This document shows, piece after piece, positions 1-64,000 of a stretch of 64,000 nucleotides of DNA. A model generated the notes under the pieces. The model had not been told where the DNA came from and ran no database searches. It was given only the letters and a program-made list of their open reading frames with translations. The position numbers and the translations under genes are program-made. Each line of letters opens with the position of its first letter. The first letter of the stretch is position 1. Origin of the DNA: Candidatus Barnesiella excrementavium. GTDB taxonomy: Bacteria; Bacteroidota; Bacteroidia; Bacteroidales; Barnesiellaceae. The DNA lies in assembly GCA_019115485.1 (NCBI GenBank), contig DXDM01000052.1, forward strand, positions 1-64,000. The letters run 5' to 3'.

Positions 1-8
1 AAACGAGT

Positions 9-1238
9 ATGGCAAGAAGCACATTCAAGGTGCTGTTCTACGTGAATGGCAGCAAGGAGAAGAATGGAATTGTCCCCATCATGGGACGGGTTACAATCAA
101 CGGAACGGTGGCGCAGTTCAGTTGCAAACGGAGCATCGCAAAGGAGCTTTGGGACGCAAAGGGCAACCGTGCCAAGGGCAAGAGTTTAGAGGCAAGGGAA
201 ACGAACCTTGCGCTTGACAACATCAAGGCGCAAATCATCAAGCACTACCAGCGCATATCCGACCGTGAGGCGTTTGTGACGGCAGAGATGGTACGCAACG
301 CCTATCAGGGCATAGGCGGCGAGTATGAAACGCTGCTCAAAGCCTTCGACCGTGAGAACGAGGTGTTCAAGAAGCGTGTCGGCAAGGACAGGAAACTGGC
401 GACCTATTAGTCAAGGGTAGTGGCAAGGAACTATGTGGCGGCGTTCATCAAGTCGTTCTACAAGCGCAGCGACATGTCGATGCTGGAGCTTACGCCCGAC
501 TTCATCAAGGAGTTTGCGGTCTATCTCTCCACGGAAGCGGGATTGCGCAACGGCACGATATGGGAAAAGTGCATGTGGCTGAAAGGTGTGGTGATGCGTG
601 CGCACTTCAACGGGCTGATACCGAGAAACCCGTTTGCGCAGTTCCACATCAGCCCGAATGTCAAGGAGCGTGAGTTTCTGACGGAGGATGAGTTGAAGGC
701 GGTGATGACGCACGAGTTCTCAGACCCGAAACTGGCATATATCCGTGACCTGTTCGTGTTTGCGAGTTTCACCGCCCTTTCTTTCGTGGACATCAAGGAA
801 CTGACCAACGACCGAATCGTGGAGGTGAACGGCGAGAAGTGGATTATCTCCAAGCGTCACAAGACGGGCGTACCTTTCCAAGTAAAGCTGCTGGACATCC
901 CCTTGCAGATAATCGAGCGTTACCGACCGTTCCAAGAAAACGACTTCGTATTCCCCAATCTGAACTATTGGTCAATCTGCAAGCCGTTGAAGAAGATGAT
1001 ACGGGAATGCGGCGTGAATAAGGACATCAGCTTCCATTGCTCACGTCATGGATTCGCAACCCTGGCTCTCTGCAAGGGTATGCCGATAGAGAGCGTAAGC
1101 CGCATTTTGGGACATACGAACATCGAAACGACCCAAATCTATGCGAAGATAACCGTGGAGAAGCTGGATAACGACCTCACGATGCTGGGCGACAAGTTGA
1201 GCAAGTCATTCGGTAACATCAAGGTGGCAGGGATATGA
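9..1238 (+). pseudogene. Tyrosine recombinase (element integrase) interrupted by one in-frame amber codon
   Basis: Integrase of the element, which would cut and rejoin its attachment sites. The reading frame from the ATG at 9 runs to 1238 (409 codons, the usual length for Bacteroides element integrases) apart from a single TAG at 408-410. The frame is unchanged on both sides, so this is a point nonsense change (CAG to TAG would be enough) and not a frameshift. The N-terminal arm-binding and SAM-like regions precede the catalytic domain. Visible catalytic residues are the K of SKRHKTG, the HCSRH box, the H of LGHTNI and the Tyr of TQIYAKI. The usual first Arg is Ser (TALSFVD), as known for IntDOT. 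Four bases overlap with the next ORF. As written it would give a 133-residue fragment, so the element is probably fixed in place unless the stop is suppressed or is a sequencing error. Confidence 0.88.
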
Positions 1239-1606
1239 AACGGGCAACAATCACGATGGACGGAAGCGGCAGGGTTGCCGTACCGTCCGATATAGCCAAT
1301 GTGTGGATGAGCGAAATGGAGTTGGTAACGCTGTTTGATGTAATCGCCCCGACACTCCGTGCCGCTGTCCGAGCCGTGTATAGGAGCGGAGTGTTGCAAT
1401 CTTGCGAAGTGGAAAGGCGCATCAGGCTGCCAAACGGTTATTATTTGGAAGTGTATGCGCTGCCAATGGTAATGGCACTGGCTTTCCGTATCAACACATC
1501 CAATGCCGCAAGAGTGCGTAATGTCTTGCTGGAAAGGCTGTGCTTGCGAAAAGACAGACAAATGCTTTGGCTTTCGTTAGGTAACAGCATATCGTGTAAG
1601 TGTTAG
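1235..1606 (+). CDS. Small hypothetical protein overlapping the integrase stop
   Basis: A 123-residue ORF that begins inside the integrase stop (ATGA overlap), so it is probably translationally coupled to it. I do not recognise a domain. It has no signal peptide or membrane segment; the middle (residues 30-90) is of mixed hydrophobicity and the C-terminus is Lys/Arg-rich and ends in CKC. It is followed by a strong terminator, so integrase plus this ORF form one transcription unit. The position suggests an accessory protein of integration or excision, but that rests on context alone. Alternatively it is a non-coding tail of the integrase transcript. Confidence 0.5.
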   Translation: MKRATITMDGSGRVAVPSDIANVWMSEMELVTLFDVIAPTLRAAVRAVYRSGVLQSCEVERRIRLPNGYYLEVYALPMVMALAFRINTSNAARVRNVLLERLCLRKDRQMLWLSLGNSISCKC

Positions 1607-1656
1607 CGAGTGCGGTTGCGTGTCACTACGCCCATGCACTCACACAATCCAAGTCT

Positions 1657-1695
1657 GCCCGAAGAAGTACCATTTTCCGCTTCTTCGGGCTTTTT
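1657..1695 (+). terminator. Intrinsic terminator after the integrase unit
   Basis: Perfect stem GCCCGAAGAAG (1657-1667) / CTTCTTCGGGC (1680-1690) with a 12-base loop, followed directly by a T run. It closes the integrase transcription unit. Confidence 0.9.
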
Positions 1696-1808
1696 CTTTT
1701 CGCCATTTTAAGGTTGGTATTGTCCATCCTGCTGTATTTTCTTATCCATCGGTTTCTTTTGCGCCGTTCTGCATAGTTTTACGTATCAAGGCTTTAGCCG
1801 TCCTGTCG

Positions 1809-1853
1809 TAGCTTTGCAGCCATGTTCAACCCGCCTGCCGACAAGGTGTCGGC
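1809..1853 (+). promoter_or_regulatory. Bacteroidales -7 element and leader hairpin for the primase-like gene
   Basis: TAGCTTTG at 1809-1816 fits the TAnnTTTG -7 consensus. A start about 7 bases downstream would place the inverted repeat GCCGAC-AAGGT-GTCGGC (1837-1853) in the 5' leader of the gene that starts at 1878. I see no clear -33 TTTG. The hairpin may be a regulator site or a leader structure. Confidence 0.45.
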
Positions 1854-1877
1854 GGCACAAAAACCTATATTTGAAAC

Positions 1878-3071
1878 ATGGAAAAGAAAGAAGAATTTAT
1901 CCGTGTAGGCACCACGCTCTACAAGATTGTGAACCAGCCCCGCATTGACGGCGGCTATGTGAGGAGACGCATCGCATGGAACGCCGAGACCCTGCGACAG
2001 GACTACGGCAAGGACTACATGGCGGGCATCCCGAAGTATGACGGCTTCTGCACCGTACCCGACCATGTGGGCTACCAACCCGTGGTCGGCAAGTTCCTCA
2101 ACCTCTACGAGCCGATAAGCCATGTTCCCGTGCAGGGCGACTTCCCCTGCATCCGCTCGCTGGTGGAACATATCTTCGGTGAACAGTACGAGTTGGGCAT
2201 GGATTATTTGCAGTTGCTGTATCTGTACCCCGTTCAGAAACAGCCCATCCTCCTGCTCGTGTCCGAAGAGAGGAACACGGGCAAAAGCACGTTCCTGAAC
2301 TTCCTGAAAGCCGTGTTCCAAAACAACGTGACGTTCAACACCAATGAGGACTTCCGCAGCCAGTTCAATTCCGACTGGGCGGGCAAGCTGCTCATCATGG
2401 TGGACGAGGTGCTGCTCAACCGCCGTGAGGACAGCGAGCGGTTGAAGAACCTCAGCACCACTCTGTCCTACAAGGTGGAGGCGAAAGGCAAAGACCGTGA
2501 CGAGATAGGCTTCTTCGCCAAGTTCGTACTCTGTTCCAACAACGAGCACCTGCCCGTCATCATTGATGCAGGGGAAACACGCTATTGGGTACGGAAGATT
2601 GTGCCGCTACGGAGTGATGACACTGACTTCCTGCAAAAGCTGAAAGCGGAAATCCCCGCTTTCCTGCACTTCCTATGCAACCGTACACTCTCCACCGAAA
2701 AGGAGAGCCGCATGTGGTTCGACCCGAAGCGGCTGGAAACGGATGCCCTGCGGAAGATTATCCGAAGCAACCGCAACCGTTTGGAGATAGAAATGACGGA
2801 ACTCCTGCTCGACATCATGGCAAGCGTGGGCGTCAGTTCTGTCTCTTTTTGCCTCAATGACATCATCCCGTTGCTCGTCTGCTCGCAAGTCAAGGTGGAG
2901 AAGTCGCAGGTTCGGAAAGTGATACAAGAGTGTTGGAAGCTGACACCAGCATCCAATTCGCTTTCCTACACCACCTACCAATACGACTACAACCGTGAAT
3001 GCGGCTATTCGCCCGTCAAGAGGATTGGACGTTACTACACGGTAAGCAAAGCGCAGTTGGAAGCGCTCTGA
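1878..3071 (+). CDS. Primase/helicase-like P-loop ATPase of the mobile element
   Basis: A 397-residue protein of the VirE/DUF5906-type primase-helicase group that is common in Bacteroides mobilizable elements. The Walker A motif is ERNTGKST (about residues 131-138) and the Walker B is LLIMVDE (about 171-177). After these come an arginine-rich stretch and a sensor-like segment (FVLCSNNEHLP), as in superfamily 3 helicases. The C-terminal 100 residues look like a winged-helix or substrate-binding tail. The likely role is replication or copying of the excised element, inferred from family and position between integrase and relaxase genes. No separate Toprim or AEP primase motif was identified, so primase activity is unproven. 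Confidence 0.75.
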   Translation: MEKKEEFIRVGTTLYKIVNQPRIDGGYVRRRIAWNAETLRQDYGKDYMAGIPKYDGFCTVPDHVGYQPVVGKFLNLYEPISHVPVQGDFPCIRSLVEHIFGEQYELGMDYLQLLYLYPVQKQPILLLVSEERNTGKSTFLNFLKAVFQNNVTFNTNEDFRSQFNSDWAGKLLIMVDEVLLNRREDSERLKNLSTTLSYKVEAKGKDRDEIGFFAKFVLCSNNEHLPVIIDAGETRYWVRKIVPLRSDDTDFLQKLKAEIPAFLHFLCNRTLSTEKESRMWFDPKRLETDALRKIIRSNRNRLEIEMTELLLDIMASVGVSSVSFCLNDIIPLLVCSQVKVEKSQVRKVIQECWKLTPASNSLSYTTYQYDYNRECGYSPVKRIGRYYTVSKAQLEAL

Positions 3072-3083
3072 TATTTTGATGAA

Positions 3084-3386
3084 ATGATGAAAGCATATAT
3101 AAACATAAAGAATGACAGCGACTTACATTCTCATCAAACGCTCAACAAAAGTATTTGGCTGATGAAAAGAGAAAGCGGACGCAGCCCCACACATCACTTT
3201 TCTTTTGGCGAGCGGTTTGATGAAACGCTGATGAAAGGTTATTTCATTAGCTGTCAGTATATTAGACTGCCTAATCATCAATTCATCGGAATTTCATCCT
3301 TCAACAAGTCCGCAGGGAAAGCAACAAAGGTGAATTTCGCTATCCGCAGACAGGTCGGACGGACTTCCGGTCTGCCGACCGACTAG
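3084..3386 (+). CDS. Doubtful 100-codon ORF between the ATPase and relaxase genes
   Basis: Open frame starting 12 bases after the ATPase stop. The predicted product resembles no family I know and has a basic C-terminus; its last third runs into the GC-rich segment that precedes the oriT-like repeats. Mobilizable elements often carry a small DNA-binding accessory gene here, but no helix-turn-helix is apparent. It may be chance coding. Confidence 0.2.
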   Translation: MMKAYINIKNDSDLHSHQTLNKSIWLMKRESGRSPTHHFSFGERFDETLMKGYFISCQYIRLPNHQFIGISSFNKSAGKATKVNFAIRRQVGRTSGLPTD

Positions 3387-3652
3387 GGAAGGCCGATGTC
3401 GCTGGCGAAAAGAAAAGGCAACCAATGTCCGCCGACATCACCGCTGACGCCGCCTCAGGCTTTTGGGGAACAAAAAGCCATAGCTCATTAGGGCGTTTTT
3501 TTCACGCACCGCTTCGCCCATGCTAAAAACACCCCAATGAGCCAGCGGGGTTGCACCCCTCTGGACACCCCCGCTTACCCCGTGCGGCTATGACCGCAGG
3601 CAGGCGGACACCGACAAACAAGTTTGTACAACCTCAAAAACAAGAAACAGAC
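3387..3652. other. Intergenic segment with candidate origin of transfer
   Basis: No gene is supported here. It contains an 18-base imperfect inverted repeat (3483-3500 with 3525-3542, 16 of 18 positions complementary) and, directly after it, a perfect 5-base stem GGGGT-tgc-ACCCC (3547-3559), then a C-rich stretch before the relaxase start at 3653. An inverted repeat next to the relaxase gene is the standard layout of oriT in MOB_V systems. The nick site itself cannot be assigned from sequence. Confidence 0.55.
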
Positions 3653-5023
3653 ATGGGATATATCAGCATCCAAATCAACAAGGCGAAAGGTTCGGCTGAC
3701 ACGGGCGCATCCGACCATATAGAACGCAAGACCATGCCCAAGAACGCAGACCCCACACGCACACACCTCAACCGTGAGCTGGTGCAATTCCCCGATGGAG
3801 TGGCAGACCGCACCGGAGCGATAAGCCACCGCATCCGCACGGCTGGCATCAAAAGGAAGATAACGCCCGACCAAGTACGGGCAATCCGCATCGTGCTTTC
3901 GGGTTCGCATGAAGATATGGTGAGAGTGCAGGACGAAGGCAGACTATCTGAATGGTGCGACGACAACCTGCAATGGCTGCACCGCACATTCGGAAAGGAG
4001 AACACTGTATCTGCAGTGCTGCACATGGACGAGCATACGCCGCACATCCACGCCACGGTCGTGCCGATAGTGACGGGAGAGCGCAGGAAAACCAAGCGAA
4101 AGCAGACGGAAGGCAAATGCACCTACCGCAAGAAAACCAACGCCGTGCGCTTGTGCGCCGATGACCTCTTAACCCGTGAAAGGCTTATCGCCTACCATGA
4201 CAGCTATGCCGCAGCGATGGCGAAGTACGGCTTGCAGCGTGGTGTCCGTGGTTCGGAGGCACGGCACACCACCACCGCCCAATACTACCGTGACCTGAAA
4301 CGAAAGACGGGAGAACTTGAAGCCAACGTGCAGCAGTTGCAGACCGAACGCCAACAGGCAAAGCAGGAACTTGACGAAGTCAAAAAAGAAATCAAGTCGG
4401 AGAAGCTGGAAGCCGCCAAGACCGAGGCGAAAGCGGCACTCGTGGCAAAAGTAGGTTCTCTTTTGGGTAGCGGCAGACTGAAAGAGTTGGAAGCCGACAA
4501 CCGAACCTTGCAAGGCGAGGTTGCCGCCCGTGACGAGAGTATCGAATTATTGCAAAAGCAGATGGAGCGGCAGCAGGAGGAACACAGCCGCCAATTGGTG
4601 GAACTGCAAGCCAAGTACCGCAGGGAAATGGCGGACAAGGAAGCGGCACACCAAGAGGAAGTGTCATTCCTAAAATCCATTATCCAAAAAGCCAAGAAAT
4701 GGTTTCCGCTGTTTCAAGAGCTGGTGTATATGGAGAAGTTCTGCCTTAAAGTCGGCTTCAACGAAAGGCAGACTGCCACGCTCATCAGCGGCAAACCGCT
4801 GTTCTACGAGGGCGATCTCTATTCGGAAGAGCACAGGCGGAAGTTCACGACCGAGGAAGCAGGCTTCCAAGTGGTAAAAGACCCGAAAGACAAGTCCAAG
4901 CTTGCACTTGCCATCAACGGGCAAGTGATTGGAGAGTGGTTCAAGGAGCAGTTTGGCAGGCTGTTCTCATCCGTTAAAAGGACGGTTGAACCGCTTAGGA
5001 GAGGCAAGGGCATGGGATTATAA
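3653..5023 (+). CDS. MOB_V (Pre/Mob family) relaxase
   Basis: Relaxase that would nick oriT and pilot the strand during mobilization. The start at ATG 3653 (MGYISIQIN) is preferred over an upstream ATG at 3551, because that extension runs through the oriT-like repeats and has no family-like sequence. The protein has 456 residues. The family signature HxDExTPHxH is present as HMDEHTPHIH (residues 124-133), along with the N-terminal family segment around TRTHLN. Residues about 215-340 are a long Glu/Lys/Gln-rich coiled coil, typical of these proteins. No type IV secretion genes are visible, so transfer would need a helper conjugative element. Confidence 0.9.
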   Translation: MGYISIQINKAKGSADTGASDHIERKTMPKNADPTRTHLNRELVQFPDGVADRTGAISHRIRTAGIKRKITPDQVRAIRIVLSGSHEDMVRVQDEGRLSEWCDDNLQWLHRTFGKENTVSAVLHMDEHTPHIHATVVPIVTGERRKTKRKQTEGKCTYRKKTNAVRLCADDLLTRERLIAYHDSYAAAMAKYGLQRGVRGSEARHTTTAQYYRDLKRKTGELEANVQQLQTERQQAKQELDEVKKEIKSEKLEAAKTEAKAALVAKVGSLLGSGRLKELEADNRTLQGEVAARDESIELLQKQMERQQEEHSRQLVELQAKYRREMADKEAAHQEEVSFLKSIIQKAKKWFPLFQELVYMEKFCLKVGFNERQTATLISGKPLFYEGDLYSEEHRRKFTTEEAGFQVVKDPKDKSKLALAINGQVIGEWFKEQFGRLFSSVKRTVEPLRRGKGMGL

Positions 5024-5100
5024 ACAATACCAACGGAAAAATAGCAAGTTTGTGTTTGGGGCAGACCAAAACCGCTTGCTATCCTCAGTTGGTTGAAACG

Positions 5101-5664
5101 TCATTTTATTTGTGCCCGAATCCTACTCAAACTTGCCTGTGTGATGCCTAAATAGGTGGCGATACTTCCTAACGGCAACCGCTGTAACAAATCAGGCTCT
5201 TTCTCCAACAACTCGTGATACCGTTCCGAGGCGACGGCTGACAACATGGAAATCAGCCGTTCCTCGGCAGCAAGCAGTTCCATTTCCGCATAACGCCGTC
5301 CCCAATTGGCTATGTGCAAATCCTTCAAGAATAACTCTTTCAGTTTTTTCCTTTCCAATACATATAAGACAGAATTTTCCATCAGCTCCATTGTTTCATA
5401 CCCCGGTTCGTCATTCACATATCCTTTCATGGAAACAATAGTCGCCCCTTCCTTGCCGACCCAAAAGGTAATTTCTTTCCCCTCTACCGAAGTATAGGCG
5501 CGGACAATGCCTTTCTTGATGAAAAAGATGTCTTTTTCTATCTTGCCATATTCCAACACTTGGAATCCTTTTGGGTATGAGACTTCCGTCAGGCATTGCC
5601 GCAACTTGTCCAAAGACGCATCCGGCATGGCATATCTCTGGTTGATGATTTCCTTTATATCCAT
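5101..5664 (-). CDS. Crp/Fnr-family transcriptional regulator
   Basis: A 187-residue regulator with an N-terminal cyclic-nucleotide-binding-like beta-roll (about residues 15-125, including the segment FFIKKGIVRAY) and a C-terminal Crp-type helix-turn-helix (about 148-187, LGSIATYLGITQASLSRIR). It has no Fnr-type cysteine cluster, so it is not an oxygen-sensing Fnr by sequence. It is divergent from the gdx-like and MFS genes, with 156 bases between, which contain two matching 18-base repeats. The natural inference is local control of the export genes; the effector is unknown. This fold is also common in short Bacteroidetes regulators that bind no cAMP. Confidence 0.85.
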   Translation of the reverse strand: MDIKEIINQRYAMPDASLDKLRQCLTEVSYPKGFQVLEYGKIEKDIFFIKKGIVRAYTSVEGKEITFWVGKEGATIVSMKGYVNDEPGYETMELMENSVLYVLERKKLKELFLKDLHIANWGRRYAEMELLAAEERLISMLSAVASERYHELLEKEPDLLQRLPLGSIATYLGITQASLSRIRAQIK

Positions 5665-5726
5665 AAGTCATTTTGTTGTGGTACAAAATTATAAAATAGC
5701 GCACAGAAACGAGAATGAACGGTTGC

Positions 5727-5766
5727 TTTTTGTCAAATGCAAAATCGGTTTTTGCCAAATGTAAAA
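5727..5766. promoter_or_regulatory. Tandem operator-like repeats in the crp/gdx divergent promoter
   Basis: TTTTTGTCAAATGCAAAA (5727-5744) and TTTTTGCCAAATGTAAAA (5749-5766) agree at 16 of 18 positions and start 22 bases apart, about two helical turns. Each contains the palindrome TTTG-N-CAAA. They lie 20-60 bases upstream of the gdx -7 element, a sensible site for the neighbouring Crp/Fnr-type protein. Confidence 0.55.
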
Positions 5767-5787
5767 AGCTGTTAGGGATTACTTGCT

Positions 5788-5795
5788 TACTTTTG
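5788..5795 (+). promoter_or_regulatory. -7 promoter element for the gdx-like/MFS operon
   Basis: TACTTTTG matches TAnnTTTG and lies 26 bases before the start codon at 5821. Confidence 0.6.
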
Positions 5796-5820
5796 CGCCC
5801 GAATTTAATAAATCATAGGT

Positions 5821-6147
5821 ATGAATTGGATAATCTTATTGTTGGCAGGATTGTTTGAAGTAAGCCTTACATTCTGCTTGGGGAAAACGAGGGCGGCATC
5901 GGGTATTGGATTCTATCTGTGGGGAAGCGGGTTCCTTGCTTCCACCATACTGAGCATGGCTTTGCTTGCCAAGGCGGTGCAGACGTTGCCTTTGGGTACG
6001 GCATACGCCATCTGGACAGGCATCGGGGCTGTCGGCACGGTCTTGATAGGAATATTCGTTTTCAAGGAACCTGCCACTCCCATCCGGCTTTTCTTCCTGT
6101 TCACACTCATTGCTTCCTTGATTGGATTGAAAGTCGTATCATATTGA
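5821..6147 (+). CDS. Small multidrug resistance family transporter, Gdx (guanidinium exporter) type
   Basis: A 108-residue, four-helix inner-membrane exporter. The essential Glu13 of SMR proteins is present (AGLFEVS). The helix-3 motif reads AYAIWTGIGAVG, which is the Gdx/SugE pattern; EmrE-type drug exporters usually have a Ser after the Trp. Gdx proteins exchange protons for guanidinium and related cations, so that is the best functional guess; quaternary-amine export is the alternative. SMR proteins usually work as antiparallel dimers, and one gene is enough for the Gdx type. It is the first gene of a two-gene operon with the MFS gene 13 bases downstream, as cargo of the mobile element. 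Confidence 0.85.
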   Translation: MNWIILLLAGLFEVSLTFCLGKTRAASGIGFYLWGSGFLASTILSMALLAKAVQTLPLGTAYAIWTGIGAVGTVLIGIFVFKEPATPIRLFFLFTLIASLIGLKVVSY

Positions 6148-6160
6148 GAGGAGGCGGAAA

Positions 6161-7363
6161 ATGAAGTATGAATTGAGGGAGAATCAAGGCATTCCGGCAC
6201 CTCTGCTGGCTTTGATGGCAGCCGCTACCGGACTTTCCGTCGCCAACTGTTACTACAACCAGCCTTTGTTGGGCAGCATGGCAAAAGACTTCGCGGTAAA
6301 TGACTTTTCTGCCAGCATGGTAGCGACATTGACCCAGATAGGCTATGTGACCGGACTTGTATTTGTCATCCCACTGGGTGATTTGGTTTCACGAAAGAAG
6401 CTGATATTGACCAATTATATCGTTTCTGCGTGCGCCTTGCTTGCCATATCCCTTGCCCCGAACATCTACTGGGTGTGGGGCGCATCCTTGCTTGCCGGCG
6501 CATCTTCGGTCATGCCGCAGTTCTTCATCCCGTTGGTGTCTTACCATTCAGCACCTGCACACAAGGTGCGCAATGTGGGCATTATACAATCCTGCTTGCT
6601 CATAGGCATTCTCGGCTCGCGGGTCTTCAGTGGCTTTCTGGCTGATGTGTGGGGATGGCGTTCCGTCTATTTCGTGGCTTGCGTGTTTATGCTCGGATGT
6701 TTTCTGATGATTTACAAGATGCTGCCCGTGCTGTCTGCCCGCTCTCAAGAAAGTTATGCAGGGCTGATGAAATCCTTGTTGCGTCTGCTCTCCCAATACC
6801 CGTACTTGCGTATCGCGTCGCTGAGGGCGGCATTGGCTTATGGCTCGTTCTTCGCCCTGTGGAGTTGCCTTGCTTTCCGGATGAAACAGGAACCTTTCTT
6901 TGCAAGTGACGACATTATCGGAGCACTCGGTTTGTGCGGACTGGCAGGTGCATCCACGGTCGTATTCATCAGCGGCTATATCCAAAAGTACGGTGCAAGG
7001 TTCTTTTCTATTGCCGGAGGATGTGTGGTATTGGCTGCATGGCTGCTGGCATTTTTAGGGAATGACAGCTACCTGTGGATGATAGTTGCCATCCTGTTGA
7101 TTGATGCCGGTATGCAATGCATCCATTTGTCGAATCAGACCAGCGTAGTCGCCCTTGACGCATCTGCCATCAATCGTGTCAATACCGTTTATATGACCAT
7201 TTACTTCTTGGGCGGTTCTGCGGGCACTTTCGTTTCCGGTCTGTCCTGGCAACATTATGGATGGGCAGGCGTGGTAGGAGTAGGAGTTGCCTTTACCGTG
7301 GCTTCCTTGTTCGTTAATTGCTTCCAACCAAGACTGCATAAGGATGAATGCTCAATATTCTGA
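6161..7363 (+). CDS. MFS exporter, cargo of the mobile element
   Basis: A 400-residue, 12-helix major facilitator. The conserved loop 2-3 motif is visible as GDLVSRKKL (about residues 73-81), and the N-terminus has the NCYYNQPLL segment typical of the YnfM/YgaY-like drug and metabolite exporters. It lies 13 bases after the gdx-like gene, so the two are co-transcribed. The substrate is unknown; pairing with a Gdx-type exporter suggests toxic cation or xenobiotic export. Nothing looks truncated. It is the last intact gene before the presumed right end of the element. Confidence 0.82.
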   Translation: MKYELRENQGIPAPLLALMAAATGLSVANCYYNQPLLGSMAKDFAVNDFSASMVATLTQIGYVTGLVFVIPLGDLVSRKKLILTNYIVSACALLAISLAPNIYWVWGASLLAGASSVMPQFFIPLVSYHSAPAHKVRNVGIIQSCLLIGILGSRVFSGFLADVWGWRSVYFVACVFMLGCFLMIYKMLPVLSARSQESYAGLMKSLLRLLSQYPYLRIASLRAALAYGSFFALWSCLAFRMKQEPFFASDDIIGALGLCGLAGASTVVFISGYIQKYGARFFSIAGGCVVLAAWLLAFLGNDSYLWMIVAILLIDAGMQCIHLSNQTSVVALDASAINRVNTVYMTIYFLGGSAGTFVSGLSWQHYGWAGVVGVGVAFTVASLFVNCFQPRLHKDECSIF

Positions 7364-7554
7364 CTAAAATAATTTTTGGAATGATTCTTTCAGTCTGAAT
7401 ATTTTTCATACCTTTGTACCGTAAGAGTTTCCCGAACAAGCAAAGCGATGCAGACCACGGCAATTAGAACGGTTGCCAACTCATTACCTGAAAACGAGGT
7501 AATTCTTCTAACTCTCTTGATTTCAAAGAGGTATATTCCTTATACAGATTTACA
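7364..7554. other. Low-GC segment at the presumed right end of the element
   Basis: It holds a -7 element TACCTTTG (7409-7416), a 46-codon ORF of unknown meaning (ATG 7448 to stop 7588) and a perfect 7-base stem ATTACCT (7483-7489) / AGGTAAT (7497-7503). Immediately after it the host gene appears at its second or third codon, so the element/chromosome junction probably lies here, near 7550. The partner end is outside the window, so no direct repeat can be shown. Confidence 0.35.
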
Positions 7555-10180
7555 AAAAAACTTTATCTATTTGTCTTGCTTTCTCTGATTGCTCCTGTTG
7601 CGTTTGCAGCAGAGGGGGAATCGGGGAAGAAGCTCGATCATGTTTTTTCTATTCAGGTGAAGAGGTGACTTCGGAGATAATTTATGCCTATAACAGCGAC
7701 GGCTCTCTGAAACAGCTCGAAATCTTGAAGCCCGATAACAGTGGTGAGCTCGCCAACAATGGCAAGGAGGTGTATGGATATGATGACCAAGGCCGTATGA
7801 CCGATTACGAGAGTTATGTGTGGCATGCCTCGTCGATGTCGTGGCTGGGAGATCCCAAAGATGGGGCCAAAACTCATACCACTTTTGATGCCGAAGGACG
7901 TATTTCCGAAGTCGATTACTACAAATGGGACGGAGAAACATGGGGCGAACATGTGTATCAGCACGGGGTCTATACCTACGACGGTAATTGGGCTACCGAG
8001 AATCGCGAACGTTGGCTGAACAATCGGTTTTCGCCTTCGGATCGACGGCTGTACGAGTATGATTCGGAAGGCCGGGTGATTACTCGGGTCAGCTATAATT
8101 ACTCCACAATGATTCCCGGAGACGGAGAGTTTGTAAGCGGTTATGTAGCAACCGACAGTGTGGTATATACAGCTATGATGACCATGATAATGTGATAGCC
8201 GAGTCTTCCTATATTATGGATAGTGAGAGTGATACGTGGCAGGCCGGTGAGCGTATGAAATATGAGTACACGTATGACGAATATGACAACATCGCCACCG
8301 AAACGAGTTATCGTTGGGACGACTCGTTGGACGACTGGATGTCGGGCACGACGCTGACCTATGAGAACCACTATCTGGCCGATAACGACACCTATGCTTT
8401 GCCGTATCGTCGCGATTTCTCCCAAGACGGACTCGATGGCTTCAATACGGAAGATGGCAATACCGACAATCAAGTGTGGCGCATCGAGAACGGTGCCTTG
8501 GTATGCTCGTCGAGCGTAGCCTCCGAGGCTCCCGATATTCTCTATTTGCCGCCGTTGGAGATGCTGTCGGCCAATGAGGTGAAGGTAGTATTCAACGCTC
8601 GTCTTCTCAACGATTGCGATTCGGCACAGGTATTGATGTTCCTGTGCAGCAACGACGATGAGCTCACCCCGCTGAGGGCTATCGGCAATACTCACACCAT
8701 TAAATCAGTTGAGGGCTCCGAGGTAGAGGGATATATCGTTGCTCCCCAAGATGGAGCCTTCCGCATCGGTATCGGATTCAACAACCTGATTGAAGGGTCG
8801 CAAGTAGCAATCGACACCTTGTCGGTCTACAACTATCGTCCCTCCAATACGCCCACGGCTCCTTACAGCCTGAGTGCTATTGCAGCTAACGATCAGTCGT
8901 TGCAAGTGCAGCTCGATTTCTATGCTCCGGTCTATACGATTGCCGGTGAATACTTGGGTAGTGTCGACAAGATGGAGGTCTACCGCAATGGCTCGGAAGA
9001 GCCGGTCTACACGACCGAGGCCGTAGGCTCGTCGCTGGTTACCCGTTGGGTTGACAACGGTGCCGTAAAAGGAGAGAATACCTATGAGATATATGCCTAT
9101 GCCAACGGACAGAAGAGCGACCCGGCCACAATCATGGTGGTAGCCGGTTATGCCCGTCCCGATGTGGTGAAGAACCTCACGGTTACCGAGTTGAGCGATT
9201 GTTCCTGCATCATCTCGTGGGAGAAACCCGATGGCATGAATGGTGGCGAACTGTACGATTGTCCCATCTATTACACCGTGTTGCGCAACAACGAAACGGT
9301 TGTCGCCTATGACGTGACCGAAACCTCGGTTATCGACAACACCATCTCGTGCGATTATGGACAGACGACTGTTGCCTATACCATCATTTCGCGTAACCTC
9401 TCGGGTGAGGGGGCACGTACCTACTCCGAACTCTACTATGTAGGCACGCCCTATCCGGCACCCTTTGCCGAGTCGTTTGCCGACGGCATGATGTCATATC
9501 AGTGGATGTCTGATAAACTGGAAGGCCTCGACGGCGGTTGGGGCGTAGGCGACCAGGCCTATTCGCCCGACACCAAGCCGCAGGACGGCGACGGTGGTCT
9601 GGCTTCGTTCATGGCTACCAATGTCAGCCTCGGGACAAAGACCCGTCTGACCAGTCCCAAAATCGATATCAGCAATCTCACCGAACCGGCCTTGGGATTC
9701 TATATCTATCAGACCACGGGCGAGAAGAGTCTCGACAATCTGGTAGTCGAGGTATCGAAAAACAACGGGGCCTTTGAGACCGTTGCCGGTCCACTCTACG
9801 TTTCGGGTAATGAAACCGAAGGGTGGGTACAGAAAGTCATTTCGCTCGATGCCTACAAGGGTGAAAAGGCTCTGCGCCTCTCGTTTGTGGGCGAAGCTGC
9901 CGAAGGAAAGACCAATATCAACATCGATCACATTCTGGTTTACGAGCGCGCTCAGGTAGGGGTAGCCGAGCAGTTGGCCGACAAGCACGTGGCCTATGCC
10001 ACCGGCGACGGTCAAATCGTGGTGAAGACAGCCCCCGACCGGGAGTATGCCATCGATGTGTTCAGCGTGAGCGGACAGAGAGTCTACGCTACCTGCGGTA
10101 GCGAGGCTGTTATCGATGTAGAACCCGGTATCTATGTAGTCGACATAGAGGGTGCCCGCTACAAGATAGCCGTGCGATAA
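7555..10180 (+). pseudogene. Broken gene for a secreted YD-like/fibronectin-type protein with T9SS-like C-terminus
   Basis: Three frames join into one protein. (a) 7555 to about 7648 encodes a signal peptide (KKLYLFVLLSLIAPVAFA) with no ATG before it. (b) About 7650-8170 encodes YD-like units of the form YxYDxxGR...W. (c) About 8172-10180 continues with the last units, fibronectin-like strands, a choice-of-anchor-J-like jellyroll (about 9460-9950) and a C-terminal domain ending GIYVVDIEGARYKIAVR. The first shift fits loss of one T from the run at 7643-7648. The second lies at the TATATA of 8164-8169 and fits a gained TA or one lost base. The intact homologue would be a secreted surface protein of about 870 residues. 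The missing start suggests insertion of the mobile element cut off its promoter and first codon, after which it decayed. Assembly error is the alternative for the shifts. Confidence 0.75.
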
Positions 10181-10240
10181 AGTTTGTGTGAGGGCGGCAA
10201 GCCGTTTGTAGCCTGTCGTCTCAGGAACGAAACATAAAAA

Positions 10241-10278
10241 AGAGGGGAGGTGCGGTTGATAAACCGGGCCTCCCCTCT
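10241..10278 (-). terminator. Terminator of the NlpE-like lipoprotein gene, probably bidirectional
   Basis: AGAGGGGAGG (10241-10250) pairs perfectly with CCTCCCCTCT (10269-10278). On the minus strand the stem is followed by TTTTTTAT, so it suits the gene ending at 10312; it may also stop the pseudogene transcript from the other side. Confidence 0.8.
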
Positions 10279-10311
10279 TCCTCTCTATAAACCTAAAACA
10301 ATATTGCCGAA

Positions 10312-10821
10312 TTACAAGTGGTGTTTGTGGTGATGTTTCACTGCTTTGAGCCGGTGGCTGTCGGGTTTGGCCGGAGCCTTCATCTGGTCGTCGAGCAGTA
10401 CTACGGTAGTATCGCTTTCGACCCACAGGTTCACCGTTTGGTTCGAGCCGCTGTCGGGTACCAGTTTGTAAACCTTGGCCGCCTTGTTCTGGGGAGTACC
10501 CCGCTGGAACAGCTTCTTACCTTTGCTCTTCATCTGCTGGCCGGCTTTACCGTCGGCAGTCACATAGGTTTGGGTCAGTTGGTACACCCCGTTTACCGTG
10601 TCGATTTGCTGGGTGATAATCACCATATAGTCGATGCTGTCGCCTTTGCCCGATTCCGACGGAACCACGCCTTCGTAGGCAAAGATGTCCACCATGCCGG
10701 TCGAGTCGGCACCCACGATTTCCACGGCTTCGCTCTCGTCGGCCATCTGATTTTGTTTATTGTTCGACTGGCAGGCCATGAGAGCCGCCACAGCAAGAAC
10801 TGTAAAAACAATTTTTCTCAT
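10312..10821 (-). CDS. NlpE-like lipoprotein with histidine-rich tail
   Basis: A 169-residue lipoprotein with lipobox LMAC (Cys17). Residues about 47-135 resemble the NlpE N-terminal fold: YEGVVPSESGKGDSI, then beta strands ending NLWVESDTTVVLLDD. The cysteine pairs that E. coli NlpE uses for envelope sensing are absent. The C-terminus is KHHHKHHL, a short His cluster that could bind metal. It stands alone, with its own terminator. The role is unknown; NlpE relatives are linked to envelope stress and copper, but lack of the cysteines makes direct transfer of that role unsafe. Confidence 0.7.
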   Translation of the reverse strand: MRKIVFTVLAVAALMACQSNNKQNQMADESEAVEIVGADSTGMVDIFAYEGVVPSESGKGDSIDYMVIITQQIDTVNGVYQLTQTYVTADGKAGQQMKSKGKKLFQRGTPQNKAAKVYKLVPDSGSNQTVNLWVESDTTVVLLDDQMKAPAKPDSHRLKAVKHHHKHHL

Positions 10822-11092
10822 ATCGTTGTATAATTGGTTTTTCTCCTATAACATGCGGCCCGCATAAAAAGTTTACCGGTTGGGAAAATTTTGTTCCGGC
10901 TGGCCGTTGCCCGATGGGCTGTGGCTTGTCGGCTATCACAACAATTAGGTAGGGCAGGGCGTTGATTTCATGGAAAAAGGGGATTGCACAGGTGGAAAGA
11001 AAGCAGTTTCTTTGTACTGTCAAAACCGTAGTGATTTCGAAACAAAGAGACTATCTTTGTATAAACATGAACAAAAAAGAAAAGAGAGTAGA
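10822..11092. other. Divergent intergenic region, lipoprotein and hemerythrin genes
   Basis: No gene. An open frame extends upstream from 11093 to 10970, but the segment carries promoter-like sequence and is better read as a leader. I see no repeats of note. Confidence 0.4.
11052..11059 (+). promoter_or_regulatory. -7 promoter element for the hemerythrin/LuxR operon
   Basis: TATCTTTG, 34 bases before the ATG at 11093. It supports 11093 and not 10970 as the start, because an upstream start would lie before the transcript. Confidence 0.65.
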
Positions 11093-11788
11093 ATGTATAA
11101 ACTGGGAGCCTACAATCAAGACGACCGCATGAGCGATTTGGTGTGCGACAACTATCCGGTGTTGCTGGTCATGAGTCGGTTTGGCATCGCTCTGGGTTTT
11201 GGCGACAAGAGCATCGGCGAGGTGTGCCGGGAGAACGGTGTACACACCGGTACCTTTCTGACTGTGGTCAATCTGTTGCTGAACGAGGACGAGGTCGAGG
11301 AGTATGGGGGCGATATTTCGATAGAGGCCCTGCTGGGGTATCTGCACAACTCGCACGACTATTTTCTCAATTTCAGGTTGCCGGCTATCCGGCGCAACTT
11401 GCTGGGGGCTATCGACTGCGGCGGGAAAGACATAGCCATAGCCATATTCCGCTTCTTCGACGAGTATGTGGCCGAGGTGCAGAAACACATGCGATACGAG
11501 GAGAGCACGGTGTTCCCCTATGTGAATGCCCTGTTGCGGGGCGAACGGCCCGCGGGATACAGCATTGCTGTCTTCCGCAAGCGGCATGACCAGGTCGAGG
11601 CCAAACTGACCGAGCTGAAAAACATACTCATCAAGTATTATCCGGCATCGGGCAGCAACGAGCTGAACAGCGTGCTGTTCGACATCTTTACCTGTGAGCA
11701 GGATTTGGCCTCGCACAACTACATAGAAGATTATCTGTTTGTCCCGGCCATTCAGGAGTTGGAACGTAAAATAGAAGAGACGCGATGA
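11093..11788 (+). CDS. Hemerythrin-domain di-iron protein (RIC/ScdA-like)
   Basis: A 231-residue cytoplasmic protein. The N-terminus (about residues 12-62, MSDLVCDNYPVLLVMSRFGI) resembles the ScdA_N/RIC module, and the rest is a hemerythrin four-helix bundle. Candidate iron ligands are in order: His85 or His88, His132 with Glu136 (HMRYE), His165, and His208 with Glu212 (HNYIE). Such proteins repair iron-sulfur clusters or sense nitric oxide, oxygen or iron. It overlaps the following LuxR-type gene by four bases (ATGA), so both are made together, which suggests the di-iron protein feeds a signal to, or is controlled by, that regulator. The start was chosen from the promoter and from a clear MYKLG N-terminus. 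Confidence 0.82.
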   Translation: MYKLGAYNQDDRMSDLVCDNYPVLLVMSRFGIALGFGDKSIGEVCRENGVHTGTFLTVVNLLLNEDEVEEYGGDISIEALLGYLHNSHDYFLNFRLPAIRRNLLGAIDCGGKDIAIAIFRFFDEYVAEVQKHMRYEESTVFPYVNALLRGERPAGYSIAVFRKRHDQVEAKLTELKNILIKYYPASGSNELNSVLFDIFTCEQDLASHNYIEDYLFVPAIQELERKIEETR

Positions 11789-12402
11789 AGCCGGTGGTAA
11801 AAGTAATTGTAGCAGAACCTTCGTTGATTATTCGCAAGGGGTTGCTCTCGGTGTTGAAAAAGATATCGACCTTCAATCTCGAAGTGAGCGAGGTGGCCGA
11901 TGTGCAACAGCTCACTGCTTCGCTGTCGTGGCATAAACCCGACGTGCTGATTGTCAATCCCAGTCTGGCGGGCGTGGTCCCGGTCGTGACGGGGAAGCGA
12001 GGAGCCGACGAGCTACCCCCCAAGTCGATTGCGTTGCAAAACTCGTTGGTCGACGCCTCGGTGTTGAAGATGTACGACGAGGTTATCTCGGTCTACGATA
12101 CCGCCGAGCAGATACGGGGCAAGTTTGAGAAGCTGGTGCATGCCGCTTCGCAGAAGGTCGGGCGGCAGGAGCCGCTCACCGAGCGTGAAAAAGAGATTAT
12201 CGTGTGTGTTGTCAAGGGCATGACCAACAAGCAGATTGCCGAACAGTTGTGCCTGTCGGCCCATACGGTTATCACCCACCGACGCAACATTGCCGGCAAG
12301 TTGCAGATACACAGCCCGGCGGGGTTGACCATCTATGCCATCGTCAACAAGTTTGTCGACATCAACGATGTGAAGGATTCTATTTATAACCGTGAGGAGT
12401 GA
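11785..12402 (+). CDS. LuxR-type regulator with degenerate receiver domain
   Basis: A 205-residue protein. Residues about 5-120 follow the receiver fold, but the phosphoacceptor position at the end of strand 3 is Asn58 (DVLIVNPSL) and the acidic pocket has only Glu11. It is therefore unlikely to be switched by phosphorylation. A NarL/LuxR helix-turn-helix occupies about 136-196 (LTEREKEIIVCVVKGMTNKQ, then HTVITHRRNIAGKL). No sensor kinase is nearby. The overlap with the hemerythrin gene suggests that the di-iron partner replaces phosphorylation as the input, for example as a redox or NO signal; this is inference. A terminator follows at 12441. Confidence 0.85.
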   Translation: MKPVVKVIVAEPSLIIRKGLLSVLKKISTFNLEVSEVADVQQLTASLSWHKPDVLIVNPSLAGVVPVVTGKRGADELPPKSIALQNSLVDASVLKMYDEVISVYDTAEQIRGKFEKLVHAASQKVGRQEPLTEREKEIIVCVVKGMTNKQIAEQLCLSAHTVITHRRNIAGKLQIHSPAGLTIYAIVNKFVDINDVKDSIYNREE

Positions 12403-12440
12403 TTACTTCGTTATATAAGTTATTTGATGTTGTTTTTGGG

Positions 12441-12472
12441 AAAATCCGTCGGCCGTGGCCGGCGGATTTTTT
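12441..12472 (+). terminator. Terminator after the hemerythrin/LuxR operon
   Basis: AAATCCGTCGGCC / GGCCGGCGGATTT hairpin with a two-base loop and one mismatch, then a T run. It is symmetrical enough to work in both directions. Confidence 0.88.
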
Positions 12473-12550
12473 CGTGCCGCGTATCGGAATCGGCTCTCTT
12501 TTCCAGCGTGAAAAAAGGTTATATCGACGCGGAGAGTGCCGCCTTTGGTG

Positions 12551-12558
12551 TATCTTTG
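12551..12558 (+). promoter_or_regulatory. -7 promoter element very close to the HAD gene start
   Basis: TATCTTTG ends only four bases before the ATG at 12563. With the usual 4-8 base distance to the transcript start, the mRNA would begin at or near the start codon and have almost no leader. Confidence 0.6.
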
Positions 12559-12562
12559 CCGT

Positions 12563-13360
12563 ATGGAAAAGAAAAGGGATATCAAAGCGTTGTTTTTCGA
12601 TGTCGACGGCACGCTTGTCAGTTTCAACACTCACCGCATTCCCCGCTCTACAATTGAGGCGTTGGAGGCGGCCAAGGAGAAGGGGATAAAGATTTTCATC
12701 GCCACGGGACGCCCGCTGGTCTATATCAACAACCTGGGCGACATCGCCCATCTTATCGACGGCTACGTGACCACCAACGGGGGGTGCATCGTCATCGGCG
12801 GGGAGGTGATTGCCTGCCACGCCATACCCATGGCTGATGTGCGGACGATGATGCGCTTTGCGGACGAACGCGGTTTCTCCTGCATCTTGGTGGGTGAGAC
12901 CGATGCCCTGCTCTATAACGCTACCCGCGAGGTGGAGGAGTTCTTCCACCGGCTGCTCGATTTGGACCAGGTGTCGAGTCCCATCACGCTCGACGCGCTG
13001 TTGAAACAGCGCATTACCCAGATGACGCCTATTATTCCGGCCGAGGTCGAGGCCGAGATTATGCCTCAGCTCCCCGCGTGCGAATCGAGCCGCTGGTATC
13101 CGACCTTTGCCGATGTGACAGCCCGGGGAGCCGACAAGGGCGAGGGATTGAAGACGGTAGCCCGCCATTTCGGATTCCCGGTCGAGTCGACCATGGCCTT
13201 TGGCGATGGCGGCAACGACATTCGCATGTTGCAGGTGGCCGGTATCGGGGTGGCCATGGGTAATGCCAACGACCCCATCAAGGCTGAGGCCGACTATGTG
13301 ACTGCCTCGGTCGACGACGACGGGGTGAAAAAGGCCCTTGAATACTGGCACGTGCTGTAA
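12563..13360 (+). CDS. Cof-type HAD-superfamily phosphatase
   Basis: A 265-residue cytoplasmic hydrolase. HAD motif I is FFDVDGTL (residues 10-17, nucleophile Asp12), motif II is the Thr of IFIATGRP, and motif IV is MAFGDGGNDIRML. The cap region between motifs II and III is of the large C2 (Cof/IIB) type. Such enzymes dephosphorylate sugar phosphates, nucleotides or flavin intermediates; the substrate cannot be told from sequence. The start ATG 12563 (MEKKRD) is preferred to the upstream frame at 12536, since the latter lies before the promoter. It is a single-gene unit between two unrelated operons. Confidence 0.88.
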   Translation: MEKKRDIKALFFDVDGTLVSFNTHRIPRSTIEALEAAKEKGIKIFIATGRPLVYINNLGDIAHLIDGYVTTNGGCIVIGGEVIACHAIPMADVRTMMRFADERGFSCILVGETDALLYNATREVEEFFHRLLDLDQVSSPITLDALLKQRITQMTPIIPAEVEAEIMPQLPACESSRWYPTFADVTARGADKGEGLKTVARHFGFPVESTMAFGDGGNDIRMLQVAGIGVAMGNANDPIKAEADYVTASVDDDGVKKALEYWHVL

Positions 13361-13454
13361 CGGGGGCGCAGGTACATGCGTCGGGACATCGGCAGGTCTG
13401 CCGATGCCATTTAATCAGAAGCATCACAAGGGGCGGAGTAACCCGGGGCACGGG

Positions 13455-16223
13455 TCAACTCTCGCCCTTTTTCCGTTTGAGAAAGTCGGTGGGAATCTCG
13501 CCGAAATACTCCTTGTAGCATTTGGTGAAGTAGGAGGGTGAACTGAACCCCACTTCGTAGGTAATTTCGGCTACGGTCTTCTCGGTCGAGGCCAGCAGCG
13601 AGGCGGCCCGTTTGAGGCGGGCGATGCGCAGCAGTTCGTTGGGCGAGTAGCCGCATAGCGCCTTGGTCTTGCGGTAGAGCTGCACGCGGCTCAATCCAAT
13701 CTGCTCGCCCAACGCCTCGACACTGAGGTTGGGGTTCGACAGGTTCTCGTCGATGAGGTGGCGCAGTTTCTCCATGAAACTCTTGTCTACCTCGTTGATT
13801 GAGGGCTTTGACTGAGAGAGGGGCGTGTTGATGCTATCGGTAAAGAAATTTTGCAGACGACGGCGGTTGTCGATGAGGTTGTGCAGTCGGGCCGTGAGCA
13901 GTCGGGCACTGAACGGTTTGGCGATATACGAGTCGGCTCCGCACTCATAACCCTTTATCTTCTGTTCGTCCATGGCATAGGCCGTGAGCATCATCACGGG
14001 AATGTGCGAGGTTTGCATCTCGGTTTTCAACCGGCGGCAGCACTCCATGCCGTCCATGACGGGCATCATCACGTCGCAGATGATGGCGTCGGGCACGTAT
14101 TTCATGGCCATCTGGATACCCTCCTGGCCGTTGGCCGCTTCGAGCACATGATACTCGTCCTGCAAGACCGTGCGCACGTAGTCGCGAATGTCCTGATTGT
14201 CGTCGATGACGAGCACACTCTTTTTGTCTTCGGGAGTCGATTCGCGGGGCGAGGTCTGCAGCGACTCCTGGTCGGCCGCCAGTACGGCCCCCTCTTTCAG
14301 GTTGGTGAGCACGGCGCTGCGGGTGGTGTCGGGGTCGAGCGCTCCCGATTGTCGGGCCGGTATTTCGATGGTGAAGCAGGTGCCTTGCCCCTCGGTGGTA
14401 TCGACATGTATCGTGCCGTGGTGCATCTCGACAAAGGCTTTGACCAGTGCCAGTCCGATGCCCGAACCGGCATGGTGTACATCAATCTGGTAGAAGCTGT
14501 CGAAGATGTGCTGCACATGTTCGGCCGGCATACCTACACCGGTGTCGGTCACTTGCAGACGCAAGAAGGGTTCGCCCTCCCGGTCGAAGCGGGAGAGTAT
14601 GACGCGGATTGTCCCGTTTTCGGGGGTAAACTTGAAGGCGTTGGAGAGCAGGTTGTAGATGATACGCTCCAATTTCTCGGCATCGGCCGTGACGGTGAAA
14701 TCGGTTTGCTCGTCGGCCTGAATACCAAAGTGAATGTGCTTGCGGAAGGCGAGGGTGCGGAAGGCGTCGGTCCATTCGGCGAGCGAGCTCCGCAGGTCAA
14801 ACTGGCTCAGCCGCATTTGCAGCTTGCCGTCTTCAAATTTGCGGAAGTCGAGTACCTGGTTGACGAGCCGCAACAGTACGGTGACGTTTTTGTGAATGAT
14901 GTTGAGCAGGAACCGCTCGTGCTTGTCGAGGTTGTGGCTTTGGCTCAGCTGGTCTACCGGGTCGGCAATGAGCGTGAGTGGGGTGCGGAAGTCGTGCGAC
15001 ACGTTGGTGAAGAAGGCCAGCTTGGCATGCGTGGCATCTTCGAGCTGTCGCGACAGGGTGATGAGCTGGTCGCGCTGCTCTTCGAGTTGCTGCTTCTGTC
15101 GTGACAGTTCGGCATTCAGGCGGTTCTTGGTCCAGAAGGCCCGCACCATGATTACGAGCAGAATACCCACCAGCACCAGAATCACGATGCAGGCAAAGAG
15201 GAACATGCGTTGGGCCGAATAGCGCAGCAGGAAGGCGTCGAGCTGACTGTTGAGCCGCTCGATTTTCTCGTCGAGGGTACTGATGTGGGCTGTCTGCATC
15301 TGCATGATGCGGGCATTCTGCCGGTTGACCAGGGCGGTCGAGAGTAGTGTCTCGCGCGGATAGTCGCGCCCTTCGAGTATGTTCATGGCCACCTGCACCA
15401 CCCGGTCGCCCCCGGTGGGATAGATGAAGGTAGCGTCGAGAATGCTGTCGGCCACCAGGTTTACCCCCAACCCTTTACCCGAGAGGGCATCTACCCCCAC
15501 GAAGAGCATCTCGTCTTCCCGACCTTCACGCACGGCCGCTTCGTGAGCCCCCGAGGCCATGCGGTCGTTGTGGGCAAAAACCAGGTCGATGTGGGGTTGC
15601 CGGGCGAGAATGGAGTCGAAGGCCCGCTCGGCCGATTGCTGGAACCAGCCGGCGTCGGCTGTGGCCACGATGTGGATACCGGGTTCGTCGGACAGGGCGT
15701 CAATGAGTCCCCGGTGGCGGTCACGAGCCGGGGTAGAACCCTTCAATCCGGTGAGCTCCACGATGTCCCCTTTCCCGTGCAGGCGATTGGCAATGTAGGT
15801 ACCTATCTGGTGCCCCATGTCGTAGTTGTCGGCTCCGATGTAGGCGGTGTAGTGGTCCGAGTCGATTTTGCGGTCGACCAGTACCACCGGGATTCCTTTG
15901 TCGTAGGCCTTTTCGATGACAGGAGTAATGGCCTCGGCTTCATTGGGAGCCACCACGATGAGGTCGGCTCCTTCGTCCATGAAGTATTCTATGTCGTCTA
16001 TCTGTTTTCGGTTGTCGTCGTGGGCCGACCGTATCTCGACGGTTACCCCCGGATAGAAGAGTGCCTCCCGGGCAATCTCCTTGTTCATCTGCGTGCGCCA
16101 CTCGTCGTCGCTGCATTGCGACACGCCAATCAAGATGCGGCTTTTCTCCTGGTGGCAGGAGGTGAGCATCAGGGTTGTCATGGAGCATAGGGCGAGGAGA
16201 ATAAGGATAGGCAGGCGTCTCAT
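13455..16223 (-). CDS. Hybrid two-component system with periplasmic-binding-protein sensor (fructose-sensor type)
   Basis: A 922-residue one-protein two-component system. The order is: signal/lipobox-like N-terminus (LTSC, Cys23); LacI/RbsB-type periplasmic binding domain (about 30-320); one membrane helix (about 340-361); histidine kinase with FFTNVSHDFRTPL (His410) and ATPase boxes (about 405-630); receiver with acceptor Asp in AIICDVMMPVMDG (about 670-785); AraC-type DNA-binding domain at the C-terminus. This architecture is the one of B. thetaiotaomicron BT1754, which binds fructose directly and controls fructan genes. The neighbouring fructokinase, GH32 and symporter genes support fructose as signal. 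The start ATG 16223 follows the -7 element at 16251-16258; the longer frame would use a TTG inside that element. Confidence 0.92.
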   Translation of the reverse strand: MRRLPILILLALCSMTTLMLTSCHQEKSRILIGVSQCSDDEWRTQMNKEIAREALFYPGVTVEIRSAHDDNRKQIDDIEYFMDEGADLIVVAPNEAEAITPVIEKAYDKGIPVVLVDRKIDSDHYTAYIGADNYDMGHQIGTYIANRLHGKGDIVELTGLKGSTPARDRHRGLIDALSDEPGIHIVATADAGWFQQSAERAFDSILARQPHIDLVFAHNDRMASGAHEAAVREGREDEMLFVGVDALSGKGLGVNLVADSILDATFIYPTGGDRVVQVAMNILEGRDYPRETLLSTALVNRQNARIMQMQTAHISTLDEKIERLNSQLDAFLLRYSAQRMFLFACIVILVLVGILLVIMVRAFWTKNRLNAELSRQKQQLEEQRDQLITLSRQLEDATHAKLAFFTNVSHDFRTPLTLIADPVDQLSQSHNLDKHERFLLNIIHKNVTVLLRLVNQVLDFRKFEDGKLQMRLSQFDLRSSLAEWTDAFRTLAFRKHIHFGIQADEQTDFTVTADAEKLERIIYNLLSNAFKFTPENGTIRVILSRFDREGEPFLRLQVTDTGVGMPAEHVQHIFDSFYQIDVHHAGSGIGLALVKAFVEMHHGTIHVDTTEGQGTCFTIEIPARQSGALDPDTTRSAVLTNLKEGAVLAADQESLQTSPRESTPEDKKSVLVIDDNQDIRDYVRTVLQDEYHVLEAANGQEGIQMAMKYVPDAIICDVMMPVMDGMECCRRLKTEMQTSHIPVMMLTAYAMDEQKIKGYECGADSYIAKPFSARLLTARLHNLIDNRRRLQNFFTDSINTPLSQSKPSINEVDKSFMEKLRHLIDENLSNPNLSVEALGEQIGLSRVQLYRKTKALCGYSPNELLRIARLKRAASLLASTEKTVAEITYEVGFSSPSYFTKCYKEYFGEIPTDFLKRKKGES

Positions 16224-16250
16224 AGCTTCTGTTTTGAAGATTAAGATAGG

Positions 16251-16258
16251 CAAAGATA
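16251..16258 (-). promoter_or_regulatory. -7 promoter element for the hybrid two-component gene
   Basis: TATCTTTG on the minus strand, 28 bases before the start codon at 16223. Confidence 0.65.
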
Positions 16259-16446
16259 AAAAATATAATGAGACGAGCGAGCCTGCGAATGGAATCTTTT
16301 GGTGGTGAACCTCTTTCCCGGTTTGATTTCCGGGGGTGTCGAGCGGGCGTGGATAGCCCCTGTCGGGGAGGGCCGATGCCGGGTGATAGTCGCCTTACTC
16401 TCTCTTTATGAGTCGATAAGATTGTTCCGGGCTGGGACGTAACGGT

Positions 16447-16488
16447 GGAGGGCGGCAGGCTGGGGATACCCCCAGCCTGCCGCCCTCC
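16447..16488 (-). terminator. Perfect 19-bp hairpin at the 3' end of the fructokinase operon
   Basis: GGAGGGCGGCAGGCTGGGG (16447-16465) pairs without mismatch with 16470-16488 around a four-base loop. No T run follows on either strand, so it is not a textbook intrinsic terminator. It may end or protect the operon transcript. Confidence 0.6.
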
Positions 16489-16513
16489 GGCAAAAGCTAA
16501 AAAAGTGTAAGCG

Positions 16514-17410
16514 TCAAGCCAGTCGGCTCGTGAGGCTCTCGGGCAGAACCGGCATGGCCCCTTGCTGCGTGCACACATAGGCCGAGGTGTCGACCGCCAG
16601 TTGGTGGGCTTCACGCACCGAGCGGCCGCAGATGATGGCGGCGGTGAAGGCGGCGGTAAACGAGTCGCCGGCGCCTACGGTGTCGGCCACCTGTACGGTG
16701 GGAGTCTCGAAAAACGAGACATGCCCCGGAGTAAAGACGTAGCTGCCGTTCACGCCGCAGGTCAGGATAAGCATCTTCAAGTTGTACTTGGCCAGCAGAA
16801 TCCAGCACTTGTCTTGCAGGTCGATGCCGGGATAGCCGAACAACCGGCTCACGGTGACCAGCTCCTCGTCGTTAATCTTCAAGATGTTGCAGCGCTTGAA
16901 CGAGTCGCACAGAATCTCTTTGGTGTAGAAACTCTGGCGCAGGTTAATGTCGAAAATCTTCAACGTCTCGGGCGTGTCGGGCATGGTGTCGAGGAACCGG
17001 GCGATGGTCTTGCGCGACACGATACTGCGTTGGGCCAGCGACCCGAAGCAGACGGCTTGCGTCTGTTGTGCCAGTTTGTCGAGTTCGTCGGTATAGGGAA
17101 TGTTGTCCCAGGCTACCCCTTCCTTGATGTCGTAGCAGGGAACCCCCTCGCTGTCGAGTTCGACCTGCACCGTACCGGTGGGGTAGGGTACCGTCTCGAT
17201 GAGCCCTTGCAGATGTTTCTGGCGGAAGTTGTCGAGAATCTCCGGCCCCAGCTTGTCCTCTCCTACGGCACTCACCACCCGGCTGTTCAAGCCGAATTGC
17301 GATACATGATATGCAAAGTTGGCGGGAGCTCCTCCCAGTTTCTTTCCTTCGGGCAGCACGTCCCAGAGTGCTTCGCCCATTCCTACGATAATCTTATTGT
17401 TGTTGTACAT
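16514..17410 (-). CDS. Fructokinase (PfkB/ribokinase family)
   Basis: A 298-residue cytoplasmic sugar kinase, expected to convert fructose to fructose 6-phosphate with ATP. The family substrate-binding motif is visible near the N-terminus (KKLGGAPANFAYHV, about residues 23-36), and the ATP/anion-hole motif DTVGAGDSFTAAF with its catalytic Asp lies near residue 250. The length is normal. It is the last gene of the GH32-GH36-symporter-kinase operon, 22 bases after the symporter stop, and next to the fructose-sensor gene. That context chooses fructose over other PfkB substrates such as adenosine or ribose. Confidence 0.9.
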   Translation of the reverse strand: MYNNNKIIVGMGEALWDVLPEGKKLGGAPANFAYHVSQFGLNSRVVSAVGEDKLGPEILDNFRQKHLQGLIETVPYPTGTVQVELDSEGVPCYDIKEGVAWDNIPYTDELDKLAQQTQAVCFGSLAQRSIVSRKTIARFLDTMPDTPETLKIFDINLRQSFYTKEILCDSFKRCNILKINDEELVTVSRLFGYPGIDLQDKCWILLAKYNLKMLILTCGVNGSYVFTPGHVSFFETPTVQVADTVGAGDSFTAAFTAAIICGRSVREAHQLAVDTSAYVCTQQGAMPVLPESLTSRLA

Positions 17411-17432
17411 GGCGTTGGTATTCGTCGATAAG

Positions 17433-18596
17433 TTAGTTTTTCAGTTTTAAGGTATAGAAAATCAGGTAGAGTACGCCCACCGTCATCACGGCCACGGCTC
17501 CCACCTGGCCTACGGCATCGCTGGCCACACCCATCAGCAGCGGGAAGATGGTGCCGCCGAAGAGGCCCATAATCATGAGTCCCGATACCTCGTTTTTCTT
17601 TTCGGGGACGAAGGTGAGCGCTTGGGCAAAGATGATGGAGAAGACGTTGGAGTTGCCGAATCCGATGAGCGAGATGCAGATGTAGATGATGGGGAGCGAC
17701 TCGGTAGAGAGCAGTCCGATCATCGCTACCAGCATGCAGGCTACGCTGATGGCCAGGAACTTGCGGCCCGACAGGTGGTTGAGGATAAAGGAGCCCAGCA
17801 GACACCCGGCGGTACGGAAGATGAAGTAGAGGCTTGTGGCAAAACCGGCCTCTTCGAGGGTGATACCCACCCGCTCGATGAGCAGTTTGGGAGCGGTGGT
17901 GTTGGTACCTACGTCAATACCCACGTGGCAGATGATGCCCAGGAAGCAGAGCAGGATAAAGGGTTTGCCCAGCAACCGCAGGCAGGCGACAAAGCCCGAA
18001 GCCTTGTCGGGTTTTTCCTCCTCGATGGGGGTCGACGAGAGCCACAGAATGGCAATGATGGCGATGACCATGTAGACGGGGAAGAGCACGCGCCACCCCA
18101 GTCCGAAGGTAGGCATGGCCTGTGTGGCTCCCCACATGGCGATATAGGGGGCCAGGAACGAGGCGATGGCTTTGACAAACTGTCCGAAGGTGAGCGAGCT
18201 GGCCAGCCGTTCGCCCGAGATGATGTTGCTCAACAGCGGGTTGAGCGAAGTTTGCATGAGAGCGTTACCGATACCCAGCAGCGAGAAGGAGCAGAGCATG
18301 AGTACGTAGCCGTCGCCGAAAAGGGGTAACAGCAGCGAGACGGCCGTTACCACGAGGCTCAGCAGCACGGTGCGTTTGCGGCCGATGCGGTTCATCAACA
18401 CGCCGGTCGGGACCGAGAAGATGAGAAACCAGAAGAAGACGAGCGACGGGAAGATGTTGGCCTGCGAGTCGGTCAACCCCAGGTCGGCCTTGACATAGTT
18501 CGAGGCAATACCCACCAGGTCGACAAAGCCCATGGCGAAGAAGCAGAGCATGACGGGGATAAGTCGCCCGTATTTCAGTTGTTGTTTAGCAGTCAT
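17433..18596 (-). CDS. MFS sugar/H+ symporter (fucose-permease-like, probable fructose importer)
   Basis: A 387-residue inner-membrane protein with 12 predicted helices of the FHS-like sugar permease branch of the major facilitators. Visible family features are the N-terminal segment MLCFFAMGFVDLVGI and the loop motif GVLMNRIGRKRTV (about residues 64-76). It lies between GH36 and fructokinase in the operon, as does the fructose permease of the B. thetaiotaomicron fructan locus, so import of fructose (or galactose) released in the periplasm is the likely role. It has no signal of truncation. Sucrose or another monosaccharide remains possible. Confidence 0.85.
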   Translation of the reverse strand: MTAKQQLKYGRLIPVMLCFFAMGFVDLVGIASNYVKADLGLTDSQANIFPSLVFFWFLIFSVPTGVLMNRIGRKRTVLLSLVVTAVSLLLPLFGDGYVLMLCSFSLLGIGNALMQTSLNPLLSNIISGERLASSLTFGQFVKAIASFLAPYIAMWGATQAMPTFGLGWRVLFPVYMVIAIIAILWLSSTPIEEEKPDKASGFVACLRLLGKPFILLCFLGIICHVGIDVGTNTTAPKLLIERVGITLEEAGFATSLYFIFRTAGCLLGSFILNHLSGRKFLAISVACMLVAMIGLLSTESLPIIYICISLIGFGNSNVFSIIFAQALTFVPEKKNEVSGLMIMGLFGGTIFPLLMGVASDAVGQVGAVAVMTVGVLYLIFYTLKLKN

Positions 18597-18684
18597 AGTC
18601 GTATAATCGTTTCTATTTTTTGTTGAGGGGAAGTCTCGGGAGAGCGGAGAGTCGGCCGCTCTCCCGCAGGCTTTTCCGGTTAAT

Positions 18685-20880
18685 TCATTTGACAGCGGTG
18701 AGTTCGACCACGCAACTCTGCATGGGGGTAAATCCCAACACGTCGAGTCCCACTTTCATCAGATAGTCGCCCGAGAGCACCTTGCCGTTGGTAGGCAGGG
18801 CCGAGGCTACGCCGGGCATGAGGTTAATCTCCTCTATCCGGTAGAACTTGTGGGGGTCGAGCCCTTGCAGCTTCACGGGCAACAGCTTCTCCTGATAGCG
18901 GGGATAGATGTCGTAGGCGAAGAGCACGGCCTTGCCGCCGTCGGCACTCACATAGTTTACCGCCATGTGGTTGCTCTCATAGGGCGATACCAGCCGATAT
19001 TGGTCTCCGTCGAGTATAACACTTTGCAACCGCTTCCAGTTGGCTACCGCCTCCTGGCAGAAGAGCAGTTCGTCGGCATTCAGCTCCTTCAACCCCAGGT
19101 CGAAGCCCAACTTGCACATCGAGGCGACGTCGGTGCGGAACTTGATCGAAGCCTTCCGGTTCCAGCTGGTCACGTGGGCGCACATGGCCTTGGCAGGGAA
19201 GAACTGCGAGAATCCCCATTGGATATAGAGGCGTTCCACGGGGTCGGTATTGTCGCTGCACCAGAACTCGGTGAAGTATTTCAGCGCCTCGTAGTCGCAG
19301 CGTGCGCCGCCGCCCGAGCAGAGCATCATGGCCACTTGCGGGTAGTTGTCGCGCACCCGTTGCAACACCCGGTAGATGCCCCGCACGTGGTCGATGTAGA
19401 GCTGACCCTGGTCGGCTTTGAGGTAGGGCGAGTAGATGTTGGTGATGGGGCTGTTGCAATCCCATTTGAAGTAGGCGATGTCGGGGTTCTCTTTCAGCAA
19501 CTTGTCCACTACGCCGTAGACATACTCCTGCACGGCGGGGTTGCTCATGTCGAGTACCAGCTGGTTGCGGTAGTAGTAGGTCTCGCGGTTGGGGTAGTGA
19601 ATGGCCCACTCGGGGTGACGCTCGAAGAGTTCGCTCTTGGGGTTCACCATCTCGGGCTCGATCCACAGGCCGAATTTTACACCCGCCTCGCGGGCCGAAT
19701 CGGTCAGGGCGCCGATACCGCCGGGCAGTTTGTCGTGAGTCACCTCCCAGTCGCCCAGACCGGCCCGGTCGTCCTTGCGGGGATATTTGTTGCCAAACCA
19801 GCCATCGTCGAGCAGGAACATGTCCACTCCCAGGTCTTTGGCCTCGCGCATCAGTTCGGCCAATGTCTCCTGGTCAAAGTCGAAGGCGGTATTCTCCCAG
19901 TTGTTGAGCAGCGTGAGGCGCGTGCCCTTGCCCTCTTTCAACTGGTAGTTGCGGGCCCAGGCTTGCAGGTCGCGGCTGCCTTGCCCCGTGCCCTCGGTAC
20001 TGAGGGTAAAGATAAACTCGGGCGTCGTGAAGGTCTCGTTGCGTTTGAGTTTATAGGTCGAGGCATAGGGGTTGATGCCGGGAATCACGCGCAGGTTGCC
20101 CACGTTGTCCACCTCGAAGGTGAAGCGGAAGTTGCCGGTCCAGGCCAGCGTGCCCATGAGCACCTCGCCCTGTCGCTCCTGTGCGGGCTGGTCGAGCCCT
20201 ACGATGAAGAAGGGGTGGGCGTGCATGGCGGCCCGGCTGCCCAGCTTGGTGTCGATGACCTTCTTGCCGAACTGCAAGGGCTGGGTGCTCATCTGTGCCT
20301 CTTTGGCCCAGTCGCTGCTGAACTCGGTCAGGTAGTAGGCCGGACGGCTGAAATAGAGCATGGTCGAGGCATAGGCCGAGAGGAGAATCGGTTTCTTCTC
20401 CTCGTGGCGTATGTCGCTCCATGTTTTGATGACATTCTCTTTGGGGTAGGCCACATAGTGGAGGGTCACCTCTACGGGATACTGGTTGTCGCGCAGCACG
20501 ATGTCGGTCTGCACGCCCCCCTCGACCTCGTGGGTCGAGTGGGATACGTAGTAGAGCCATGTCGAGGGATTACCGTCGTTGTGGGTAATGGCCACGGCCG
20601 GTTCGAAGAAATCTTCGTTGCCCGAGCCGCTGTACACCTCCCAGCCCCGACGGCTTACGCTGCCGTCGGAGGCGGCATGCACGCTCCACCCCAACTCGTC
20701 GAGATCGGCCTCGTTCAGCAGTTTCTCGCCGAAGTAGCTTTGGTAGAGGCGGCCGTTTTCGGCCACTTTCAGCACGAGGTCGGTGCGGTCGGTAGAGATG
20801 CGAATCTGTTTCATCTCACTGGCATTCGTTGCGTTGATGGCGAGCAGGGTGGCTGCTGCCAGAATAAGGGTGTGTTTCAT
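18685..20880 (-). CDS. Secreted alpha-galactosidase, glycoside hydrolase family 36
   Basis: A 731-residue periplasmic enzyme with signal peptide (MKHTLILAAATLLAINATNA). The order is an N-terminal beta-sandwich (about 25-325), a TIM barrel (about 335-640), then a C-terminal beta-domain. The barrel carries the GH36 motifs: LLDDGWFG (about 356-363), the nucleophile motif FKWDCN (Asp474) and CSDNTDPVER (541-550), which holds the acid/base Asp. It removes terminal alpha-1,6-galactose, as in raffinose, stachyose and melibiose. It is 21 bases downstream of GH32 in the same operon; together they would split raffinose-family sugars completely. The length is typical for bacterial GH36. Confidence 0.93.
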   Translation of the reverse strand: MKHTLILAAATLLAINATNASEMKQIRISTDRTDLVLKVAENGRLYQSYFGEKLLNEADLDELGWSVHAASDGSVSRRGWEVYSGSGNEDFFEPAVAITHNDGNPSTWLYYVSHSTHEVEGGVQTDIVLRDNQYPVEVTLHYVAYPKENVIKTWSDIRHEEKKPILLSAYASTMLYFSRPAYYLTEFSSDWAKEAQMSTQPLQFGKKVIDTKLGSRAAMHAHPFFIVGLDQPAQERQGEVLMGTLAWTGNFRFTFEVDNVGNLRVIPGINPYASTYKLKRNETFTTPEFIFTLSTEGTGQGSRDLQAWARNYQLKEGKGTRLTLLNNWENTAFDFDQETLAELMREAKDLGVDMFLLDDGWFGNKYPRKDDRAGLGDWEVTHDKLPGGIGALTDSAREAGVKFGLWIEPEMVNPKSELFERHPEWAIHYPNRETYYYRNQLVLDMSNPAVQEYVYGVVDKLLKENPDIAYFKWDCNSPITNIYSPYLKADQGQLYIDHVRGIYRVLQRVRDNYPQVAMMLCSGGGARCDYEALKYFTEFWCSDNTDPVERLYIQWGFSQFFPAKAMCAHVTSWNRKASIKFRTDVASMCKLGFDLGLKELNADELLFCQEAVANWKRLQSVILDGDQYRLVSPYESNHMAVNYVSADGGKAVLFAYDIYPRYQEKLLPVKLQGLDPHKFYRIEEINLMPGVASALPTNGKVLSGDYLMKVGLDVLGFTPMQSCVVELTAVK

Positions 20881-20901
20881 GGAATGCGGGTGATTTGAAC
20901 A

Positions 20902-22788
20902 TTACAGACTTAGTTGGTGCACTTTCAAGTTCTCGACCTGAGCTTCACCGCCACGGGTATAGAAGCGCAAGGCGTTGTAAGGAGCTGTGGGGAATACAAG
21001 GTTGGTCATGGCGATGCGGCCACCGTCTACGAAGATTTCGATCGAGCATTTGTCTACGAAGATGTCGAGGTGGTAGCTCTTGCCGTTGCAGAGCGAGAGG
21101 GGAGCCCAGGTGCCCAGTGCAAAGTCGTTGACGTAGTTCACCGACAGGGTCTTGCGGTGGTCGTCGGTCTCCTTGTCGTGTACGGTCATTTCGCCATAAG
21201 GGGTGAGGTCGGTGATACCGCTTTGCGTACGGTCCATAACCACACGGCCGGCCTTCATGTCGAGGTAGATGTCGACCTTCTCGCCCTTGTCGTTGCAGAG
21301 CGCGAAGCCTACGGTGTCGGCTTTACCCGGGGTAATGTCCATTTCCAGTTCGCAGGCACCTTCGGGACCCGTCGTGATGGGGTTGACGGTATATTCGTCT
21401 TTGAGGTCGATGTTGTTCAGTTCGGTCGTACCCTTGCGCAGACCTTGGGTCTCTTTCACGGCATTGGCAGCCATGTAGATTTCGCCGTCTTTGGTGTAGA
21501 GCGAGAGCTCACGGGGCAGAGCGTTGGCGCTGCGGTATTGGCGGGTAGGGGTAGCGTTGGCATATTGCCAGTTGCTCATCCAGGGCACGGCAATGGTGCG
21601 GTCGCCCGTGTTGGAGAAACATACGGTAGCATAGTGGTCTTTACCGAAGTCGAGCCATTTGGCCACGCTCTTGTCGTTGTCGCATTTGAACTCCTTGCCG
21701 TCAAATTCGCCTACAAAATATTCGGTAGCGCTACCGCCGAAGGGGCAACCCGGGTTGACGTTGACAATCATCACCCATTTCATGTGGTTCTTGTCGCCGT
21801 CGACAGGCAGTTGAATGAAGTCGGGGCACTCGAACTGGTTGGGCTGTACGCCGTAGCCTTCGCCAAACTGGCTCAGGTATTCCCAGTGTTTCAGGTCGGT
21901 CGAGTTGTAGAAGCGCATGTTCTTGTCGGCCGATACAATCATGTACCACTTTTGAGCCGGTTCGTACCAGAATACTTTCGGGTCGCGGAAGTCTTTCAGA
22001 CCGTCGAACGGGGTGAGAATGGGGTTGCCCTCATACTTGGTGTAGGTGCGGCCGTTGTCGGTACTGTAAGCCATGCACTGGATTTGTCCGTGCTCGTCGC
22101 TGGCCGAGGTATAGAAGGCAATCAAGGCGTCCTTGCCGTAGCCGGCGCTGTTGTTGTGGTCGACTACCGAGCTACCCGAGAAGATGTGTCCCAGGGTGTC
22201 GCGGGCGATAGCCGGTGATAGGTGTTCCCAGTGAATGAGGTCTTTGCTCACCGAGTGTCCCCAGTGCATGTTGCCCCACTTGGAACCGTAGGGGTTGTAT
22301 TGGAAATAGAGGTGATACTCACCGTCTTTGTAGACCAGGCCGTTGGCATCGTTCATCCAGCCGTAGAGCGGGGTGTGATGGTAGACGGGACGGTAGTACT
22401 CCCGGTTGGTGGTGTCGAACGTGTCGGCCAGACGGAGGCTGTCCCAGCACATGGCGTCGGCAGCTACGCGTCCGATGGTTACGGTAGCCTCCTTGGCACC
22501 CTCGGGCAGAGCGAAGGGTACGTAGTAGTCTACGCTGTCGATAGCCAGGCGAACGTCCATGGTCACGTCGGCCGCATTGCCGGTATCGAGTTTTACCTTA
22601 CCTTCGGGACGAGACTCCTGAATGGGGAGAATCAAGTATTTCGAGGGGTTCTTGATGTGAACGATGGTGAGCGTATCGCCTTGATGTTCGAGGCTGATGT
22701 TCCCTTTTTGAGGCTGGCAAGCTACGAGAGCGGCCAGGGTAGCTGTCGTGGCCAGCACTTTTGTCGAATGTCTGAAATTCATTTTCAT
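20902..22788 (-). CDS. Lipoprotein GH32 beta-fructosidase
   Basis: A 628-residue enzyme with lipobox LVAC (Cys24), so it is membrane-anchored, in the periplasm or at the surface. Residues about 30-130 form an N-terminal extension; the five-bladed propeller starts near 135 and a beta-sandwich module ends the protein. The catalytic triad is visible: nucleophile Asp147 in GWMNDANG, Asp269 in FRDPKV and acid/base Glu320 in FECPDF. The canonical WMNDPNG has Ala for Pro here, a common variation. It would release fructose from sucrose, raffinose or fructans; endo or exo mode cannot be read from sequence. First gene of the operon, with 241 bases of intergenic DNA upstream. Confidence 0.93.
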   Translation of the reverse strand: MKMNFRHSTKVLATTATLAALVACQPQKGNISLEHQGDTLTIVHIKNPSKYLILPIQESRPEGKVKLDTGNAADVTMDVRLAIDSVDYYVPFALPEGAKEATVTIGRVAADAMCWDSLRLADTFDTTNREYYRPVYHHTPLYGWMNDANGLVYKDGEYHLYFQYNPYGSKWGNMHWGHSVSKDLIHWEHLSPAIARDTLGHIFSGSSVVDHNNSAGYGKDALIAFYTSASDEHGQIQCMAYSTDNGRTYTKYEGNPILTPFDGLKDFRDPKVFWYEPAQKWYMIVSADKNMRFYNSTDLKHWEYLSQFGEGYGVQPNQFECPDFIQLPVDGDKNHMKWVMIVNVNPGCPFGGSATEYFVGEFDGKEFKCDNDKSVAKWLDFGKDHYATVCFSNTGDRTIAVPWMSNWQYANATPTRQYRSANALPRELSLYTKDGEIYMAANAVKETQGLRKGTTELNNIDLKDEYTVNPITTGPEGACELEMDITPGKADTVGFALCNDKGEKVDIYLDMKAGRVVMDRTQSGITDLTPYGEMTVHDKETDDHRKTLSVNYVNDFALGTWAPLSLCNGKSYHLDIFVDKCSIEIFVDGGRIAMTNLVFPTAPYNALRFYTRGGEAQVENLKVHQLSL

Positions 22789-23029
22789 GGCTGTTATGAT
22801 TAATTTATTGAATACCTAAAAATAATAATTTTGTAAATAACCTAAAACAATCTTTTTTACCTGTTCCTATTTATCGAGCCTGAGCAGGCAAGGCTTGTGT
22901 TGGTCCGGGTCCGGATTTCGCGAGGTCGCGGCTGGTGCTCGACGACCTCGTCTCTCACGAGGCTGCTTCTTGTTGGTATGGAGATTTCTCCGGCCCGGAT
23001 ATTAATACCTATCGGTATAGCTCTTTTCC
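22789..23029 (-). promoter_or_regulatory. Promoter region of the GH32 operon and 3' region of the receptor gene
   Basis: No gene. The part next to the operon is very AT-rich and has ACCTAAAA twice (22814-22821 and 22840-22847), a possible regulator repeat. CGAGGTCG (22921-22928) pairs with CGACCTCG (22943-22950), a hairpin that could end the receptor transcript. I see no clean TAnnTTTG. Confidence 0.4.
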
Positions 23030-25393
23030 TTAGAATTTGAGGCTGGCGCTGAACTCAACGGTGAAGGGCCGTATGTAGCTACCGGCCATCACGTGTCCGG
23101 CATATTGCCCGGCCTCCTCTTTCTCAATCAGCTCGGCACCGGCGATACTGCCTTTGGCCCCCGTCTGGTTCAGGAAGTTGACAACCGTGCAACCCAGAGC
23201 CAGCTTGTCGTTCACCTGCCAGTTCACGCCACCGAAGGTCTCCCAACGGCCGTTGAAGTAGTAGGCATCGTTGATGTTGGCGTAGGTCTTGCTGAAATAG
23301 CGGAAGCTGGTCCAAATCTTCAAGTCGTCGGTAATCATGTAGCTGGGGTCAATCTCGATGATGATTTGCGGAATCTCGGCTACGATGTTGCCCGTGGCGT
23401 TGATCTGTCCTACGTACCCGTCGGAGAAGGTGACCGAAGTCTCGTATTTCTTGTAGGTCGGTTGCTGGTAGGTGAAGAGGAAGTGCAGGTCAAACCCTTT
23501 GAAGGGGTGGGTTACCACGTCGGTGGTCCAACCCAGTGTCTGTATGTCGAAGTTGAGCGGTGCGGCCATGATTTCGGTCTGTCCGGCTGCCGTCTTGTGT
23601 TGCAGGTTCAGGGTCGAGTTGTTGTTGGTCTTCGAGATGTAGGAGAAGAGCGAGGTCAAGCTCAACCAGCTGTTGTTGTAGTAGATACCGGCACGACCCA
23701 GAGGAACCGAGATTTGGCCTACGTTGGGGAGTGTGGCCGGGGCAAAGTTCTCGATTTTGGGGTGTTGGGTAATGTAGGTGAAGTCGCCCGTGAGACCGAA
23801 CTGTTTGGTCAGCTTGTAGGTGGCTGCTGCCGTGAGTGCGTAGTTGAACCAGTCGTGGTCGATTGAGCTGGGGGTAATCTTGGTCACACCGTCGGGAGCC
23901 GTCGCACCCAGGTAGTAATTGGCAAAGCGACCTACATATTCGCCGGCTGCATTCTTGACGGCAGCATTCTCACCCCGCAGGGCCTGGTATTCTACCCGGG
24001 CACCGTAGTAGAGGTTCAGTTTGCTGGTGATATCCCAGTCGTGGGTGAAGTAGAGCGCTACCTTGTTTTCATATCCCTTGTAATACTCCGAGGCATTCTT
24101 GTTGAAATCGTAGTAGTATCCATTGCCGGCGTAAGAGCGGTCGGTATAGGTGGCATAGTCGGCGTTGTAGAGACGCACGGGATAGCTGCCGTCCATGGGT
24201 ACCGACTGGTCATACATGGTGGTCGACGAGGTGTAGTCGATGTCGTAGAACCATTCGTTCACACCCAGACGCCAAGTGTTGTTGTCATTCTTTTTCGACA
24301 GCTCGCTGGTGAACATGAACGAGTTGATGAAGCCGCGGTTCAGGCACGACATACGGCTCTGCACATAGTCGCCCGTGTAGGGCTGCATGCTGCCGTCGGC
24401 GGCCTCGAACAGGTAGTTGATACCGGCCTCGTTCTGGTCGAGCGACATGGGCGTCTGATAGACGCACGAGCCGGTCGAGTGGTCATATTTCATGACGGCT
24501 TTCCAACTGAGCCCGTTGTCCCACGTGTAATTGTTCATGAGGGTGGCCATGCTACCGATATTCAGCGCGGCATCATAGAGGTTGGTCTTTTTGATTTCAC
24601 CGGTGCGCATGTCGCGATATACCATCTCATTGTCCACAGGCAGGTAGGAGGTGGTACCCAGGGCAAAGTCGCCGAACTCGCGCACACTACCGTCGCCTAC
24701 ATAGATGAAGGGTGCCGATTGGGTGGCATAGTTGTAAACCGGGTGGCTGTTGCTGTAATGATAGATGGCGGTAAACTCGCCCCGGTTGTCGTTGTATCGT
24801 TTGGTGAGGGCGAATTTGTAGATTTGGGTACGGTCCTGGAACGGAGTCGATTTGATTTTGAACGTTCCCGGGTCGAAGTCCTGATAGATGCTGCCGCTAT
24901 AATACCAGTCCTTGGCAATACCGCCGTTGACGTTGAGCGAGAACTCCTGCATGCCGAAGTGATTGCTCTTGTAGTTGAGGGTTCCGTGGAATCCCTTTTC
25001 GCCCAGCTGGGTGAAGGAGTTGACGGCATAACCGATGTTACCGGTCGTGATGGCCGTCTCGGAGATTTTGAGCAGGCCCACGTGGCTCAGACTGGCATCG
25101 GCACGCCACAAGGTGTTGACGGTATGGGGGTTGGTGGCATAGGTCACGAGCATACCGTTTTCGAGAACGTTGACATCGGCCGACGGGAGACCGATTTGTA
25201 TTTCGCGAGGGCCGTTGGCACTGGCGGCGTTGAGCATCACGTTACGATTCCCTTCCTCCTTGGAGGTAGAAGCGTCTTCCGATTGGTTGGTGTTGTCTTG
25301 CTCTTGTGCCCAAGCGTTTCCGCAGGTCAGCGCAACAAGCAGCAGAACGGTACTGGTTTTGTGAAGAATTTGATTTATCATACCTTTTTTCAT
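23030..25393 (-). CDS. TonB-dependent receptor-like outer-membrane protein
   Basis: A 787-residue protein with signal peptide (cleavage near AWAQ, about residue 30), an acidic linker, a short diverged plug-like region (about 55-180) and a long run of alternating barrel strands rich in Tyr, Asn and Trp, ending in Phe (FSASLKF), as barrels do. There is no carboxypeptidase-regulatory-like N-terminal extension of the SusC type and no SusD gene next to it. It is about 240 bases upstream of the GH32 operon on the same strand, so it may import the oligosaccharide for that pathway, but it could equally be a metal or cofactor receptor. A matched inverted repeat lies in its promoter region. Confidence 0.75.
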   Translation of the reverse strand: MKKGMINQILHKTSTVLLLVALTCGNAWAQEQDNTNQSEDASTSKEEGNRNVMLNAASANGPREIQIGLPSADVNVLENGMLVTYATNPHTVNTLWRADASLSHVGLLKISETAITTGNIGYAVNSFTQLGEKGFHGTLNYKSNHFGMQEFSLNVNGGIAKDWYYSGSIYQDFDPGTFKIKSTPFQDRTQIYKFALTKRYNDNRGEFTAIYHYSNSHPVYNYATQSAPFIYVGDGSVREFGDFALGTTSYLPVDNEMVYRDMRTGEIKKTNLYDAALNIGSMATLMNNYTWDNGLSWKAVMKYDHSTGSCVYQTPMSLDQNEAGINYLFEAADGSMQPYTGDYVQSRMSCLNRGFINSFMFTSELSKKNDNNTWRLGVNEWFYDIDYTSSTTMYDQSVPMDGSYPVRLYNADYATYTDRSYAGNGYYYDFNKNASEYYKGYENKVALYFTHDWDITSKLNLYYGARVEYQALRGENAAVKNAAGEYVGRFANYYLGATAPDGVTKITPSSIDHDWFNYALTAAATYKLTKQFGLTGDFTYITQHPKIENFAPATLPNVGQISVPLGRAGIYYNNSWLSLTSLFSYISKTNNNSTLNLQHKTAAGQTEIMAAPLNFDIQTLGWTTDVVTHPFKGFDLHFLFTYQQPTYKKYETSVTFSDGYVGQINATGNIVAEIPQIIIEIDPSYMITDDLKIWTSFRYFSKTYANINDAYYFNGRWETFGGVNWQVNDKLALGCTVVNFLNQTGAKGSIAGAELIEKEEAGQYAGHVMAGSYIRPFTVEFSASLKF

Positions 25394-25496
25394 GGTAAGT
25401 TGGTTTTTTGTTAAGTTCTTGTTTTTTGGCTTAGCGAGGGCAAAAATAGAACAGGTTCACCCCTGTGCATAGAACAAATGTTGCGAAAGCTCCTAT

Positions 25497-25537
25497 AAAT
25501 GTTACATGCAACCGTTGTGGCAGGGAATGTAACATTT
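25497..25537. promoter_or_regulatory. 11-bp inverted repeat upstream of the TonB-dependent receptor gene
   Basis: AAATGTTACAT (25497-25507) and ATGTAACATTT (25527-25537) are perfect inverted copies with a 19-base spacer, so centres are 30 bases apart, close to three helical turns. It lies 104-144 bases upstream of the receptor start. It looks like a dimeric regulator site; a stem-loop is the other reading. Confidence 0.5.
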
Positions 25538-25562
25538 TTGACAGCGGGCGGATGAAAGACAG

Positions 25563-25595
25563 CGACACCCGGCCTCAACAGGAGGTCGGGTGTCG
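25563..25595 (-). terminator. Hairpin after the GH29 gene
   Basis: CGACACCCGGCCTC (25563-25576) pairs with GAGGTCGGGTGTCG (25582-25595), with one G-U and a five-base loop, 36 bases after the stop. The downstream T content is modest. Confidence 0.65.
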
Positions 25596-25630
25596 GCAGG
25601 TATGATATTAAGTTTGGTCGATTTTCTCGA

Positions 25631-27499
25631 TTAGGGTAGCATGACGCCGAACTCGGCAACCGACGTACAGGCCTGTCCGTTCATCTCTTCGAGCGGTTCG
25701 AGTTTCAGATAGCGGGCTTCGACCGGTTTGTCCCAAGTGACATACTGGGGAATGGGGTTGTTCTTGATGTTGCTGAACTCGGCCCGGTCGGTGATGCGCT
25801 CCCAGCTTTTGCCGTCGTTGCTGCGGGAGAGGCGGTAGCGGAAGATGGTTCCCTCGGTTCGACCTTCGGCCACGGGGGTGTAGCAGAAACCTTTCAGCGT
25901 TTTGACCTCGCCCAGGTCGACCAAAACGGGTACAAGACCATTGGCATAGGCGGCTGTCGAACTGTTGCCGTCGATGGCCTCGGGAGCATTTTGGCTGCCC
26001 ACCTGACAACTTTTGGGGGTGAAGAGCGAAGCGGCCTCGGTGTCGGTAGCCTCGATGACGGGTTGAGCATAGTAGATACCGGCCCGTTTGATGGAGAAGT
26101 CGGCTCGCGACCGGTCGATGGTTATCCGCAGTTTGTCGGCGATGAGGTCGTCGAACCGTATGAGACGTTTGTAGCCCACGGTCGTACCCTCGGCCACCGG
26201 TGTCCAGTTGCCGTTGATCGAGGCCTCTACGGTAAAGGCTTCGATGCGTTGTCCCTTCTCGATTTCTTCTTGCAGCATCAGCGTGTTGACGGGGACGTTG
26301 TCCTGCATGTCGATTTCGAAGGAGTCGCCCTCCCGGCCGGTAATCGGGCGGTTGCCGTTCTTGCTGTAATCGGTGGCAAAGGTGCGCTCGATATATGCTC
26401 CCAATTCAAGCAGACGCCGGGCGTCGTTCTCGTGTATCAGGCCCCGTGTATCGGGAGGTATGTTGAGCAACAGGCCCGAGTTGTATCCTACCGATTCGAA
26501 ATAGATGTCGACCAGATGGGCCAGCGATTTTACCTGATTGTCTTCGGTTGGGTGATAGAACCACCCCGGGCGAATCGAGACGTCGACCTCCGAGGGGTAC
26601 CAGAAGAGTTCGTGGGCTCGGGCCAGCAGGTCGCGGCTGCCCAGGTCTTCGCTCTTGTTGTTGAGCCCCAACGACCGGTTCACACTGTCGGCCCGTTGGT
26701 AGATACCCGGCACGAGAGCCGTGGCACTCCACTCGGTCTCCCGGCCGAAGCCCCGTTCGTTGCCTACCCAGCGCACGTCGTCGCCCATGATGGCCATGAC
26801 GGCATGGGGTTGCAACCGTTGTATGGTGGCGTAGAAGGCGTCCCAGTCGTAAACCTGTTTCTTCCCGTTGGGACCTTCACCGCAGGCTCCGTCGAACCAC
26901 ACTTCGTGGATTTCGCCGTAGTTCGTGAGCAGCTCGGTGAGTTGTTGAATGAAGAACTGGTTGTATCGGGGCGAGTCGCCATAGCACTCGGCATTGCGGT
27001 CCCAGGGCGAGAGGTAGACGCCGAATTTCAGTCCGTATTTGTCGCAAGCCTCTTTCAATTCTTTCACCACATCGCCTTTTCCCGCTTTCCAGGGCGACGA
27101 GGCTACCGAGTGGCGTGTGGTCGCGGTGGGCCACAGGCAGAAGCCGTCGTGGTGTTTGGCGGTGAGGATTACCATTTTGAAGCCTGCCTCTTTCAAGGTG
27201 CGGGCCCATTGCTCGGCATCGAGTTCGGTGGGGTTGAAGAGTTGCGGGTCTTCCTGCCCGTCGCCCCACTCCTTATTGGTAAAGGTGTTGATGCCGAAGT
27301 GCAGGAAGGCGGTCAGTTCCAGTTCCTGCCATTGCAACTGTTGTCGCGAGGGTACCAGGCGCGAGGCCATGTCGACCTTCTCTTCGAGGGTAGCCCCTTC
27401 GGGGAATACGAGGTGTTTCTCGTAATACTGGGTCTTACTCGACTGGCAGCCCATGAGCAGCAGGCCGAGTAGCGCAGCGGTGATGCTTGTGTGTTTCAT
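25631..27499 (-). CDS. Lipoprotein alpha-L-fucosidase, glycoside hydrolase family 29, with C-terminal F5/8-type domain
   Basis: A 622-residue enzyme with lipobox LMGC (Cys18). The GH29 barrel spans about residues 55-360; motifs are TAFLHFGINTFTNKEWG, TAKHHDGFCLW and the nucleophile Asp203 in EVWFDGACGEG. Next is a beta-sandwich and then a discoidin/CBM32-like module (about 490-620; ARYLKLEPL near the end). The extended form with this module is the one common in gut Bacteroidales. It releases alpha-L-fucose from host or dietary glycans. The start ATG 27499 (MKHTS) fits the lipoprotein signal; the longer frame passes the promoter. It has its own -7 element and is not fused to the fructan operon. 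Confidence 0.9.
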   Translation of the reverse strand: MKHTSITAALLGLLLMGCQSSKTQYYEKHLVFPEGATLEEKVDMASRLVPSRQQLQWQELELTAFLHFGINTFTNKEWGDGQEDPQLFNPTELDAEQWARTLKEAGFKMVILTAKHHDGFCLWPTATTRHSVASSPWKAGKGDVVKELKEACDKYGLKFGVYLSPWDRNAECYGDSPRYNQFFIQQLTELLTNYGEIHEVWFDGACGEGPNGKKQVYDWDAFYATIQRLQPHAVMAIMGDDVRWVGNERGFGRETEWSATALVPGIYQRADSVNRSLGLNNKSEDLGSRDLLARAHELFWYPSEVDVSIRPGWFYHPTEDNQVKSLAHLVDIYFESVGYNSGLLLNIPPDTRGLIHENDARRLLELGAYIERTFATDYSKNGNRPITGREGDSFEIDMQDNVPVNTLMLQEEIEKGQRIEAFTVEASINGNWTPVAEGTTVGYKRLIRFDDLIADKLRITIDRSRADFSIKRAGIYYAQPVIEATDTEAASLFTPKSCQVGSQNAPEAIDGNSSTAAYANGLVPVLVDLGEVKTLKGFCYTPVAEGRTEGTIFRYRLSRSNDGKSWERITDRAEFSNIKNNPIPQYVTWDKPVEARYLKLEPLEEMNGQACTSVAEFGVMLP

Positions 27500-27533
27500 T
27501 GTGATAAATGTACGATGATTAGTTGTTTGGGTA

Positions 27534-27541
27534 CAAAGATA
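27534..27541 (-). promoter_or_regulatory. -7 promoter element for the GH29 gene
   Basis: TATCTTTG on the minus strand, 35 bases before the start codon at 27499. Confidence 0.65.
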
Positions 27542-27644
27542 ATATTTCTGTTCAAAGATTATAGGCAAACGGCTGCTCCTCTTTACAAAAATTGAAGAGA
27601 GTTATCGTTCCCGGGTGAGATACCCAATGGCGTGTGATGGCGGT

Positions 27645-28367
27645 TCAGGCGTTGGGAAGGATACCTCCCGAGTTGCGGGAGAGCAGGGCGTCGTAGATGT
27701 GGTTGGCAAACTGGCGCCCCACGGGCAGAAGCTCCTCTTGTCCCACAAGTTTGATTCGCTTTTTGGAAAACATCTCGACCTTGTCGACGGGGACGATGTA
27801 GGAGCGGTGAATACGCAGGAAATTCTCCTCGGGAAGCATCTCTTGCAGTGTTTTCATATTGGTACGCGACAAGATGTATCCCCCGATCACGCGGAAGATT
27901 TTGGTGTAGTTTTCCATCGCCTCGATGTAGAGTATGTCGTTGACGGGGATAGTCACGTTGTTGTATTCCTGTTTGACCACGATGCTGTCGGGCAAGCGGT
28001 CGTGGCGAGTCTCGATACGGCGAATGGCCTTCTCGACTGCCTTTTCAAACCGCTCGTAGGCAAACGGCTTGTGCAGGAAGTCGACCGCGTCGAGTTCAAA
28101 TCCGTTGAGGGCATACTGGGCATGGGCCGTGGTGAAGATGAAACAGCATTCAGGCGGCAGGTCGCGGGCAATGTCGAGTCCGCTGATGCTGTTCATCTCG
28201 ATGTCGAGAAATACCAGGTCGGGTTTGCAGCGTCGTATCTCTTCCAGCCCTATACGCGGTTCGCTGAACGTGGTGAGTTCCAATCCGCCGAACCGTTCGC
28301 AGAATTGGGTGATGACGAGCAGCGCCAGCGGTTCGTCGTCGATAGCTATGCAGGTGGTTGTTCTCAT
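27645..28367 (-). CDS. LytTR-family response regulator
   Basis: A 240-residue regulator. The receiver (about 5-120) has the acidic pair IDDEP and the phosphoacceptor Asp in LVFLDIEMNSISGLD. The LytTR DNA-binding domain (about 140-235) contains ILYIEAMENYTKI and FLRIHRSYIVPVDKV, typical of the family. The true start is ATG 28367 (MRTTTCIAIDD), which overlaps the kinase stop by four bases. It is the output of the kinase encoded just upstream. Targets are unknown; the divergent RND pump operon is the nearest candidate. Confidence 0.92.
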   Translation of the reverse strand: MRTTTCIAIDDEPLALLVITQFCERFGGLELTTFSEPRIGLEEIRRCKPDLVFLDIEMNSISGLDIARDLPPECCFIFTTAHAQYALNGFELDAVDFLHKPFAYERFEKAVEKAIRRIETRHDRLPDSIVVKQEYNNVTIPVNDILYIEAMENYTKIFRVIGGYILSRTNMKTLQEMLPEENFLRIHRSYIVPVDKVEMFSKKRIKLVGQEELLPVGRQFANHIYDALLSRNSGGILPNA

Positions 28368-29374
28368 TGCAGTTGAATGGTTAGTTTGGTCTTGAATTGG
28401 TTGCCCTCCTGAGCCGTGATGAGGGTGAAGCGGTCGGGGTAGAGCAGTTCGAGTCGTTTGCGGCAGTTCTCGATGCCGATAGCCGGGGTCGACTCTTTCT
28501 TCTCTTTCATGATGCTGTTCTCGGTCTCGAAGATAAGCACACCGCTTTTTACCACGATTTTGATGTAGATGGTACAGTCGATGTCGGACGAGGTGCCGTA
28601 CTTGAAGGCATTCTCCACGAAGGTGATGAGAATCATGGGGGGTATTTGGGCCTGCTCGTCGTCGGTTTCGGTATGGAATTCGATGTGGGTGTGTTTGTTG
28701 AGCCGCAGCGATTGCAGGTCGACATATTGTCTGATGTAGTCGATTTCGTTGCAGATGGGTATGGTGTCGAGGGGCGTCTGGGTGTACATGTATTTCAATA
28801 TGTTGGAGAACTGAATGAAGGCCGATTCCGTCTTGTCCGACTTGGTGAGGACCAGCCCGTAAAGGGCGTTGAGCGTGTTGAAGAGGAAGTGCGGATTGAT
28901 TTGCGCCTTGTACAGTGCCAGCTCGGCCTTGTTTTTCTCGGCCTCGATTTCCTGCTTCGAGAGGATTTGGCGGAACAGCTCGACCGTTACCTCGATGGCC
29001 AGACTGAATCCCGTGACTACCAGAAAGAAGAACCACACGCTCAGGGCCCTGATGTGTTGGCGTATGCCCCAGTCGCGGGGCGAGTTGATGAAGTCGTCTT
29101 TGGGTATGGGTATCTGGCTGATGCCCCAGGTAATCAGCAGGAGGGCGGTGAAGAGTATGGCTACGAGTTCAAACTTACGCTGCATGACGAGCCCCGGTAT
29201 GTTGGCCTTGCGGTAGGTGAAGTAGAGCAGGTAGATGTAGACGATGAGGGTAAGCATGAAATAGGTGTGGTGGATAATCCACTTCTCTACCGGTACCAGC
29301 ATGATGAGGAGCGGCAGGATAACCAGACAGAATATCAGGTCGATGTAGGTACTGATGCGGGAGTAGTTGGTCAT
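28364..29374 (-). CDS. LytS-type sensor histidine kinase
   Basis: A 336-residue inner-membrane kinase. Four membrane helices (about residues 8-150) form the sensor part without an extracellular domain; the His_kinase family motif INPHFLFNTLNALYG follows (about 180-195), then an HATPase domain with ITFVENAFKYG. It would phosphorylate the coupled LytTR regulator. The start at 29374 (MTNYSRIS) is chosen because the -7 element at 29428-29435 lies inside the longer frame. It is divergent from the RND pump operon, 244 bases apart, and shares its regulatory region. Confidence 0.9.
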   Translation of the reverse strand: MTNYSRISTYIDLIFCLVILPLLIMLVPVEKWIIHHTYFMLTLIVYIYLLYFTYRKANIPGLVMQRKFELVAILFTALLLITWGISQIPIPKDDFINSPRDWGIRQHIRALSVWFFFLVVTGFSLAIEVTVELFRQILSKQEIEAEKNKAELALYKAQINPHFLFNTLNALYGLVLTKSDKTESAFIQFSNILKYMYTQTPLDTIPICNEIDYIRQYVDLQSLRLNKHTHIEFHTETDDEQAQIPPMILITFVENAFKYGTSSDIDCTIYIKIVVKSGVLIFETENSIMKEKKESTPAIGIENCRKRLELLYPDRFTLITAQEGNQFKTKLTIQLQ

Positions 29375-29427
29375 CGTCGTGTCGATTGGTTTTGTCTCGG
29401 GAGACAGGGGGAGTACCCTGACTATGA

Positions 29428-29435
29428 CAAAGGTA
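29428..29435 (-). promoter_or_regulatory. -7 promoter element for the LytS/LytTR operon
   Basis: TACCTTTG on the minus strand, 54 bases before ATG 29374. It decides between the two possible kinase starts. Confidence 0.6.
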
Positions 29436-29618
29436 GTGATTTTTTGCCGACCGGTCAACCGTTCGGGTTTGCCGTTCGGCATCACTTTTTTGTCGTTTAT
29501 CAATAAAGATTGGCATAATTAGACGAGATTTTATAAATTTGAGAACAGGTTTTACGATAGGTAAGCGTACCTTTTATTATCCGCATTATTTTAGTATTTA
29601 TCACATAAAACAGGAACA

Positions 29619-30731
29619 ATGAGACATTTTATCATTCTGGCGATAGCAGTATTGCCTTTGCTCGTGGGCTGCAAGGAGCAGAAACCGAGTGCGGGCGAGA
29701 AGTACAAAGTGGTTACTGTGGAGCCTATGAATCAAACGTTAACATCGCATTACACGGCTACGCTTCGAGGCCGACAGTTTGTAGAGGTGCGGCCGCAGGT
29801 GAGCGGAATCATTACCGAAATCCGTATCGACGAGGGCGATATCGTGCACAAGGGGCAGACGCTTTTCGTTATCGATCAGGTTCCCTACAAGGCAGCCCTT
29901 GAAACAGCCGTAGCCAATGTGCGCAGCGCCGAGGCTAAACTGGCTACGGCCCAGCTCTCGGCCGACAGCAAGGAGGCACTTTTCCAGGAACGTGTCGTGT
30001 CGGAGTTTGACCGGCAGATGGCCCAGAACGACCTGGCCGAGGCCAAGGCTGCTTTGGCTCAGGCCAAGGCTCAGGAGATCAATGCCCGCAACGACCTTTC
30101 GTATACCGAGGTGAAGAGCCCTGTCGACGGGGTAGCCAGCATGATACCCTACCGGGTGGGCGCCCTGGTGAACAGCTCGATTACCGAACCGCTGGTTACC
30201 GTATCGGACGATGCCGAGGTTTATGCCTATTTCTCCATGTCGGAGAACCAGATACTCGACCTGATTCAACAGTATGGCTCGTTGCAGAAGGCTAAGGAAC
30301 AGATGCCCGAGGTGGAGCTCCTGCTGAGCAACGGCAGCACCTATGCCCTGCCGGGAAAAATCGACGCCATCAGCGGAACGGTCGACGAGGGTACGGGGGC
30401 CATCAGTCTGCGGGCTGCCTTTGCCAACCCCGACGGACTGTTGCGCAACGGTGGAAGCGCCTCGGTTGTGGTGCCCACGGTCTACAAGAACAGTTTGGTG
30501 ATACCGCAGTCGGCCACCTACGAGTTGCAGAATAAAGTCTTTGTGTGGAAGGTGGTCGATGGCAAAACCCAGTCGGCTCCGATTACCGTATATAAATATA
30601 ACGACGGGCAGAACTACATTGTGCTTTCGGGGCTGACCGCAGGCGATGTGATTATTGCCGAGGGAGCCGGCTTGCTGCACGAAGGTATTGCCGTCGATAT
30701 AGAACAGTCGTCAACCCCGTCAAACGATTAG
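29619..30731 (+). CDS. RND efflux periplasmic adaptor lipoprotein (membrane fusion protein)
   Basis: A 370-residue adaptor with lipobox LVGC (Cys18), anchored in the inner membrane. The lipoyl/barrel-sandwich halves (RPQVSGIITEIRIDEGDIVHKG near 55-75, and VKSPVDGVASMIPYRVG near 165-182) flank a coiled-coil hairpin rich in Ala, Glu and Lys; a beta-barrel and a membrane-proximal domain follow. It links the RND pump to the outer-membrane factor. It is the first gene of a three-gene operon, with six bases before the pump start. Confidence 0.92.
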   Translation: MRHFIILAIAVLPLLVGCKEQKPSAGEKYKVVTVEPMNQTLTSHYTATLRGRQFVEVRPQVSGIITEIRIDEGDIVHKGQTLFVIDQVPYKAALETAVANVRSAEAKLATAQLSADSKEALFQERVVSEFDRQMAQNDLAEAKAALAQAKAQEINARNDLSYTEVKSPVDGVASMIPYRVGALVNSSITEPLVTVSDDAEVYAYFSMSENQILDLIQQYGSLQKAKEQMPEVELLLSNGSTYALPGKIDAISGTVDEGTGAISLRAAFANPDGLLRNGGSASVVVPTVYKNSLVIPQSATYELQNKVFVWKVVDGKTQSAPITVYKYNDGQNYIVLSGLTAGDVIIAEGAGLLHEGIAVDIEQSSTPSND

Positions 30732-30737
30732 TGCCCT

Positions 30738-33700
30738 ATGAAGATAAGAACGTTTATCGACCGTCCCATCTTCGCCGGGGTTATCTCGGTGTTGATTCTT
30801 ATTCTGGGAATTATAGGGTTGACCCAGCTGCCCATCGAGCAGTTCCCCGAGATTGCACCGCCTACGGTGAGCGTGTCGGCCTCCTATACCGGAGCCAATG
30901 CCGAGACGGTGCAGAAGAGTGTGGTCGTGCCTCTCGAAGAGGCTCTCAACGGGGTGGAGAACATGACCTACATGACCTCTACCTCGTCCAACAACGGTTC
31001 GGCCCGTATCACCGTCTACTTCCGTCAGGGTACCGACCCCGATATGGCCACCGTGAATGTGCAGAACCGGCTGGCTTCGGCACAAGGTCTCTTGCCGGCC
31101 GAGGTAACCCGCAGCGGTGTGAATGTGCGCAAGCGTCAGACCAGCAACATCAAGCAGCTGGCCGTGTACAGCCCCGACGACTCGTTCGACCGGGCTTTCC
31201 TGGCCAACTACATGAAAATCAATATCGAGCCGCGGTTGTCTCGTATTGCCGGTGTGGGCGAGGTGAATGTGTTTGGTTATGAGTATGCCATGCGTATCTG
31301 GCTCGACCCGAGCAAGATGAAGAAGTATGGGCTTGTGCCTTCCGACATTACCGGTGTGCTCGACGAGCAGAATATCGAGGCGGCTACGGGTACCTTGGGT
31401 GCCGAGGCCGAGAACACTTTCCAGTATGTGCTCAAATATCGGGGCCGGTATGAAAACGAGGTGGACTATGAAAACATGGTCATCAAGTCGTTGCCCGGCG
31501 GTGAGGTGCTGCGTCTGAAAGATGTGGCAACCGTCGAACTGGGCACCCGTTCCTACGACTATATCGGTGAGGTGAACGGTCACCCGGGCTGTATCATCAT
31601 GATTTCGCAAACCTCGGGTTCGAATGCCAACGAAATTATCAAGGAAATTGACCGCTCTCTGGTTGAGATTTCCAAGACATTGCCCAAGGGTATCAAGATT
31701 GTCGACCTGATGAGTACCAAGGACTTCCTCGACGCCTCTATCAAAACGGTTGTCAAGACGTTGCTCGAAGCCATCTTGCTGGTGGTTCTGGTGGTTTATG
31801 TTTTCTTGCAGAGCTTCCGTTCCACCTTTATACCGGCCGTCTCCATCGTGGTATCGCTGGTGGGTACCTTTGCCTTCCTCTATCTGGTGGGATTCAGTCT
31901 CAACATGCTTACCCTGTTTGCCCTCGTGCTGGTTATCGGTACGGTGGTCGACGATGCGATAGTGGTGGTCGAGGCGGTGCAGGCCAAGTTTGACGAAGGG
32001 TACAAGTCGGCCTACCTGGCCACCATCGATGCCATGGACGGCATCACCTCGGCTCTGGTCACCACCACCTTTGTCTTCATGGCCGTGTTCATTCCCGTGA
32101 GTTTTATCGGGGGGACCACCGGTACGTTCTACACCCAGTTCGGTCTCACCATGGCGGCGGCCGTAGCCATCTCGCTGCTCAATGCCCTGACGCTCAGTCC
32201 CGCTTTGTGTGCTCTCATCATGACACCGCACCAGACCGGGGCCGACGGCAAGAAGCTGAGTTTCTCGTCGCGCTTCCACATGGCTTTCGACAGTGCCTTC
32301 CACCGCATGGTGATGAAGTACAAGGTGGGTGTCTTCTTCATGCTCAAACGCAAGTGGCTGGCCGGTGTGCTGCTGGTGATTGCCTGTGTGGGATTCTTCG
32401 TCCTGCTGAAAACGACCAAGACCGGTCTGGTACCCAACGAAGACATGGGGACCGTCTTTGTCGACGTGCGCACCTCGCCGGGTAACAGTGTGTATGAAAC
32501 CCGCAAGGTTATCGAGCAGGTAGACAGCTGCTTGAACACGATACCGCAAATCGAGGTCCTCTCGAGTATCACGGGTAACTCGATGTTGAGCGGGCAGGGT
32601 GCCTGCAACGGTATGTTTACTATCCGCTTGAAGGACTGGAGCGAGCGTCCCGACAAGGAGGATGCAGTCGATGCCATCATCGAGGAGATACAGCGCCGCA
32701 CGGCCTTCATTTCGAGTGCCGACATCATGGCCTTTACCCGACCTATGATTCCGGGCTACGGGGCCAGCAGCGGTTTCGAGGTTTATGTGCAGGACCAGAA
32801 GGGCGGCACGATTGAGGACCTTTTGAAATACACGCGCAACTTCCTCACCGAGCTGAACAAGCGACCCGAGATAGGTCGTGCCACCACCTCGTTCGATACC
32901 AAATTCCCGCAGTATCTCGTCGAGGTCGATGCCGCCCGATGCAAGCGCAACGGCGTGTCGCCCAGCGATGTGCTCAGCACCTTGTCGGGGTACATCGGCG
33001 GTAACTACGCCTCGAACATGAACCGCTTTTCGAAGCTCTACCGGGTTATGGTGCAGGCTCCGGCGCAGTTCCGGCTCGATACCGAGGCACTCAACAACAT
33101 CTTTGTGCGCAACGATGCGGGCGAGATGAGCCCCATTACCCAATACCTCACGCTTACCCGTATCTACGGTTCCGAGGTATTGACCCGCTTCAACCTCTTC
33201 TCGGCCATTCAGGTGAACGGAGCTCCGGCTACCGGATACAGCTCGGGACAAGCCATTCAGGCGGTGAAGGAGGTGGCCGCGCAGACCCTGCCTACGGGCT
33301 ATGGCTTTGAGTTCGGCGGTATGTCGCGTGAGGAGTCCAACACGGGCAACACCACGACGCTGGTGTTTGTCATCTGCGTAGTTTTCATCTATCTCATTCT
33401 GTGCGCCTTGTACGAGAGTCTCTTTATCCCGTTGGCCGTGATTCTGTCGGTCCCCTTCGGCTTGGCCGGCAGTTTCCTCTTTGCCAAGATGTTCGGACTC
33501 GAAAACAACATCTATTTGCAGACGGGTCTCATCATGCTCATCGGTTTGTTGTCGAAGACGGCCATTCTCTTGACCGAGTACGCTTCGGAGCGCCGTCGCC
33601 ACGGTATGACCATCTCGCAGGCAGCCATCTCGGCGGCTCAGGTGCGGTTGCGGCCTATCCTCATGACCTCGCTCACCATGATATTCGGTATGCTGCCCAT

Positions 33701-33884
33701 GATGTTTGCCACGGGGGTAGGGGCCAACGGTAATATCTCGATCGGCGTGGGCACCGTGGGCGGTATGCTCATCGGTACGATAGCCCTGCTCTTTATCGTG
33801 CCCGTACTCTTCATCGTCTTCCAGACGCTGCAAGAGCGACTGATGCCAGCCCGCAAGCTGCCGCAAATAGACGAAAAGAAATGA
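30738..33884 (+). CDS. RND multidrug efflux transporter (HAE1 type)
   Basis: A 1048-residue inner-membrane pump of usual AcrB length, with 12 helices and two large periplasmic loops. It starts MKIRTFIDRPIFAGVIS, and the N-terminal ELP-like patterns (LPIEQFPEIAPP) are visible. The proton-relay Asp pair is in helix 4 (IGTVVDDAIVVVEA, about residues 404-417). The sequence is complete. It forms the substrate-exporting unit, driven by proton flow, with the adaptor before it and the outer-membrane factor after it. Substrates cannot be assigned; a drug, bile salt or signal molecule is likely in gut Bacteroidales. Confidence 0.94.
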   Translation: MKIRTFIDRPIFAGVISVLILILGIIGLTQLPIEQFPEIAPPTVSVSASYTGANAETVQKSVVVPLEEALNGVENMTYMTSTSSNNGSARITVYFRQGTDPDMATVNVQNRLASAQGLLPAEVTRSGVNVRKRQTSNIKQLAVYSPDDSFDRAFLANYMKINIEPRLSRIAGVGEVNVFGYEYAMRIWLDPSKMKKYGLVPSDITGVLDEQNIEAATGTLGAEAENTFQYVLKYRGRYENEVDYENMVIKSLPGGEVLRLKDVATVELGTRSYDYIGEVNGHPGCIIMISQTSGSNANEIIKEIDRSLVEISKTLPKGIKIVDLMSTKDFLDASIKTVVKTLLEAILLVVLVVYVFLQSFRSTFIPAVSIVVSLVGTFAFLYLVGFSLNMLTLFALVLVIGTVVDDAIVVVEAVQAKFDEGYKSAYLATIDAMDGITSALVTTTFVFMAVFIPVSFIGGTTGTFYTQFGLTMAAAVAISLLNALTLSPALCALIMTPHQTGADGKKLSFSSRFHMAFDSAFHRMVMKYKVGVFFMLKRKWLAGVLLVIACVGFFVLLKTTKTGLVPNEDMGTVFVDVRTSPGNSVYETRKVIEQVDSCLNTIPQIEVLSSITGNSMLSGQGACNGMFTIRLKDWSERPDKEDAVDAIIEEIQRRTAFISSADIMAFTRPMIPGYGASSGFEVYVQDQKGGTIEDLLKYTRNFLTELNKRPEIGRATTSFDTKFPQYLVEVDAARCKRNGVSPSDVLSTLSGYIGGNYASNMNRFSKLYRVMVQAPAQFRLDTEALNNIFVRNDAGEMSPITQYLTLTRIYGSEVLTRFNLFSAIQVNGAPATGYSSGQAIQAVKEVAAQTLPTGYGFEFGGMSREESNTGNTTTLVFVICVVFIYLILCALYESLFIPLAVILSVPFGLAGSFLFAKMFGLENNIYLQTGLIMLIGLLSKTAILLTEYASERRRHGMTISQAAISAAQVRLRPILMTSLTMIFGMLPMMFATGVGANGNISIGVGTVGGMLIGTIALLFIVPVLFIVFQTLQERLMPARKLPQIDEKK

Positions 33885-33910
33885 TACGACTTCAAGAACT
33901 CACTGACGAT

Positions 33911-35269
33911 ATGAAAAAGATATATATAGGATTGCTTTTGTTGACCGGCCTGACCGGTTGCCAATATCGCACGTATGAACGTCCCGAGATGTCTCAGACC
34001 GACAGCCTCTACCAGCGTCTGGCGGTGAGCGGCGACACCGCTTCGATTGCCGACCTGTCGTGGCAGGAACTCTTTACCGACCCGCTGTTGCAGCAACTGA
34101 TCGAGACCGGGATTGCCCATAATACCGACCTCAGTATCGCCCGCTTGCGGGTAAAAGAGGCCGAGGCGTTGCTCACCGCCTCGAAGCTGGCCTACTTGCC
34201 TTCGGTGTCGCTTACCCCGCAGGGAACCATTCGCAAGGTTGAGGGGGAGAGTGCTACCAAGAGCTATAACCTGGCCGCCTCGGCCGATTGGGAGATTGAC
34301 ATCTTCGGTCGCATCACCAATGCCAAGCGCGAGGCCAAAGCGGTGCTGGAACAGAGCGAGGCCTACCGCCAGGCGGTGCAGACCCAGCTGGTGGCCACCA
34401 TTGCCAACAGTTATTACTCTCTGTTGATGCTCGACAAGCAGTATGAGATAAGTCGCTCGACGGCCGAACTGTGGGCCGAGAACCTGCGGGTGATGAAGGC
34501 CTTGAAAGAGGCCGGGCAGACCACCGAGATGGCCGTGGCTCAAATCGAGGCCAGTAAACTGGCGGTCGATGCCTCGTTGCTGACGATGCAACAACAGATT
34601 ACCGAGATGGAAAACTCCATCTCGTCGCTGCTGGGCGATGTGCCCCGGCAAATCGAACGCTCCACGCTCGATGCCCAGTCGTTCCCCGATACGCTCCTGG
34701 TAGGAGTGCCCCTGCAACTGTTGCAACGGCGTCCCGATGTACGGCAGAGCGAGGCCGCCCTGGCTGCTGCCTTCTATGTGACCAATCAGGCCTACGCCGC
34801 CTTCTATCCGTCGATTACGCTCAGCGGGTCGGCTGGGTGGACCAATGCGGCCGGAGCTCTCATTACCAATCCCGGCGAGTGGCTTCTCTCGGCCGTGGGG
34901 TCGCTGGTACAGCCGCTCTTCAACCGGGGACAGAATGTGGCTAACCTGAAAGTGGCCAAGGCTCAGCAGGAGGAGGCTTTGCTTACCTTCCGGCAGTCGT
35001 TGCTCGATGCCGGTACCGAGGTGAACAGTGCCCTGTTGCAGTGGCAGACGGCTCGTCAGCGGTTGAAACTCGACGAGCAGCAGATAGCCTCGCTCGAATC
35101 GGCCGTGCGCAGTTCCGAACTGTTGATGCTGCACAGTTCGCAAAACTACCTCGAAGTGCTCACCGCCCGGCAGACGCTGCTCGATGCCGAACTCTCAGCC
35201 GTAGCCGACCGCTTCGACGAGATACAGGGTGTCATCAACCTCTATCATGCGTTGGGCGGGGGGTATTGA
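33911..35269 (+). CDS. Outer-membrane efflux lipoprotein (OprM/NodT family)
   Basis: A 452-residue outer-membrane factor with lipobox LTGC (Cys17). It has the two repeated halves of the TolC fold: long helical hairpins (about 40-230 and 250-450) with the typical segments VPLQLLQRRPDVRQSE and LVQPLFNRGQNVANLK. The start at 33911 (MKKIYIG) gives a clean lipoprotein signal; a start at 33881 overlaps the pump stop by four bases but adds an acidic N-terminus. It completes the tripartite pump and may also serve the neighbouring EmrAB pump, whose own factor is broken. A strong terminator follows. Confidence 0.92.
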   Translation: MKKIYIGLLLLTGLTGCQYRTYERPEMSQTDSLYQRLAVSGDTASIADLSWQELFTDPLLQQLIETGIAHNTDLSIARLRVKEAEALLTASKLAYLPSVSLTPQGTIRKVEGESATKSYNLAASADWEIDIFGRITNAKREAKAVLEQSEAYRQAVQTQLVATIANSYYSLLMLDKQYEISRSTAELWAENLRVMKALKEAGQTTEMAVAQIEASKLAVDASLLTMQQQITEMENSISSLLGDVPRQIERSTLDAQSFPDTLLVGVPLQLLQRRPDVRQSEAALAAAFYVTNQAYAAFYPSITLSGSAGWTNAAGALITNPGEWLLSAVGSLVQPLFNRGQNVANLKVAKAQQEEALLTFRQSLLDAGTEVNSALLQWQTARQRLKLDEQQIASLESAVRSSELLMLHSSQNYLEVLTARQTLLDAELSAVADRFDEIQGVINLYHALGGGY

Positions 35270-35305
35270 TACCCGATTTCACGGTTCCCATTGATTTATA
35301 AAAAG

Positions 35306-35335
35306 AGCGCGACCGGCTTTACAGTCGGTCGCGCT
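35306..35335 (+). terminator. Terminator after the RND operon
   Basis: AGCGCGACCG (35306-35315) pairs perfectly with CGGTCGCGCT (35326-35335), 36 bases after the stop, with a T run at 35341-35345. Confidence 0.8.
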
Positions 35336-35377
35336 TGTCGTTTTTGAGGTTACTTATGATAAGAATTGGCAATTATT

Positions 35378-36976
35378 TTACGGTTGGGTTTCTACCTGTT
35401 TGGATTGGTGGCGTACTATCCGCCAGATTTGTGACAGTCGCAGCATGCGTTTGATTCCGTTGAACTGTCGGTAGTCCGACGTCAGTATGGCGAGCAGAAT
35501 GAGTATGGCCACGATGACGGCATAGCCGTAGACCTCTTTCAGGCTGACCAGAAGGATTTGCCGTTGGAATTCGCCGTAAAGGAATTGGAACGAATCGGCC
35601 AGCGAGTGCATGGCGTCGATTTCGCTGCCCAGGCTGGCGGTGTTCTCCATACTTACATACTTGAAGAGTCGGGTGATGATGGCCGAGTTCAGCGGGGCCC
35701 CGAAACTGGTGCGGATAAAGCCGATGACACACATGGCCTCGAAATAGTAGACAAACGTGACACACCCTGCCAGCGCATAGGTGAGCGAGGTGTACACCAG
35801 GCTCACGCCCGCACCCTTGAAGACCAGCGGCAGGTAGAGCATATATTTTTCGGTCGAGGGGTCGATGAGGAAATAGAGCATCGTCTGGTAGAGCAGGAAC
35901 GAGAAAAAGCCCGCCAGAACGATGTGTTTTACCCGCCATTTCCATCGGACCGTCGCCAGATAGAAGATTCCGGTTCCCACGGCTATGCCGACAAGGACTC
36001 CCCAGTTCAGGTCGGCGTTGTGCCGGGCGTCGAATCCCAGTATCGAACCGGTGAAGATGTTCTGTATCGAAGTGGCCGTGGCCGACATCAGAGTCATACA
36101 CCCGAACAGAATGAAGATGAACAGCATGTTGCGTTGCGAGAAGGTGCCCAGGCTGATGTAGGGGTGACGTATCGTGGCCGCCCGCTGTATGCACAGGAAC
36201 AGCAGTACGACGGCAAAGAGCAGAGCCACCCGTATGGGTTCGCCGTCGAGCCAGTCGTAGTAGTCGCCATACACGAAGATAAAGACGATGCAAAGCAGCC
36301 ACAGGCTCCACAGGATTCCGCCCAGGTAGTCGATGCCCTTGAAGGGAATATAGGGACTTTGCCGGTAGTTGCGCCGCATGCCGAAGTAGACCAGGGCGAA
36401 GACGACGATAAAGGCGCCTATCGTGATGCGGTGCATGGCTTGCCAGTCGAAGGCATAGAGGCTGTATCCCGTGACGATGTTGACCAGTTGCACGCTCCCC
36501 AGCACAAAGGTGAAGAGGAAGGGGAAAAAGACGGCGAAATTGCGGGTGGGAGTAATCTTTAACTGTACGTTGCTCCAGCAGACGAAGGTACCTACGATTT
36601 TGAAAAAGCCGCTGATGAACGAAAGGAAGACGACCAGCGGTAGAAAGGGGCAGACCATGCACAGGTAGTCGCTCACGATAAAGACGCCGGCCGAGAAGAG
36701 CAACAGCTCTCGGGGGTGAAACCGGAACAGGAGCGGAAAGGCGATGGTCAGTCCCGTCATCGAGGCATAACCGGCCATCATGATGTCCTCGGTAACCCAC
36801 GACAGGCTGCCCGACATCTCCGAGACGACCGTCATGTAGACACCGCCTGAGAACATGTAGACGATGATGATGATGAGTATCAGCGGGAAACGCAGGGGCA
36901 GGGGTATGAAATCTTTCCATACCTGGATACGCCGGGCCGAGGCCACCTCTTCGGGTGAAGGTATTGGGGCAGGCAT
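35378..36976 (-). CDS. EmrB-type MFS drug exporter (14-helix)
   Basis: A 532-residue inner-membrane protein with about 14 helices, the DHA2 size. A separate adaptor (HlyD/EmrA type) lies four bases upstream in the operon, and a broken outer-membrane factor before that, which together form an EmrAB-TolC-like layout. The antiporter motif of the family is diverged, so the assignment rests on size, membrane pattern and context. The N-terminal 30 residues are cytoplasmic and charged, without signal peptide. It would export hydrophobic toxic compounds across both membranes together with its partners. Confidence 0.82.
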   Translation of the reverse strand: MPAPIPSPEEVASARRIQVWKDFIPLPLRFPLILIIIIVYMFSGGVYMTVVSEMSGSLSWVTEDIMMAGYASMTGLTIAFPLLFRFHPRELLLFSAGVFIVSDYLCMVCPFLPLVVFLSFISGFFKIVGTFVCWSNVQLKITPTRNFAVFFPFLFTFVLGSVQLVNIVTGYSLYAFDWQAMHRITIGAFIVVFALVYFGMRRNYRQSPYIPFKGIDYLGGILWSLWLLCIVFIFVYGDYYDWLDGEPIRVALLFAVVLLFLCIQRAATIRHPYISLGTFSQRNMLFIFILFGCMTLMSATATSIQNIFTGSILGFDARHNADLNWGVLVGIAVGTGIFYLATVRWKWRVKHIVLAGFFSFLLYQTMLYFLIDPSTEKYMLYLPLVFKGAGVSLVYTSLTYALAGCVTFVYYFEAMCVIGFIRTSFGAPLNSAIITRLFKYVSMENTASLGSEIDAMHSLADSFQFLYGEFQRQILLVSLKEVYGYAVIVAILILLAILTSDYRQFNGIKRMLRLSQIWRIVRHQSKQVETQP

Positions 36977-36980
36977 GGCA

Positions 36981-37817
36981 TCAGTAGTTTACTTCGCACT
37001 CGACATTCATGCCCGAGCGCAAACGGTTTATATCTTCCCGGCTGTTCTCCGGGGTAAAGACTATTTTGACGGGCACGCGTTGCTCTACTTTTACGAAGTT
37101 GCCCGCCGAGTTGTCCTGCGGAATGATTGAATATTGGGCGCCGGTGGCATTCGACAGCGTGGCTACTTGCCCGTGATAAGTAATCCCGGGCATGGCATCG
37201 ACCTTGATGCGCACGGGCAGACCTTCGCGAATGTGGTAGGTCTGGGTCTCCTTGTAGTTGGCGATGATCCACACGTTGTCATATTCGACCAGCGACAGCA
37301 GGGTTTGTCCCGGTTGAATCAGTTGTCCCTCCTGTATGGCCCTGCGTGAGGTCACGCCGTCGCAGGGGGCTGTAATGACCGTGTATGAGAGGTTCAGTTC
37401 GGCCAGATTCTGTGCCGCCCTGGCCACCTCGATGTTGGTTTGGTTCTGTTCCAGCCGTTGGGTCTGCTCGTCCTTGACCAGCGACGTGCTCCGCTTCTGA
37501 CGCACCAGCATGTCGTATTTGGCGCGGGTAGCCTCGTAGTCGGCTTTGGCCTGTACCACTTTGAGCCGGTATTCCGAGTTCTCGATGACCACGAGCGTGT
37601 CGCCTTTGTGTACGAATTGGAAATCGTCGAAACGTACTTCCTGGATAAATCCCTGTACCCTCGAATTGATGGGAATGATGTTGCGTCTGATTTGGGCATT
37701 GTCGGTGTATTCGACCCGACCGAAGTGAATGAATTTGGCACACACCCAGCCTAAACCGAAAAGAATGATGGCGATGACCATCAGGTTGCGTGCTATCTTT
37801 TTCGTTCTCTTGTTCAT
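36981..37817 (-). CDS. EmrA/HlyD-type membrane fusion protein
   Basis: A 278-residue adaptor with one N-terminal membrane helix (about residues 11-29) and no lipobox. The biotinyl/lipoyl halves are visible (NSRVQGFIQEVRFDDFQFVHKGD near 50, and VITAPCDGVTSRRAIQEGQ near 145), with a helical hairpin between and a beta-barrel after. The start ATG 37817 (MNKRTKK) is preferred; the longer frame extends into the outer-membrane factor. It is seven bases after that gene and four before the MFS gene, so the three are translated together. It couples the MFS pump to an outer-membrane channel. Confidence 0.9.
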   Translation of the reverse strand: MNKRTKKIARNLMVIAIILFGLGWVCAKFIHFGRVEYTDNAQIRRNIIPINSRVQGFIQEVRFDDFQFVHKGDTLVVIENSEYRLKVVQAKADYEATRAKYDMLVRQKRSTSLVKDEQTQRLEQNQTNIEVARAAQNLAELNLSYTVITAPCDGVTSRRAIQEGQLIQPGQTLLSLVEYDNVWIIANYKETQTYHIREGLPVRIKVDAMPGITYHGQVATLSNATGAQYSIIPQDNSAGNFVKVEQRVPVKIVFTPENSREDINRLRSGMNVECEVNY

Positions 37818-37824
37818 AGTGCTG

Positions 37825-39162
37825 TTATTTGTTTGTCGTGTTGATGGCCCCTGCGGCATACAGGAGCCGGTAATAGTTATAGATAATATTGATTTGGGCG
37901 TTGACATATTGCACCTCGGCCGACAGCCGCAGGTTGTCGGCATCTACCAGGTCGGTCACCAGCACCAGGTCGTTGGCGTAGCGGTTGGCGATGACCTCGT
38001 AGTTTTGGTTGGCAAGTTGCAGGCTTTTCTCCTGGGTTTTCAGCAGCTCGAACGAGTCGAGGTAGCGGGTATAGGCTTCGCGGACTCCCAGTGTTACCTG
38101 CTCTTGTGACGAGTCGAGTTCAAATCGGGCCTGTCCCAGCGAGATGCGTAACCGCGATACTTCTTTGGGCGTTTTATAGAGATTGCCCAGACTGAATTTC
38201 AGCCCCACACCCACGTACCACACGTTGATATTGTTGTCGAGCACGGGTATCTCGTAGGTGATGGGACCGTTGAGGTTGTCGCCGGCGATGAGGCTTATCT
38301 TGGGCATATACCCCGCCTGAGCTACCTTTTTCTTACGGCTGAGCAGGTCGATGGTTAGGCGGTTCTTGTTCAGCAGGGGAGCACTCTGCTGGGCTTGTCG
38401 CAGGAAGTCGCCCGGTAGCCTGCGACCGGGGTGTGTGTAGCAAGGTCGTGTCGGGATAGATTTCGGTTTGAGGCGGCAGATCGAGCAGGGTGACGAGCTT
38501 GTCGTTGTAGATGGCAATCGAACTTACCAGTTCGGTGCGCTTGTATTGAAGATTCTGATACTGCACCTCGTAGCGTGTAATGTCGTTGTCGAGGGCTATG
38601 CCGGCCGACTCACGTGCGCGCATGTCGTTGATTACCTGTAAGGTCTGTTCGATGTTCCGGTCATACACGGTGAGCAGGTTGCGATATTTGTACAGGTCGA
38701 GGTAATAGCCGGTGAGCAGGAAATAGACCTCCTGCCAATGAGCGGCCAGGTCCCACTCGGCTATCTTCTGTTGAGCTTCGAGTTCTTTGACCCGGTGGTG
38801 AATGGAGCCACCGGCAAAGATAACCTGCGAGGCCTCGATTGAAAAACTGTTGCCGAAGTGGGGTGAAGCGAAGGTCTGTCCGTTGGAGAAGTCGCGGTCC
38901 GATACCCACGCATTGCCGTTGTAGGTGGCCGAAGCCGAAAAGTCGATGGCGGGCAGGTAGGCGTTTTTGGCTACCGAGATATCCTTCTCGGCTCCGGCAA
39001 CGGCCGATTCAAAGACTTTGATACTCTTGCTTTGCGTGTCGGCCAGCGCGAAGAGCTCGCCCAGGCTCATCACTCGCTCCGACGTTTCTCCCCACACGGC
39101 TGTGGATTGGAAGAGCAGTAGTGTAGTATTGTAAAGAAGAATTTTGATATGGAGTTTAACAT
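37825..39162 (-). pseudogene. Frameshifted TolC-like outer-membrane factor of the EmrAB-type operon
   Basis: Two ORFs in different frames together cover a normal factor. The N-terminal part (39097 to about 38420) has SLGELFALADTQSKSIKV and ends near LPPQTEIYPDTTLL. The C-terminal part (about 38420 to 37825) runs from GDFLRQAQQSAPLLNKNRL to the end. The join lies at the CCGGGCGAC around 38405-38425 and fits one extra base. A signal peptide (HIKILLYNTTLLLFQSTAVWG) is in frame with the first part, but the only nearby ATG (39160-39162) is one base out of frame with it, so there is a second defect right after the start. First gene of the operon; two independent shifts suggest real decay, or poor local sequence. 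Confidence 0.75.
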
Positions 39163-39424
39163 ATTGATTTGTATTACAAATAATCTACAATAGCAACTAA
39201 TTGGTTGAAAAAACTCGTTAAGAACGATTGGCCTTTTCTTCTGACAAGAGGAGGAAGGGTGAAGATTTCCCGGCAGTGGAGTTCTTCTTCGAGGTTTTTC
39301 CTGTGGAACTCGACCGAGTAGGTTTTATCAAGAAACATACATCGGGATAGTATCCGGCAGGAGAGGAGATATGTCGTGGTGGAGGAGTCGGTAGCAGCTG
39401 GGGCTTGTCAATGATATCCCCCCG
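39163..39424. other. Intergenic region between marR and the efflux operon
   Basis: No gene. It holds the MarR half-site next to the operon (39189-39201). The rest shows nothing I can name. Confidence 0.5.
39189..39201 (-). promoter_or_regulatory. MarR operator half-site before the EmrAB-type operon
   Basis: ATTAGTTGCTATT on the minus strand is identical over 13 bases to the left half of the palindrome in front of marR (39904-39916). It is 27 bases upstream of the operon's first ATG. The right half here is poorly kept. Confidence 0.55.
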
Positions 39425-39856
39425 TTACAGTTCGTTTGCCCGTTGTGAAATGCGGTCGATGACTCGGAAGAATGTGGCAACCTTTTCGGCTGGGATACCA
39501 TCGAGCAGTTCGCCCGACAATCGCTTTTCGATAGCCTGATATTGCGCTACTACTTCGGCCCCCCTCTCGGTAATGCTGAGCAGATTTTCGCGCCGGTCTT
39601 CGGGATTGACCGTGCGCTTGGCCAACCCCTTCTCTTCGAGGGAGTCGATCATGCGCATCACCACCGATTTGTTCTTGCCCGTGGCGATGGCGATATTTTG
39701 TAGAATCTGGTCGGTCTTGGCCTTGATCATGTTCAAGAGGATAAACTCCTCGACAGTCAATTGGGTTTCAGCTTCGGCTGCATATCGCTGTTTCATCAGC
39801 CGATGCAGTTTATTGCGCAGTTTCCCGACTGTCGTTCCCAACAATTCGTTTGTCAT
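39425..39856 (-). CDS. MarR-family transcriptional regulator
   Basis: A 143-residue winged-helix repressor. The recognition region is QNIAIATGKNKSVVMRMIDSLEEKGLAKRT and the wing NPEDRRENLLSITERG follows, with the DRR signature. It lies upstream of the EmrAB-type operon on the same strand, a classic arrangement in which the pump substrate lifts repression. A 23-base palindrome in its own promoter and a copy of one half before the pump operon suggest autoregulation and pump control. The start ATG 39856 has a -7 element 25 bases upstream. Confidence 0.9.
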   Translation of the reverse strand: MTNELLGTTVGKLRNKLHRLMKQRYAAEAETQLTVEEFILLNMIKAKTDQILQNIAIATGKNKSVVMRMIDSLEEKGLAKRTVNPEDRRENLLSITERGAEVVAQYQAIEKRLSGELLDGIPAEKVATFFRVIDRISQRANEL

Positions 39857-39881
39857 GATGCTTTCCGTTTTTTTTCGGCCA

Positions 39882-39889
39882 CAAAGATA
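39882..39889 (-). promoter_or_regulatory. -7 promoter element of marR
   Basis: TATCTTTG on the minus strand, 26 bases before the start codon. The palindrome at 39904-39926 covers the expected -33 position, so binding would block the promoter. Confidence 0.65.
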
Positions 39890-39903
39890 GTATTATATTT
39901 TTG

Positions 39904-39926
39904 ATTAGTTGCTATTAGCTACTAAT
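39904..39926. promoter_or_regulatory. Palindromic MarR operator
   Basis: ATTAGTTGCTA-T-TAGCTACTAAT, two 11-base arms that differ at one position, upstream of the marR -7 element. Length and symmetry fit a MarR dimer site. Confidence 0.7.
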
Positions 39927-40086
39927 TTTAAAGATAAATATTCTTCCCTTTTCTGATGTACAAAATGGTTTAACGGGTGAGGGGTTCCCTGTATGGTACC
40001 GTGAAGAGGCAGTCGGTAGCAACCGGCAGGACATCGTATGCCGGTAACAGGCAGGCTGCAATTTTCTTATGGAAGAATTTTTATTT

Positions 40087-40572
40087 TCAGGCACCCATCG
40101 AGTCGCATCCTTCGCTGTTGCCTCCGCCTACGCTACCCACCTTCACCTGTTTGCGCGATTTGAATACCAGCATATCGGCCACCAGGTAGTTGAATATGCC
40201 CGAGATGAGCAGGGCGGCCAGGTTACAGTAGACCACATTCCACTCGAAAATCTTTTGGAAGATGAGCAGGAATACCATCTTGATGAGGAACCCGGCTCCC
40301 GACGAGAGGTTGAATACCATAAAACGCAGGAAGAAATCGCGTGTGGAGCGGTGTCCCACCCGGCTTTTCCATATCCAGAAATAGGAGCACATGAAATTGC
40401 TCAGCACGGCAAACTCAAAGCTGATGGTCGGCGAGAGTATGTATTTGCCGAAGTAGCTGCTGAATATGAAATGGTCACATATCCACAGCACAAACGTGTC
40501 GACCCCTGTACCAAACAGGCGACTGACCACGAATTGCAGATAGATGCGCAGTTTCAGTATTCCAACTTTCAC
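40087..40572 (-). CDS. GtrA-family membrane protein
   Basis: A 161-residue protein with four membrane helices (about residues 10-135), basic loops and a Gly-rich hydrophilic tail. The segments FEFAVLSNFMCSYFWIWKSR and NLAALLISGIFNYLVADMLVFKS are typical of GtrA proteins, which are thought to flip or move polyprenyl-linked sugars. It is 15 bases after the CDP-alcohol phosphatidyltransferase gene, so the two probably work on one membrane-lipid or lipid-linked product. No glycosyltransferase is nearby. Confidence 0.85.
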   Translation of the reverse strand: MKVGILKLRIYLQFVVSRLFGTGVDTFVLWICDHFIFSSYFGKYILSPTISFEFAVLSNFMCSYFWIWKSRVGHRSTRDFFLRFMVFNLSSGAGFLIKMVFLLIFQKIFEWNVVYCNLAALLISGIFNYLVADMLVFKSRKQVKVGSVGGGNSEGCDSMGA

Positions 40573-40587
40573 GGCCCTCTTCGCTTT

Positions 40588-41277
40588 TTATTTTTGGAAG
40601 GGTTTCAACGGGTCTTGTTGTGCCAGCAAGCGACGGTCGGTAACAAATTGTACCAGCCAGGCGATGAAGAGGAAGCAGGCGATAAAGAGGCCCGCGATGT
40701 CGAACAGACCCAGTGTCTGGCCGCCGATAGTCCATTTAAGGTCTTCGAGCGACGTGTAGATGAACACGGTGTTGATGAGGATAATGACCAGTCTCAATTC
40801 GGTGGGCCCCAGCTTGCCATAGGTGAGCAGGAATTTCCCTTTGACGATGGTTGAGATATAGGTATAGATTGAGAGTACCAGATAACCGGCCAGTACCAGC
40901 ATGGCTACATCGAGGCGAAACATCGGCGACAATCCGGCTCCGATACACATGATGCAGATGGTGATGGCATCGAGGGAGTGGTCGATAAAGAATCCGTAGA
41001 CGGGTCGCTGCGTGTTACGCACACGCGCCAGCGTACCGTCGAGACTGTCGCCGTACCAGTTGACGAACAATCCGAACGAAGATAGCCACAAGTAGTTCTT
41101 GTCGATGTGTGCCAATATAAATCCCAAGGCGCATATTACGGCACCTATCAGACCGGTATAGGTGAGAAAGTCCGACGTAACCCAGGAGGGCTGACGTTGT
41201 GCTAACCAAACTAATGCCTTTTTCTCGGCTGCATTGAGCAGAGAGGTCTGTATTCTTTCTGATGTTTCTTTCCCCAT
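40588..41277 (-). CDS. CDP-alcohol phosphatidyltransferase
   Basis: A 229-residue inner-membrane enzyme with about six helices. The full family motif DxxDGxxAR...GxxxDxxxD is present: Asp77, Asp80, Arg85, Gly95, Asp99 and Asp103 (active-site Asp). It transfers a phosphatidyl group from CDP-diacylglycerol to an alcohol. The acceptor is unknown: glycerol phosphate, inositol phosphate and serine are the family options. Inositol-lipid synthesis occurs in Bacteroidales, but no inositol-phosphate synthase gene is adjacent. It is the first gene of a two-gene operon with GtrA. Confidence 0.88.
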   Translation of the reverse strand: MGKETSERIQTSLLNAAEKKALVWLAQRQPSWVTSDFLTYTGLIGAVICALGFILAHIDKNYLWLSSFGLFVNWYGDSLDGTLARVRNTQRPVYGFFIDHSLDAITICIMCIGAGLSPMFRLDVAMLVLAGYLVLSIYTYISTIVKGKFLLTYGKLGPTELRLVIILINTVFIYTSLEDLKWTIGGQTLGLFDIAGLFIACFLFIAWLVQFVTDRRLLAQQDPLKPFQK

Positions 41278-41292
41278 ATCCTAAATTTTGTA

Positions 41293-41300
41293 CAAAAGTA
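41293..41300 (-). promoter_or_regulatory. -7 promoter element for the phosphatidyltransferase/GtrA operon
   Basis: TACTTTTG on the minus strand, 16 bases before the start codon at 41277, so the leader would be only about ten bases. Confidence 0.55.
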
Positions 41301-41573
41301 CAGATTATTTGGAAAATCGAATAAAAAAAAGCCATGAATTTACAAGGGTGTGTAAAAGATTTGAAATTCCTGTTTCAAAGCGATTCTCCCTTTGTTTTAG
41401 GGACCGTGCAAACTTTTTTATGCCGGATTTTGAATTGGAACTTGTATACGAAACTTACTAATTGATTTGGTATGAGTTGATTATAAGTTGTGCCATTCTG
41501 TCGTCTTGGCGTATAATAACAAAAGGTTATCGGGAGTAACAAAGAATGATAATCAAAATTTCATTTTACTTGT

Positions 41574-41581
41574 TATATTTG
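41574..41581 (+). promoter_or_regulatory. -7 promoter element of the malate dehydrogenase gene
   Basis: TATATTTG, 45 bases before the ATG at 41626. Confidence 0.6.
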
Positions 41582-41625
41582 TAATGCAATTCAAGACGAA
41601 ATACATTACTTAAAATAAAACGATT

Positions 41626-42627
41626 ATGGAATTTTTGACAAACGAGAAACTGACAATCGTCGGCGCAGCCGGTATGATTGGTTCAAACATGGCTCAAACG
41701 GCCCTGATGATGCATTTGACACCCAATATCTGCTTGTACGATCCCTACGCTCCCGCTCTCGAAGGGGTGGCCGAGGAGTTGCGTCACTGTGCTTTCAAGG
41801 GGGTGAACCTCACCTATACGAGCGATGTGAAAGAGGCACTCACCGGTGCGGCTTATGTCGTATCGTCGGGTGGTGCCGCCCGCAAGGCCGGCATGACTCG
41901 TGAGGATCTGCTCAAAGGCAATGCCGAGATTGCTGCCGAGTTCGGTAAAAATCTGCGCGCCTATTGTCCCGATGTGAAACACGTGGTAGTTATCTTCAAC
42001 CCGGCCGACATTACCGGTCTTATCGTACTGCTCTACTCGGGTTTGAAACCTTCGCAGGTATCGACTCTTGCCGCTCTCGACAGCACCCGTCTGCAAAGCG
42101 AGCTGGCCAAGTATTTCCACACGGTGGCCGATGAGATTGAAAACTGCCGCACTTATGGCGGTCACGGCGAGCAGATGGCCGTGTTTGCCTCGACGACCAA
42201 GGTGAAGGGTACGCCGCTTACCGACCTGATTGGTACCGACAAGTTGCCTGCCGAGGATTGGGAGACGATTCGTCATCACGTGGTTCAAGGTGGCAAGCAC
42301 ATCATCGACTTGCGCGGACGTTCGTCGTTCCAGAGCCCGGCTTACCTCTCGATCGAGATGATTGCTGCTGCCATGGGTGGAAATCCGTTCACCTGGCCTG
42401 CCGGTGTATATCTGTCGGAGGGCAAGTTCAACCACATTCTCATGGCCATGGAGACGATTATCGACCGTGCCGGCGTTCACTACAATCCCGTTTACGGAAC
42501 GCCCGAAGAGGAGAAGGAGTTGGAGAACAGCTACAAGCACCTGTGCGAACTGCGCGACGAGGTGATTGCCATGGGTATCATTCCGCCTGTTGCCGAGTGG
42601 CACAAGCTCAACAGTCACATCGATTGA
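41626..42627 (+). CDS. mdh: Malate dehydrogenase (lactate/malate dehydrogenase family)
   Basis: A 333-residue cytoplasmic enzyme that interconverts oxaloacetate and malate with NAD(H). The dinucleotide motif is VGAAGMIGSN (about residues 12-21). The segment ALDSTRLQSELAKY holds the substrate Arg, and the catalytic His is in YGGHGEQM (about 183-190). The sequence belongs to the longer, diverged form found in Bacteroidales rather than the E. coli type. In these organisms it serves the reductive branch from oxaloacetate to succinate and propionate. It is a single-gene unit between its own promoter and a strong terminator. Confidence 0.88.
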   Translation: MEFLTNEKLTIVGAAGMIGSNMAQTALMMHLTPNICLYDPYAPALEGVAEELRHCAFKGVNLTYTSDVKEALTGAAYVVSSGGAARKAGMTREDLLKGNAEIAAEFGKNLRAYCPDVKHVVVIFNPADITGLIVLLYSGLKPSQVSTLAALDSTRLQSELAKYFHTVADEIENCRTYGGHGEQMAVFASTTKVKGTPLTDLIGTDKLPAEDWETIRHHVVQGGKHIIDLRGRSSFQSPAYLSIEMIAAAMGGNPFTWPAGVYLSEGKFNHILMAMETIIDRAGVHYNPVYGTPEEEKELENSYKHLCELRDEVIAMGIIPPVAEWHKLNSHID

Positions 42628-42662
42628 GCGGTCGATGACAGCCGAAAGGCTTTCGGATAGAA

Positions 42663-42706
42663 TACACAAAAAGCGGTCCCGAGATTTCGGGGCCGCTTTT
42701 TGTGTA
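42663..42706. terminator. Bidirectional terminator between mdh and the sulfatase gene
   Basis: 20-base arms (42663-42682 and 42687-42706) pair with a single G-U. A-rich and T-rich ends flank the stem on both strands, so it can end both converging transcripts. Confidence 0.9.
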
Positions 42707-42724
42707 TGGTTGGAATCGAGCGCC

Positions 42725-44128
42725 TTAACGTCCGAAGTTGAAGATGGTCGAGGGGGTGTGCTCCCGGTCCATAATTGTTTTCAACTCTTCTACCTTGTCG
42801 GGGTAGGTGCTGGCCACGTTGTTATCCTCGTGCGGGTCTTCGGCAATGTTGTAAAGCTCGTGTGTGGGTTTTCCATTCTTGATGTTCTGGCGAATCAGTT
42901 TCCAGTCGCCGGCTCTGACGGCCTGGCGTCCGTTATCTTCGTGGAACTCCCAGTAGAGGAACTCGTGTTGCTGTTGCTCGCCTTTACCCGTGAGGGTGGG
43001 GAGTATCGACAGTCCGTCCATGGCTTCGTCGCGCCAGTTGGTATCCTCGCCCAGCAACTCGACAAAGGTAGGCATCATGTCCCAGCCGGCAGCCATCAGG
43101 TCGGTAATCGAACCCGGGGCAATGGTACCGGGCCAGTAGGCGATGTAGGGTACCCGCATGCCGCCCTCGTACAAGGCCCGTTTCAACCCTCTGAGCCGGG
43201 CTTCGGTGTTGAAGAAGGTGGGGTCGGCACCACCCTCGTTGTGAGGGCCGTTGTCGCTGGTGAAGATAAAGAGGGTCTTCTCGGCGATACCCAGCTCTTC
43301 GAGTTTGTCGATGATTTGTCCTACATAGGTGTCGAGGCGGGTAATCATGGCTGCAAACTGTGTGCGCGGTTCGGTCGCTGTTCCGTAGTCGCCGTCACTA
43401 CGCCAGGGATTGGGCTCCTGGAATTTACCCCTGTACATCTCTACGATGCTGTCTTGCGGTTGGCACAGCTCGGCGTGAGGAATGGTATAGGTAAAGTAGC
43501 CGAAAAAGGCTTTATCCTTGTTGTCTTCGATAAATTGCATGGCATGCTCGTGAATGGCATCTTGCGAGTAGCGCCCGTTTTGGTCCTCCTTGGTCTTGTT
43601 GTTCCACAAGTATGCGGGATAGTAGGAGTGGGCTTTGCGCTGGCAGTTGTAGCCGTAGAACACGTCGAATCCCATGTCGTTGGCTTCACCGCCCGAACCG
43701 GGGTAACCCATGCCCCATTTGCCGAAACAACCGGTCACATAGCCGTTTTGTTGGAACAGGTGTCCCAGGGTCTCCACGTTTGGGTCGAGGGGTTCCTGAC
43801 CTTCGGGTTGAATCTCCTTGTTGCCCCGAATCTTGGTGTGGCCGGTGTGTTGACCGGTCATCAGCGAGGCTCTCGACGGAGCGCTCACGGCCGTGCTGGC
43901 GTAGAATTGGGTGAAGGTCATGCCTTGATTGACGAGCCGGTTCAAGTTGGGGGTCGAAATCATCTGCTGGCCATAAGCCTCGATGTCGCTGTATCCCATG
44001 TCGTCGCAAAGCAGATAGATGACATTGGGGCGTTCGGTAGTGGCCACGGCATCTCTCTCCTGGGCAAAGCACAGTCCAGAGGTGAGGAGCAGACCGCCGG
44101 CCGGATATATAAATTTGCAAGTATTCAT
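42725..44128 (-). CDS. Secreted sulfatase, serine-type (formylglycine from Ser)
   Basis: A 467-residue enzyme with signal peptide (cleavage near CFAQ, residue 23). The metal-binding start is NVIYLLCDDMGYSD (about 35-48). The modification motif is SAPSRASLMTG with Ser82 in place of Cys, so a radical-SAM maturase (anSME type) is required; it is not in this window. Further metal/active-site motifs are FGKWGMG and FIFTSDNGPHNEGG. The overall type is that of S1-family arylsulfatases acting on sulfated glycans. It lies 19 bases after a GEVED-domain secreted protein gene in one operon, which suggests joint action at the cell surface or in the periplasm. Substrate unknown. Confidence 0.92.
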   Translation of the reverse strand: MNTCKFIYPAGGLLLTSGLCFAQERDAVATTERPNVIYLLCDDMGYSDIEAYGQQMISTPNLNRLVNQGMTFTQFYASTAVSAPSRASLMTGQHTGHTKIRGNKEIQPEGQEPLDPNVETLGHLFQQNGYVTGCFGKWGMGYPGSGGEANDMGFDVFYGYNCQRKAHSYYPAYLWNNKTKEDQNGRYSQDAIHEHAMQFIEDNKDKAFFGYFTYTIPHAELCQPQDSIVEMYRGKFQEPNPWRSDGDYGTATEPRTQFAAMITRLDTYVGQIIDKLEELGIAEKTLFIFTSDNGPHNEGGADPTFFNTEARLRGLKRALYEGGMRVPYIAYWPGTIAPGSITDLMAAGWDMMPTFVELLGEDTNWRDEAMDGLSILPTLTGKGEQQQHEFLYWEFHEDNGRQAVRAGDWKLIRQNIKNGKPTHELYNIAEDPHEDNNVASTYPDKVEELKTIMDREHTPSTIFNFGR

Positions 44129-44147
44129 GTGTTAGGTATATTAGTGT

Positions 44148-45725
44148 TTAGAGTTTGCTGTCGATAAGTTTGAGTGTTGTGTAGTTGCCGGTTTCCGATT
44201 CGATGGCTATGATGATAAACCGCTCGGCATATCTCAAATCGCCTTCAAATGTCGTGTCGGTAGTGAGGAAATCGCCCAGCAACTGTCCGGTGAGGCTGAC
44301 TACTCTCACGCGATTGCGGCCGTCCAGACCTGTGAGGGTGAGATGGCCGTCGTAGAGCCGACCTTTGGGTGCTGCTTGTTGAGCCTCGTCGATAGCGGTA
44401 GCCGTTTTAATGGGTACCTTGTAGAAATACCAGCCCGAGCCGGTACCGATACCGGCATTGTACAATACGACGCCCCATGTGCCTTCCTGAGCATTCAGCA
44501 GGTACGAGTCATCTCCTTCGTATTTGATCGAGTAGCTGCCGTTGGCGTTTCCGCTGGGAGCAATGACAAACTGGCTGCCGTTGGCCGAGGCTGTGAAATA
44601 TTCTTTTTCCAGAACTTTTGACCCTGAAATTCGCAAGTCGGTACCTTTATTTACGATATACACCCGGTCGTTCCCGGCATCTTCGAGACGCCACAGGAAC
44701 TTGTCGGTTTGGTCGGCCGGTTTCTCCACACGCAGGGCTTTGGTGTAGGTGGTATTGGTGTTGGTGTCATAGGCGATGTAGCGCTCTTTACGGGCTTCGG
44801 CGGTGTGGGCATTCATGATTTGGTACCAAATGGGCTCTTCGGCTGTACTCACCTCGGGGGTTGCCAATTCGGGAACCTCGGCTTCAAATAGGGCAACGAG
44901 GCTTGTGCTTTTCGATACAGTGAATGTATATACCGATTCTTGGCTGACGATTTCGCCGCCCTCTTGCCAGCCTTTGAATTCAATGGGCATTTCAGCCTCT
45001 TCGTTAATAATGGCTTTGACGGTAACCTCGCTGCCTATCTCGTAACGGCCGGCATCGTTGGGCTCGGTCTCGATGAGGGCTGTGCCCCAGTTGCTGTTGC
45101 TCGACGTAACGCCGATAAAGCAGTCGGTACGGTTCGAAGCCTCCATGACATATACGACAAAATCGTAAATACGGCCCGAAATCGAGGCATCGGCCGATGC
45201 CGGTGTTGATGATTCGATGCGCATGCGCACGCGGGTTTTTCCCAGTGCGGCGGTTTCGGGTATGGAGATAGGTTGCACAAAGCTGCGGGTTGAGGCATTG
45301 ATTTGTGCCGTTTGACTCTCTTTTTCATAGATGCCGTTTCGGTCCCAGTCTGTATAGGCGGTAATCGTATAGCTTGACGGGTCGACGGTCATCGTGGCGT
45401 TTAGCTCGAAGCTCTTACCGGCAATGAGGAGAGAAGTCTCTTTGGATACGATGGTGAAATAACTGCTCGGGGTACTCGTCTTGTTGTAACCCAAGGGGTA
45501 GATGATAGCGTTGCCCGATGTTGTTGCTGTTGCAATGTAGCCGCCTGAGGCTGACCCTGCCGGCATTTGGTAGATGGGGCTTTTTTCGCTGATGCGTCCC
45601 AACCGAACCATGGTCTCGAAGGGGTCTGACGTGATGTAGCTTTCGGGGGTAGTTTCGGCTACCGCCATCGGGAGGGTTGAAGCTACGAATGGTATGAGAA
45701 ATAAGGATTTCAAAAAACGATTCAT
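44148..45725 (-). CDS. Secreted GEVED / beta-trefoil-like protein upstream of the sulfatase
   Basis: A 525-residue protein with signal peptide (cleavage near MAVAE, about residue 23). Modules in order: a GEVED-type domain (about 85-195; TDWDRNGIYE, then MRIESSTPASADA...GRIYDFVVYV); an InlB-type B-repeat (about 205-285; IEFKGWQEGG...VALFEA); a ricin/beta-trefoil-like part (about 300-445; IWYQIMNAH...GSGWYFYKVP); a T9SS-like C-terminal domain. The next gene upstream (45805-47517) has the same modules in another order. No catalytic motif is seen. It is likely a surface or secreted glycan-binding protein that works with the sulfatase. Confidence 0.78.
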   Translation of the reverse strand: MNRFLKSLFLIPFVASTLPMAVAETTPESYITSDPFETMVRLGRISEKSPIYQMPAGSASGGYIATATTSGNAIIYPLGYNKTSTPSSYFTIVSKETSLLIAGKSFELNATMTVDPSSYTITAYTDWDRNGIYEKESQTAQINASTRSFVQPISIPETAALGKTRVRMRIESSTPASADASISGRIYDFVVYVMEASNRTDCFIGVTSSNSNWGTALIETEPNDAGRYEIGSEVTVKAIINEEAEMPIEFKGWQEGGEIVSQESVYTFTVSKSTSLVALFEAEVPELATPEVSTAEEPIWYQIMNAHTAEARKERYIAYDTNTNTTYTKALRVEKPADQTDKFLWRLEDAGNDRVYIVNKGTDLRISGSKVLEKEYFTASANGSQFVIAPSGNANGSYSIKYEGDDSYLLNAQEGTWGVVLYNAGIGTGSGWYFYKVPIKTATAIDEAQQAAPKGRLYDGHLTLTGLDGRNRVRVVSLTGQLLGDFLTTDTTFEGDLRYAERFIIIAIESETGNYTTLKLIDSKL

Positions 45726-45760
45726 GGTTTTCCTTTGTTATTGAGGTGGATATAAACAAA

Positions 45761-45793
45761 ACGAGAGGGGAGGAAGGGTTCCTCCCCTCTCGT
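45761..45793 (-). terminator. Terminator between the two GEVED-type genes
   Basis: ACGAGAGGGGAGGAA (45761-45775) pairs perfectly with 45779-45793 around a GGG loop. On the minus strand it is followed by TTTTGTTT. It separates the upstream gene from the GEVED-sulfatase operon. Confidence 0.9.
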
Positions 45794-45804
45794 AGTTTGC
45801 TGAT

Positions 45805-47517
45805 TTATCTGATGAATTTAATCATCTGTCCATCGATATTAGCTACATATACGCCTTTGGCAAGAGCCGATACCGAAACTTCGTCGGCATTTTCGGCTTG
45901 CATGACGATTTGTCCGGCCAGGTTGTAAACGACAGCCTTACTCATGTGAGGAGCTACGAGAACCTGTGCTTGTGCGTCGTAGTAGATAGCGCTCTCGGTA
46001 ACGGCTTCGATACCCGATGCCTGGGCGATTTGAATCTCAAAGTCATAGGCTACGCCGTTTCTCAACTCGCCGAAGAAGTCGGTGAAGACCTTCGAAGGCC
46101 AATCTTCGGTGAAGGGGTCGGGGGCCATGTAAACGACACGCATGCGGTAGGTACCGGCAGCCGTCCCTTCGGGAATGGCGATGCTTCTTTGCCAGCCGTT
46201 TTCGATGCTACCGTTGGGGTCGTCGAAGTTGTTGGTCTCGCTGTTTATGCCCATCGATTCGTAAATCTCGTCTGTACCGGCAAACTCCTTGTCGTTGTTC
46301 CAGTCGATGAACAGAGTCTGGCGAGTCCAAATCAACTGCGGGGCGCACGTGTGGGCCTCAGAACCGTCGTTGTAGATGATGTCACTGTTGTACTGTTTGA
46401 ACTTCATGCTGAACGATTCGATACCCTCGGTCAGTTGGATAGGTGTTTCCGTCTTGTCGATTACGGCACCTTCCATTTGAGTGGCATGCAGTTGGGTGTA
46501 TGCGGTGAACGGCAGGTCGGCTTCGCTTGCGCAGGTAAACAGGGTGTGAGTTTCATCACCTACGGTATAGGAAACCTCGCCGAGGTAACGGTTCTGTTGG
46601 TCAAGTCCGATGATATAGTAACGAGTCATGAGGGGATAGTCTTTTTCTACGAACTCAGCTACGAAGGCTTTATCTTCGTTACCGGTATAAGAATAGGTAG
46701 GACGATAGCTCAATACGTTTTCGGTATCTTGCTCAACCCAGCGGTGGAACATGTAACCCTCTGCGGGGGTAGCCGTTACGGTTACGGCTTGCGATTGGGG
46801 AACTTCTACACTGTTGCCGGTTTGGCCTTCGATGGCTACTGTACCCTGAGCCTCGTCGTTCGATGTAACCGAAACGGTTTTAACGGCGGGCGTATACTCG
46901 GTCTCGTAGAAGAACCAACCCGAAGCCTGATGTACACCGGCAGCATAGACTGTTACTCCAAAATTGAGACTACCATCCATAGCATTTAAGAAAGCACTCT
47001 CTCCCGAATAGTCCACGAATTGCAGTACGTATTGACCTTCGGCACAGTCGGTGCTGATTCCCGTAGAAGTACTGGTTTTCAAGTCCCAAATAGAGCCTGT
47101 TTCATTCATTTCGAGCGGGGTGTTTCTATTGGGACTATCTCCATCTTCGGCAACAGCAGTAGCCGGTACAAATACACGCATTCCGTTGTAGTTGACCAGG
47201 TACACGTGAGTTGTAGTCCCGTCATTCGCCGATTCCAGGCGCCACAAGTGGTCTTCGGTGAGTGAACTTGCGGGAATACCATCTGAGTATTGCTCGGTGC
47301 ACAGGCGGTTGTTCTCGCCGTCCCATTTCAAAAAGCGGTTCTGACGAGTAGCCTCTGAGAGGTGCGATGACATCATCGTGTACCATACAGGACTCTCGGC
47401 CGTGCTGGTTTGGGGGTTGGTAGAATAGCCTGCAACAGGTGTCACTGCGGCCGAGGCCGAATTGGACACGAATAAACTGGTTACGCAAAGTAACGAAAGG
47501 AATAGTTTTCTCTTCAT
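45805..47517 (-). CDS. Secreted beta-trefoil-like / GEVED protein with T9SS-like C-terminus
   Basis: A 570-residue protein with signal peptide (cleavage near SASA, about residue 23). Modules in order: ricin/beta-trefoil-like (about 40-205; VWYTMMSSH...SGWFFYETEY); InlB-type B-repeat (about 212-290; TPAEGYMFHRWVEQD...FVAEFVE); GEVED-type domain (about 295-495; LFIDWNNDKEF...RMRVVYM); and a C-terminal domain ending VYVANIDGQMIKFIR. It is a paralogue by parts of the protein of 44148-45725, with the trefoil and GEVED modules exchanged. No enzyme motif is seen. A single-gene unit; the function is unknown, probably surface binding. Confidence 0.78.
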   Translation of the reverse strand: MKRKLFLSLLCVTSLFVSNSASAAVTPVAGYSTNPQTSTAESPVWYTMMSSHLSEATRQNRFLKWDGENNRLCTEQYSDGIPASSLTEDHLWRLESANDGTTTHVYLVNYNGMRVFVPATAVAEDGDSPNRNTPLEMNETGSIWDLKTSTSTGISTDCAEGQYVLQFVDYSGESAFLNAMDGSLNFGVTVYAAGVHQASGWFFYETEYTPAVKTVSVTSNDEAQGTVAIEGQTGNSVEVPQSQAVTVTATPAEGYMFHRWVEQDTENVLSYRPTYSYTGNEDKAFVAEFVEKDYPLMTRYYIIGLDQQNRYLGEVSYTVGDETHTLFTCASEADLPFTAYTQLHATQMEGAVIDKTETPIQLTEGIESFSMKFKQYNSDIIYNDGSEAHTCAPQLIWTRQTLFIDWNNDKEFAGTDEIYESMGINSETNNFDDPNGSIENGWQRSIAIPEGTAAGTYRMRVVYMAPDPFTEDWPSKVFTDFFGELRNGVAYDFEIQIAQASGIEAVTESAIYYDAQAQVLVAPHMSKAVVYNLAGQIVMQAENADEVSVSALAKGVYVANIDGQMIKFIR

Positions 47518-47902
47518 AATAAAATAAATTAAGTGTTTTTATGGGTGATTTGTTTTTCTTGGTTAATATCTGTTTTTCTTGGTTTTGTGGAAATAAAAAT
47601 CCTTCTTAAAAGTAAAAACTTTCACATAATATTAAACGGAAAAAATTGAATTACCCCTAGTTCGGTTGGAATTTTTTTTTGAGGAATTATAAAAATTCAT
47701 AATATTATTATAAGAAAAAGCCTCAAAGAGCTAGAATTATTATTGGAAATGATGAAATTGCCCTTTGTCCGGTTGTACTTTGAGTGGTGTTTTTTGGGGG
47801 AGGGGTAAACTCAGGTTGAGGGAGAATGGTGACAATATTAGAATGTTCCGTTGTATTATTTCTTAAAAAAGTCGTAAATTGCGACACATTTAAAAATGCC
47901 GT
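47518..47902. other. Divergent region between the secreted-protein gene and rmlB
   Basis: 385 bases, very AT-rich, no gene. A 14-base direct repeat lies at 47551-47584 and an imperfect palindrome GTCGTAAATTGCGAC at 47871-47885, just before rmlB. No clean TAnnTTTG is seen for either direction. Confidence 0.45.
47551..47584 (-). repeat. 14-base direct repeat upstream of the secreted-protein gene
   Basis: TGTTTTTCTTGGTT occurs perfectly at 47551-47564 and 47571-47584, starts 20 bases apart (about two helical turns). Its position 34-67 bases before the start codon of the minus-strand gene suggests a regulator site or a leader repeat. Confidence 0.5.
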
Positions 47903-49105
47903 ATGAAAAAATACTTGGTCACCGGGGCAGCCGGTTTTATTGGAGCCAATTTCTTGAAATATTTGCTGGGCAAGTATGGCCGTGATATTTATGTGGTTGT
48001 GTTGGACAAACTGACCTATGCCGGGAATTTGGGTACGATCAGACAGGAGATTGCCGACGAGCGGGTACGCTTTGTCAAGGGCGACATAGGCAATACCGAG
48101 CTGGTGGCTCAGATTTTTGCCGAGACCGATATCGACTATGTGGTCAACTTTGCGGCCGAGTCGCATGTGGACCGCAGCATTGCCAACCCTCAGCTTTTTT
48201 TGGAGACCAACATATTGGGGGCGCAGAACCTGCTCGACTGTGCCCGCAAGGCGTGGTATCGCGGAAAAGATTCCGAGGGGCGTCCATTATACGCCGAGGG
48301 CAAGAAGTTCTTGCAGGTGTCGACCGACGAAGTGTACGGGTCGCTGGCGAAGGATTATGATGAGCCGCACCCGCTTGAAATTACCGACCCCGATGTGCGT
48401 CGGGTGGTAAGCGGACGTACCGATTTACACACCTATGGCAAACGTTTCTTTACCGAGACGACTCCGCTCGACCCCCGTTCGCCCTATTCGGCCTCGAAGA
48501 CGAGCGCCGACCTCTTTGTGCGGGCCTATCACGAGACCTATGGCATGCCGGTGAACATAACCCGCTGCTCCAACAATTACGGGCCGTATCACTTTCCCGA
48601 AAAACTGATACCGCTGATAATCCGGAATATTCTGGCCGGGCAGAAGCTCCCGGTCTATGGCAAGGGCAAAAATGTGCGCGACTGGCTCTATGTGGAGGAC
48701 CACGCCAAGGCTATCGATGCCGTGTTGCAGCGTGGTCGCATGGGCGAAGTCTATAATATAGGAGGTTTCAACGAAGAGACCAATCTCAATATCGTGAAGC
48801 TCGTGATTGCCATCATCGCTCGCATCATGCACGAGGAGCCCGAGTACCGCCGGGTGTTGAAGACCGATGTCGAGAATATCGACGAACGGTTGATTACCTT
48901 TGTAGGCGACCGTCCGGGGCACGACATGCGCTATGCCATCGACCCCTCGAAGATTGCCCGTGAACTGGGCTGGTATCCCGAGACCCCCTTCCGGGTGGGC
49001 ATCGAGAAGACCGTACGCTGGTATCTCGACCATCAGGAGTGGGTCGACGAGGTGGTGAGCGGCGACTATCAAAAGTATTATGAACAAATGTATGGCAATC
49101 GCTGA
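47903..49105 (+). CDS. rmlB: dTDP-glucose 4,6-dehydratase
   Basis: A 400-residue NAD-dependent SDR enzyme that turns dTDP-glucose into dTDP-4-keto-6-deoxyglucose. It has the Rossmann motif VTGAAGFIGANF (about residues 6-17), the active-site region STDEVYGSL (about 138-146) and the catalytic YSASK (Tyr and Lys, about 196-200), followed by CSNNYGPYHFPEKLIPL, a hallmark of RmlB. It is slightly longer than the E. coli enzyme, with an insertion before STDEVYG. First of five tightly packed genes, with rmlA 22 bases downstream. Confidence 0.95.
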   Translation: MKKYLVTGAAGFIGANFLKYLLGKYGRDIYVVVLDKLTYAGNLGTIRQEIADERVRFVKGDIGNTELVAQIFAETDIDYVVNFAAESHVDRSIANPQLFLETNILGAQNLLDCARKAWYRGKDSEGRPLYAEGKKFLQVSTDEVYGSLAKDYDEPHPLEITDPDVRRVVSGRTDLHTYGKRFFTETTPLDPRSPYSASKTSADLFVRAYHETYGMPVNITRCSNNYGPYHFPEKLIPLIIRNILAGQKLPVYGKGKNVRDWLYVEDHAKAIDAVLQRGRMGEVYNIGGFNEETNLNIVKLVIAIIARIMHEEPEYRRVLKTDVENIDERLITFVGDRPGHDMRYAIDPSKIARELGWYPETPFRVGIEKTVRWYLDHQEWVDEVVSGDYQKYYEQMYGNR

Positions 49106-49126
49106 TTGCCTTAATTGAATAGAACC

Positions 49127-50005
49127 ATGAAAGGTATCGTATTGGCCGGAGGGTCGGGTACGCGGTTGTATCCCATCACGCGTGGGGTATCGAAACAGAT
49201 GTTGCCCGTATATGACAAACCCATGATTTATTATCCCATTTCGGTGTTGATGTTGGCGGGGATTCGTGAGATACTCATCATCAGTACCCCGGTCGACCTG
49301 CCTTTGTTCAAGCGGTTGCTGGGCGATGGCAGTCAGTTTGGGGTGCGGTTCGAGTATGCCGAGCAGCCTTCGCCCGACGGTTTGGCCCAGGCTTTTCTCA
49401 TCGGCGAGCGGTTTATCGGCAGCGATACCGTCTGCCTGGTATTGGGCGACAATATTTTCTACGGGCAGAGTTTCACCCGCATGTTGCGGCAGTCGGTTGC
49501 CGATGCCGAGCAGGGGATAGCAACCGTATTCGGTTATCGGGTGGGCGATCCCGAGCGCTACGGTGTAGTCGAATTTGACGCGACGGGACGCGCCGTGAGC
49601 ATTGAAGAGAAGCCTGCCAAGCCCCGTTCCAACTATGCGGTAGTGGGGCTCTATTTCTATCCCAACCGGGTGGTCGAGGTGGCTCGTCAGGTGAAGCCTT
49701 CGGCTCGCGGTGAACTGGAAATAACTTCGGTCAACCAGGCATTCCTCGAATCGAACAGCTTGGCCGTGCAGTTGATGGGCCGCGGTTTTGCCTGGCTCGA
49801 TACCGGTACCCACGAGTCGCTCTACGAGGCTTCGAACTTTATTGAGACTATCGAACACCGGCAGGGGCTCAAAGTGGCTTCGCTCGAAGAGGTGGCCTAT
49901 CGCATGGGGTGGATTGACCGGGAGCAGTTACTCCGTCTGGCCGAGCCCATGAAGAAAAACCAATATGGACAATATTTGATAAAACTGGCAAATAATGAGC
50001 TTTGA
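49127..50005 (+). CDS. rmlA: Glucose-1-phosphate thymidylyltransferase
   Basis: A 292-residue enzyme that makes dTDP-glucose from dTTP and glucose 1-phosphate. The nucleotide-binding motif [16 protein letters not shown] is at the N-terminus, followed by [17 protein letters not shown]. The metal-binding Asp is in VLGDNIFYG, and the sugar-binding motifs [19 protein letters not shown] and [15 protein letters not shown] are intact. The start ATG 49127 gives the family N-terminus; four extra codons are possible. Its last 11 bases overlap the next gene. Confidence 0.95.
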
Positions 50006-50414
50006 ACAAGTGCGATTGATACAGCTGCCCAAGGTGGCCGACAAGCGGGGTAACCTCTCGTTTATCGAGAGTGCACGGCATATTCCGTTTGAGATTGCCC
50101 GCACCTACTGGTTGTATGATGTGCCGAGCGACGAACGTCGCAACGGGCATGCCTTCCGCCGGCAGGAAGAGTTTATCGTAGCCTTGTCGGGCAGTTTCGA
50201 CGTGGTGCTGAACGATGGGACCGAGACCCGACGCTACCACATGGCCCGGTCGTATTACGGAGTCTATATACCTTGCATGATGTGGCGCGAGCTGGACAAC
50301 TTCTCGACCAACTCGTTGGCTCTTGTTCTCTCGTCGACACCCTATGATGCCGCCGATTATATAGAAGATTTTGAGGAGTATCGCACGTTATTGAAAGGAG
50401 GTTGCCATGAGTAA
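49995..50414 (+). CDS. FdtA/WxcM-like sugar 3,4-ketoisomerase, first copy (HAF variant)
   Basis: A 139-residue cupin of the FdtA/QdtA family, which moves the keto group of dTDP-4-keto-6-deoxyglucose from C4 to C3. Family segments are present: [36 protein letters not shown] and [10 protein letters not shown]. In known FdtA proteins the motif is GxHAH; here it is GHAF, so the second His, part of the active site, is Phe. It overlaps rmlA by 11 bases and the second copy by eight. It may have shifted specificity, be a partner subunit of the second copy, or be inactive. The same fold binds other sugar nucleotides. Confidence 0.82.
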
Positions 50415-50826
50415 AAGGGTATCGGTCGACGATTGTCGCCTCATTCAGTTGCCCCGGCACATGCAGGAGAGCGGCAGCATCACGGTGGTGGAAAACAACC
50501 GCGAATTGCCGTTTGCCGTGAAGCGGGTCTACTACCTGTACGATGTGCCGGGTGGAGAGGAGCGTGGTGGCCATTCGCACAAGCAGTTGTGCGAGTTCCT
50601 GGTGGCTGCCGGAGGTTCGTTCGACGTGTTGCTCGACGATGGGGAGCACACCCGCACGGTGACGTTGAACCGTCCCTCTTACGGCCTGCTCATTGTCCCG
50701 GGCATCTGGCGGGTGCTCAACAATTTCTCGTCGGGGTCGGTGTGTTTGGTCTTGACCTCCGACTATTACGATGAGGCCGATTACGTACGCGATTATAGTG
50801 ATTTTAAGAAACAACTCGATACATGA
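50407..50826 (+). CDS. FdtA/WxcM-like sugar 3,4-ketoisomerase, second copy
   Basis: A 139-residue cupin homologous along its length to the preceding product (CRLIQLPRHMQESGS, VYYLYDVPGGEERGGHSHKQ, GSFDVLLDDGEH). It keeps both His of the motif as GHSHK, so it is the likelier active isomerase giving dTDP-3-keto-6-deoxy-hexose. It overlaps the first copy by eight bases and the transaminase gene by four, so the three are made together in near equal amounts. Whether the product has the galacto (Fuc3N) or gluco (Qui3N) configuration cannot be read from sequence. Confidence 0.85.
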   Translation: MSKRVSVDDCRLIQLPRHMQESGSITVVENNRELPFAVKRVYYLYDVPGGEERGGHSHKQLCEFLVAAGGSFDVLLDDGEHTRTVTLNRPSYGLLIVPGIWRVLNNFSSGSVCLVLTSDYYDEADYVRDYSDFKKQLDT

Positions 50827-51944
50827 AATATCCTCATCTCTCATTACGACGGGCCAATGAGCCCTATATGGCCGAGATGAAAGCCGTAGCTGCCGAGGTG
50901 ATTGAGGGCGGCTGGTATATCCGGGGCAAATATGTGTCGCAACTCGAAGCCGAGTTGTGTAGCTACCTGGGTTGTCGTCATGCCGTGGCTACGGGTAACG
51001 GGCTGGACGCCTTGCGGCTTATCTTGCGCGCCTACATCGAGCTGGGTGTGATGCAGCCGGGCGACGAGGTGATTGTACCCTCGAATACCTATGTGGCTTC
51101 GGTCCTTGCCATTACCGACAACGGCCTGCTTCCCGTCTTTGTCGAGCCTTCGGAGCAGACCTATAACCTCGATACTTCGCGGGTCGAGCAAGCCGTTACA
51201 CCCCGCACACGGGCCATCATGGTGGTACACCTATACGGACGGGCTTGCTGGGACGAACAGCTGAAAGCCGTAGCCGACCGTCACGGCTTGAAAATTGTCG
51301 AGGACAATGCCCAGGCTTTCGGGGCCGTCTCGCCCGTGGCCGGGCTGCATGGCGCATTCCATACGGGAGCCTTGGGCGATGCTTCGGGCGAGAGTTTCTA
51401 CCCGACGAAGAATTTGGGTGCCCTGGGCGATGCCGGGGCTGTGACCACCGACGACCCGGCCCTGGCCGATGTGGTGCGGGCGTTGGGTAACTACGGTTCG
51501 GCCGTGCGGTATGTCAACGAGTACAAGGGGTTGAATAGCCGCATGGACGATTTGCAGGCGGCTTTTCTTCTGGTCAAACTGAAATATCTCGATGCCGAGA
51601 ATCGGCGACGGGCCGAAATAGCTCGCCTCTATACCCGCTCGATACACAACGACCGGCTTACGCTCCCGCAGGCCGGAGCCGAGGACGAGCACATTTGGCA
51701 CCAGTATGTGGTGCGCTGTGAAGAACGCGACCGGTTGATGCACTATCTCGAAACCGAGGGGGTGGGGAGCCTCATTCACTATCCCATACCGCCACACAAG
51801 CAACAGTGCTATCGCGAATACAACCACCTCTCTCTACCCGTGGCCGAACGGTTGGCACACGAGGTGTTGAGTCTGCCGATGTCGGCCTATCTGACCGATG
51901 ACGATGTGTGCGAGATAGCCTCGGTTGTCAACCGGTTTGCGTGA
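50823..51944 (+). CDS. DegT/DnrJ-family sugar aminotransferase (FdtB-like)
   Basis: A 373-residue PLP enzyme that would aminate the 3-keto sugar to dTDP-3-amino-3,6-dideoxyhexose. It has the PLP-binding pattern (VATGNGLDALRLILRA, VHLYGRACW, IVEDNAQAFGA) and the Schiff-base Lys in SFYPTKNLGALGDAG. The closest well-known relatives in this gene order are FdtB/QdtB. No acetyltransferase (FdtC-like) or glycosyltransferase follows, so the sugar must be finished and used by products encoded elsewhere, possibly for O-glycans or capsule. A terminator ends the operon. Confidence 0.9.
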   Translation: MKYPHLSLRRANEPYMAEMKAVAAEVIEGGWYIRGKYVSQLEAELCSYLGCRHAVATGNGLDALRLILRAYIELGVMQPGDEVIVPSNTYVASVLAITDNGLLPVFVEPSEQTYNLDTSRVEQAVTPRTRAIMVVHLYGRACWDEQLKAVADRHGLKIVEDNAQAFGAVSPVAGLHGAFHTGALGDASGESFYPTKNLGALGDAGAVTTDDPALADVVRALGNYGSAVRYVNEYKGLNSRMDDLQAAFLLVKLKYLDAENRRRAEIARLYTRSIHNDRLTLPQAGAEDEHIWHQYVVRCEERDRLMHYLETEGVGSLIHYPIPPHKQQCYREYNHLSLPVAERLAHEVLSLPMSAYLTDDDVCEIASVVNRFA

Positions 51945-52074
51945 TACCATTCTTCTGCTTTTGAATAGCAGAAATACTGCCGGGCGATTCACTTGCAAGA
52001 GCAATATATATAAAAGGAGTAGATGTTGCCGAATGCAAACCAGTGGTTTCAACCCGAAAAGAAAGAAGTATAAA

Positions 52075-52123
52075 AAGAGAGGGCAACCCCAGAGTCAACG
52101 ACTCAACAGGGTTGCCCTCTCTT
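52075..52123. terminator. Terminator after the amino-sugar operon, bidirectional
   Basis: AAGAGAGGGCAACCC (52075-52089) pairs perfectly with 52109-52123 around a 19-base loop, 22 bases before the stop of the converging gene. A- and T-rich flanks suit both strands. Confidence 0.85.
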
Positions 52124-52144
52124 ATGGTCTGTGGGGCAGGGTGG

Positions 52145-55100
52145 TTAGCGAATGCAGACTCTGGTCACCTGGCCATCGGCTTTTACTACGTAGATGCCAG
52201 GTTCGACAGCGATAGCGGCCGTGTCATGTCCAATTCCATAAATCTTGCCGTCTATGCCATATACCGCTATGTCGTCGGCTCCATCGACCCGAATAACTCT
52301 GTGCTCTACCTGAATGGAGATGTTTTCTGCCGACGGTCCTTCTATGCCGGAAGATACGTTTGCTTCGTATTCGTTTGAAAGTCCGGATTCACCTTCGGCG
52401 TAAATGGCGGTCACTTGGTAACGATGTGTGCCCGTCTCTGACGAGATACCGGTGAGGTCATCGACATATTGGTTTTCGGTTAATACCGCGTCGTTGATTC
52501 GGATTCCATCGCGATAGATATTGTAACCCGCAATTGAGTAACTGGGGGTACCGTATGTATAGCTGATGTCGTCTACCAACCAAGCCAAGGTCATGTAGGA
52601 GATGTACCGGATTGCAAAGTATTTGGTACCTTCCGGCAGCTCTACTTCTATTCGATCCCACCCCAGATTCGAGGCGTATGTATCGCCCAGTTTCGTAAAG
52701 TCGGCAGGCGTGTTGCCCGTGGTGGAATACAGCACTTCGAACTGGTCGAAGCCATAGTTGACATTCACCGAGCGATTCCAGAAACTGATGGTCTGTTGAA
52801 TGCCGGGGAGCTCGGGCGAAATCAGCCAGTCGTCGTTGGCCTTGGTCGTTGAGGCGAAGGCTGCCAGGCATTTGGAGCCCGAGTGGGCGAAGTCTGATAC
52901 CGCGGATTGGTTGGCCTCGTCGATACCCTCAATATCGAATACGATATACGACATGGGTTGTTCTTGATTTTGGAATATGATGCCACCTTCAAGGCCGAAT
53001 GTGTTGTCGCCGTCCATGTCGTAGAAGGTATAGTTGCCGGCTGTCCCGATTGAGAACGACTCGTACTCTTCCAGGTCGTCGGTCACCTGTACGGCCTTGC
53101 CTTCCGTGTCGGGTGTCTCCCAGGAGAGGGTGACCCGATTGCCATCTACCGCTCCGCTCAGGGTTACGGTCGGGAGATTGGAGGCGGTGAATTCTACCGT
53201 TTTGGTTTCGCTGTCGTTGTTGGACGGGTCTTCGTCACCGTCGAACGACACATGTATTTTGTAGCTGACAGCTCCGGTTTGAGTAACGGGCGGACATACC
53301 GTCATTTCGACAGTCTGCTTGGCCGATACTTCGAGATGCTCGATGGTTTCGGTCTCAATCACCTCGTCGTTGGACAGAAGTTGTACGGTGATGTGGCTGG
53401 CTTCGTAAGTACCGGCGTTGGAGATGGTGGCTGTCACCTGGTTGTCGATGCCCAGAACCATAGTCGCGGGAGTCGTAAAGTCTGTAACGGCTACATCATA
53501 TCCGGCAAACTCGCGTACCTCGATGTTGTCGAGCAAGAAATAATCTTGCTGTGAACGGGCATTTACATTCACGCCCACTTGAACCGTTTGACCTTTGAAT
53601 TGGGCAAGCGAAACAAATACACGTTGCCAACCTGTGCCGACAGAATTGGTATGTATTGGTTCGGTCAGGTAGTAGGTCTCTCCACTGGGAATGCGCACGG
53701 CGGGAGCGAGGTCAAACAGATCGTCGGTTGTCCCGCAGTAGTAGAATGACAACCCTATTTTGTCACTTTCGGGGATTGCAATCTTGCCCGAGAGCAGCAG
53801 GTTGTTTTCCTTGGCCAGGAAGGGTTCGAGATAGAACATGCCCTGGTCATCGTCTTGCGGCATGCACACGGGCTGGTAGCACGACTGGGTGGTGCTCCAA
53901 TATGCCCCTTCGTTCATCCACACATGTTGGATCAGAGCCTCTGGACACGACTCTTTGAACGGAACCTGATAGGCTTCGCCTACGGGTATCATCGAGGTGT
54001 AGCCGTTGACGGGGTTGCGGCCGACACGATTCTCGGCGAAAATATAGAATATGGCCAGGGCCTGTTCCTCATTGTCCGGTATTTCAATCGTGGTAGTCCA
54101 GCCCTTTCTTGCATCTTCTGCCGTGAGGTCGGTGGCCACAATCTGTTCGTTGATATCGACCATTGTATAGGTAATCAGGTCGCTGTTGATGGAGTCGCCG
54201 TCTACATCTTGTGCCAAGGGATTCCAAGTGACTGTCACCTCTCCGGGTGTAGTTGCACTCTCCGTGATTTTGCAGTCGGTGGGGGTGGCGGGCAGTTTCA
54301 GACCGGCGTAGGCATCTTGGTCATAGGGTATGCCCGCTCCAAATTCGTTCGAGGCTACGATGGTGTAGTGAACGGTCGTCTCTTTGCCTACCTCGTCTTT
54401 GAATGAGAGGGGGGCACTGGGCGATACGTCGGTAAATTGTTTCACTACTTCGCCGTCTCGGGTTACCGTTACGGCTGTGATGGAGGCGAGTTGGTTGCCG
54501 GCAATGTTCTTGTCGGGGGCATTGAGGCTAACGTCGATAGCCGCCGATCCGTCGGGCTGGGCCGTGAATTTTACGTTTTCAACGATGGCCGGTGCCGTGT
54601 CGGGAATAGGAGCTTCGACGGTGAAGTTGTCAATATAGATAGCTCCCATGTTCATCTTGGACAAGCAGTGGATACCTATGTAGTAGGTGTCCGTCGTTTC
54701 GGGAGCAATGACTGCATAGTAGGTGCGATAGGTGGCGTCGGTCAGTTCTACGGTATCGATGAGTGCGGTTACCATGGCATCTACGTTGGCCTGGGAGCCC
54801 ATCTTAACCTCGAAGTGGTCTTTGTAGTTGGCCTCTCCTCGTGCATCGATGGCCAGGCGATAGGCCTTGCCTGCTTCCAGTTTTACGGGGGCCGATACTA
54901 ACCAGTCGTTCATGTCGTTCTGCCAGCTGTAACCGATGTATGCACAGCCCGATTCGTTCCAGCTCCACGTGTTGGCGTCGTTGTTCGAGTCGATGACGGT
55001 GAAGGGGAGAATGTCGTCGCCGGTTTCAAACGTGTTGGTATATGGCGGCATGATGCTTCCCATCACTACGGCGTTAGATTTGGCTTCGCTCGAAGTAACC

Positions 55101-56611
55101 CCTTCAAATTCGGCCACTACTTTGTATGTATATATCGATAGCTGTTCGGGTTCGGCTACGGCGTCGGTACATTGTGTGTCGGTAATGTGACTGGCTACGA
55201 CCGATTCCTCCACACCGTTGTTGTAGCGAACCACCGTATAGGTCACCCGGCTTGCGTCGAAATAGCCGTTGTTTTCAGAGGTGGTAACGGCCTCCCAGCT
55301 GATGTCGAATGTGCCTTCTTGGTATGCGATAGTCACATTGGCAGGAGTGTTTGGTTTGTCGGGACCTACCCACAAGTTCACTTTGTTGCTCAAAGGAGAG
55401 TCGCCCACGCTATTGCTCACAATCACGGTGAATTTATACATGGCAGCTTCGGTTACTTGAACCGGGACATCGATTGCTGCACCGGGAGTCGCCTGGCCAT
55501 GAGCTATCTCTTCGTCGTTTGCCCTGATGCTGTATGGCAGGTCGCCCGTGAGGCTGCCACCGGCAAAGGTCTGGGAGGGCATGGTAAATGTGGCGTTTCC
55601 GCTCAGAGAGCCGCCTGTGAACGATACGGCCAGGTCGGTAACCGCAGCCGGTGCGCCATCTTCGGCAAGCGGAGCGATGATGTGCATGCCGCATACTTCG
55701 CCTTGCAGGTCGCATATCTTTGCCGCGGCATAGGCGTTGTTGAAGTCGATTGAGTAGAGAGCAGTCTCCGTATCGGTACAAGATGCGTAGTAGAGAATCC
55801 CCGTTTTGCTGTCGTAGGCAGCCGAAGTAAGGTAGTTCGACACAATACCCGTGTTGGCAAGCTGGGTCTCTTCGCCAGTACTTTTATTGATTTCTACCAG
55901 GCGTCCGTCTCCATAGATTCCGTATATCGCCTTGGCATCGCATGCCAAGGCGATATAGGGCTCGTCGAGCGAGCAGATGGTGCCGGTCCGTTTTACGGGA
56001 GTCAGACTCATTTTGCCCAGTTCGTATCCGCTTAGATCTTGTTTGTAGAAGCAGCCGTATATGTCGCTGCCGTCAGAGGTCATACACTCGGCCATCAGGT
56101 TGAAATCGGCCTGATAGTTTTGTTCAATCAGCGACCAGTCATTCATGTCGAACAGCCGGTAATATGCACCGTATACCTGCCCTATGTACTGATCCATGAA
56201 ACAGCAGATATATTTGTCGTCCAGGGCGGCTCCGCCATTGCTTGCGTTCAGGGTGTAGTCGGTTTTGATGGCTGTCAGCCCGTTCTCTTGTATCGAGTAT
56301 ATGCCCACTTCGAGACCTGCGTCGCTTTGGACTACCGACCCGATGAGGTTGGGCATCTTTACTGTCTGTGCCGCTTGTATTTTCTTGGGAGAGAAGGCGG
56401 TGAAGGTAATGCCGTTTGAGGTTGCCGCACGGTTGCCTCGAATGGTGTTGACATTTCGGTGTTTGAAGTGGCCTTTTACTTCGCTTTGTTTCCTGATGGT
56501 TGTTTGTACATTTTGTTTTACAACAGCTCGGGGCGATGTGACCGCCAATGCTGGAAGCATCAGACACCACAATGCAGATAGCACTGCTAAAAATTTGAAC
56601 TTTTTAGGCAT
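52145..56611 (-). CDS. 1488-residue secreted multidomain surface protein
   Basis: A very large secreted protein with signal peptide (cleavage near ALAV, about residue 23). Approximate order: propeller-like repeats (about 90-330; units such as LDDKYICCFMDQYIG); fibronectin-like domains (about 335-520); a choice-of-anchor-J-type jellyroll (about 525-670; FETGDDILPFTVIDSNNDAN); more fibronectin-like (to about 880); a second jellyroll (about 890-1060); a CARDB-like strand domain (about 1065-1150); a third jellyroll (about 1190-1350; SKCLAAFASTTKANDDWLISP); and a C-terminal domain with VEPGIYVVKADG. The same C-terminal motif is in the broken gene at 7555-10180. No catalytic motif is visible. A likely cell-surface adhesin or structural protein; a single-gene unit. 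Confidence 0.8.
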   Translation of the reverse strand: MPKKFKFLAVLSALWCLMLPALAVTSPRAVVKQNVQTTIRKQSEVKGHFKHRNVNTIRGNRAATSNGITFTAFSPKKIQAAQTVKMPNLIGSVVQSDAGLEVGIYSIQENGLTAIKTDYTLNASNGGAALDDKYICCFMDQYIGQVYGAYYRLFDMNDWSLIEQNYQADFNLMAECMTSDGSDIYGCFYKQDLSGYELGKMSLTPVKRTGTICSLDEPYIALACDAKAIYGIYGDGRLVEINKSTGEETQLANTGIVSNYLTSAAYDSKTGILYYASCTDTETALYSIDFNNAYAAAKICDLQGEVCGMHIIAPLAEDGAPAAVTDLAVSFTGGSLSGNATFTMPSQTFAGGSLTGDLPYSIRANDEEIAHGQATPGAAIDVPVQVTEAAMYKFTVIVSNSVGDSPLSNKVNLWVGPDKPNTPANVTIAYQEGTFDISWEAVTTSENNGYFDASRVTYTVVRYNNGVEESVVASHITDTQCTDAVAEPEQLSIYTYKVVAEFEGVTSSEAKSNAVVMGSIMPPYTNTFETGDDILPFTVIDSNNDANTWSWNESGCAYIGYSWQNDMNDWLVSAPVKLEAGKAYRLAIDARGEANYKDHFEVKMGSQANVDAMVTALIDTVELTDATYRTYYAVIAPETTDTYYIGIHCLSKMNMGAIYIDNFTVEAPIPDTAPAIVENVKFTAQPDGSAAIDVSLNAPDKNIAGNQLASITAVTVTRDGEVVKQFTDVSPSAPLSFKDEVGKETTVHYTIVASNEFGAGIPYDQDAYAGLKLPATPTDCKITESATTPGEVTVTWNPLAQDVDGDSINSDLITYTMVDINEQIVATDLTAEDARKGWTTTIEIPDNEEQALAIFYIFAENRVGRNPVNGYTSMIPVGEAYQVPFKESCPEALIQHVWMNEGAYWSTTQSCYQPVCMPQDDDQGMFYLEPFLAKENNLLLSGKIAIPESDKIGLSFYYCGTTDDLFDLAPAVRIPSGETYYLTEPIHTNSVGTGWQRVFVSLAQFKGQTVQVGVNVNARSQQDYFLLDNIEVREFAGYDVAVTDFTTPATMVLGIDNQVTATISNAGTYEASHITVQLLSNDEVIETETIEHLEVSAKQTVEMTVCPPVTQTGAVSYKIHVSFDGDEDPSNNDSETKTVEFTASNLPTVTLSGAVDGNRVTLSWETPDTEGKAVQVTDDLEEYESFSIGTAGNYTFYDMDGDNTFGLEGGIIFQNQEQPMSYIVFDIEGIDEANQSAVSDFAHSGSKCLAAFASTTKANDDWLISPELPGIQQTISFWNRSVNVNYGFDQFEVLYSTTGNTPADFTKLGDTYASNLGWDRIEVELPEGTKYFAIRYISYMTLAWLVDDISYTYGTPSYSIAGYNIYRDGIRINDAVLTENQYVDDLTGISSETGTHRYQVTAIYAEGESGLSNEYEANVSSGIEGPSAENISIQVEHRVIRVDGADDIAVYGIDGKIYGIGHDTAAIAVEPGIYVVKADGQVTRVCIR

Positions 56612-56862
56612 AATGTTTGGGTGTTAAAATTGTAAATGGTTTATAAAATGTGATGATTTGATGTGTAAAGGCAATATTTTTCCGATAAAATATCAGATAT
56701 ATTCTAAAAAATATGACAATTTTTTTTGTGTTTTTCTTAATAGCTATCCGTTTAACAGAAAACCGCCTCAGTTGTCAATCAATTTGCGTAATTCCCTCGG
56801 ACGTCCCGGTAAAACTATGCCGGGCCGCTTTTCCCGTATAAGACTTATTCCCGAATAAAAAA
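56612..56862. other. Intergenic region before the giant gene
   Basis: AT-rich leader of the giant gene with no clean TAnnTTTG on the minus strand, then a GC-richer part without ORF. With the next hairpin it makes 309 bases free of genes. I see nothing else. Confidence 0.4.
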
Positions 56863-56895
56863 AGAGGCGTATCCCGATTGCCGGGATACGCCTCT
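56863..56895 (-). terminator. Terminator of the tpx operon
   Basis: AGAGGCGTATCCCG (56863-56876) pairs perfectly with 56882-56895 over a five-base loop, followed on the minus strand by TTTTTTATT, 26 bases after the tpx stop. Confidence 0.92.
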
Positions 56896-56920
56896 CTCTT
56901 AGTTGGTTGTCTTGTGGGGA

Positions 56921-57421
56921 TTACCGCAGGATTTTGAGGGCGGCCTCATAGTCGGGCTCGTGGGTAATTTCGGGCACGAGTTCGGTGTAGATTATTCGGC
57001 CGGTTTCGTCGATGATGACGACGGCGCGGGCCAATAGTCCGGCCAGGGGGCCGTCGACCATCTCGACGCCATACTCCTTGGCAAACTCGGGTGTGCGGAA
57101 GGCCGAGGCGGCAATGAGGTTTTCGATGCCTTCGGTGGTGCAGAAGCGTGACTGGGCGAAGGGGAGGTCTTTCGACACGGCCACGACGGTCGTGTTGTCG
57201 AGTGAGGCGGCCAGTTGATTGAACTTGCGTACCGAGGTGGCGCAGACGGCTGTGTCGAGGCTGGGGAAGATGTTCAGGACGATGCGCCGGCCTTTCAGCT
57301 CTTCGCTGCGCAGTTCGGTCAGGTTGCCTCGGGTGAGGGTGAACCGGGGAGCCTGGCTCCCGATGTGTGGCAGGTGCCCGCAGGTGTGTACGGGGGTGCC
57401 TTTGAATGCGGTTGTTTCCAT
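56921..57421 (-). CDS. tpx: Thiol peroxidase (2-Cys peroxiredoxin, Tpx type)
   Basis: A 166-residue peroxidase that reduces hydrogen peroxide and organic peroxides with thioredoxin. The peroxidatic Cys60 lies in the Tpx motif PSLDTAVCATSVRKFN and the resolving Cys94 in SRFCTTEGIENL, matching the usual spacing. The length is normal. The start is ATG 57421 (METTAFKG); the longer frame extends into the neighbouring gene. It is 23 bases downstream of a thioredoxin-fold gene, which is odd enough to suggest a redox pair. Confidence 0.94.
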   Translation of the reverse strand: METTAFKGTPVHTCGHLPHIGSQAPRFTLTRGNLTELRSEELKGRRIVLNIFPSLDTAVCATSVRKFNQLAASLDNTTVVAVSKDLPFAQSRFCTTEGIENLIAASAFRTPEFAKEYGVEMVDGPLAGLLARAVVIIDETGRIIYTELVPEITHEPDYEAALKILR

Positions 57422-57444
57422 TGTAATGAATGTATAAATGTTTT

Positions 57445-58638
57445 TTATTGTGGAGGACGATGGGTGTGGGTGGCCTGTATCTGTCTGATGGCCTGTTGCA
57501 CCTCTTCGGTCAGCGAGGGGGTGTATCCCACCTTGACGTAACGGATTATCCCCTCGGGGTCGAGCAGGAAGAGGGTGGGAAAGCCGGTCACTCCATAAGC
57601 GCCGGCGGTCTTGGCCGCCTCTCCCAGCACGATGGCTCCGGCCGGGTTGGGGGTGGAGGCAGGCTGTTGGTCGGCATAGAGGAAGACCGGGGTGAACCCT
57701 TCCTGTAACGACAGAGCTTCGGCCATGCGGCGCACGGGGGTGCAAAATTCGCCCCAGTTGTCGAGAAAGAGGAGCAGAGCGGGCTGCCCTTTCAATTGGG
57801 TCGAGGCGAATCGGCGTTCGCCCCAGGGCAGGGAGAACGGGGGGGCCATTTGTCCCACCCGGTCGCGGGCGGCAAAGTCACCTTCGCGGTACAGACGAAA
57901 TACCTCGCCGTAGTCTTGAAGCAGGTGCGATTCGTCGAAGTGGTCGGGTGGAAAGGGGGTATGGGCGTTGCTCGACTCATAGCGCACGATGACGGTCTGC
58001 GAACCCAGATGGCCGGGATTGTTCTCGGTTTCGCGATAGAGGGGCAGCCCGTCGGGGGCGAAGGTGTACAGGAGTGTGCGGGCCACCTCGCCCCGCACCG
58101 AGTCGGTCACGAGTATGGCGTCGCAGCGGGCTCCCTGCACGAGTGTGTCGGGGAAAAACTGCACCCGGCAGTCGGCCCGTTGCCGGTATTCCCTCAGTTG
58201 GTGGGCTATCTCGGCGGGGAAGAGTTCGGCAAAGAGCCCCGAGCAATGAACCCCGGGGTAGTTCCCGTGCCGGGCAAAGGGCTCGGGGTTGCTTTCGTAG
58301 TGATATTCGCGCAGTCGGTTGCGGTCGAAGTGGAAGCAGTTGCCCCGGGAGTAGGCGGCAAAGTTGGGGTAGGGACAGGTGTCGTTCTCGGCCTTGTAGT
58401 CGATGAGGTAACTGTATCCGCATAGGGTGTCGGCCGGTTCGCGACGGTAATCGAGGCGGGCCCGATATTCGATGTCGGAGTCGGTAATGGGCAGCGTGAC
58501 GAAATAGGAGAACGTGGCCCGATAGTTCGTTATCGAGTCGAGCCGTGCGGTAATCCGGTCCAGACCCTCCTGCGCTTGCAGGGTGGCAAGACCGGTGAAA
58601 ATCCCGAGGAGGAGAATCTCCAATCGATGGTGTGTCAT
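57445..58638 (-). CDS. Secreted protein with thioredoxin fold lacking the first active-site cysteine
   Basis: A 397-residue secreted protein with signal peptide (cleavage near LQAQ, residue 23). Residues about 25-250 are a beta-rich domain of unknown type with several cysteines (Cys73, Cys88, Cys101, Cys132, Cys157, Cys172). Residues about 262-385 are a TlpA/AhpC-like thioredoxin fold: VGQMAPPFSLP, then LLLFLDNWGEFCTPVRRM, and the cis-Pro in GVTGFPTLFLL. The usual WCxxC is WGEFC, so the first Cys is Gly296 and only Cys299 remains. It could act as a monothiol enzyme, a chaperone or a binding protein. It precedes tpx in one operon. Confidence 0.78.
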   Translation of the reverse strand: MTHHRLEILLLGIFTGLATLQAQEGLDRITARLDSITNYRATFSYFVTLPITDSDIEYRARLDYRREPADTLCGYSYLIDYKAENDTCPYPNFAAYSRGNCFHFDRNRLREYHYESNPEPFARHGNYPGVHCSGLFAELFPAEIAHQLREYRQRADCRVQFFPDTLVQGARCDAILVTDSVRGEVARTLLYTFAPDGLPLYRETENNPGHLGSQTVIVRYESSNAHTPFPPDHFDESHLLQDYGEVFRLYREGDFAARDRVGQMAPPFSLPWGERRFASTQLKGQPALLLFLDNWGEFCTPVRRMAEALSLQEGFTPVFLYADQQPASTPNPAGAIVLGEAAKTAGAYGVTGFPTLFLLDPEGIIRYVKVGYTPSLTEEVQQAIRQIQATHTHRPPQ

Positions 58639-58701
58639 AGTCGTTGTGATGAGCGGTCTGTTATGGATATAACAATCGCAACGACTGTTTGGTTCATCGG
58701 G

Positions 58702-61700
58702 TTACACCGATAGCCACTTGTCTGTCTCGTCAATCGGGAGACCCCGCTGGCGGGCATACAGTTCGCGTTGGTCGGGGGCGATGTGGCCGATATGGAAATA
58801 GCGGGCTTCGGGGTGAGCGATGTAGAGCCCGGCTGTCGAGGCGTTGGGATACATGGCTCCGTTCTCGGTGAGGCTAATCTCGATTTGGCCGAGGTCGAGG
58901 GCACGGTCCCAGTCGAAGAAGAGGGAGTGGTCGGGCAGGGAGGGGTAACCTACGGCCGGACGAATGCCCCGGTAGTCGCCCGCCAGGAGTGCCCGCAGGT
59001 CGTGGACGGGTTCGTCGGGGGCATATCCCCACAGCTCGCGCCGCACGTGCAGGTGCAGCCACTCCGCGGCTGCTTCGGCCAGACGGTCGGCTAGCGATTG
59101 CAGCAGCAGGGCGTTGTAGTCGTCGCCTGCGAGCCGCAGCCGCTCGATGCGGCGTTGTATGTCGCCCCCGGCCGTGATGGCAAAGAGACCCGCATAGTCG
59201 GGTACTCCCGCCTCTTCGGGGCGGACGAAATCGCTTAGGGCATAATAGCAGGCATCGGCTTCGGGCTTGCGCACCTGTTGGCGCAGACAGGGAATTTCGA
59301 GCACTCCGCCTTCGGGTAGTTGCAGACGTATGAGGTTGCCGCGGGTCGAGGCTTCGGCCAGCAGGTAGACCCCTCGCGGCGAGTCGTTGTTCTCGCGTTC
59401 GAGGGTATCGAGCAGCCGGTTGGCCTCTTTGTAGAGTTGCATGGCTTCGGCCGCTTTGGCCCGTTCGGCTGTGGGGAATGCGGCCAGCCAGGCGGCCCGG
59501 CAGTGGTCGCAGCCCCGCATGTCGGCTACGGCGGCATATTGTGCTCCTATCTTCCACACGGCAAAGAAGGCTCGCCAGTTGATGTAGGGACGAATCTCCG
59601 TGATGGTGGGGCTTACCGTGTGGCGACCCGGCTGCCGGGGGCGGGGTGCCGTATAGCTGGCCCAGTCGATGCGGGGTGCCCGTTGCTTGGCTTCGGTCAG
59701 GGGCAGGGTGTCGGCCGGTTTCATTGAGCGGCGCAGGGCCTCCTGCTCGGCTTGCAGCGAGTCGATAAAGTGCTGCCGGGTGTGGGGATTGAGCAGTTGG
59801 GCGGCGATGAGCGGATTTTGCGAAGCGTCGCCGGCATGAATGACCGGTCCGCTGTATCGGGGGACAATCTTCACCGCCGTGTGGAGGCGCGAGGTGGTGG
59901 CTCCGCCGATGATGACGGGGGTGCGCAGCCCTGCCTTCTCCATTTCGCTCACGACGTGGCCCATCTCTTCGAGCGAAGGGGTGATGAGTCCGCTCAGCCC
60001 TACGAAATCGGCCTGTTCGGCAATGGCCCGTTCGACAATCCGTTCGGCCGGAACCATCACTCCCAGGTCTATCACCTCGAAATTGTTGCAGGCGAGAATC
60101 ACGGAGACGATGTTTTTGCCGATGTCGTGCACGTCGCCCTTGACTGTGGCCACGATGAATTTACCCCGTTTGGAGGTTTCGCCCGTGCGGGCATTCTCCT
60201 GTTCGATGAGGGGTTGCAGAATAGCCACGGCCTGCTTCATGGTGCGGGCACTCTTGACCACTTGGGGGAGGAACATCTTCCCCTCGCCGAAGAGTTGTCC
60301 CACGCGGTTCATGCCCTCCATGAGCGGTTGTTCGATGACGGCGATGGCCGAGCCGTATTGGGCGACCGCTTCGGCCAGATCGTTTTCGAGGTGGGTCGAC
60401 ACGCCCTTGACGAGCGCCTGGCGCAGACGGTCGGCCACGGGTTGGCTCTGTCGGTCGGTCGGGGTATCGGTCGACGGGGCCGTGGCTTCGGCCCGATGGC
60501 GGGCGGCAAACTCGATAAGTCTTTCGGTAGCGTCGGGTCGGCGGTTCAGCACCACGTCTTCGATGAGGGCGAGCGTCTCGGCCGGCAGGTCGTCGTAGGC
60601 AACCGAGGTGGCCGGGTTGACGATGGCCATGTCGAGCCCCTTGCCGATGGCGTGGTAGAGAAAGACGGCGTGCATCGCCTCGCGTATGTAGTTGTTGCCG
60701 CGGAAGGAGAAGGAGAGGTTGCTCACCCCGCCGCTCACCTTGGCTCCCGGCAGGTGTTGGTGAATCCAGTCGGTCGCCTTGATAAAGTCCACGGCATAGT
60801 TGTCGTGACTCTCGATGCCGGTAGCGATGGCCAGCACGTTGGGGTCGAAAATGATGTCGCAGGGAGCTATGCCGGCCACCTCGGTGAGCAGGCGGTAGGC
60901 GCGGGCGCACACCTCGATTTTACGTTCGTAGGTATCGGCCTGCCCCTGTTCGTCGAACGCCATAACTACCATGGCTGCCCCCATCTGCTTGATTTCGCGA
61001 GCGTGTTGCAGGAACAGCTCTTCGCCCTCTTTGAGGCTGATGGAGTTGACGATGGCCTTGCCTTGCAGGCATCGGAGGGCGGCCGAGATGACCTCCCATT
61101 TCGAAGAGTCGATCATCACGGGAACGCGGTAGATGTCGGGGTCGGAGACGACGAGGTTCAAGAAGTTGACCATCTCGTTGCGGGCATCGAGCATGGCATC
61201 GTCCATGTTGATGTCGATAATCTGGGCGCCGGCCTCGACCTGTTGGCGGGCGATGTCGAGGGCTTCGGCGTAGCTCTTTTCGTGAATGAGACGCAGGAAC
61301 TTGCGCGAACCGGCCACGTTGCACCGCTCGCCGATGTTGACAAAATTGTTCTCGCGCGAGACCACCAGGTCGTCGAGTCCGCACAGGTGCAGACGCGGGT
61401 CCCTGGGCGCCGGACGACGCGGCGTGGCTCCGGCTACCAGCGAGCGGTAGGCGGCGATGTGCTCGGGGGTGGTGCCGCAACACCCGCCCACGATGTTGAC
61501 CAGCCCCTCGTCGATAAACTCTTTAATCTGTACGGCCATCGACTGGGGAGTCTCGTCGTATTCGCCCAACTGGTTGGGCAGCCCGGCGTTGGGGTAGGCG
61601 CTTACGTAGCAGGGAGCGATAGCCGCCAGCCGTTGCAACCAGGGCTTCATGTCGCGGGCGCCGAACGAGCAGTTGAGACCCACGGCCAGGAGCGGGGCGT

Positions 61701-62388
61701 GCGATACCGAGGTGAGGAAGGCTTCGAGCGTTTGGCCCGAGAGGGTGCGTCCGCTCTCGGTAACCGTGACCGACAGCACGACGGGAACCTTACGCCCGGT
61801 CGATTCCATGGCCTGTCGGGCTCCCCACAGCGCTGCTTTGGCATTGAGGGTATCGAAGATGGTCTCGATGAGCAGCAGGTCTACCCCCCCCTTGATGAGC
61901 GCCGTCATCTGCTCGTGGTAAGCCTCGGCGAGGGTATCGAAGTGAAGGCTGCGCAGGGCGGGATTCTCCACGTCGGGCGACATGGAACAGCTCTTGTTCG
62001 TGGGTCCCACCGACCCCGCCACGAAGCGAGGCTTCTGGGGTGTCGCGTAGTCGTCGGCAGCCAGCCGGGCGATACGGGCCGCTGCGAAGTTGATTTCGCC
62101 CACATACCCTTCGAGCCGGTAGTCGGCCATCGATATGGCGTTGGCATTGAAGGTGTTGGTTTCGATGATGTCGGCACCGGCTTCGAGATAGGCCCGGTGT
62201 ATCTCGTCGATGATGTGCGGTGCGGTGAGGCACAGCAGGTCGTTGTTGCCTTTCAGTTCCACGTCGGCGAGGGCAAAGCGTTCGCCCCGGAACTCCTTTT
62301 CGCCCAGGCCGTAACGTTGTATCATGGTTCCCATGGCTCCGTCGAGCACGAGAATGCGTTGTTCAAGCAGTTGTTGCAGCGTAGTCAT
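58702..62388 (-). CDS. metH: Cobalamin-dependent methionine synthase
   Basis: A 1228-residue cytoplasmic enzyme that makes methionine from homocysteine and methyltetrahydrofolate. All four modules are present: homocysteine domain (about 1-330) with zinc Cys in VGLNCSFGA and [10 protein letters not shown]; pterin domain (about 350-615; [13 protein letters not shown]); cobalamin part (about 645-880) with the B12 His in [13 protein letters not shown]; and the reactivation domain (about 900-1228) with the SAM-binding [13 protein letters not shown]. The length is almost that of E. coli MetH (1227). The start ATG 62388 ([10 protein letters not shown]) gives the family N-terminus; the longer frame is leader. 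Its transcript begins about 180 bases upstream. Confidence 0.96.
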
Positions 62389-62572
62389 ATCACAAGTGTA
62401 TGGCGTATGTTGTAAAGATAATAAGCGGAGACGACCGAAGCAAATGAAAATCCCGTTTCTCCTTGGGGGAAAGGTTTCGGTTAGTTTCCCGCATGATTCT
62501 ATAAAACAATGTGTCGTGCGGACTGTCGGAGCCGAGTTCCCTCTCGACGAACCATGTAGCACGGCATTCCAT
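62389..62572 (-). promoter_or_regulatory. Long structured 5' leader of metH
   Basis: If transcription starts after the -7 element at 62579-62586, metH has a leader of about 185 bases. Several complementary arms are visible (GGGAAA...TTTCCC, GGAGA...TCTCC, ACCGAA...TTCGGT). Segments such as GAGAGGGAACTCGG and CCGACAGTCCGCACGAC recall parts of cobalamin riboswitches, but the GGTGAAAxTCC core is not seen. A B12 or SAM control element is plausible, not shown. A second -7-like TATCTTTA lies at 62413-62420. Confidence 0.35.
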
Positions 62573-62578
62573 CGCCTA

Positions 62579-62586
62579 CAAAGATA
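62579..62586 (-). promoter_or_regulatory. -7 promoter element of metH
   Basis: TATCTTTG on the minus strand, about 191 bases before the start codon. Confidence 0.55.
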
Positions 62587-62732
62587 AGGCTATTTATCGG
62601 TTGAGCCTCTTGTTTTCTTTCCTGTTTCGAGTGGGTATAGTAGTAAAATATTCTATTTTGCTGGTAGGATTGTAGATAATATAATCAAATTTTCTGCCGT
62701 ATATGGATAGAATAACGTGAAGAGGTGTTCCC
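62587..62732. other. Intergenic region between ruvC and the metH promoter
   Basis: AT-rich, no gene and no clear intrinsic terminator for ruvC. Confidence 0.4.
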
Positions 62733-63320
62733 TTATTTGTCGAGCGGCTTTTTCCCCATTGATACCTTGCCGGGATTTTTGTTGATAAAGTCTTTCCAAC
62801 TGTTATAGCTCTTGGCCACCTGGGGGCGGTTGGTCTGGTAGAAGTGGCAGAGCGCGGCCGCAAGTCCGTCGGTTGCATCGAGTTGGGGCAGCATGTTCTC
62901 GTCGGGGATACGAAGAATGCGTTGCAGCATGGCGGCTACCTGCTCTTTCGAGGCACCGCCGTTGCCGGTAATCGACATCTTGATTTTGAGGGGAGCATAC
63001 TCGGTGATGGGTATGTCGCGCGAGAGGGCGGCCGCCATGGCTACCCCCTGGGCCCGACCGAGTTTGAGCATCGACTGCACGTTCTTGCCGAAGAAGGGGG
63101 CCTCGATGGCCATCTCGTCGGGGAGGTACTGCTCGATAAGCGAGAGAACCCGCTCGAAGATGCGTCGCAGCCGCAGGTAGTGGCTCTCGAACTTGTTGAG
63201 CTGAATCACCCCCATGGCTACCACCTCGGGTTTGTTGCCCACGATGCGCAAGATTCCATACCCCATCACATTGGTGCCGGGGTCGATGCCTATGATGACT
63301 CTGTCGTTCTCGGGTGTCAT
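62733..63320 (-). CDS. ruvC: Holliday junction endonuclease RuvC
   Basis: A 195-residue resolvase that cuts four-way DNA junctions with RuvAB. The four acidic residues are visible: Asp13 in IGIDPGTN, Glu in IEAPFFGKN, and the pair in [13 protein letters not shown]. The C-terminus is longer than that of E. coli RuvC (173 residues), ending in a basic tail (MGKKPLDK). The start codon directly follows the stop of the DUF4286 gene without spacer, so translation is coupled. It is encoded apart from ruvA and ruvB, as is common. Confidence 0.95.
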
Positions 63321-63626
63321 TTACAGGTCGATTACTTCGAGCAAGGTGCTGAATCCCAATACTTGGTCGCCAAACCGTTTTTGCATTTCGGCCAGCAACG
63401 CTTCGCCGCACTCTTCGTGCCAACGTTCCAGAGCCTGGGTATCGGGCGACTTGAATTGGAGTGACAGGCTGGTGCCCTCCTCGTTATCAGCAAAGATGCG
63501 GGTCAACTGAGGTTCCTGCAACAGACCGTGTTCCAGCACGGCCGGTATGTACGACTCTTTGAGCCAGCCGATAAACTCGTCTTTGCGGGCGTTGTCGGCG
63601 TGGTAGGTGGTGTTGAAGATAATCAT
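63321..63626 (-). CDS. DUF4286-family protein
   Basis: A 101-residue cytoplasmic protein of a small conserved Bacteroidetes family that often precedes ruvC. It begins MIIFNTTYHADNARKDEFIGW and ends FSTLLEVIDL; the ferredoxin-like pattern of strands and helices resembles dimeric alpha-beta barrel proteins. The start ATG 63626 fits the family and lies after the -7 element at 63658-63665. The function is unknown; coupling to ruvC gives no firm clue. Confidence 0.85.
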   Translation of the reverse strand: MIIFNTTYHADNARKDEFIGWLKESYIPAVLEHGLLQEPQLTRIFADNEEGTSLSLQFKSPDTQALERWHEECGEALLAEMQKRFGDQVLGFSTLLEVIDL

Positions 63627-63657
63627 ATCGGCAAACGGTTTGAATGATTCCGTATGA

Positions 63658-63665
63658 CAAAGGTA
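63658..63665 (-). promoter_or_regulatory. -7 promoter element of the DUF4286-ruvC operon
   Basis: TACCTTTG on the minus strand, 32 bases before ATG 63626. Confidence 0.65.
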
Positions 63666-63792
63666 AAAAGATTTTATGAGATTCGCATCGTGAGGTAGAT
63701 GAATAACATCGCATCTCATGTGTAAGTTTCCGGGGGTAGGAGAGAAGATTGAAAAAAAATTGGAAATATGTCTGAGAAATTAGAAATATGTT

Positions 63793-63800
63793 TATCTTTG
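63793..63800 (+). promoter_or_regulatory. -7 promoter element for a transcript leaving the window
   Basis: TATCTTTG on the plus strand. GAAATATGT occurs upstream at 63763-63771 and again at 63783-63791, 20 bases apart, a possible regulator site. No gene of normal length starts in the remaining 200 bases. Confidence 0.5.
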
Positions 63801-64000
63801 TCGACATGACGGTATCCGACAGGCAATTAATGAGATGAATATCAGTAGCCCTGTTCCCATGAACGGATACGCAGGTTGAGAGAGTACAGTAGTCCATTGA
63901 AAGAGGATATTGGAACAAAGGCCTTTTGTTAAGTCGCAGCGCGACAGTCTCGTTTTATGGTTGGGACAAATACAGAAAATCTGTTGAGCCTTTTGTGATT
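63801..64000 (+). other. Leader or small-RNA candidate at the window edge
   Basis: Only very short ORFs occur (10 and 14 codons). Possible stems are GTCGC...GCGAC (about 63934-63946) and ACAGA-aaa-TCTGT (about 63972-63984). It could be the long leader of a gene outside the window or a non-coding RNA. Confidence 0.3.

Follow-up and report, generated by a model that had tools for sequence, protein, structure and literature searches.

The two overlapping genes at 11,093 to 12,402 of the window, by which we mean the whole 64,000-nucleotide stretch of Candidatus Barnesiella excrementavium DNA that was analysed (contig DXDM01000052.1), probably encode a CdhR-type regulator made up of two proteins, in which the state of a di-iron hemerythrin protein would control a LuxR-type DNA-binding domain, with iron supply as the likeliest input. 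Such pairs occur widely among gut-type Bacteroidales and are not new to science. A two-protein system of a hemerythrin and a regulator was already proposed in a paper of 2023, which describes the operon in Porphyromonas gingivalis (PG1236-CdhR, CdhR being PG1237) and in Bacteroides thetaiotaomicron (BT_0519-0520), as well as a fused version in Prevotella intermedia (PIN17_RS10465) (PMC10434189). These counterparts agree with what was found here in gene order, in domain types and in having a fused form, and are likened to it by layout, not by sequence. Within the openly accessible literature, to which the comparison was confined, the passages of PMC10434189 consulted on PG1236-CdhR and BT_0519-0520 do not speak of a degenerate receiver, of its repeated loss, of ligands conserved throughout the family or of paralogues that lack them. 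Apparently, then, it is the 21 receiver-less fusions, the retention of ligands in 154 of 161 hemerythrins, the Asn-Pro degeneracy of the receiver and the ligandless clade that are new here.

The gene pair

The coordinates of the pair and of the features around it are collected in Table 1. A hemerythrin gene followed directly by the gene for a LuxR-type regulator is the arrangement by which a CdhR-type operon is defined in PMC10434189, and this is the arrangement in the window. The hemerythrin start codon is kept in an alignment of nine genus relatives, and the four-base overlap of the two genes that the first-pass annotation had reported was borne out as an ATGA, across which translation is likely to be coupled.

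Table 1. The hemerythrin-LuxR pair, its upstream region and the neighbouring hybrid regulator (positions in the window)
Feature	Position	Strand	Basis
Genus-conserved block ACAATTAGGTA, candidate operator	10941..10951	+	Alignment, nine genus relatives
Genus-conserved block TTTCATGGAAAAAGGGGATTG, candidate operator	10966..10986	+	Alignment, nine genus relatives; sole exact match in the genome
TATCTTTG, fits the Bacteroidetes -7 promoter consensus	11052..11059	+	Kept in nine genus relatives
RIC-like hemerythrin-domain protein, 231 aa	11093..11788	+	ATG at 11093, stop at 11788; Pfam match, ligands, model
ATGA start/stop overlap	11785..11788	+	Sequence
LuxR/NarL-type regulator, 205 aa	11785..12402	+	ATG at 11785, stop at 12402; GerE match, model
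Hybrid two-component regulator (sugar-binding sensor, kinase, receiver, AraC)	13455-16253	minus	Domain matches

Pairing across the Bacteroidales

The first-pass annotation had proposed a genome survey of how often the two genes occur together, and had held that finding them mostly apart would count against their forming a unit. Two profile searches were run over the same 218 Bacteroidales genomes and the best 150 matches to each profile were counted, weaker members remaining uncounted; adjacency was judged first by coordinates, which gave 130 pairs, and the leftover matches on either side were then fetched and inspected. Among the best 150 hemerythrin matches, 138 adjoin a regulator, 6 are fused to one, 5 have no regulator beside them and 1 is truncated where its contig ends, i.e., the hemerythrin is beside or fused to a regulator in 144 of the 149 assessable cases (97%), a figure that applies to the Bacteroidales, most of the weak matches in a 296-genome sample of the phylum having lain outside the pairing check. 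Seen from the other side, 144 of the best 150 regulator matches adjoin a hemerythrin and six are apart from one; the two genes are on separate contigs in four genomes (G017, G024, G339 and G428). A scan of named organisms, using a profile built from ten sequences, found every one of 80 loci paired, 13 of them by fusion, in Alistipes, Parabacteroides, Tannerella, Bacteroides, Phocaeicola and others. Overlapping genes were counted in 96 of 135 pairs, and in 51 the overlap measures exactly 4 bases. The adjacency recurs over the whole order and is therefore not due to chance, and the two genes proved to be together in nearly all assessable cases, not mostly apart.

Judging by coordinates, the gene order seems to be reversed, with the regulator upstream of the hemerythrin, at two loci (L150 in G027 and L151 in G434). 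Two hemerythrin-LuxR pairs in tandem, separated by about 2-3 kb, were seen in Parabacteroides (L072 and L077) and likewise at L035 (G015:C78).

A degenerate receiver

The regulator has an intact GerE helix-turn-helix (HTH) at residues 130-185 (63.4 bits), preceded by a receiver region at residues 1-124. Its structure model (pLDDT 84) shows a (beta-alpha)5 receiver and then the HTH, which is the fold expected of a NarL-type protein; the closest solved structures are StyR, LiaR and FixJ, with NarL also matched, and the receiver-plus-LuxR layout is common to this whole group of NarL/FixJ response regulators. Unlike them, the window regulator has no phospho-accepting Asp, no acidic pair, no switch Lys, no match to PF00072 and no cognate kinase. 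Asn58 occupies the phospho-site, as the first-pass annotation had it, and sits directly past predicted strand beta-3; the acidic-pair position is A10/E11 and the switch-Lys position is D105, so that the loss goes beyond a single catalytic residue. PF00072 was matched neither by the window regulator nor by any of 39 pair regulators searched (0/39), and the receiver search can be said to work, since the same library gave 95.7 bits to the canonical receiver of a hybrid kinase in the same window.

Judged from the sequences of its members, the degeneracy of the receiver is family-wide. Among 140 regulators the phospho-site residue is Asn in 106, Asp in 14 and Ser in 8; the switch-Lys position is Asp105 in 111 of the 140 and position 59 is Pro in the same number, which suggests that the Asn-Pro motif is held by selection and is not drifting. 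The earlier assertion that the regulator cannot be phosphorylated stands for ordinary Asp phosphotransfer, which is excluded, but goes too far as a general statement, its relative CdhR having been linked to tyrosine (de)phosphorylation (PMC4082711, PMC9666725). Similarly, the remark that no kinase is near needs amending, as a hybrid histidine kinase lies about 1 kb downstream, yet that kinase is self-contained because it carries a canonical receiver and an AraC output of its own, and these domains rule it out as the regulator's partner. A gene for a PfkB sugar kinase adjoins the hybrid regulator, the two belonging to an ordinary Bacteroidales sugar-use locus.

Fusions without a receiver

In 21 distinct fusions the hemerythrin is joined straight to the LuxR HTH, typically with 3-45 residues between them and with no receiver. 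When fusion was mapped onto a tree built from 161 hemerythrin domains, it required 8 changes and occupied 8 clades, although gene trees this deep are imperfect, so that the figure of eight is approximate and what can safely be said is that it happened several times. All six di-iron ligands are kept in 19 of the 21 fusions. The strongest argument of the analysis follows from them: because the receiver is dispensable once the hemerythrin is tethered, we infer that the hemerythrin is the input to the HTH and the receiver a docking part. The recurrent fusions and the near-obligate pairing together uphold the coupling of the two proteins as originally suggested, with the di-iron protein as the presumptive input, an assignment that is well supported by the comparative sequence evidence.

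The di-iron protein and its kinship to RIC proteins

The hemerythrin protein matches Pfam Hemerythrin above the cut-off (45.6 bits), and its best full-length relatives are RIC proteins. Its structure model (pLDDT 92) has Staphylococcus aureus ScdA and Escherichia coli YtfE as the top solved matches at Z of about 15, on a scale where unrelated helical bundles can reach about 13; the kinship to ScdA does not rest on Z alone, since the match of ScdA by sequence profile (E 9e-13) is independent of it. The full ligand set that had been ascribed to the protein was found, six out of six, at H88, H132, E136, H165, H208 and E212, i.e., the four His and two Glu in a four-helix bundle that are expected of a RIC protein. 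These residues are invariant among close relatives, and all six are kept in 154 of 161 hemerythrins.

The hemerythrin could accordingly be taken for a RIC-type iron-sulfur repair or iron-donor protein that is a mere target of its neighbour, with the regulator controlling the operon without any signal from the hemerythrin. Such a reading, which we regard as unlikely, would account for the RIC model being matched by 37 of 37 members and for the fold matches to ScdA and YtfE, and the protein is the only Pfam hemerythrin found in the genome and therefore could be its sole repair protein. What the window hemerythrin shares with the RIC proteins (YtfE, ScdA, NorA/DnrN) is the four-helix di-iron bundle, the six-ligand pattern and the best fold matches; it differs from them in being tied to a transcription factor, to whose HTH its relatives have repeatedly been fused with loss of the receiver, and in a TIGR03652 RIC score of 46.2 bits, far beneath the curated equivalog cut-off of 204.7. 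The retention of ligandless paralogues beside a regulator, described below, also argues against a repair function. In addition, most bacterial RICs carry a DfCCgG motif in an N-terminal domain (PMC9268430), and almost no member of the family has this Cys-Cys pair at the expected position. It was not found in the ScdA_N-like N-terminal region of the window protein, any Cys at all occurs at the usual place (positions 30-40) in just 3 of 161 relatives, and a CC pair lies somewhere in the N-terminal part in 2 of the 161.

A lone Cys45 (window 11225-11227), near the region of the RIC Cys-Cys, is kept in 153 of 161 hemerythrins, and a redox or metal role for it is possible.

A paralogue without ligands

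The same genome holds a second hemerythrin-LuxR pair on another contig (L032:3471-4736, G000:C8), whose hemerythrin is strongly conserved within the genus yet is without five of the six ligands, a pattern that is repeated in the orthologues, making nine of nine genus genomes. The ligandless members (L032, L034, L039, L040 and L041) form one clade, the loss of ligands being a single change on the tree, and one of them, L034, is fused to its own HTH. As the ligandless clade keeps its regulator, the partnership can outlive the di-iron site, and this weakens the proposition that metal is always needed, though not for the window pair with its full site. The L032 pair and its orthologues in eight genus relatives (L172-L179) are downstream of a CtpA-like protease gene and a 5-formyl-THF cyclo-ligase-like gene.

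A clade that stays paired throughout the genus, and has a fused member, is also what would be expected if the hemerythrin were a structural partner of the regulator, i.e., a dimeriser, chaperone or inhibitor in which the metal is incidental and the signal is something else. We consider this even less probable than a repair protein, given the ligands kept in almost all members of the family and in most of the fusions, and given that their loss, as a single event, marks one derived subfamily.

The upstream region

Upstream of the pair are two genus-conserved blocks and a promoter-like sequence (Table 1). The -7 promoter consensus of Bacteroidetes is TAnnTTTG. That the blocks serve as operators is a guess. 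With up to two mismatches allowed, a genome-wide search with the 21-base block gave 2 forward and 4 reverse matches against 3 and 2 for a backwards control; the block was dropped as a regulon marker, its matches being no more frequent than those of the control, and no regulon was therefore deduced. One inexact match (L185) falls between a short-chain dehydrogenase gene and an aldolase-like gene. A search for Rfam leader RNAs returned a chance-level match alone, and a search of the genome for the HmuY family returned zero matches, its control being likewise silent. In Bacteroides timonensis (L129) no flavodoxin gene lies near the pair, and synteny with BT_0515-0520 is not established.

Mechanism and signal

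In the mechanism that we propose, the di-iron protein would dock on the pseudo-receiver, and the condition of the di-iron site (whether it holds iron, whether it is oxidised and whether a ligand is bound) would decide LuxR dimerisation and DNA binding. In the fusions the tether would make the receiver unnecessary, and the di-iron domain would act directly on the HTH. Iron supply could be read via the occupancy or the redox state of the site, where O2 or NO would be able to act too.

The signal had earlier been thought to be redox, NO or oxygen, and none of these is favoured over iron. The sole expression data found concern iron starvation: iron depletion induces the operon about 7-fold in P. 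gingivalis and 16-20-fold in B. thetaiotaomicron, according to PMC10434189. We favour iron as the best-documented candidate, on the understanding that sequence cannot separate iron, O2, NO and redox and that induction in low iron tells us that the operon is regulated, not that its product senses iron. In P. gingivalis, CdhR regulates hmuYR (PMC9666725, PMC10434189) and has been named a repressor of hmu (PMC2671838), and luxS and mfa1 are repressed by it (PMC4082711, PMC10434189). That the regulator is controlled otherwise, by tyrosine phosphorylation or simply by protein amount, is the least probable of the alternatives: the tyrosine (de)phosphorylation pathway of Ltp1/Ptk1 does act upstream of CdhR, whose transcript level shifts with it (PMC4082711, PMC9666725), and the operon's transcription is iron-dependent (PMC10434189), but whether CdhR is itself phosphorylated was still being studied at the time of PMC4082711, and control of this sort leaves the near-obligate hemerythrin partner and the receiver-less fusions unexplained.

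Relation to other sensors and significance

A regulator governed by its di-iron partner, the reading that we prefer, has likenesses outside the Bacteroidales. In mammalian FBXL5 a hemerythrin-like domain serves as the sensory input to an output domain. The same is true of Bhr-DGC (VC1216) of Vibrio cholerae, as cited in PMC10101095. What sets the pair apart from both is its output, a LuxR transcription factor that in most cases is a protein of its own and has a pseudo-receiver. More tentatively, the members of the family could together form a class of regulators that spans the order and works without kinases. A di-iron protein would stand in for the receiver's function and signal via an Asn-Pro pseudo-receiver, the products of about eight receiver deletions by fusion would be one-component sensors of iron, O2 or NO, and one branch would have become metal-free and answer to another input.

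Knowledge of the iron-sensing regulators of Bacteroidetes is scarce, as stated in PMC10434189. The near-obligate pair, together with its natural receiver-less fusions, offers a directly testable candidate for a sensor, and the fusions can be purified and assayed as single proteins. If the preferred reading is true, the pair would be a plain example of a metal protein taking the place of phosphorylation as the input to a response regulator.
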